Source: Bacillota bacterium
GTDB taxonomy: Bacteria; Bacillota; Dethiobacteria; DTU022
NCBI GenBank assembly: GCA_012799185.1
Contig: JAAZLS010000052.1
Location: 1 to 32,733 of the forward strand
Reading direction: 5' to 3'
Length of the DNA stretch: 32,733 bases
Part shown: piece after piece, positions 1 to 32,733 of the stretch
Position numbering within the stretch: position 1 is the first letter of the stretch
Layout of the letters: every line of letters starts with the position of its first letter
Notes under the pieces: model-generated
The model's input: the letters and a program-made list of their open reading frames with translations, nothing else
What the model was told of the DNA's origin: nothing
Database searches by the model: none
Program-made: the position numbers and the translations under genes

Positions 1-255
1 AAACTCTAGGGCCTCCAGTAACTCTTTTTTCGCCTGTTCCTGGCCGCCGATCCGGTTAAACTCTACCCGGCTCCGTGACACCTTCTTTTTACCGATCGCC
101 CCCAAACGGGGAGATTTAAGATTGCTAAAGCGAAAGAGAAAAATAAAGAGCCCGGCCAGGAGTAAAAGGGGAAGAAGATTGTTTTGTTGCCACAGCAAGA
201 TCACCACCCCGGCTGCCGCTAAGCCAATTAAGAGCTCCCGCAAAATCTTACGCAT
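1..255 (-). CDS. FtsH-like AAA ATPase/protease, N-terminal fragment (truncated by window edge)
   Basis: Manual minus-strand translation from ATG at 255: MRKILRELLIGLAAAGVVILLWQQNNLLPLLLAGLFIFLFRF...VEFNRIGGQEQAKKELLEALEF. N-terminal TM helices followed by the FtsH-type 'F..IGG.E.AK.EL.E...F' entry to the AAA domain. Overlaps the stop of the upstream gene. Confidence 0.75.
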   Translation of the reverse strand, partial: MRKILRELLIGLAAAGVVILLWQQNNLLPLLLLAGLFIFLFRFSNLKSPRLGAIGKKKVSRSRVEFNRIGGQEQAKKELLEALEF

Positions 256-784
256 CTGATTCCCCCCCCTTTGCTTCCTCCACCTTTACTACCAGGTAAA
301 GGCAATAATCGCCATCCCAAACCTGAAGATAGAGCCGGTGAGAATCGACGGCAAATTCCCTCTCCGTCAACCGGTATTTCTCGGCCAACAGCTTAATACT
401 CTCTGCCACCTGGCGGTAGTTACCCCGGCGGGCCCCCTCATAAAGAGCGGGAGAAACCTCCCGGGCAAATAGTTCGAGGCGCTGATTAGGCCGGTCTTCA
501 AATATTACCCGGACCGGCTCTTTTAGCTCCTCCTGGGCTAGCCCTTCAACCCGGCAATAAAAATCCGGCAGGGGCCCCCGGTAGCCGGGCGAAGGTTTAA
601 TTCGAAGAATCGCCTCCCCGTCCTCCCGGTGCAACCCGGCCTCCCCGATCTCCTCCATCTCGCTTAGCTGTTCCAGCAATGGGGTTTCCTTTACATAATA
701 CCGGTGATAATAGCTGCCCCCTCCCCATAGGGCCAGGGCTATAATAGCAGTAATCACAATCACCGGCCAGCGCAGGTTCTCCAT
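248..784 (-). CDS. Hypothetical membrane-anchored protein, single N-terminal TM helix
   Basis: 178-aa ORF, SD AAAGGAGC upstream of ATG, one N-terminal hydrophobic segment; family not recognised. Confidence 0.75.
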   Translation of the reverse strand: MENLRWPVIVITAIIALALWGGGSYYHRYYVKETPLLEQLSEMEEIGEAGLHREDGEAILRIKPSPGYRGPLPDFYCRVEGLAQEELKEPVRVIFEDRPNQRLELFAREVSPALYEGARRGNYRQVAESIKLLAEKYRLTEREFAVDSHRLYLQVWDGDYCLYLVVKVEEAKGGESDA

Positions 785-821
785 GATACAGCTCCTTTGG
801 TTAGTTTACATAATGTATATC

Positions 822-850
822 ATTATAACAAACCCCGGCCTGTCGGGCAA
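822..850 (-). promoter_or_regulatory. Predicted sigma-A promoter (TTGCCC-N17-TATAAT) for the 248..784 gene
   Basis: Minus strand TTGCCC (845-850), 17-bp spacer, TATAAT (822-827). Confidence 0.55.
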
Positions 851-865
851 CCGACAATACCGGGG
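833..865 (-). terminator. Two-tier hairpin downstream of rodZ-like gene, possible weak terminator
   Basis: CCCCGG-(3)-GTCGG-(4)-CCGAC-(4)-CCGGGG inverted repeat; followed on the minus strand by TTTGTT. Confidence 0.45.
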
Positions 866-919
866 ATAAACTCCTAGGATTATATAGTTGGTAGAGGTGG
901 CCCTGCCTCCGGTGAAAGG

Positions 920-1729
920 TTAACTATCCGGGGGGGTTAAAACAAAGAGGTAATTATGGGCGGTAAGCTGCTCCGATAACCCCTCAATGGGGAGCCCATT
1001 CACGGTGATCCGGACCCCCGGAGGGTAGCCCAGGCGGAGACTAATTTTTTCTTCCCCTTCAATCGCCAGCTCCCGCCCCGCCCTAAAGGTCTCTTCATAA
1101 AGTAGGCGGTCGTCACTGGAGAGGCGCACCCAGCAGCTGCCGATAAAGCTAAGATTTGCCTCCAGCCTATCTACACCGGTGACGTTATAGGCCGTCTCAC
1201 TACCGGAGGACCGATCTTGGGCGATAGTTACCTGCACAAAGCCAGTCTCCTCTTCGTCCCCCTTTGGCGGGGCGACCGGCTCCTCCGGCGGCGGCGGGGT
1301 CACCTCCTCCGGCGGGGCGGGGGGAGCCGTTATATCCCGGTTCCCGGAGGTTAAAAACCAGGCCAGGGCGGCCAGGGAGGCGGCCACCAGCAAGATCAAT
1401 AGCCAGTTAAACGGAGAAGAGGAGCGTTCCCGGCGGGAAACCGGATCGGCTTGCTCCAGTCCTGCCGGCGTCTCCGCCTCCGCCCTGGGAACCGATCCCC
1501 CTTTAAGCTCATAATAAAGATTTAAAATTTGATCCGGGTCCAACCCTACCTTTCCGGCGTAACTCCGGAGGGCACCCTTAAAATAGACCTCACCGGCAAA
1601 GGGAGTTGGATCACCCTTCTCTAAAGCCTCCAGGTGGCGTAGCTGAATTTTTGTTTGATGACTAATCTCTTTCAGGGTCAGATTTTTCTCCCAGCGGGCC
1701 CGTCGCAGCTGTTCCCCCAGCTCCTGCAT
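920..1729 (-). CDS. RodZ-like protein: N-terminal HTH, TM helix, Pro-rich linker, DUF4115-type C-terminal domain
   Basis: LGEQLRRARWEKNLTLKEISHQTKIQLRHLEALE is the typical HTH; TM NWLLILLVAASLAALAWFL; C-terminal 'CWVRL...L.YEETFRAG....' pattern. Confidence 0.85.
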   Translation of the reverse strand: MQELGEQLRRARWEKNLTLKEISHQTKIQLRHLEALEKGDPTPFAGEVYFKGALRSYAGKVGLDPDQILNLYYELKGGSVPRAEAETPAGLEQADPVSRRERSSSPFNWLLILLVAASLAALAWFLTSGNRDITAPPAPPEEVTPPPPEEPVAPPKGDEEETGFVQVTIAQDRSSGSETAYNVTGVDRLEANLSFIGSCWVRLSSDDRLLYEETFRAGRELAIEGEEKISLRLGYPPGVRITVNGLPIEGLSEQLTAHNYLFVLTPPDS

Positions 1730-1750
1730 TACTATCCCTCCCGGTTGTTT

Positions 1751-4051
1751 TTAAAAATCAGCCTTCTGCTTTAGCTCTTCATAGAGCCGGGCCGCCTGTT
1801 CCGGTGTAATAATAACCTCCCGGGGTTTACTCCCTTCAAACTGGCCCACCACACCCCGCTGTTCCAGATCATCGATCAGGCGGGCCGCCCGAGTATAGCC
1901 GATCCTAAATCGACGTTGCAACAGTGAAATAGAGGCCTGCCCGCTGCGGGCTACCAGTTCCACCGCCTCTGGAAAGAGCTCATCCATTTCACCCAGTCTC
2001 TCATCAATCTCCGGAGAGATTAAATGTTCCTCGTAATCTGCCTCCCCCTGGTCCCGGATATAGGCGGCAACCCGGCCAATCTCTTTTTCACTGACGTAGG
2101 CTCCCTGAACTCGGAACGGTTTAACCGTGCCCACCGGGTAAAACAGCATATCGCCCCGGCCCAAAAGTTTTTCCGCCCCGGCCATATCCAGGATAGTCCG
2201 GGAATCAACCTGGGAGGAGACGGTAAAGGCAACCCGGGAGGTAATATTGGCCTTAATAATCCCGGTAAGCACATCGACCGAGGGACGCTGGGTAGCAATC
2301 ACCAGGTGAATCCCGGCCGCCCGGGACATCTGGGCCAACCGGGCGATGGCATCCTCCACCTCTCCGGGGGAGACCAACATCAGGTCTGCCAGCTCGTCGA
2401 TAATAATAACCACAAAGGGCAGGGATTCCTCCGGTTCACCCTGCTTCAAACATAGCTCATTATAGGTAAATATATCTCGGACTTTCTCCCGCGCAAAGAG
2501 CTCATACCGCTTCCCCATCTCCCGAACCATGTTCCTTAGTGCCAGAGCCGCCTTCTTAGGTTCGGTAATCACCGGGGATAAAAGCTGGGGAATTCCGTTG
2601 TAAGCGCTAAGCTCTACTACCTTGGGATCAATCATTAAAAAACGTAACTGGTCCGGGTTCGATTTATATAAAAGGCTTAAAATAATCGTATTCAGGCAGA
2701 CACTTTTTCCCGAACCGGTGGCACCGGCGATTAACAGGTGGGGCATTTTAGCCAGGTCGGCTATTACCGGCACACCGGTAATATCCTTACCCAGGCCGAC
2801 GGTTAAAAGCGACGGATGTTCCTGGAAAGAGCTGCTCTCCAGGACATCCCTTAAATAAACCATGGAGATGCGTTTATTGGGCACCTCGATGCCCAGCGCT
2901 GCCTTGCCGGGAATGGGAGCCTCAATTCGCACCAGCGGTGCCGCTAAATTTAGGGCCAGGTCATCGGAAAGACTGACAATCCGGCTGACCTTCACCCCCG
3001 CCTCCGGCTGAACCTCAAACCGGGTCACCGTCGGGCCGGTCTGGGCGTTAATTACCCGGGCATTCACCCCAAAGCTCTGCAAAGTATTTTCAAGTAGCCG
3101 GGCCCGCTCCTTAATATTTTTCAGCTGCTCCCCCCCGGGTAGTCGCCCGCCTTTAGTCAGCAAATCCAGGGATGGGCAACGGTAATCACTGGTACCAGCC
3201 GGGCGCTCGGTTTTTACCCGCTGTTCGCCCCTTTCCCCCTCCGCCGCATCGACCAGGGTTAAACGCCGCTCCGCCTGGTAGACCGGGGGGATGGCGGGCA
3301 CCGCTGCCGGCTCCGAACCAGCCTCTCCAATCTCCTTATCCGAAGGTAGGGCAGGCTCCGACGGAATCGGTACCCGGTAGGGCTCCTCTACCGGCACCTC
3401 CTCAATTTTTTTTTCAGTAAACTCCCCGGCCTCCTCTTCTTCCCCCACCATTAAGATATGATAGATCTCCTTTAAAAATTTCCCCAACCGCACTATTAGC
3501 CTCACCAAAAACAGGAAGACCTGTTTCAACCCACCCCATATTTGGGTTAGGGAAACATTGGTTATCAATAACAGGGAGATAGCCGCCAGGGTCGCTAAAA
3601 CAATTTTGCTTCCCACATCGCGAAAGAAAAAATAGAGGGCCATGGCGACGACCGCCCCCACTACGCCGCCTCCCTGGTGTTCTCTCCCCAGGTTAAAACT
3701 AGCCCGGTAAAAATCCTCCCCGGATAAGGAGCTTACCTCCTCCATCATCACCTGGAAATGGGCGCTAACCATGAATAACAACAGCAATATTAAAACCCCG
3801 GCTAGCCGGCTTTTCAGATGAAAGGTTTTCTGTGGAAGCATCTCCCGGAGGGCATAAAATCCAATTAAAAATGGAATTACTACCGCGGTCTCCCCGGCCA
3901 GGGTCCGTAGAACATTATGGATAAATAGCCCTACCTCCCCGGTCTGCCCCGACTGATGAAGACCAGCATAGCAAAATACTGCCACCGCCAAAAGCAGCAG
4001 GCCTTTAATCTGCGTCCTAATCTCATCTTTAACTTTTGCATGTTTGCTCAC
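1751..4051 (-). CDS. spoIIIE: DNA translocase FtsK/SpoIIIE family
   Basis: N-terminal TM region, Walker [17 protein letters not shown], Walker [15 protein letters not shown]-terminal winged-helix gamma domain; GTG start. Confidence 0.95.
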
Positions 4052-4088
4052 AACGAGCCACCCACCTCAAATAAATACCGGTACGCTT

Positions 4089-4117
4089 ATATTAACAAAC
4101 CTAACAATTATTGGCAA
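4089..4117 (-). promoter_or_regulatory. Predicted sigma-A-like promoter of spoIIIE
   Basis: Minus strand TTGCCA (4112-4117)-N17-TAATAT (4089-4094), about 40 bp upstream of the GTG start. Confidence 0.45.
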
Positions 4118-4130
4118 ACCGGGATAAGCC

Positions 4131-4245
4131 TGAGTTTAGGGGATGAGTTTAGGGGACGGAGGCTTTTACTCATCAACACCCCCAGAGTCCAGGGGACGGA
4201 GGCTTTTACTCATCAATGAGTCCAGGGGACGGAGGCTTTTACTCA
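4131..4245 (+). repeat. Repeat cluster A: three 29-bp copies plus one 13-bp truncated copy of TGAGTTTAGGGGACGGAGGCTTTTACTCA
   Basis: Truncated copy 4131-4143; full copies 4144-4172, 4184-4212 (first base A, CC variant), 4217-4245 (CC variant). Ends TGAGT...ACTCA are inverted repeats. Confidence 0.95.
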
Positions 4246-4297
4246 TCAACACCCCCTATCCAACTCCCGAGATAACCCCTTTTAACTTTTACCCTTT

Positions 4298-5086
4298 TTA
4301 CCCTCTAATTAATGTGATTACAATGGTTAATATCCCCAGAGCCCAGCAGTAGTACGAAAAGTAATAAAATTTATTCCCCTTGAGCAGGTTAATAAATAGT
4401 TTTATAGCCAGAATTCCCGCCAAAAAGGCGACTACCCCCCCAACGGTATAGTTTACCAGCATGGCTCTCCCTATACTACCCAGGGCTATATGGCGGGCCT
4501 CCCAAAGGGCGGCCCCGGCGATAACCGGGGTAGAGAGCATAAAAGAGTAGCGGACCGCCGCCTCCGTCTCTAATCCTTTAAAGATAGCACCGGCGATAGT
4601 CAACCCGGAGCGGGAGATACCCGGGATAACGGCTATCCCCTGGGCCAACCCGATAAAGAGCCCATCACCAGGCCCCATGGTATCCAGGTTTTTCCTGCCA
4701 GCCGGCAAAAGAGTGATTAGCTTTAGAATTGTCCCGGTTATCAACAACATAAACCCTACCGCCAGGGTCGATTGGAATAGCCTTTCTATATAATTCGAGA
4801 GCAGCATCCCGATAATGCCGGTCGGTATGCAGCCCAGGAGAAGCAGTATTAAGAATCTTCGCTGCTCTTTATACTTGTAGAACTGAAAAAGTTTTATAAA
4901 TTCATTTCTAAATACATAGAGTACTGCAAACATCGTTGCCACATGTAGCAATACCTCCAGGGTAACCCCTGGCTGCTGTAATCCAAGTAGATCTTTAAAT
5001 ATTACCAGGTGCCCGGAACTACTAACCGGCAAAAATTCGGTCAACCCCTGAACAAGGCCCAGGATAGCCGCCTCCAGGTAGTTCAT
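4298..5086 (-). CDS. uppP: Undecaprenyl-diphosphatase UppP/BacA
   Basis: MNYLEAAILGLVQGLTEFLPVSSSGHLVIF and PGISRSGLTIAGAIFKGL motifs. The ORF track extends to 5104; internal MNYLEAA is the likely start. Confidence 0.95.
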   Translation of the reverse strand: MNYLEAAILGLVQGLTEFLPVSSSGHLVIFKDLLGLQQPGVTLEVLLHVATMFAVLYVFRNEFIKLFQFYKYKEQRRFLILLLLGCIPTGIIGMLLSNYIERLFQSTLAVGFMLLITGTILKLITLLPAGRKNLDTMGPGDGLFIGLAQGIAVIPGISRSGLTIAGAIFKGLETEAAVRYSFMLSTPVIAGAALWEARHIALGSIGRAMLVNYTVGGVVAFLAGILAIKLFINLLKGNKFYYFSYYCWALGILTIVITLIRG

Positions 5087-5138
5087 GAAAACCCTCCCAA
5101 ACATATATATTCCTTAAGATGTTCTTTGTCGGCAGCAA

Positions 5139-5390
5139 TTATCCTTCTCCCGGCCCGGAAGCTCCCTCCCCCTTTAATAATTTAAAAGCTATCCGGGTCC
5201 CCGGCTGATTTTCTGCCACCAGGTAATCGGCGGGCCGGGGACTGATTAGGCGCACTACCCTCCCCTGGTCGGGGGATAACATCTCTACGATCAGTCTCCC
5301 CTCCCCGTATTCCAACTCCCGATATTGGGGCTTAAAGGAGTCGTACCCGGAAAGAACCCACTCCAATGGCAGGGGGGTATAGATAATCAT
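5139..5390 (-). CDS. ylzJ: YlzJ-like protein
   Basis: Short protein starting [17 protein letters not shown], between tepA and spoIIIE as in Bacillus gene order; overlaps tepA stop. Confidence 0.75.
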
Positions 5391-6145
5391 GCCTGTTCTC
5401 CCCCCGAGCCCCGGCCCCCTCTTTTCTCCTTAATCAGCTCTTTTAAGTGCGCTACCGCCGGGCCCAGGCCACCTACCTGGTCAATCAACCCTACCTCCAC
5501 TGCATCTTTACCAACAAGCAGGGTGCCGATATCCCGGGCAATCTGCCCGGTATCAAACATAAGTTCTCGGTATTTCTGTTCATTAACCCGAGAATGGCTG
5601 CATACAAACCGAATCACCCGATCCTGCATCTTGTCCAGGTACTCGTAGGTCTGCGGTATCCCCCAAATATTGCCGGTTAACCGGAGCGGATGAACCGTCA
5701 TCGTAGCCGTTTCGGAGATATACGAATAGTCGGCACTTACCGCTACCGGCACTCCGATGCTGTGGCCGCCACCTAAAACCAGGGAGACGGCCGGTTTAGA
5801 CAGGGTATCGATCATCTCGGCGATCGCCAGCCCCGCCTCCACATCGCCCCCTACCGTATTTAATACAATCAGGAGCCCATCGATACGGGGATCCTGCTCA
5901 ATTGCGACCAGCTGGGGGATTACATGCTCGTATTTGGTAGTTTTATTCTGGGGCGGCAAGATCATGTGCCCCTCGATCTGCCCGATCACGGTCAGAGCAT
6001 AAATATTACTTTCCGGTGAAGGTAGCTGGAGTTGACCCAGCTGCTCAATATTTTGGGCGGTCGACTCCCCCGGAGTCGAGGTTGGAGCCGGGGGGAGGGG
6101 CTGGGCGTCAATAGATCCCTCGGGAGATTGCCGGCAATTTAACAA
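5387..6145 (-). CDS. tepA: ClpP-family serine protease TepA
   Basis: [57 protein letters not shown] start predicted. Confidence 0.85.
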
Positions 6146-6261
6146 TTGATCACATCCCGTGCATTAATTGTACAGACCACTAGAGCCACACCAATAGTCT
6201 ATATCAGTTGGGCGGTGGCTATACGAGTAGAACCGACAGGAGTAAATTTTGAGACCCTGGA

Positions 6262-7521
6262 TTAGAACACCTGGCCCAGCCAGATTATCCCGGTGAAAGC
6301 TAACAGGAGCACCAACAGGGCCGGCAGCATCAGGGGCTTAAGCATCTCCCCAAAGGTTACATTAAAATATTCCCGGGTCAGTACCAGGCAGGGGTGAACC
6401 GGTGTAAAAAGATGGCCCAGGGTGGAACTAAAATAGATAAAGGCCAGCTGGGGCAGGTAACCGGCCCCCGTAGGAACCAGCAGGGGAGCAACCAGTGGTA
6501 TGGTTATCGCTATGGAGGCCGAATTGTCCCCGGTGATTATCCCCATTAAAAAAGGAATCAGGAATAATAATATGATTAAGGGCGCTCCGGTCCCTACCAG
6601 GTACTCAGCCATGGAGCTCACGACCGAAGTGTAATCAAGGGTATGCTTGAAAAACATTATCCCCAGGATGATCAAGGCAGTCTTGAATTTTATTCCCGGG
6701 ATTACCTGCTTTTGAAAGCGTTCCCGGAGGGCGGCCCCCGGTTTGCCCGTGCGGGGTAGGTAGCTAAAAATGGCTACCGCCACCCCGGCCAGGATCGCCA
6801 GGGGGAATAGAACCTGGAACAGAATAACCAGGCATAATATAACCAGTATCGGTGCCGAGCTCTGGAAAAATTGTTGCCAAGAGCGCCCGATCCCCCCCTC
6901 CCCTTCTCTTTTATCTAAACGGGCTGAGTGGTGGCGACTTTCCCGGAAGATGGTAAAAAACGAGAGGGCGGCGCCGGCCAGGGAGAGGAGCAGGTTGTAA
7001 CCGGTAAACACAGTTACCTTGACCCCCGTTAGCTCAGCTGCCAGGATCATGCTGGGGAAGAGGGGAAAAGAAAAGTATAGGATGTGGCGGAACCAGAAGT
7101 TTGCGGCCGCCTGTCCCCCGGCACTAAAATCTGTCTTGCGACCCACCTCCTCGATCATTGGTGCCGACATAATCGCTCCGCCGGGGACAGCCAGCGTGCC
7201 GATAACCGCCGCAAGGGCGGCCATCAGAAGACGCCAATCGCCCAGGAGGGAACCCAGGCTGTCGATGATTTTTTGCATGGCACCGGTTTCTTTAAGTAGG
7301 TGACCCAATAGTTCCAGCAAAATGATACTAAAGAATAGGATTAAAGTAACCCGGCTGGTTATGGTCAAATAGATTACACGCCCCAGCTCGGCTACCGTAA
7401 GCCGGCACAGCAACCCCAGGGCCAGGCTGCAGACCCCCATGATGATGCCCGTATTATACCTCTTATACACTCCGGCGATCAATAACAGCAGCGTCAATAC
7501 CAGGGGTAAGGTCCAGTCCAT
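6262..7521 (-). CDS. DUF401 family integral membrane permease
   Basis: 419-aa polytopic protein, LAVPGGAIMSAPMIEEVGRK and FTPVHPCLVLTREYF motifs typical of the family. Confidence 0.75.
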   Translation of the reverse strand: MDWTLPLVLTLLLLIAGVYKRYNTGIIMGVCSLALGLLCRLTVAELGRVIYLTITSRVTLILFFSIILLELLGHLLKETGAMQKIIDSLGSLLGDWRLLMAALAAVIGTLAVPGGAIMSAPMIEEVGRKTDFSAGGQAAANFWFRHILYFSFPLFPSMILAAELTGVKVTVFTGYNLLLSLAGAALSFFTIFRESRHHSARLDKREGEGGIGRSWQQFFQSSAPILVILCLVILFQVLFPLAILAGVAVAIFSYLPRTGKPGAALRERFQKQVIPGIKFKTALIILGIMFFKHTLDYTSVVSSMAEYLVGTGAPLIILLFLIPFLMGIITGDNSASIAITIPLVAPLLVPTGAGYLPQLAFIYFSSTLGHLFTPVHPCLVLTREYFNVTFGEMLKPLMLPALLVLLLAFTGIIWLGQVF

Positions 7522-7600
7522 GTTTACTCATCCTATCGCTTTTTTAATCGACCGCTACCGGTAGAGCAATAGCAACCCCGAAACGGCCAGCTGCAACCCC

Positions 7601-9274
7601 TTATTCGTCCTGCCAGCTATCACCCTCCAGGCACTCGAGGAACTGGGAGGAAGGTTTAACCCTCCAGACCTGGTTTTCCCAGGCCAGGGACCACTCTTCC
7701 CCCTCCAGGCGCTCCTCCTCCCCGCCTACCCGGATTAGCAACTCCAGCCTTGCCGTCGCCTCTTTTCCGGAACCGTTAAATGTCTCCACCTGCCATTGTT
7801 CCAATTTTCCACCAGTGCCATTAAGCCATTCCCGGTATTGATCCCCATTTAGCCGGCCCCCGGTCACCTGTAGGGCATAGGCCTCCCGCCAATCCTTCTT
7901 CTTAATTGCCTCCAGGTAACATTCCAGAGCCTCCTTCCCGGTCCGGCCGAGAACATCCCTTCCTTCGGCAGCCCGTTGGCTGCGAAACCGAGCCCGATGC
8001 TCCTCCGCCTTTTCCTCGCTATAAAAAGCCCCCGCCGGATAGACATTGGAGGGATCCCAGATCATATATTCCTCTATCCCCAGTTTTAACGCGGCATCGA
8101 TCTGTTGGCGTACCTCGCGGGCGCCATAGGGAATATAGCCCCTAATCCAGGTTGCAGTAAAGCTCTGCAGCCAGGGCCTGATTATAGCCGGCTCTTTTAA
8201 TGGAGCATTCCGTTTTATCGCATCGGTTAAAGCCCGGTTAACCGTGCCCGCCGGTTCTGCATCGGGAACCGGGTAACCAAAATAGCCGGGCCCGTAATGG
8301 CTAGGATAGACCATCGGGCACTGGTAGTCCACCTCCGGGGCAAAGGTCTCCCAAATCTGCCCAATCTCGTCTGTGTCACCCCAGGAGGTAGCAATCACCC
8401 CGAATACATCGCAGGCAAAATGAACATTGTAATCGGCCAGCTGTTCCCGGGCCCGCTTTAGGAACCCCTTTACCGCATCATCCTTGATCCGCCCCTCCTG
8501 GTGAGGGTAATAGGCCTCCTGGTCTACCCGGCGGGCATTTTCCGGAAAGCGAATATAGTCAAACTGGACCTCCCGGAAACCAAGCAGGGCCGCCTCCTTG
8601 GCAATGGCAATATTATAATCCCAGACCTCTTCCTGGAAGGGGTTAATCCAGGCTACCCCCTTCTCTTTCCAGAGCCCACCCCCGTTGGCCTGGATAGCCC
8701 ACTCCGGCCTTGTTTCGGCTAGGTAAGGATCCTTAAAGACCACGATGCGGGCGATCGGGTAGATATCCTTTGATTTCAGTTCCTCCAGCACCTCCCGGAT
8801 ATCGCTAATCGGCACCGGGTGATAGTACGAATCAACCTCGTTTATGATCTCGATATCGCTCTGGTAGCACATCCGGCCGTGATCATCTTTAATATCGATT
8901 ACCACTGCATTGAGTTCCGTCTCCTCGATTAGTTTTAAATTGGCGCGGTACCTCTCCTCGTAACCGACCGTATGACCGGTAAGGTAAAGGGCCCGGGCCT
9001 TTACCGCCGGGTTTTCCGCCTGCTCCAGGGGAGGCAGGGGGACATAGAACTTGCCTAGCTCCTGTTTTAGCTCTTCGTTCCGTCGCTCCCATTCCTCCTG
9101 AAGACGCCGCGCCTCCTCCTCCGGGTTCTCCATAACTTCTCCCGGATTCTCACCCCCCGGATTAGTAGTAACCGGGGTTGCCCAAAGACATCCCGAAAAA
9201 AAGGTAACGATCACTGGTAGCATGATTAATAGGACCAAATATCTACGATTGCAAATACCCTGAATTGGATCCAC
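7601..9274 (-). CDS. Putative glycoside hydrolase (DUF4015-type) lipoprotein with extra C-terminal domain
   Basis: Signal with lipobox-like FFSGC; NAVVIDIKDDHGRMCY, FREVQFDYIRFPE, DYQCPMVYPSHYGPGYFG, LQSFTATWIRGYIPYG; GTG start. Confidence 0.8.
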   Translation of the reverse strand: MDPIQGICNRRYLVLLIMLPVIVTFFSGCLWATPVTTNPGGENPGEVMENPEEEARRLQEEWERRNEELKQELGKFYVPLPPLEQAENPAVKARALYLTGHTVGYEERYRANLKLIEETELNAVVIDIKDDHGRMCYQSDIEIINEVDSYYHPVPISDIREVLEELKSKDIYPIARIVVFKDPYLAETRPEWAIQANGGGLWKEKGVAWINPFQEEVWDYNIAIAKEAALLGFREVQFDYIRFPENARRVDQEAYYPHQEGRIKDDAVKGFLKRAREQLADYNVHFACDVFGVIATSWGDTDEIGQIWETFAPEVDYQCPMVYPSHYGPGYFGYPVPDAEPAGTVNRALTDAIKRNAPLKEPAIIRPWLQSFTATWIRGYIPYGAREVRQQIDAALKLGIEEYMIWDPSNVYPAGAFYSEEKAEEHRARFRSQRAAEGRDVLGRTGKEALECYLEAIKKKDWREAYALQVTGGRLNGDQYREWLNGTGGKLEQWQVETFNGSGKEATARLELLIRVGGEEERLEGEEWSLAWENQVWRVKPSSQFLECLEGDSWQDE

Positions 9275-9451
9275 CGATGTGCCCCCCTGCCTGAGATAGA
9301 ACTATCGAAATGATCAAGTGACAAATCAAACTGATCAAATTGAATACCGTGTTAACTTTGACATGATACGACATATTTCCTGTTAAATTTTTCAGCATCA
9401 AGAAAATTGCCGCCGGTATTAAATGGCTCTAATGGAGTAAATGGGACAGAC

Positions 9452-9475
9452 AAAAAAAATCGCCCGAAGGGCGAC
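9452..9475 (-). terminator. Rho-independent terminator downstream of fbp
   Basis: Minus strand TCGCCC-TTC-GGGCGA followed by TTTTTTTT. Confidence 0.85.
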
Positions 9476-9509
9476 TGAAATTTAATTGCGCGTTACAACT
9501 TATTTTTTT

Positions 9510-9575
9510 ATCTATTTGCAAACTATTTGTTAACTATTTGCGAACAATTTGTTAACTATTTGCGAATAACAAATT
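9510..9575 (-). repeat. 11-bp (22-bp dimeric) tandem repeat spanning the fbp stop codon and 3' UTR
   Basis: Plus strand: ATCTATTTGCA AACTATTTGTT AACTATTTGCG AACAATTTGTT AACTATTTGCG AATAACAAATT. Confidence 0.85.
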
Positions 9576-10656
9576 TGCTATCAAGGCGATTTAACTTTTC
9601 GACTATTCCGCCGTACTCCAGCTCAGAGTAGGGAAGCATGGCTGCACCCGAAAAACCTTGTTCGCGGATATCTACTGATTTGCGGGAAACCTTTTCCCTG
9701 ATATAGCCCCAGAAAGGATGATCGAAACAGTCTACCGGCCCGGTAAGCTTCCCCTCACGGATGGAGTATCCGGCGGCACTAACTACCGGAGGACCATCAA
9801 AGAAAGAGATGGGCGAATTTAATTTAACCGGCATTAAAGGCCCCACATGACTGCCTCTCATAAAACCGGCCACGTAATGACCGATACTGTACGGGGAAAG
9901 GATCTCGCCGGTGGCCGGGAAGGCACCCTGAGCCCGCACCAATAAAACCGGATCATCCTTGCCGACATATTTACCGGCAATGTTATGTAACCGAGTAGTG
10001 GAGGCCGATACCGCCTGCTCGCCGCTGTGACGAGAATAAATTTCTGACACCACGAACCGCTCATTATCACGTAGTAGGGCGGCTAAATCATAAAGATCCT
10101 CCGGGGTAACCAGTTCGATCACCCGGTCCTCCTCCGTATGGGCTACATCCATAATCACAAACTTAAAACCTTCGCTAATCGCCGGAGATAACATCAGCCC
10201 CGCACAGTGCATGGGGTCAGCAAAACCCAGGTAGAGTGGCAAATTATAGGCTCCGGGGTCGGTTTTGTCGGCGGCAAAGAGAATAAAGGGTTCATTTTCC
10301 CTCTCTTCAAACTCCATCTCGGCTACCGCTGGCCCCAACCCTTTCACATTACCAGAAAAAGAGTCAGCTAGTAGATCCTGCCCGGCACCATAAAGACCCT
10401 GTTCTTTTGCCGTCTCCGTTCCACTAATGAAGGCGTCCCAGGCTAATTTATGGACCGCTTCACTCCCCGTCCCCTCCCGGTGAGTCATCAAAATAGCCAC
10501 ATCATCACCGGTATGGCTAATCCTGTAATCAATAATCAGCCTGCCGGATTCCTTAGCCACATGTTTTTCCACCGCCTCCAGCAAAGCCCGGCTCGGCTTA
10601 AGGTGGCCGGCAATGCCGCCTATATCGGCTTTAATTACACTTAAGGTGATTTCCAT
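9556..10656 (-). CDS. fbp: Class V fructose-1,6-bisphosphatase (likely bifunctional FBP aldolase/phosphatase)
   Basis: MEITLSVIKADIGGIAGHLKPS, ISHTGDDVAILMTH, HYVAGFMRGSHVGPLMPVKLN, FDHPFWGYIREK. The ORF track starts at 10671, but ATG at 10656 has GGAGGG upstream. Confidence 0.9.
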   Translation of the reverse strand: MEITLSVIKADIGGIAGHLKPSRALLEAVEKHVAKESGRLIIDYRISHTGDDVAILMTHREGTGSEAVHKLAWDAFISGTETAKEQGLYGAGQDLLADSFSGNVKGLGPAVAEMEFEERENEPFILFAADKTDPGAYNLPLYLGFADPMHCAGLMLSPAISEGFKFVIMDVAHTEEDRVIELVTPEDLYDLAALLRDNERFVVSEIYSRHSGEQAVSASTTRLHNIAGKYVGKDDPVLLVRAQGAFPATGEILSPYSIGHYVAGFMRGSHVGPLMPVKLNSPISFFDGPPVVSAAGYSIREGKLTGPVDCFDHPFWGYIREKVSRKSVDIREQGFSGAAMLPYSELEYGGIVEKLNRLDSKFVIRK

Positions 10657-10690
10657 CGGCGCTCCCTCCATCGCTCTGTTCTTTAAAAGC

Positions 10691-10719
10691 TTTTAGCCGG
10701 CCCGATGACCGGCCTAAAA
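10691..10719 (-). other. Hairpin in fbp 5' leader (bulged stem)
   Basis: TTTTA-GCCGG-(8)-CCGGC-c-TAAAA inverted repeat 35-60 bp upstream of fbp start. Confidence 0.5.
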
Positions 10720-10842
10720 CCTTTTATATTTATATGATACTATTATATTTATTCTACTACGCTAATAGAAGATCCTGCAACTAATATTGTAACAGATATC
10801 AAAAAAGATGGGATCAAGAGCGGAACTAAAAGAACAATCCCG

Positions 10843-10887
10843 GGTCCTGGTTCCCGGGAATAAAAATAGACCGGCCCCTGGGCCGGT
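10843..10887 (-). terminator. Tandem hairpins downstream of RNase J gene
   Basis: ACCGGCCC-ct-GGGCCGGT at 10870-10887, followed on the minus strand by CTATTTTTATT; then second stem TCCCGGG/CCCGGGA. Confidence 0.7.
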
Positions 10888-10896
10888 CCCCCGAAC

Positions 10897-12555
10897 CTAA
10901 GAGGTTTCCATAATTACCGGTAGAATCATTGGACGGCGACCGGTCTGGTTATAGAAATAGGTAGCCGCTACCTCCCGTACCCGGGATTTAACGGCGTTCC
11001 ACTCTAAAAGTTGCTCCGGATCGACGGTCTTCAGATATTTCAAAAGGCTGTCCCGGGCCCCTTCCAGGAGATGTTCCGATTCCCTGACATAGATAAAACC
11101 CCGGGTAATTATCTCCGGCCCGGCGACGATCGCCTTTTGTTCCGGATCGATCACCAGCACCACTACAACAATTCCATCCTGGGAGAGGAGACGGCGATCG
11201 CGTAACACTACCCGGCCGACATCACCTACCCCCAACCCGTCAACCAGTACCTTCCCAGCGGCCACCGAACCGTTAATACGACTCTGCTCCCGGGTAAATT
11301 CCAGCACGGTCCCCGGATCTACCAAGAATATATTCTCCCGGGGCAGGCCAACCTTTTCGGCAATCCGGGCCTGGTAAACTAGGTGACGGTACTCCCCGTG
11401 TACCGGGATCAAGTACTGGGGGCGCAGTAGATTGAGCATCATCTTAATCTCTTCTTCACTGCCGTGACCGGAGACATGCACCTCGAATTGCGGCTTATAT
11501 ATCACATCCGCCCCCCGCCGGAAGAGGTTGTTCACCGTTCGCGCCACCAGCTTTTCGTTCCCGGGGATCGGAGAGGCCGAAATTATTACCGTATCCCCCT
11601 CAATAATCTCCACCCACCGGTGATCGGAGACCGATATCCGGGTCAGGGCCGACATCGGTTCCCCCTGGCTGCCGGTAGTGATCACCGCCAATTTCTGCGG
11701 TGAATACTGGCCAATCTGATCCGGATCAATAATTATCCCCGGGGGCACATTCAAATAACCCAGCTCGGAAGCTATCTCTACCGAGCGTTCAACGCTCCGC
11801 CCGACGATGCATATCTTTCGCCTATGACGATGGGCGGCATCGATTACCTGTTGGATACGGTGAATATTGGAGGCAAAGGTGGCAAAAATAATCCGGTTCC
11901 GGGAGAGGCGAAAAATTTCATCAATCGTCTCCCCCACCTCTTTTTCCGAGGGGGTAAAACCGGGACGATCCGAATTGGTGCTGTCGGTTAGGGCCACCAG
12001 CACCCCCTCTTCCCCCAAACGGGCCAACTTGTAAAAATCGGTAATCTCCCGATCCACCGGGGTCTGATCAAATTTATAGTCACTGGTGTAAACCACCGTC
12101 CCCACCGGGTTATAGACAACCACCCCGACGGAGCCGGGAATACTATGGTTTGTCCGAATAAAATCCAGCTCAAAATGGTTGGAGACCTTTAATCTTCGTC
12201 CGGGGCCGGGGATTATCTCATGGCTGTCCAGCTCCCCCAGCTGTTCGAATTCCTCCATCTTGGCCCGGAGCAGGCCCAGGGTCATCCGGGTTCCGTAAAC
12301 CGGTACCTGGAGCTCCGAGTTAATATAAGGTATGGCCCCGATGTGATCTTCATGGCCGTGGGTTAAAATAATGCCCTTAATCAGGGAGCGATTTTCGACC
12401 AGGTACGATATATCAGGGATCACCACATCGATCCCCAACATATCCTCTCCCGGGAATTTTAATCCAGCATCCAGTACCAATATCTCCTGGCCATATTTTA
12501 AAACAAACATATTTTTTCCGATTTCCCCTACCCCGCCTAGGGGAATAATTTGCAA
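10897..12555 (-). CDS. rnj: Ribonuclease J (metallo-beta-lactamase/beta-CASP)
   Basis: IIPLGGVGEIGKNMFVL, LTHGHEDHIGAIPY, HVSGHGSEEEIKMML, PVHGEYRHL. Start uncertain (see findings). Confidence 0.93.
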   Translation of the reverse strand: MQIIPLGGVGEIGKNMFVLKYGQEILVLDAGLKFPGEDMLGIDVVIPDISYLVENRSLIKGIILTHGHEDHIGAIPYINSELQVPVYGTRMTLGLLRAKMEEFEQLGELDSHEIIPGPGRRLKVSNHFELDFIRTNHSIPGSVGVVVYNPVGTVVYTSDYKFDQTPVDREITDFYKLARLGEEGVLVALTDSTNSDRPGFTPSEKEVGETIDEIFRLSRNRIIFATFASNIHRIQQVIDAAHRHRRKICIVGRSVERSVEIASELGYLNVPPGIIIDPDQIGQYSPQKLAVITTGSQGEPMSALTRISVSDHRWVEIIEGDTVIISASPIPGNEKLVARTVNNLFRRGADVIYKPQFEVHVSGHGSEEEIKMMLNLLRPQYLIPVHGEYRHLVYQARIAEKVGLPRENIFLVDPGTVLEFTREQSRINGSVAAGKVLVDGLGVGDVGRVVLRDRRLLSQDGIVVVVLVIDPEQKAIVAGPEIITRGFIYVRESEHLLEGARDSLLKYLKTVDPEQLLEWNAVKSRVREVAATYFYNQTGRRPMILPVIMETS

Positions 12556-12693
12556 GCAACTTCGATCAGAACTAATAGCAACCTTTCCTCCTTTAAGTAA
12601 ACCCCTTTTGTAGTCGGGCCCTGTTAATAGGCAGCCGGCAACCGGCGGCCGGTGAGCAATTCTACATTTTCACTGATCCGCCGGGGGTATTTT

Positions 12694-13578
12694 TTATCCA
12701 GCATTTATCTCCGCCAGTAACTGCTTCAACCCCGGTATAAGCTCTCTATCCAACGGCAACAGGGGTAGGCGGGGCTCTCCTACCCGGATCCCTGTCAGGT
12801 TAAGGGCAGCCTTTAACGGAATGGGATTAGTCACCACGAAGAGCCCCTTAAAGAGGGGCAAAAGCCGGGCATGGATCCGGCCGGCTTCCCGGGGGTGCCC
12901 TTCCTTATAGTAGGTAATCATCTGCGCAATCTCCTGACCTACCAGGTGGGAGGCAACACTAATTACGCCCTCCGCCCCCACGCTTAACAAGGGCAGGGTC
13001 ATGGCATCATCGCCGGAGTAGAGGGCAAATCCCTCCGGTGCCCGGCGGCAAATGGCGGCAGCCTGCTCCACATTACCACTGGCTTCCTTAACCGCCACAA
13101 TATTTTCAATCTCTGCCAACCTCAAAGTGGTGGCAGCAGTCATATTTACGCCAGTCCTGCCGGGTACATTATACAGTATAACCGGCAAATCAGTAGCTGC
13201 TGCTACTGATTTAAAATGTTCATAGAGGCCCTCCTGGGTCGGCCTGTTATAGTAAGGGGTAACCACCAGGAATGCATCCACCCCGGTACCGGCCGCCTCG
13301 GCAGTAAGTTCAATCGTGGCGGCGGTAGAATTAGAACCCGTTCCGGCAATCACCTTTATATCATGCCCTACTTCCTCCACTACCCGCCGGAATAGCTCCA
13401 GTTTTTCTTCCTTGGTGAGAGTTGGCGACTCCCCGGTTGTCCCGGACAAAACCACCGCCCTGGAACCATTTTTACTTAAATGACGGGCCAGTTTTACCGC
13501 AGCCGGATAATCGACTTTCCCTGTAGCATCAAAAGGGGTAACCATTGCGGTTATAACCGCTCCCAGGGAACTATCCAA
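12694..13578 (-). CDS. dapA: 4-hydroxy-tetrahydrodipicolinate synthase
   Basis: GAVITAMVTPFD, VLSGTTGESPTLT, VTPYYNRPTQEGLYEHF, LYNVPGRTGVNM, AVKEASG. Track ORF to 13617; likely TTG start near 13578 behind GGGAGG. Confidence 0.95.
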   Translation of the reverse strand: MDSSLGAVITAMVTPFDATGKVDYPAAVKLARHLSKNGSRAVVLSGTTGESPTLTKEEKLELFRRVVEEVGHDIKVIAGTGSNSTAATIELTAEAAGTGVDAFLVVTPYYNRPTQEGLYEHFKSVAAATDLPVILYNVPGRTGVNMTAATTLRLAEIENIVAVKEASGNVEQAAAICRRAPEGFALYSGDDAMTLPLLSVGAEGVISVASHLVGQEIAQMITYYKEGHPREAGRIHARLLPLFKGLFVVTNPIPLKAALNLTGIRVGEPRLPLLPLDRELIPGLKQLLAEINAG

Positions 13579-13634
13579 AAATTGCACCTCCCTAAATCCA
13601 GGTTTATATATTATCATAAATGTCCATAAACTAC

Positions 13635-14246
13635 TTAGTTCGCTTTAATACGACCGGTTTCCTGCCACATTAGGACCGGCTGTATCTGTTTTCCCTGTAA
13701 AGCCTCCCGTAAGGTTGGAATAATCAACTCTTCGCGGGCCACCAGGGAGTTGGGCTTCTGCCGGGGGTCATCCTGGCCGAAAGGGACCAGGTAAATATGC
13801 CGGGTATTTAAAAGGGTAGCCAGGTTTTTAGCATTCAGCCCCAGGCCATCATTGGTCGATATGGCGACAACCACCGGGCGGCAATTTCTAAGCTGGGCCT
13901 TGGCGGCCATGAGAACTCCACTATCAGTCACCCCGTTGGCCAGCTTGGCCATGGTGTTACCCGTACAGGGGGCAATCAGGAGCAAGTCCAGCAATTTTTG
14001 GGGGCCAATGGGCTCCACCTCTTCGATTTGGGACCAGGGCACCCTACCGGTAAGCTCCTTTATTTTCGTTACCCATATTGCGGCAGCCCCGAACCGGGTA
14101 TCGGTAGCCTGAACCGCCGCCGACATAATTGGAAAAATCTCTGCTCCCGCTTGGATCATCTTTTCCACCTGGGGAAAAATATTTCCTAAAGTACAGTGGG
14201 ACCCGGTCAGGGCCAACCCAATCTGTTTTCCTTTTAGGGTTGACAT
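13635..14246 (-). CDS. dpaB: Dipicolinate synthase subunit B
   Basis: LKGKQIGLALTGSHCTLGNIFPQVEKM...LIAPCTGNTMAKLANGVTDSGVLMAAKAQLRN; follows dpaA. Track ORF to 14261. Confidence 0.93.
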   Translation of the reverse strand: MSTLKGKQIGLALTGSHCTLGNIFPQVEKMIQAGAEIFPIMSAAVQATDTRFGAAAIWVTKIKELTGRVPWSQIEEVEPIGPQKLLDLLLIAPCTGNTMAKLANGVTDSGVLMAAKAQLRNCRPVVVAISTNDGLGLNAKNLATLLNTRHIYLVPFGQDDPRQKPNSLVAREELIIPTLREALQGKQIQPVLMWQETGRIKAN

Positions 14247-14267
14247 CAGTCTTCCTCCCATTATTTT

Positions 14268-15137
14268 TTACCGGTTGCCTTTAATGATTCTCGGGTAGAG
14301 CCCCGCTAAAAGCCGGCCCGAACTTCTTGGGGCTACCCGGCCCGGAAGGGCGGGCAATAACAGGGCCTTTATCCCCCGCCTAGCCGCCGCCGGGAAGTCG
14401 GTCCCGCCGGGAGAAGAGGCCAGGTCAAGGATAATTGTCTCTTTTTGTACGTTTTTTAACAGGGAATCGGGTAACATGAGCGCCGGGACCGTATTAAAGA
14501 TAAAATCTACTGCGGCGACAGCCTCTGCCAGTTCCTCTCTAAATATAGCCTTAAATCCTAAATTTATGGCCAGGGCCTCCGATTCACGCCGGCGGACCAG
14601 CACGCTTACCTCCGCCCCCAGCCCCTGCAAAGCTCGGGCCAGGGCACTGCCGCACCGGCCAAACCCCAGTACCAGGACCCGGCTACCGTGGATGGTAATA
14701 TCCGCAATCTCCATTGCCTTCTGGATCGCCCCTTCGGCGGTAGGAATAGCATTCCTTATCGCCAGCCCCTCATCGGTGGCAGTCAGTATTAGCTTTTTAT
14801 ACCCGGCCATTAGGGACTGCCACCCGGGGGCTATCGCCCCTACCAGCAAAATTGAACGCGGGTTGATCTGCTTGATCAGGGTCTTAATCTCCAGGGGCTC
14901 CCCGGCAAAAGGGGCATATACGGTTCCATCCCCTTTAATCCCGGGCAGGGGAAATACCAGGACCCCAGCCTGACTTAAATCTCCCGGGCCGGCCCCCACC
15001 GGCTGCGGTCCCGGGGAGGTAAGTTCAAATCCCATCGCCTTAACCCTTAAACCGGCGTCCTCCCATACCCGGTATAGCTCTAATTCCCGGCGATCACCAC
15101 CGACAATAACTATCTCCTCTCCACGAAGACTATCCAC
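14268..15137 (-). CDS. dpaA: Dipicolinate synthase subunit A
   Basis: IVIVGGDRRELELYRVWEDAG, AEGAIQKAMEIADITIHGSRVLVLGFGRCGSALARAL. Confidence 0.93.
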   Translation of the reverse strand: MDSLRGEEIVIVGGDRRELELYRVWEDAGLRVKAMGFELTSPGPQPVGAGPGDLSQAGVLVFPLPGIKGDGTVYAPFAGEPLEIKTLIKQINPRSILLVGAIAPGWQSLMAGYKKLILTATDEGLAIRNAIPTAEGAIQKAMEIADITIHGSRVLVLGFGRCGSALARALQGLGAEVSVLVRRRESEALAINLGFKAIFREELAEAVAAVDFIFNTVPALMLPDSLLKNVQKETIILDLASSPGGTDFPAAARRGIKALLLPALPGRVAPRSSGRLLAGLYPRIIKGNR

Positions 15138-15164
15138 CCGGCCCTCCCCCTTCCGGTTTATAGC

Positions 15165-15191
15165 ATTATATGTTGGTAGGATCGGGAAAGT
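15165..15191 (-). promoter_or_regulatory. Candidate dpaA promoter (CATATAAT, sigma-K-like; also contains TATAAT)
   Basis: Minus strand AC (15190-15191)-N17-CATATAAT (15165-15172). Confidence 0.35.
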
Positions 15192-15193
15192 TA

Positions 15194-15223
15194 AAAACCC
15201 CCGGAAAAAATTCCGGAGGTTTT
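15194..15223 (-). terminator. Terminator downstream of YflT-like gene
   Basis: AAAACC-c-CCGGAA-(4)-TTCCGG-a-GGTTTT inverted repeat followed by T on the minus strand. Confidence 0.7.
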
Positions 15224-15265
15224 CCCTGCAACATCTAAACCCAAGACAAAGACGATCTAATTTTT

Positions 15266-15733
15266 TTAACCGTGGGTCTCCACATCCCGGGCCCGGTGCT
15301 CTCTTAAGATGGAAGCCGCCTGGTCTACCCTTTCCGCGGAAGACTTGAGGGTAACCAGGATAGAACCCTGGCGGACCTGTTCTTCAAAATGTTCTCCCCG
15401 TTCCGCGGGAATCCCGTAGTCGATTAATCCCCCTGCCACGCCCCCGGTGACCACCCCGGTCAGCCCCGCCGCCAGGGGTCCAGCGGCAACGATAGGTCCA
15501 ATCCCTGGAATAAGCAGTGCCCCAGCGCCGACCAGGAGCCCGGTCACCCCGCCGAGAGCTCCACCGGTTACGGTCCCCGTCGTTAAATCATGGCCCTCTC
15601 CCCCACCATCGCCCCCCTCGCTATCCCGGGCCACCAGCGAGATCTCCTCGTCAAACCCCTGCGCCTTTAACTCATGGATGGCTCTCTCAGCCGCATCATT
15701 TTCATCGAATACACCGATTACTACCTTGCTCAT
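15266..15733 (-). CDS. YflT-like general/heat-stress domain protein with glycine-zipper hydrophobic core
   Basis: VVIGVFDENDAAERAIHELKAQGFDEEISLVARD start; TGGALGGVTGLLVGAGALLIPGIGPIVAAGPLAAGLTGVVTGGVAGGL. Confidence 0.75.
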   Translation of the reverse strand: MSKVVIGVFDENDAAERAIHELKAQGFDEEISLVARDSEGGDGGGEGHDLTTGTVTGGALGGVTGLLVGAGALLIPGIGPIVAAGPLAAGLTGVVTGGVAGGLIDYGIPAERGEHFEEQVRQGSILVTLKSSAERVDQAASILREHRARDVETHG

Positions 15734-15764
15734 CTTCTTCCCTCCTCGGCTTGATCCTAAGGAT

Positions 15765-15794
15765 TAATATCTCCCCCCCCCGGTATATTTATAC
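15765..15794 (-). promoter_or_regulatory. Candidate forespore (sigma-F-type) promoter of the YflT-like gene
   Basis: Minus strand GTATA (15790-15794)-N15-GGAGATATTA (15765-15774), about 30 bp upstream of a good SD/ATG. Confidence 0.4.
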
Positions 15795-15818
15795 AAAGTC
15801 GGCCCGGAGAGGGTTAAC

Positions 15819-15934
15819 ATGGCGGGATACCGATGAGTAAAAGCCTCCGTCCCCTAAACTCACGGCGGGATACCGATGAGTAAAAGCCTCCGTCCCCTAA
15901 ACTCATGAGTAAAAGCCTCCGTCCCCTAAACTCA
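15819..15934 (-). repeat. Repeat cluster B: three identical 29-bp copies with a duplicated GGCGGGATACCGA spacer
   Basis: Copies 15834-15862, 15877-15905, 15906-15934; spacer GGCGGGATACCGA at 15821-15833 and 15864-15876. Reverse complement of cluster A copy 1. Confidence 0.95.
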
Positions 15935-16171
15935 TTTTTGGGGGAGGTCGATGATGATCGCGTCCTTGCCGATCTTGATTACCGCCGGCCAGGGGATGGT
16001 TATCTCCTCGTTGTAACCCAGGCCGAGGAAACCTACGCTACCAGGGAGAAGCAACGAGTGGATCTTTCCGTTATTTTCGTCGATCACCAGGTCCGCTTTC
16101 CCGGCCGGGCCCCAGAAACTCCCCTCGTTTATATCAACCAGTTCCTTGCGCCACAGCTCACTTAACCGCAA
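15932..16171 (-). CDS. ymxH: PRC-barrel YlmC/YmxH family sporulation protein
   Basis: MRLSELWRKELVDINEG...GKADLVIDENNGKIHSLLLPG...IPWPAVIKIGKDAIIIDL. Confidence 0.85.
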   Translation of the reverse strand: MRLSELWRKELVDINEGSFWGPAGKADLVIDENNGKIHSLLLPGSVGFLGLGYNEEITIPWPAVIKIGKDAIIIDLPQK

Positions 16172-16182
16172 TGGTAACCTCC

Positions 16183-16635
16183 TTAATCGATCCCGGTATG
16201 CCCAAATCCCCCGGAGCCTCTTTCCGTCGGCGGCAGCTCCGCCGACTCCTCCCAGCTAATCCGAAATACCGGGCAGAGTACTAGCTGGGCAATCCGATCG
16301 CCCCGTTCAATAACCAGCTGCTCCGTACCCAGGTTAATTAAGATCACCTTTATCTCTCCCCGGTAATCGGAGTCGATGGTGCCCGGGGAATTTAAAACAC
16401 CGATCCCCCGCCGGGCGGCCAGTCCGCTGCGGGGGCGGACCTGCAGCTCATAACCGGTGGGGATTGCGACCTTTAAACCGGTAGGTAGGATCCGAATCTC
16501 CCCCGGGGGGAGTATAACCTGGTCCGTGATCGCCGCTAACAGGTCCATCCCTGCCGCTCCCCTGGTCATATAGGTAGGGAGGGGCAGCCCCCCGGCGTGC
16601 TTCATCCTTTTAACTACTACCTTGATTTTGGTCAT
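16183..16635 (-). CDS. dut: dUTP diphosphatase
   Basis: AAGMDLLAA, VRPRSGLAARRGIGVLNSPGTIDSDYRGEIKVILINLG, GDRIAQLVL, RGSGGFGHTG. Confidence 0.95.
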   Translation of the reverse strand: MTKIKVVVKRMKHAGGLPLPTYMTRGAAGMDLLAAITDQVILPPGEIRILPTGLKVAIPTGYELQVRPRSGLAARRGIGVLNSPGTIDSDYRGEIKVILINLGTEQLVIERGDRIAQLVLCPVFRISWEESAELPPTERGSGGFGHTGID

Positions 16636-17488
16636 CGTTTTTCGCCTCCACTGTCTGCATCAATATCGAAATTTCGATCCGGCCGCCCCAGCAGGCGGTT
16701 TTAATAAGCAGGGCCCGGTCCCGGTTGTTGCGGAATTTAAAGTCCAGGTAGCTGGAGACGGTGGCATCTCTCCCCGGGGGAACATATCCCACCGGCAGGC
16801 TGTGGGGGTAGCGCTCCACCACCTCCAACCCAGCCTCCAGGACCGCATTATAAAGGGTAGAGGAGACCTGGCAGATCCCTCCCCCCAGGCCCGGAACCAC
16901 CGAGCCGCCGACGATAATGGGGGCCAGCTCGTAACCTTTTTCGATGGTTCGCCGCCCCACGGCCCTATTAAAAGAAAAGAGTTCCCCGGGGAATAACTGG
17001 TAGTTATTTATAGAGGCGGCGGCTAGCTCGATATTGATATTTCGCCCCCCTCCGCCCCCGTAGATCGTATAATAAGAACCGAGCTGGACGGTAAACTGTT
17101 CGAAGAGCACGGCGGTAATCTCAGGATCGAGCTGCACCAGGTCAAAGAGCAACCTGCTCCCCGCCGGAGCGCCCATCACCCGTGCAACGGTGGATTCCAC
17201 ATCCAGCTGGACCCCATAGCTCTCCGGTACCAGCTGATCGGTCCAAGGATCCAGGTAGGCGTTGCGCGGCCTCCTGAATAGTTCGGCGGCGAGCCGGTTT
17301 AAATGCCTCTCCACCTCCGACCGGGAGAGGCCGGCCACGCCGTGCCCCTCCAGGATAACCCCCGGGGCGACCCTTCCCGGCAGCCAACCGGGCTCCCCGT
17401 ACCGGTAGAGGAGGCAGGCCAGGGCTATTAATATTAGCAGCAGCCCGAACCGGGGGCCCACCCTTACCTGCTGTACCCGGTTAACCAT
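16610..17488 (-). CDS. VanW family protein with N-terminal peptidoglycan-binding-like domain
   Basis: INIELAAASINNYQLFPGELFSFNRAVGRRTIEKGYELAPIIVGGSVVPGLGGGICQVSSTLYNAVLEAGLEVVERYPHS is the VanW signature; start overlaps upstream stop (TAATG). Confidence 0.88.
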   Translation of the reverse strand: MVNRVQQVRVGPRFGLLLILIALACLLYRYGEPGWLPGRVAPGVILEGHGVAGLSRSEVERHLNRLAAELFRRPRNAYLDPWTDQLVPESYGVQLDVESTVARVMGAPAGSRLLFDLVQLDPEITAVLFEQFTVQLGSYYTIYGGGGGRNINIELAAASINNYQLFPGELFSFNRAVGRRTIEKGYELAPIIVGGSVVPGLGGGICQVSSTLYNAVLEAGLEVVERYPHSLPVGYVPPGRDATVSSYLDFKFRNNRDRALLIKTACWGGRIEISILMQTVEAKNDDQNQGSS

Positions 17489-18492
17489 TAATAGGTAATG
17501 GGCCCCGGGCCCAGGAGCTCACTCATGGCTACCACCTGGAGCCCCTGTTCGGCTATTAACGGAAGGACCCGGGCCAGGAACTCCACCGTATCGCCGGTGG
17601 GGTGCATTAATATGATCGCACCCGGATGAAGCCCCGCCATGATCCGCTCTTGCATCGCCTCTACCCCCGGGCTACTCCAATCGATCGTATCCAGCGACCA
17701 TAGGAGCAGGCGCATATCATGGCGCGATACTACCTCCAATGTTAAAGGATTATATTCCCCTTTGTGGGGTGTGAAATAACGGGGGTACCTCCCGCAAATC
17801 TCAAATATAATTTCGTTGGTTTGCCGGAGGGAGCTCTCCATCTCCTCCGCCGTTAAATCGGGGAACACCTCCAGGTCAGAGTAGCCATGGCTGGCCAGTT
17901 CATGGCCGCCCGCATCAATTTTCCGGGCCAGATCCCGATGCTCCTCCACCCAGCGACCGGTGAGGAAAAAGGTCCCCTGCGCCCCCTCCGCCTCCAACAG
18001 GGCCAACATGGGTTGCAGGGAGTCATCCCGGTTCCAGGCCACATTAATCATCAGCCCCACCGCCGGCTTGCGGGAATTGCCCTTATAGATTAATAACGAG
18101 GGGTAGTCCTCCGATCGGCGGGCCGGCACCGTTTGCCGGTATACCGGTTCGACGGTGCTATCCCGGGGGGCGGCCAGGATCGCCTCCACTGTCAGCTGCC
18201 GGTCTACCTCGATCCCGTTTAACTCGGGGACCAGAGCGCCGGTCTCCGGCTCTACAATTGCATTTACCGGTTCTCTCCCCTCCTCCCGGGCCACCTCCGC
18301 CACCACCAGGGCAACCTCCTCCGCTAAAAGGCCACCCAAATTTTCTCCCCTGAAATGAACCCCGGCTTTTACCCCGTTAAAATAACGGTAAGCCGGATCG
18401 AAACGATAATAGATTAAAGCCGCTGCCAGCACCAGCAACAGCAACCCGATTACCAGCCTAGTTATGCGCCATCGCCGGCCGGTAACCCCCAT
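17488..18492 (-). CDS. YlxY-like NodB-fold (polysaccharide deacetylase-like) sporulation protein, divergent active site
   Basis: VGLMINVAWNRDDSLQPMLALLEAEGAQGTFFLTGRWVEEH, GGHELASHGYSD, GAIILMHPTG; located between pnp and ymxH as ylxY is in Bacillus. Confidence 0.8.
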   Translation of the reverse strand: MGVTGRRWRITRLVIGLLLLVLAAALIYYRFDPAYRYFNGVKAGVHFRGENLGGLLAEEVALVVAEVAREEGREPVNAIVEPETGALVPELNGIEVDRQLTVEAILAAPRDSTVEPVYRQTVPARRSEDYPSLLIYKGNSRKPAVGLMINVAWNRDDSLQPMLALLEAEGAQGTFFLTGRWVEEHRDLARKIDAGGHELASHGYSDLEVFPDLTAEEMESSLRQTNEIIFEICGRYPRYFTPHKGEYNPLTLEVVSRHDMRLLLWSLDTIDWSSPGVEAMQERIMAGLHPGAIILMHPTGDTVEFLARVLPLIAEQGLQVVAMSELLGPGPITY

Positions 18493-18548
18493 GCCCTCAC
18501 CCCCGATTGCTTTAAATTAAATAGGCCGCCCCGGGCCCCTTCCTCCTT

Positions 18549-19235
18549 CTAATATAAGAGCTGGGAGACGGTTACCGGCTCATAGCCTCGCTCCCGCAGG
18601 CTGGAAATAATCCCCGGCAGGGCCCGGGCCAGCGGCGGCGACCCGGCCCGAAAAGAGATGATCGAGCCCCCCCGGACCCTTTCCAATAGCTGCCGGGTAA
18701 AGTAAGGGCAATCGCCATCGCTTAACCAATCATAGGAGGCCACATCCCAGAGCACCAGGGATAGCCCCTCCTCCCGGGCCGCCTGCTGCACCAGGCCGCT
18801 ATAGGCCCCCAGGGGGGGACTGAAAAGACGGGGCCGGTACTCCAGCAGCTCCCGGGCCAGCCGGTTAAAACCGCTAATCTCCCGGCTTAAATGTTCCTCA
18901 TCCAGGTAGGGCAGGGGTATATTGGAGAGGGAGCAGTTTCCCAGTTCATGTCCCCCCAGTACTATTTCCCGGGCCTCCCCCGGATTAAGCTTTATCCAGT
19001 TACCCGATAGGAAAAAGGTGGCCTGGACCCCTTCCTGCTCCAGGATCCTTAAAATCTCCGTTACCCCCCGGCTGCTATAGCCGGTCTTAAAGGTTAGCGC
19101 CACCCGGGGGGGGCGCCCCCCGGCAAAATAGAGCGGCCGGTCGTCCGTAACGGCATAGCCGGCGGTCAATAGCGGCCCTATCAGGAGCAGTAAGAGGAGC
19201 ACCGGTCGCCGGAACAATTTTTTTATGAACCCCAT
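18549..19235 (-). CDS. NodB-fold protein lacking metal-ligand motifs (predicted pseudo-deacetylase)
   Basis: VALTFKTGYSSRGVTEILRILEQEGVQATFFLSGNWI, GGHELGNCSLSN, RPRLFSPPLGAYS, GGSIISFRAGSP. Confidence 0.8.
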   Translation of the reverse strand: MGFIKKLFRRPVLLLLLLIGPLLTAGYAVTDDRPLYFAGGRPPRVALTFKTGYSSRGVTEILRILEQEGVQATFFLSGNWIKLNPGEAREIVLGGHELGNCSLSNIPLPYLDEEHLSREISGFNRLARELLEYRPRLFSPPLGAYSGLVQQAAREEGLSLVLWDVASYDWLSDGDCPYFTRQLLERVRGGSIISFRAGSPPLARALPGIISSLRERGYEPVTVSQLLY

Positions 19236-19311
19236 CGCAGGTATTCAACATCCTTAACCCTGTTTATACCATATTTATGCCGGCCCCGCCCGGTTATTCT
19301 AGGGAAAGGGC

Positions 19312-19339
19312 ATAAAAAAAACCCTAGTTGCCTAGGGTT
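19312..19339 (-). terminator. Rho-independent terminator downstream of pnp
   Basis: Minus strand AACCCTAG-GCAA-CTAGGGTT followed by TTTTTT. Confidence 0.9.
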
Positions 19340-19350
19340 CCCGCCTGCTG

Positions 19351-21483
19351 TTATCTTCGTTTACGATAAGGTGACCGCCGGCGCCGCTCACCCTCTTTAG
19401 AGTCGGCCGGTTTTTCCAGGGCCTCTTTACGGGAAAGGTTAATCCGGCCCCGCTCATCGATATCGAGCACCTTTACCGTGACCATATCACCCAGGTTAAC
19501 TACATCCTCGGTTTTGCCTACCCGGCAATGGTCCAGGTGGGAGATATGTACCAGCCCCTCCTTCCCGGGAAGGACCTCCACGAAGGCCCCGTATCGCTCG
19601 ACCCGGGTCACCTTCCCCAGGTAGGTCTTACCTGGCTCCACATCGGCCACCAGCGACTCGATAATTTCCTGGGCCTTCTGACCTGCCTCCAGATCGATCG
19701 CTGCGATATAGATTCTTCCATCATCTTCTATATCGATCTCGACCCCGGTTTCAGCGATGATTTTATTGATCATTTTGCCGCCGGGCCCGATGACATCCCT
19801 GATTTTGTCGACATCGATCTGCATGGTAATCATCCGGGGGGCATGGGGCGATAGCTCCGGGCGCGGAGCGGCTAGGGTATCGTTCATGATGCCCAGGATA
19901 TGACGGTAGCCCTCACAAGCCTGCTGCAGGGCCGTCTCCAGTATTACGAAGGGGATCCCCTTTACCTTGATATCCAGCTGCAGGGAGTTTATCCCCTCCA
20001 TGGTCCCGGCCACCTTGAAATCCATATCACCTAAAAAGTCTTCCATCCCCTGGATATCGGAGAGGATCACAACCTCTTCCCCCTCCTTGATCAGCCCCAT
20101 GGCGATCCCCGCCACCGGCTTGACTGTGGGTACCCCCGCATCCATCAGGGCCAAGGAGCCGGCACAGACGCTGGCCATGGAGGAAGAGCCGTTAGACTCC
20201 AGGACCTCCGAGACGAGGCGGATCGCATAGGGGAACTCCTCCTCCGAGGGGATAACCTTGACCAGAGAACGCTCCGCCAGGGCCCCGTGGCCGATCTCCC
20301 GCCGGCCGGGTCCCCTAATGAACCCCGCCTCCCCCACGCTAAAGGGCGGAAAGTTGTAGTGATGCATAAAACGCTTCGACTCTTCGGCCGTCAGGCCATC
20401 TAAGGTCTGCGTATCCCGCAGCGTCCCCAGGGTGCAAACATCTAGAACCTGGGTCTGGCCCCGGGTAAATAGGGCTGAGCCGTGAGTACGGGGTAAAATA
20501 GAAACCTGGCAGCTAACCTCCCGGATCTCTTCCGGCCGCCGCCCATCGGGACGGAGCCTATCCTTAATAATCATGGAGCGCATCGTCTCTTTTAAAACCT
20601 GTTCATAGATATATTTCAGATCCCTTTCGTTCTCCGGGTACTGCTGCAGGTACTCTTCTACTAGCTCCTGCTTGATCTGCCTTAGCTTTTCTTCCCGCTG
20701 AAGTTTATCCGGATTACCCATCGCCTGCCGGATTCTCTCCCGGGCTACCGCCGCAACCGTTTCGGCAATCTCCTCCTCCGGCTCAAAGGGCACGATCTCG
20801 ATCTTGGGTACCCCTTCCGCCTCCACCATCTTCTCCTGCATCTCAACGATACGGATAATCTCCCGGTGCCCGGCCTCCATGCACTCGATAAGCTCCTCGG
20901 GACCCACCTCACAGGCCTCCGCCTCGACCATCATCACCGCCTCCCTGGTCCCGGCCAACACCAAGTGCAACCGGCTTTCCTGGCACTGTTCCAGGGTGGG
21001 ATTGATCACCGGTTCTCCATCGATTAAACCGACCACCACCGCTCCCAGCGGACCGGCGAAGGGTATCTTCGAAATCGATAGGGCTGCCGAGGCCCCGATG
21101 ATCGATAATATTTCCGGCGGGCAATCATGATCCACCGATAACACCATCGATACCACGTGCACCGGGTTACGTAGCTCCTGGGGAAATAGGGGGCGCAGGG
21201 GGCGATCGGTGAGGCGGGCACTTATAGTCGCCTTCTCAGTAGGGCGCCCCTCCCGCCTAATAAAACCCCCGGGAATCTTTCCTACTGCATACTGCCGCTC
21301 TTCGTAATCTACGGTCAACGGAAAGAAATCGATCCCTTCCCGGGGCTCATCGGCCATGGTAGCCGCTACTAAAACTACCGTATCTCCATATGTAACCTGG
21401 ACCGCTCCACTGGCCTGTTTTGCTAACTTTCCTGTCTCCAACGTCAAAATTCTTCCTTGAAGCGGTAATTCATACCTACCCAA
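19351..21483 (-). CDS. pnp: Polyribonucleotide nucleotidyltransferase
   Basis: Two RNase PH domains, KH ([25 protein letters not shown]) and S1 domains. Track ORF to 21513; likely TTG start near 21483 behind AAGGAGG. Confidence 0.97.
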
Positions 21484-21522
21484 ATAAGTTAAAGCCTCCT
21501 TCCAAATGATCAAATTAATAGT

Positions 21523-21543
21523 AAAAAAGGGGCTTGCAGCCCC
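21523..21543 (-). terminator. Rho-independent terminator between rpsO and pnp
   Basis: Minus strand GGGGCT-GCA-AGCCCC followed by TTTTTT. Confidence 0.85.
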
Positions 21544-21546
21544 GGT

Positions 21547-21813
21547 CTATTTTCTCAAGCCAAGTTTTTCAATAATTCGTTGATACCGTTCCGGAGAATA
21601 CTTGAGAAGGTAATTCAGCAGGCCCCGCCTTCTCCCGACCATCCTCAGTAAGCCTCGTTGGGAATGATAGTCCTTCTTGTGAGTCTTTAAATGTTCGGTC
21701 AGCTGGTTAATGCGCCCCGTAAGCAGGGCGATCTGTACCTCCGGCGAACCGGTATCGGTCCGGTGTAACCGGTGGCGGGAGATAAGTTCTTGTTTTTCAT
21801 CTGGGTTAAGCAT
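21547..21813 (-). CDS. rpsO: 30S ribosomal protein S15
   Basis: [50 protein letters not shown]. Confidence 0.98.
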
Positions 21814-21852
21814 CTTAATTTAAACCTCCGTTAACTGATAATCGCCGCTCTG

Positions 21853-21871
21853 CCCAGTAACCGGTACCGGG
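21853..21871 (-). ncRNA. Candidate S15-binding hairpin in the rpsO 5' leader
   Basis: RNA CCCGGUA-CCGGU-UACUGGG: 7-bp helix with adjacent G.U and G-C pairs, within about 60 nt of the rpsO start. Confidence 0.4.
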
Positions 21872-21894
21872 TAGACGGTTCATTTGCCTAAAAA

Positions 21895-21923
21895 ATTCTA
21901 CCACAGAATAAATCAATTGTAAA
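21895..21923 (-). promoter_or_regulatory. Predicted sigma-A promoter of rpsO
   Basis: Minus strand TTTACA (21918-21923)-N17-TAGAAT (21895-21900). Confidence 0.7.
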
Positions 21924-21928
21924 TTAAT

Positions 21929-22918
21929 TTAAAGGTTTATCGGGCCGGCCGTCTCCAAAAAACTACCTCTGAAGGACCGGTAGCGGCCGGCGGCCAGCTC
22001 TCCCGCCCGTAATATATCCTGATCGATCTGGTTTTTTAACTTCTCCGGGGTAGCAAAGGAGATTATTTGGCGAAGTCGCTCCAAAAAATAGAGTTTAATA
22101 GTTCTATGATAGAGATCTCCGCAGAAATCTAAAATATAGGTCTCCACGGTTACTGTCTCCCGGTTAAAGGTGGGGGTCCCCCCGACGTGGGTCACCCCAA
22201 AAACCGGCTCCCCGGCGACCCCCTCAACCGCCGTTAGGTAGACCCCCGGCCCGGGCCAGAGCAGATCACCGGTCACCTCCAGGTTGGCCGTTGGATAGAG
22301 CAGCCGCCCCCCCCGGCCGGCACCGGCTACGACCTTTCCGCTCCGGAAAAAATAGTAGTTTAATAGTTCGGCCGCCCGGGAGAGCTCCCCGGAGCTGATG
22401 AGCCTCCGGATGGCCGTGCTGCTAACCGGATCATCCTTATCCACCAGAAGGGGGCAGATCTCTACCTCGAAGCCATAGCTATCACCCAGGCGGAGCAGGG
22501 TTGAAGCCCCTCCCCCGGCGCCCCGGCCAAAGGTATAGTCCTCTCCGATGATCACCCCGCTAACCTTTAGCCCCTCTCCTAAAAACCGCTTGACAAATAG
22601 TTCCGGGGGGAGAGCGGCGACCTCCAGGTTAAACGGTTGCACCACCAGGTAATCCACCTCTAAAGCCGCTATAATTTCAGCCTTCTCCGGCAGACCGGTA
22701 AGCAGGGGGAAGGGGATACCCGGTTGTAGGCAGCTCCGGGGGTGGGGGTGAAAGAGGAGTACCGCCGCTACGCCCCCCCTCTGGCGGGATAAATCTACCG
22801 TGCGCTTAATAATTGATTGGTGGCCCCGATGGACCCCGTCAAAATTACCCAGGGCCAGGTATAGGGGCCGGCCTGGATCACGCCACTGTTCCAATCCTTG
22901 AATAGAGATCATCATCAT
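21929..22918 (-). CDS. ribF: Bifunctional riboflavin kinase/FAD synthetase
   Basis: LALGNFDGVHRGHQSII, GEDYTFGRGAGG, RLLYPTANL, GVTHVGGTPTF. Confidence 0.95.
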   Translation of the reverse strand: MMMISIQGLEQWRDPGRPLYLALGNFDGVHRGHQSIIKRTVDLSRQRGGVAAVLLFHPHPRSCLQPGIPFPLLTGLPEKAEIIAALEVDYLVVQPFNLEVAALPPELFVKRFLGEGLKVSGVIIGEDYTFGRGAGGGASTLLRLGDSYGFEVEICPLLVDKDDPVSSTAIRRLISSGELSRAAELLNYYFFRSGKVVAGAGRGGRLLYPTANLEVTGDLLWPGPGVYLTAVEGVAGEPVFGVTHVGGTPTFNRETVTVETYILDFCGDLYHRTIKLYFLERLRQIISFATPEKLKNQIDQDILRAGELAAGRYRSFRGSFLETAGPINL

Positions 22919-22934
22919 TTTCTCCTCGGGTAAG

Positions 22935-23828
22935 CTAGAAATTTATCTTTGGTTTAAGCCACAGTTTCCCGTCAACCTCGTCCAGGGCCGCCAGCGTTTT
23001 AAATCTCCCCCCGGGATCGTAAACCCGGCAAAGGGATCCCGGCCCCGGGGCCTGTTCCAGCAACAGGGGCTGTCCCTGTTGCAACCGCTCTATATCTACC
23101 GTCCCCCGGGTCAGCGCCGGCAGGTGCGAGAGCCCCCGATCCACCGGCAGAATTAGCTCCCCTGGCTCCGACAGGCCGGCCCGCTTCCGGATTTCATCCA
23201 TGGTTAACGCCTCTTTTAAGGTGAAAATCCCAACGGAGAGGCGTCGTAGAGCATTGATAAAGGCCCCGGTTCCCAGGCGCCGTCCGATCTCCTCCGCCAG
23301 GGTGCGGATATAGGTCCCCCGGGAACATTTTGTTTCAAATACCAGGTGGGGCCGCCCCGGGTAGCGCCACTCAACCAGCTCCAGGCGGTAAATCTGGATC
23401 TTCCGGGGTTTAAGCTTAACCTCCACCCCCCGGCGGGTCCAATAATACATGGGCTTGCCCTGGTACTTAATGGCAGAATAGGGCGGGGGAACCTGCTGCT
23501 GCTCTCCCGTTAACGAGAGAAACAGCTGCTCTACCGCCTCCTTCGCGATAACAGGAACCGGGAACCTCCCGGTTATCTTCCCCTGGGCATCGCCGGTCTC
23601 AGTGGTAGCCCCCAGCTCCAGCTCCGCCCGGTACTCTTTCGGTAGATCCATTAAATATTCAACAATGCGGGTCGCCTTGCCCAGGCAGATGGGCAGGACC
23701 CCGGTAGCCGCCGGATCCAGGGTCCCCGCATGGCCGACCTTTACCTTCGGAAAAAGAGCCCGGATCTCCTGCACTACCCGGTGAGAGGTCGGTCCGGAGG
23801 CCTTGTTAACTATTAATAGGCCGTTCAA
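22935..23828 (-). CDS. truB: tRNA pseudouridine(55) synthase
   Basis: GLLIVNKASGPTSHRVV, KVGHAGTLDPAATGVLPICLGKATR, CSRGTYIRTLAEEIG. Confidence 0.96.
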   Translation of the reverse strand: MNGLLIVNKASGPTSHRVVQEIRALFPKVKVGHAGTLDPAATGVLPICLGKATRIVEYLMDLPKEYRAELELGATTETGDAQGKITGRFPVPVIAKEAVEQLFLSLTGEQQQVPPPYSAIKYQGKPMYYWTRRGVEVKLKPRKIQIYRLELVEWRYPGRPHLVFETKCSRGTYIRTLAEEIGRRLGTGAFINALRRLSVGIFTLKEALTMDEIRKRAGLSEPGELILPVDRGLSHLPALTRGTVDIERLQQGQPLLLEQAPGPGSLCRVYDPGGRFKTLAALDEVDGKLWLKPKINF

Positions 23829-24811
23829 AACCCTTTTTCCTCCGGCCCGGTGGCCTCCCGGAGCAGGGCATGTGCCTCTTTAAGCACTGCCGCTTTAGCC
23901 GGGGGGTATGCGCCGGGGATCCGGCAACCGGCGGCCTTCGCGTGCCCTCCCCCGCCAAATTTCTCCGCCAGCCCGCTTATATCCAGCCGCCGGGAACGGA
24001 TTCCTACCTTTATCTCTTCCCTCTCCCCGGTATAAAAAAGCACCCCGATCTCAACCCCCTCGATATTTACGGAGTAGTTAACCAGGCCGCCCATATCCTC
24101 TTCCACCGCGCCGCAGCGCTCCAGCAGATCCCGGCTGACCGTTAAAATCGCAATCCGCCGCCGTGAATAAAGTTCCAGGGTAGGGAGGACCTCCTTCAAT
24201 AGGATAAAGGAGGGGAGGGTGCGCAGATCAAATAGACGCCGGGATATTAGGCCCGGCCGGCACCCCCGCTCAACCAGGTCGGCGGCGATACGGTGGGTGT
24301 TGGAGGTGGTATTGTCGTACTTGAAGGAACCGGTATCGGTAGCCAAGGCCACGTAGAGGGCGGTCGCCATAGAAGGGGTCGGCTCCAGGCCCATCTCTGC
24401 CAGTAATCTAAAGACAATCTCGCCGGCGGCACCGGCCGAACTATCGACCAGGTTTACCGTCCCAAAGTAGCGATTGCTAACATGATGGTCGATATTAATT
24501 AAAACCGGGGCCTTTTCAACCTGGGGGCCCAGTTCCCCCAACCGGCCCAGATCGCTACAATCCAGGACCACAACCGTCGAGCGGCCGTCAAAGGAGAGTT
24601 CACCGGCTATCTCTTCGCTCCCCTTTAAAAACCGGTACCGCCGGGGCACCTCCCCGGGGATAACCATCCGTACCTTTTTGCCCAGCCGCTTTAACGCCTC
24701 CCCCAGCGCTAAAAGTGAGCCGATACTGTCCCCATCGGGGAGCATATGGGATAACAGGTAGAAACTATTACCCCGGGTTAGTAGTTCCGCGATCTGCTTT
24801 AATTCAGGCAT
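23825..24811 (-). CDS. nrnA: DHH/DHHA1 phosphoesterase, NrnA-like oligoribonuclease
   Basis: SHMLPDGDSIGS, VVLDCSDLGR, NIDHHVSNRYFG, FGGGGHAKAAGCRI. Track ORF to 24826; MPELK is the likely start. Confidence 0.9.
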   Translation of the reverse strand: MPELKQIAELLTRGNSFYLLSHMLPDGDSIGSLLALGEALKRLGKKVRMVIPGEVPRRYRFLKGSEEIAGELSFDGRSTVVVLDCSDLGRLGELGPQVEKAPVLINIDHHVSNRYFGTVNLVDSSAGAAGEIVFRLLAEMGLEPTPSMATALYVALATDTGSFKYDNTTSNTHRIAADLVERGCRPGLISRRLFDLRTLPSFILLKEVLPTLELYSRRRIAILTVSRDLLERCGAVEEDMGGLVNYSVNIEGVEIGVLFYTGEREEIKVGIRSRRLDISGLAEKFGGGGHAKAAGCRIPGAYPPAKAAVLKEAHALLREATGPEEKGF

Positions 24812-25166
24812 TGCCCTCTTTCTCACTACGAATAGATTTTAGTATTTGTTCGATATGTTCCCCGTACTCCATCGAACGGTCCAGCTCAAAAGTTAGCTCG
24901 GGAGCATAGCGCAGGCGAATCCGCCGGCCAATCTCGGAGCGAAAAAAACCAACCGCCCGGGTTAGGACACGGCAGGTCTCCTCCTGCTCCTCCGGGGTGC
25001 CGTATATGCTGACATAGATCCGGGCATAACGCAAATCCCTGGTTACCTGGACCTCGGTAACACTTGTTAGCACCTTTACCCGGGGATCTTTCAACTCTTT
25101 ACCGATAATCTGGCTTACCTCTTTTTTAATCTGGTCCGCTACCCGGCGGGCTCTGGTCTCTGACAT
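24804..25166 (-). CDS. rbfA: 30S ribosome-binding factor A
   Basis: MSETRARRVADQIKKEVSQII...VTRDLRYARIYVSI...LRYAPELTFELDRSMEYGEHI. Track ORF to 25184. Confidence 0.95.
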   Translation of the reverse strand: MSETRARRVADQIKKEVSQIIGKELKDPRVKVLTSVTEVQVTRDLRYARIYVSIYGTPEEQEETCRVLTRAVGFFRSEIGRRIRLRYAPELTFELDRSMEYGEHIEQILKSIRSEKEGNA

Positions 25167-25198
25167 ATTATAACCTCCACGCAAACTGGCAGGGCCTG

Positions 25199-27322
25199 CT
25201 ATTTCTTAACCTCCTGGATCACATAAGCTTCGATTATATCATCCTCTTCGATAGCATGGAATCCATCTAGTAAGATACCGCATTCATACCCGTTTAAAAC
25301 CTCCCGCACATCATCTTTGAACCGTTTTAGGGAGGCCAATTTTCCTTCAAATAGTTTCTCTTTATTCCGAAGCAATCTTACCCGGGCATTGCGGGTAATC
25401 TTACCCTCGGTAACCAGGCAACCAGCTATCGTCCCCAGCCGCGAGACTTTAAATAGCTGCCGGACCCGCGCATATCCTAAGATAGCCTCTTCCATCTCCG
25501 GGGCCAACATTCCAGATAGAGCCCCTTCAATATCTTCAATAGCTTCATAGATCACGTTGTAAAGCCGAAGGTCAACATTTTCCTGTTCCGCCATCTTCTG
25601 AACACCGGGTTCCGGCCGGACATTAAAGCCGATCACTATCGCGTTGGAGGCAGTCGCTAGCATGATATCGGATTCGGAGATTGATCCGACCGCCGCATGG
25701 ATAACCTTAAGCTTAACCTCTTCCAGGCTTAATTTAAGTAGGGACTCCTGGAGTGCCTCTACCGAGCCGTGGACATCCCCTTTAATGATCAGGTTTAACT
25801 CCTCGACCTCCCCCTCTTGGATCTGCTTAAACAGATCCTTCAAGGAGACCCGCTGCATCCGATGGGCGGCCTCTCTCAATTTTAAAGAGCGTTTCTCCGC
25901 CATCTGCCGGGCCATCCGGTCGTCCCCCACCACCTGGAAGCTATCACCGGCCTGGGGCACATCAGCCAAGCCCAGGACTTCCACCGGGGTGGAGGGGCCG
26001 GCCGTTTTGACCCGTTTCCCCTGTTCGTCAATCATGGCCCGGACCCGGCCGGGGATAGAGCCGCAGATCACGGCATCGGTCACCCGCAGGGTCCCATCCT
26101 GGACCAGCACCGTGGCTACCGGCCCGCGGCCCCGATCCAGCCGGGCTTCGATCACCGTTCCCCGGGCCGGCAGGTCGGGATTAGCGCTAAGCTCAGAAAC
26201 CTCGGCCATCAGCAAGATCATCTCCAGCAGCTCGCTGATCCCCTCCCCCTTCAGGGCGCTAACCGAGACTACGATGGTATCCCCGCCCCATTCCTCCGGA
26301 ACCAGGTTGTGCTCCGCCAGCTGCTGCTTGACCCGCTCCAGGTTGGCGGTAGGCTTATCAATTTTATTTACGGCGACAATAATCGGCACCCCCGCCGCCC
26401 GGGCGTGATTTATAGCCTCTATAGTCTGGGGCATGACCCCGTCGTCGGCACCGATCACCAAGACTGCAATATCGGTAACCTGGGCGCCCCGGGCCCGCAT
26501 GGCGGTAAAGGCCTCGTGGCCGGGGGTATCTAAAAATACTACCTTTTTCCCCTGGACCTCTACCCCGTAGGCACCGATATGCTGGGTAATCCCGCCGGCC
26601 TCACCGGCGGTAACATTTGCCTTCCGGATAGCATCTAGAAGGGAGGTTTTACCATGATCCACATGGCCCAAGACGGTAACCACCGGCACCCGGGCCTGGG
26701 TCCCCTCTCCTTCGACCCGGGTCTCAGCCTTTAACTCCTGTTCCATCGGATCGACGGTATGTTCAAGATCTACCTCGTAATCATCGGCCACCAGTTCCAT
26801 CGCCTCCGGCGAAATCTCCTGGTTAATACTGGCAACTACTCCTAGCTGCAAGAGCCGGCCAATAAGCTCGGCCGCCGGCACTTCCAGGTAAGAGGCCATC
26901 TCTCGCACGGTAACCCGCCCCTCGAGCTTTATCTTGCGCCTCTGCTTTCTCTTGCGGGCGGCTGCTGATGCCTGCCTTTCTAAAAGGGCCTTCCTTGCCT
27001 TCCGACCGGGGGAGGGAACCTCTTCCTCCGCCTTCTCAGCGGGCTCCTCTTCGATTTCTTCAATAACCTCTTCCCCTTCGACTACCGGTACAGGGACCTT
27101 TTCCGCTTTCTCCTCCGGGGCGGGAGCGGCAACTTCCTCCTTTTTATCTGGCTTGGCTTCAGTCTGACCAGTAATGATGGCGATAACCTTTTCTGCTTGC
27201 TCCCTATCCAGGGTGCTCATATGATTTTTCACAGATACATTCATGCTCTTCATCACGTCAATTAACTTTTTGCTGTTCGTGCCCAACTCCCGGGCCAGCT
27301 CATAAACCCGAACTTTTCCCAC
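25199..27322 (-). CDS. infB: Translation initiation factor IF-2
   Basis: IF2_N domain, G1 [48 protein letters not shown] start. Confidence 0.98.
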
Positions 27323-27375
27323 TTACAACACCTCCATTTAATGACCCTCCTTAAGTACCCTGTACTGCTTAAGGT

Positions 27376-27663
27376 TTAACTTTCAGGTTTTTCCTCCGGC
27401 GATACCAACATCTTTCGTAGGGTGTCTATTACCTCCAGGGTAATGGGAACCCGCAGGTTTTTTTCCAACCGTCTCCCCTTAATTGCTTTCTCCAGGCAGG
27501 CAACCCGGGGGCAGATATAGGCCCCCCGGCCCGATTGCTTACCAGTTAAATCGACGGTAACCTCCCCGGCGGGGGTGCGAACGATTCGGATCAGCTCCCG
27601 CTTCGATTTCTTCTCCCGGCAGCCGACGCAGGTCCGCAGCGGTACTCTACGTTTTTTGCTCAA
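27376..27663 (-). CDS. rnpM: RnpM/YlxR (DUF448) RNA-binding protein
   Basis: RRVPLRTCVGCREKKSKRELIRIVR...GKQSGRGAYICPRVACLEKA. Confidence 0.93.
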   Translation of the reverse strand: MSKKRRVPLRTCVGCREKKSKRELIRIVRTPAGEVTVDLTGKQSGRGAYICPRVACLEKAIKGRRLEKNLRVPITLEVIDTLRKMLVSPEEKPES

Positions 27664-28771
27664 GATCTCCCTCCCCCTCGCTCTCCTCTACCTCTTCTAG
27701 GTTCTCCGGGCTGAGCCCCAACGATGAGAGCCGCTGTTGGGCAATCTGGGTTTCGCTGGAGATATCAATCTTCCATCCGCTGATCTTTGCCGCCAGCCGG
27801 GCATTCTGACCCTCTTTGCCGATCGCCAGTGAAAGCTGATCGTCGGGAACAATTACCGTGGCGATCTTCTGCTCCGAGTCCAGCTCCACATTTACCACCG
27901 CCGCCGGGCTGAGAGCATTGGCAATAAAGAGCTCCAACTCATCGTTCCATTTTATAATATCAATCTTTTCCCCTTTTAACTCGTAGCTGATCGCCTGTAC
28001 CCGGCTACCCCGGGGACCGACACAGGCCCCTACCGGGTCCACATCCTGATTATTGGACCAGACCGCAATCTTGGAACGGAAGCCCGCCTCCCGGGCCACG
28101 GCCTTTATTTCAACCACGCCGTCAAATATTTCCGGAACCTCCAGCTCAAACAACCGCTTGAGCAGGCCGGGATGGGAGCGGGAGACGATAATTTGGGGCC
28201 CCTTGGTTGTCTTCTTAACATCGACAATATAGGTCTTAATCCGCTCACCCTGGCGATACCTCTCCTGGCGAATCTGTTCCTCCAGCGGCAATATAGCCTC
28301 GGTCCTTCCCAAATCGATGATTACATTGCGCTGATCGAAACGCTGGACCAGGCCGTTGATAATATCATCAGTCCGATCAATAAATTCCTCATAAATTAGT
28401 TCCCGTTCCGCCTCCCGGATTCTCTGGATGACCACCTGCTTGGCAGTCTGGGCCGCAATCCGCCCAAACTCGGTGGGGGTGACCTCAACCTCTACCAGAT
28501 CGTCTATCTGGCAATGGGGATCATAGACCCGGGCCTCCGCCAAGGTTATCTCCTGCCGGGAATCTTCCACCACATCAACAACCACCAGCTCCGAAAAAAC
28601 CTTGATTTCACCGTTTTGCCGGTCGATATCGACCCGGACATTGGGGGAGGAGTTAAAGTTGCGTTTATAGGCCGAGATCAGGGCTACCTCGATCGCCTCA
28701 AAGAGCACCTCTTTACTGATCCCCTTCTCCCTTTCAATGGACTCTACCGCTGATAGAAAGTCCTCATTCAT
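27647..28771 (-). CDS. nusA: Transcription termination/antitermination protein NusA
   Basis: MNEDFLSAVESIEREKGISKEVLFEAIE, S1 and KH domains (GACVGPRGSRVQAI, AIGKEGQNARLAAKISGWKIDI). Track ORF to 28828. Confidence 0.97.
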   Translation of the reverse strand: MNEDFLSAVESIEREKGISKEVLFEAIEVALISAYKRNFNSSPNVRVDIDRQNGEIKVFSELVVVDVVEDSRQEITLAEARVYDPHCQIDDLVEVEVTPTEFGRIAAQTAKQVVIQRIREAERELIYEEFIDRTDDIINGLVQRFDQRNVIIDLGRTEAILPLEEQIRQERYRQGERIKTYIVDVKKTTKGPQIIVSRSHPGLLKRLFELEVPEIFDGVVEIKAVAREAGFRSKIAVWSNNQDVDPVGACVGPRGSRVQAISYELKGEKIDIIKWNDELELFIANALSPAAVVNVELDSEQKIATVIVPDDQLSLAIGKEGQNARLAAKISGWKIDISSETQIAQQRLSSLGLSPENLEEVEESEGEGDLEQKT

Positions 28772-28775
28772 CATT

Positions 28776-29264
28776 TCACCCCCTTTTCTTTTTCTTCCCT
28801 CCGGTTGGTCTGTACCAGAGATGAGCACGGGTAATCTGTTCGTATTTAAGCTCGATCTCGCCTCCCTTTTCCAGGGTTAACCTGATCGCCTCATCGCCGG
28901 CCCCGGCTAACAGGCCGATAAAGACATTGGTCCCGTTAACCGGTTGCTCGGTATATATTTTCACCGCCTCCCCGGTGAAGCGGTGATAATCTTCCCGCCG
29001 GCGCAGGGGCCGTTCCACCCCCGGAGTGGAGACCTCCAGGACGTAGTGATGGGGAATTGGATCATAGAGATCCAGCAGGTCGGAGATCTCCCGGCTGGCC
29101 ACCTCGCAATCCCCGATGGTAGCCCCTCCGGGCCGGTCAATATAGATACAGAGATACCCCTTCCGCCCCGACCGGTATTCCAGGTCCACCAGTTCTAGCC
29201 CGTGGTCCGCCAATACCGGCTCCGCCAGTGAAACTATTTTTTGTTCGATCTCTTCCCGGGTCAA
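28776..29264 (-). CDS. rimP: Ribosome maturation factor RimP
   Basis: LAEPVLADHGLELVDLEYRSGRKGYLCIYIDRPGGATIGDCEVASREISDLLD..HHYVLEVSTPGVERPLRR. Track ORF to 29339; likely TTG start near 29264. Confidence 0.95.
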   Translation of the reverse strand: MTREEIEQKIVSLAEPVLADHGLELVDLEYRSGRKGYLCIYIDRPGGATIGDCEVASREISDLLDLYDPIPHHYVLEVSTPGVERPLRRREDYHRFTGEAVKIYTEQPVNGTNVFIGLLAGAGDEAIRLTLEKGGEIELKYEQITRAHLWYRPTGGKKKKRG

Positions 29265-29298
29265 CGATAATCCCTCGCTTAAACAGGTTATTAGCAAT

Positions 29299-29322
29299 GA
29301 AGAGTGGGAAGCCCCACCCTTC
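29299..29322 (-). ncRNA. Structured leader hairpin upstream of rimP-nusA-infB operon
   Basis: RNA GAAGGGUGGG-GCUU-CCCACUCUUC, 10-bp stem with one G.U pair, about 35 nt upstream of predicted rimP start. Confidence 0.6.
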
Positions 29323-29350
29323 AGATCAAAAACTGGCAATCACACCTTAT

Positions 29351-29379
29351 AATTTAACATATTGCCGCCGGGATTGCAA
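29351..29379 (-). promoter_or_regulatory. Predicted promoter of the rimP-nusA operon
   Basis: Minus strand TTGCAA (29374-29379)-N17-TAAATT (29351-29356). Confidence 0.45.
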
Positions 29380-29467
29380 GAACGAGGGAATCAACCTGCT
29401 ACCCCCGGGGGCAAGGAAATATCGGCATAAACGGCATTCTTAAACCGCCCGGCAGATTTACACGGTT

Positions 29468-30121
29468 CTATCGAAAATGCAGGCTGACCTTAGCCGCATA
29501 TTTAATAATCTCCCAGTACATCTGCAGGCGGGCCAGTAACCCCTTCCAGATTCCCAGCTTCTCCTCTTTTAACACGTGGGAGAGATCGGGAAGCTCGACG
29601 GTCACCGTAGGGATACCATGATCCTCCATGTAGCGATGCAGGACTACCTCCATGCCAAAGCGGGAAAGGTCCAGGCCTGCCACCTTCTCCAACAGACTCC
29701 GCTGAAGGGCCCGCTGCCCGGATAAGAAAGGGGCCATCTTTTGGGCCAGATCGGTCGCTACCCGCCCCCGCTCAAAAACCCCCACCGCCATCGGGGCCTT
29801 TAACCCCAACACCGGGTCCAGCAACCTATTAACATGGGCCGGGTTGAGCCCGATTAAATCCGCATCTAAAAAAAGCAGGACCTCCGCCCGGGTACGGTTT
29901 AGACCGGCCATAATAGCGCCGCCCTTCCCAATATTGCTGGGGAGATCCACCACCTCTACCCCTTTAAATGTCCGGGCCACCTTTACCGTCGCATCGGTAG
30001 AGCCATCACTAACAACAATAACCTGCTTTATCCGGGGACATTTTTGTAATACCGCCAGGATCGGTCCGATCGTCCTGGCCTCGTTATAGGCTGGTATTAT
30101 CGCTGCTACTTCCACAAACAA
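29468..30121 (-). CDS. Family 2 glycosyltransferase
   Basis: VAAIIPAYNEARTIGPILAVL, VVSDGSTDATVKVA, GKGGAIMAGL, LLFLDADLIG; TTG start behind GGAGG. Confidence 0.88.
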   Translation of the reverse strand: MFVEVAAIIPAYNEARTIGPILAVLQKCPRIKQVIVVSDGSTDATVKVARTFKGVEVVDLPSNIGKGGAIMAGLNRTRAEVLLFLDADLIGLNPAHVNRLLDPVLGLKAPMAVGVFERGRVATDLAQKMAPFLSGQRALQRSLLEKVAGLDLSRFGMEVVLHRYMEDHGIPTVTVELPDLSHVLKEEKLGIWKGLLARLQMYWEIIKYAAKVSLHFR

Positions 30122-30133
30122 GTTACCTCCAAT

Positions 30134-31207
30134 TTAAAGAGATCTTCTGCTGCAAAGATGGTTTAGCTCTTTCTCTAGCGTCTTTACTATATCATCTCGA
30201 TGGACCTTTGTAACTATTTTCCCTTTACGGAAGATATAACCCTCTTCCCCGGAGGCGGTAACCCCCAGGTCTGCCTCCCGGGCCTCCCCCGGACCGTTGA
30301 CCGGGCAGCCCATCACCGCCACTGTAAGGGGGGCCTTAACCCCCTCCAGCAACCGGGTCACCTGCTCCACCAGCGGCAGGAGATCAATGGTGCAACGGCC
30401 ACAGGTAGGACAGGAGATAATCTCCGGTCCAAATACCCTTAACTTTAAAGACTGCAAAATCTGCCGGGCCACCCGGATCTCCTCTACCGGATCGGCGGTC
30501 AAGGAGACCCGGAGGGTATCACCGATCCCCTCCAGCAACAGGGGACCCAGGCCTAGGCAGGATTTAATAACCCCGCTCTCTACCGGGCCGGCCTCGGTTA
30601 CCCCCAGGTGCAGCGGGTAGTCAATCAGAGGGGAGATCTTTCGGTAGGCGCCCACAGTAGTCAGAACATCGGAGGCCTTTAAAGATACGACTACATTATG
30701 AAAATTTTCCTCCGCCACGACCCGGAGGTAACCCAGGGCCGATTCAACCAGGGCCTCCGGGGTAGCCGCCCCGTACCTTGTTAAAAGGGACCTGTCCAAG
30801 GAGCCGGCATTAACGCCCAGTCTTAGTGCCGCCCCCCGGTCCGAGGCTGCCTTTATTACCTCCCTGAATCGCTCCCGACCTCCAATATTACCCGGGTTAA
30901 TTCTTACCTTGGGCACCCCGGCCTCCAGCGCCTGCAAAGCCAGGCGGTAGTTAAAATGGATATCGGCAATTAGGGGTAGCGGGCTTTTCGCCACCAGCTC
31001 CGGCAGTGCCCCCACCGCCGGCTTATCCGGCACGGCCACCCGCACTAGTTCGCAGCCGGCCCGGGCCAGCCGCTCAATCTGGGCCAGCGTTGAGTCGATT
31101 TGGGAGGGGGTGGTGGTAGTCATACTTTGGATCAGGATCGGGGCCTCCCCGCCCAGGGTCATCCTTCCCACCTTTACCTCCCGGCATTGGCGCCGAGTTA
31201 TACCCAT
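30134..31207 (-). CDS. ispG: 4-hydroxy-3-methylbut-2-en-1-yl diphosphate synthase
   Basis: VKVGRMTLGGEAPILIQSMTTT, PLIADIHFNYRLAL, KVRINPGNIG, ISCPTCGRCTIDL, VMGCPVNGPGEAREADLGV. Track ORF to 31273; ATG at 31207 has GGAGGGGGG. Confidence 0.97.
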   Translation of the reverse strand: MGITRRQCREVKVGRMTLGGEAPILIQSMTTTTPSQIDSTLAQIERLARAGCELVRVAVPDKPAVGALPELVAKSPLPLIADIHFNYRLALQALEAGVPKVRINPGNIGGRERFREVIKAASDRGAALRLGVNAGSLDRSLLTRYGAATPEALVESALGYLRVVAEENFHNVVVSLKASDVLTTVGAYRKISPLIDYPLHLGVTEAGPVESGVIKSCLGLGPLLLEGIGDTLRVSLTADPVEEIRVARQILQSLKLRVFGPEIISCPTCGRCTIDLLPLVEQVTRLLEGVKAPLTVAVMGCPVNGPGEAREADLGVTASGEEGYIFRKGKIVTKVHRDDIVKTLEKELNHLCSRRSL

Positions 31208-31251
31208 TATTTTATCCCCCCTCCAGGCAATTAAACATCTCCCCACCGCTC

Positions 31252-32274
31252 TTACCGGGGAATAATATCCCACCGGATCAGATCGTGATAGGTAACAAAA
31301 AGTATTAATAAGAGCAGGGCGGCAAAGCCTATAAAATGGATCAGCCCCTCTTTCTCCGGATCCAGCGGTTTCCCCCGCAGACCTTCGACAACCAAAAAGA
31401 GCAGGCGCCCCCCATCCAACGCCGGTATAGGCAGAAGATTTATTATACCCAGACTGATACTGATCAGGCCCGCCAGCCAGACCAGGTTGACAAACCCGGT
31501 GGCGGCCGCCTCCCCGACGATCATAATTACACCGACCGGCCCGGTTACATCCAGGGGTGCCCTTCCGGTAATAGTCCGCCCGATCGTCGTTAAGATCAGG
31601 GCGAACCGGGAAAAACTGACCTTGACCGATTCGACAAAGTGAAACCTTTTCACCGGAGGCGAGATGCCGATAATCGCTTTCCCCGCTCCGGGGGTCAATT
31701 CAGGAACGGCGGTCACCGTTAACTGCTCCCCCTGGCGAAGAAGATCGATCGTTACCTTTTCCCCCGCCCGGTTTTCGATCTGGGCGACCACCTCGTCCCA
31801 GTTATCGATCCTCCGCCCATCAATAGCTACAATCTCATCGCCCGGCCGGAGGCCGGCCCGGCTAGCCGGTGAATCGTCCACTATTTCCCCTAAAAATGAG
31901 CTGCCGGTTAACGGGGTGCCGAGCATGAAATAGAAGATGACAAAAAATAGGAGGAGAGCCAGCACTAGGTTCATCAGGGGGCCGGCTATAAGGATCAGGG
32001 CCCGCTGGAGAATCGACTTCCGGATAAAGCTATCCTCCGAGGGAACCTCCTCCTGCTCCGGATCCTCCCCCAACATCCGGCAGAACCCCCCCAGGGGGAA
32101 GAGCCGCAGGGAGTAGCTGGTATCCCCCTTTTTCCAGCCGGCCAAGCGGGGACCAAAACCGAGGGCCAGCTCCAACACCTTCACCCTGGTCGCCCGACAG
32201 GCAAAAAAGTGACCCAGCTCATGGGCTAAAACCAGTAATCCAAACACCAAGATTGATGCTACCAGGGTCTGCAT
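31252..32274 (-). CDS. rseP: Site-2 protease RseP/RasP (M50)
   Basis: LVLAHELGHFFACR (HExxH), PDZ domain SPASRAGLRPGDEIVAIDG, NLLPIPALDGGRLLF. Confidence 0.95.
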   Translation of the reverse strand: MQTLVASILVFGLLVLAHELGHFFACRATRVKVLELALGFGPRLAGWKKGDTSYSLRLFPLGGFCRMLGEDPEQEEVPSEDSFIRKSILQRALILIAGPLMNLVLALLLFFVIFYFMLGTPLTGSSFLGEIVDDSPASRAGLRPGDEIVAIDGRRIDNWDEVVAQIENRAGEKVTIDLLRQGEQLTVTAVPELTPGAGKAIIGISPPVKRFHFVESVKVSFSRFALILTTIGRTITGRAPLDVTGPVGVIMIVGEAAATGFVNLVWLAGLISISLGIINLLPIPALDGGRLLFLVVEGLRGKPLDPEKEGLIHFIGFAALLLLILFVTYHDLIRWDIIPR

Positions 32275-32278
32275 CCTA

Positions 32279-32733
32279 TTACCTCTCCCCCTCTATCAGG
32301 TCTACTATCTTGCGGGCCGTCGAACGGGCCCACCGATCGGCTTCTACCAGATCCTCAATTTCCGGCTTAGTCACAACGTTATGCTCTTCCAGTACCCGCC
32401 CGATCAGCGTCGCGATCCGGTTAAATTTAAGGCGACCCCGCAGGAATAGCTCCACCGCCACCTCGTTGGCTGCATTCAAACAGGCCGGCGCGCTCCCCCC
32501 CATCGCCCCCGCCCGATAGGCTAAATCGAGGCAGGGAAAACCCCGGCGATCCGGTTCCTGGAAGGACCACTCCTGCCGGGCCAGTTCCAGCCGGGGCCAG
32601 GGGCCGGCGACCCGTTCCGGATAGGTCAGCGCATATTGAATCGGTAACCGCATATCGGGAGGGCCGGCCTGGGCCAGGAATGAACCGTCTATTAACTCTA
32701 CCAGGGAGTGGATAATACTCTGGGGATGGATAA
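32279..32733 (-). CDS. dxr: 1-deoxy-D-xylulose-5-phosphate reductoisomerase, C-terminal part (truncated by window edge)
   Basis: Manual extension beyond the track ORF gives IHPQSIIHSLVELIDGSFLAQAGPPDMRLPIQYALTYPERV; then NAANEVAVELFLRGRLKFNRI. Confidence 0.95.
   Translation of the reverse strand, partial: IHPQSIIHSLVELIDGSFLAQAGPPDMRLPIQYALTYPERVAGPWPRLELARQEWSFQEPDRRGFPCLDLAYRAGAMGGSAPACLNAANEVAVELFLRGRLKFNRIATLIGRVLEEHNVVTKPEIEDLVEADRWARSTARKIVDLIEGER

Follow-up and report, generated by a model that had tools for sequence, protein, structure and literature searches.

A 29-nt repeat with a conserved loop and covarying ends as a putative REP-like mobile element of TIRYT-kind RAYT transposases in a Bacillota genome

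Between two minus-strand genes of a Bacillota contig, ftsK/spoIIIE (1751-4051) and uppP/bacA (4298-5104), lies an intergenic region that harbors a cluster of closely spaced short repeats (cluster A), which raises the question of what kind of element this is and how its copies came to stand next to one another. We refer to the whole stretch of DNA analysed, 32,733 nucleotides in length, as the window. A preliminary description, made from the letters of the window, placed 29-bp copies at 4144-4172, 4184-4212 and 4217-4245 and a 13-bp truncated head (TGAGTTTAGGGGA) at 4131-4143, and a check of the sequence finds each of these present. It described the second and third copies as a variant with TT replaced by CC at positions 6-7; the replacement is seen, but the second copy is also changed at position 1 (AGAGTCC...), and it has thus lost its outermost stem pair. 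The segment TCAACACCCCC follows copies 1 and 3, as had been reported, and TCAA follows copy 2. A second cluster, absent from the earlier account, comprises three minus-strand copies (15834-15862, 15877-15905 and 15906-15934), and the window contains in total six full element copies along with the one 13-bp truncated head. Matches to the core number six in the window, against 0.9 expected, and none of 100 shuffles attains six. The window elements sit between co-directional genes. The features of the two clusters are listed below; the covariance-model E-values given here are rough.

4131..4143, plus strand: truncated head, element nucleotides 1-13, joined directly to the next full copy
4144..4172, plus strand: full element of family A (TGAGTTTA GGGGACGG AGGCT TTTACTCA); covariance-model match, E 0.034
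4173..4183, plus strand: TCAACACCCCC, 3' flank carried along in the copied unit
4184..4212, plus strand: full-length element of family A, with T1A and TT6-7CC; model match
4213..4216, plus strand: TCAA, shortened copy of the 3' flank
4217..4245, plus strand: full element of family A, TT6-7CC variant; model match, E 0.006
4246..4256, plus strand: TCAACACCCCC, 3' flank
15906..15934, minus strand: full element opening the second cluster; its bases 1-3 are also the stop codon of a PRC-barrel ORF; model match
15877..15905, minus strand: full element abutting the 15906..15934 copy directly, unit length 29; model match
15863..15876, minus strand: TCGGTATCCCGCCG, 3' flank carried along in the copied unit
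15834..15862, minus strand: full element, third copy of the second cluster, unit length 43; model match
15820..15833, minus strand: TCGGTATCCCGCCA, 3' flank

The PRC-barrel ORF (YlmC/YmxH-like; 16171-15932, minus strand) ends in a TGA at 15932-15934 that coincides with element positions 1-3, and the arrival of the element may thus have fixed the end of that gene.

Element families and anatomy

The source genome holds further copies of the repeat: 17 exact cores, against none for a reversed-pattern control, and 83 matches to the covariance model, all six window copies among them. The copy number is at least 80. Several contigs have an element at their very end or no more than about 170 bp from it (C30:1-29, C30:10266, C91:79449, C4:27923 and C90:4337), so that the assembly perhaps breaks at these repeats, in which case the copy number is a lower bound. 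The core had been called invariant, and the A that precedes GGGGACGG is indeed constant within the window; however, elsewhere in the genome this position is occupied by A, C, T or G. A looser search groups the copies of the source genome into four stem/loop families, the ends of which differ by family yet remain complementary.

Family A: TGAGTnnn-GGGGACGG-AGG-CTTTTACTCA
Family B: ends as in family A, with TGA after the core
Family C: GAAGCACC-GGGGACGG-TCC (or GACGT-ACC)-TTTTTGCTTC, the GAAGC family
Family D: about AAGACAC-GGGGACGTTTC-TGTCTT

In the TGAGT..ACTCA elements, a T at position +30 is conserved (81%), and these families may therefore be 30 nt long. Most elements lie outside genes: 12 of 43 are within ORFs of at least 120 aa, while such ORFs make up 0.85 of the sequence (p=8e-17).

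The 29 nt of the element comprise an 8-nt arm, a 13-nt loop with the sequence GGGGACGG(N5), and a complementary 8-nt arm (8+13+8). The core had been described as having no internal complementarity, which holds for the loop but not for the element, most members of which form a hairpin with an 8-bp stem, almost unconstrained in sequence, and a 13-nt loop. The suggestion that the ends might covary as complementary pairs is strongly borne out, and in a single register. The 108 parsed repeats yield 68 distinct stems of at least five pairs, and the mean helix is 5.86, as compared to 3.65 (sd 0.09) with the arms permuted among loci (permutation maximum 4.03; n=5000). In this register 74% of the cells are paired, as against 34-43% when it is shifted, and the covariation (alignment A2) is 0.650, as against 0.195 after shuffling (0.650 reached in none of 500) and no more than 0.193 with the register slid. 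In some loci (for example, L202 and L207) the core picked by the automatic parsing is wrong, which adds noise rather than signal. The full-stem form, TGAGTAAA...TTTACTCA, has a folding energy of -4.4 kcal/mol (z -4.4); the inner pairs of the family A copies in the window are broken, leaving five stem pairs and a weak fold on their own (-0.4 kcal/mol).

RAYT genes and the recognition of the loop

The preliminary description had likened the repeat to dispersed Firmicute elements with a GGGGACGG..CTTT core and variable inverted ends that are sometimes found near genes of REP-associated tyrosine transposases (RAYTs). The source genome has two PF01797 genes, termed here the C30 RAYT and the C44 RAYT after their contigs; with the NCBIfam REP-associated tyrosine transposase model, the protein of the former scores above the cut-off and that of the latter just below. 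Perfect inverted 29-mers of family C, GAAGCACCGGGGACGTACCTTTTTGCTTC, enclose the C30 RAYT (L034, 85-864), with covariance-model matches at C30:1-29, 893-921 and 927-955. The C44 RAYT (L033, 3547-4305) has two family-B TGAGT...ACTCA copies directly past its stop codon and none upstream. A RAYT flanked by the same element is thus present in the genome, on both sides in the case of the C30 RAYT and on the 3' side only in that of the C44 RAYT. Judging by this arrangement, the C30 RAYT is the partner of the GAAGC family. For the TGAGT families of the window, the probable enzyme is the C44 RAYT, given its proximity to such copies and the core of its nearest relative, L142, which has inverted repeats with the rare family A core GACGGAGG and another stem. 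For family D (L236, L237, L240, L250, L251 and L253), no cognate RAYT was seen in the source assembly.

The predicted fold of the RAYT of a relative (27 sequences) is confident (pLDDT 91) and contains an HUH/Y1 domain; its best match is TnpAREP bound to a REP hairpin (PDB identifier 4er8). Helices at residues 193-251 form the C-terminal part of the model, and helix-turn-helix matches are found at the C-terminus. The catalytic residues are intact, with H60, H62 and Y119 invariant in 23 sequences. The proteins have a median length of 257 aa, and their Y motif is mostly YIHQNP or YIHNNP, with YIHLNP in 5 of 92.

The association is not peculiar to the source genome. In 40 relatives, most RAYT genes have inverted flanking repeats of the same core, and the element counts obtained with the covariance model, from the scoring of up to 150 candidates per genome, run from at least 1 to at least 123 per genome. 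Of 68 RAYT loci in relatives, 42 have at least one element. Inverted repeats with a score of at least 14 are found at 59 of the 76 named loci, which were collected by protein similarity mostly from Firmicutes and in some cases from Actinobacteria and Bacteroidetes, and at 0 of 76 when shuffled; the suggested link to RAYTs is thus supported. The spacing of the elements is near-constant: about 40-60 nt separate the upstream element from the start codon of the RAYT gene, and 0-25 nt separate its stop codon from the downstream element. Eight IS200-like loci have one element in all, and not a flanking pair. Of 120 genomes examined from the phylum, 37 carry a RAYT of this clade, and 33 of these have at least three elements, compared with 10 of the 83 in which no such RAYT is detected (Fisher p=2e-16); the elements of these ten RAYT-negative genomes could reflect loss of the gene, a gap in the assembly or another enzyme. 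Among the related genomes, which are too distant for such a comparison, no empty site, excision product or movement was seen.

Other arrangements are also seen at RAYT loci. Members of another RAYT subclade (L073, L114, L119 and L122; about 284-324 aa) are bordered by repeats whose GGGGTCAGGTCTTG core agrees with the published motif GGGGWSAS, and at L120 a RAYT-like gene lies between perfect 46-bp inverted repeats of yet another type (AATAAGTGTACGCTTTAAAGCCTGTCCACTTTTCGTACACTTATTT). Long element arrays occupy both sides of the RAYT genes at L210 and L213 (inverted-repeat scores 61 and 79). Loci L222-L227, from genomes G039 and G029, contain inverted element doublets with a constant 9-nt spacer and are REPIN-like, whereas the source genome has mainly direct tandems and singlets.

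The two parts of the element differ in how they follow the RAYT protein tree. The loop letters track the tree (17 changes, against a shuffled minimum of 25), as do the three letters 3' of the core (26 changes, against a shuffled minimum of 38), whereas stem positions 1-2 are without tree signal (46 and 42 changes, with shuffled means of 47 and 44); positions 3-6 of the stem have some. For example, the RAYTs of L084 and L102 are 76% identical and have the same loop but different stems. Given that tree signal is seen in the loop but not in the outer stem, we infer that recognition by the protein takes place at the loop, and that what counts in the stem is its pairing; on balance, it appears likely that the RAYT requires nothing of the stem other than base pairing. 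We also considered that the TGAGT/ACTCA ends could act as a guide and a cleavage site instead of a stem, and sequence alone fits either arrangement.

Tandem layout, a proposed copying route and its rivals

Tandems in the source genome have a sharp left end and a right flank of variable length. For the 106 tandem units collected from 75 loci, the left end coincides with element position 1 to within about 2 nt, whereas the right end can fall anywhere, giving lengths of 8 to 72 nt. The left extension is 0 in 59 units, 1 in 27 and 2 in 14; extensions of 1 and 2 nt exceed chance (about 20 and 5 expected, respectively), and thus the precision of the 5' end is no better than about 2 nt. Identity between units is 0.29 over the 10 nt to the left and, in long units, 0.60 over the carried 3' flank. 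With complete tandem copies excluded from both counts, there are 49 truncated heads that immediately precede a full copy, as against four truncated tails that immediately follow one, and three of these four share one array. The block duplication that had been suggested for cluster A is an instance of a general rule of fixed 5' start and ragged 3' end. Nested insertion was rejected as the source of the truncated heads, since the interrupted copy would then resume after the full copy, and it does not. The layout of the tandems suggests that copying always begins at one fixed end.

We hypothesize that the repeat is, quite probably, a non-autonomous, REP-like and putatively mobile element of a TIRYT-kind RAYT, its hairpin forming as single-stranded DNA; the RAYT, as a single-strand transposase, is the probable copying enzyme. 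Cleavage by an HUH enzyme produces a 5'-phosphotyrosine together with a free 3'-OH, which can prime synthesis or attack the covalent bond; for the spread of REPs, both have been considered possible (PMC8266576). The fixed start and ragged end of the tandems point to a nick 5' of the element followed by variable extension and rejoining. The RAYT would nick the GGGG strand just 5' of element position 1 and hold the 5' end of the element as a phosphotyrosine, while synthesis from the freed 3'-OH of the flank would add n nt, copied from element position 1 onwards. The extended 3'-OH would then attack the phosphotyrosine, giving flank-[1..n]-[whole element], so that an n below 29 would produce truncated heads, an n of 29 perfect tandems and an n above 29 tandems that carry the 3' flank. 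That some transposase defines the 5' end is quite probable. The exact route of nicking, extension and rejoining, with synthesis stopping anywhere and with heads, perfect tandems and flank-carrying tandems as one product series, is put forward tentatively. An equally tentative combination is that RAYTs of this clade work by such a route and that the stem is a freely replaceable scaffold around a loop read by the protein. Positions -8 to -1 and +30 to +40 are nearly free (at most 0.2 bits over 394 elements) and display no conserved target sequence; a fixed target site of the IS608 kind was thus rejected.

Tandem arrays are common, hairpin-capable repeats slip, and the short head repeats resemble products of slippage; all three would be accommodated if the arrays had arisen by ordinary replication slippage at a regulatory or protein-binding site, independently of any transposase. 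However, slippage offers no reason why 106 units, whose stems are varied and unrelated, should share one start base and yet end anywhere, or why there should be 49 heads as against 4 tails, and it leaves the dispersed copies, the co-occurrence with RAYTs and the inverted flanking unexplained; we consider it unlikely. Unlikely, too, is a classical GTAG-footed REP or REPIN, served by an IS200-like RAYT, that merely happens to reside in a Firmicute. The absence of GTAG and CGTC, the nearly free stem-adjacent positions and the conservation of the loop in place of a foot speak against such an origin, although the enzyme superfamily is the same, 4er8 is the best PDB match, the element is a small intergenic hairpin, and the doublets of L222-L227 are inverted with a 9-nt spacer.

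An element acting at the RNA level (a terminator, attenuator or mRNA stabiliser) and spread by selection would agree with the predominance of copies outside ORFs and with their position between co-directional genes in the window. Yet a scan of the element against Rfam gave no match and a terminator scan gave no terminator-like site at the elements, and this reading was dropped on account of both. In addition, family A folds weakly, copies occur on both strands, several copies have no hairpin or are truncated heads, and the RAYT link would go unexplained. We regard such an origin as very improbable, though an RNA-level role could exist as a secondary use. The ten RAYT-negative genomes with elements would be expected if the repeat were a miniature element of another transposon type (a DDE-type MITE) or of another system altogether, with the RAYTs as bystanders. 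This is the least probable of the alternatives, as the distances to RAYT genes are near-constant, the core tracks the RAYT tree, and IS200-like loci are without such inverted flanks.

Comparison with known systems

A literature search for the literal core retrieved only unrelated primers. The closest described arrangements are those of the TIRtrons/TIRYTs and of the 'atypical' REPs. TIRtrons are RAYT genes located between terminal inverted repeats (TIRs) with the motif GGGGWSAS, as described by Di Nocera et al. 2013 (PMC3733652). The likeness to TIRtrons and TIRYTs extends to a RAYT-type gene between inverted repeats that share a GGGG-motif, and to families, dimers and clusters in some genomes. 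In contrast, the dominant core here is GGGGACGG, with G as its 7th base, along with GACGT and GACAG variants; the window core fails the GGGGWSAS motif at this 7th base, whereas the variants GGGGACAG and GGGGTCAG of other clades fit it. Since the 7th base is not A and there is no GTAG foot, we place the element as a variant of the TIRYT kind rather than as a plain member. The repeats are treated as TIRs in PMC3733652, the accessible text of which does not describe a fixed-register stem, a split between loop and stem or a fixed-start rule.

Most TIRtron proteins were assigned by Quentin et al. 2018 (PMC6006769) to TnpAY1 subclass 2.1, which equals RAYT group 1; automatic and manual searches in that study found no REP-like sequences beside these genes, and further analysis was called for. 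The RAYTs considered here resemble subclass 2.1 in protein length (median 257 aa here), in the motif NH[V/I]H, in FQ replacing W, and in the C-terminal helix-turn-helix, but differ in that REP-like repeats do adjoin their genes. The Y motif, YIELNP or Y[IV]HLNP in subclass 2.1, is here mostly YIH[QN]NP, as listed for subclass 2.6, with YIHLNP in the 5 of 92 noted above. The accessible text of PMC6006769 reports 'atypical secondary structures' beside the genes of subclass 2.6, and the likeness to it, on the strength of that text, lies in this Y motif and in weak, non-GTAG structures by the gene with copies in the genome. However, subclass 2.6 comes from Bacteroidetes, and its proteins carry WQ and have a shorter median length (179 aa).

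With the REP/REPIN systems (E. coli TnpAREP, PDB identifier 4er8; Bertels and Rainey 2011, PMC3116915), the element has in common that it is a small intergenic hairpin, with a RAYT in trans and, in some relatives, with inverted doublets; unlike REPs, it has no GTAG foot, its loop is the conserved part, and it occurs mainly in direct tandems with truncated heads. The IS200/IS605 family (IS608, ISDra2) has an HUH/Y1 catalytic domain, hairpin ends and cut sites selected by base pairing, to which the present system is similar, but the latter is not an insertion sequence and is distinguished by the extra C-terminal domain, the low gene copy number and the inverted identical ends. As far as the accessible literature shows, the covarying stem of fixed register, the evolutionary split between loop and stem, the wide adjacency to RAYT genes in Firmicutes and the fixed-start rule are new. 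The RAYT group in question is among the largest and was reported without cognate repeats, whereas the closely similar clade described here has, in most loci, a defined 29-nt candidate substrate with a predicted recognition part (the loop), a predicted scaffold (the stem) and a predicted cleavage point. The rule of fixed start and ragged end would be a trace of element copying, a step that is hard to observe for REPs, and a poorly understood group of enzymes thereby gains a DNA substrate that is testable with purified enzyme and oligonucleotides.
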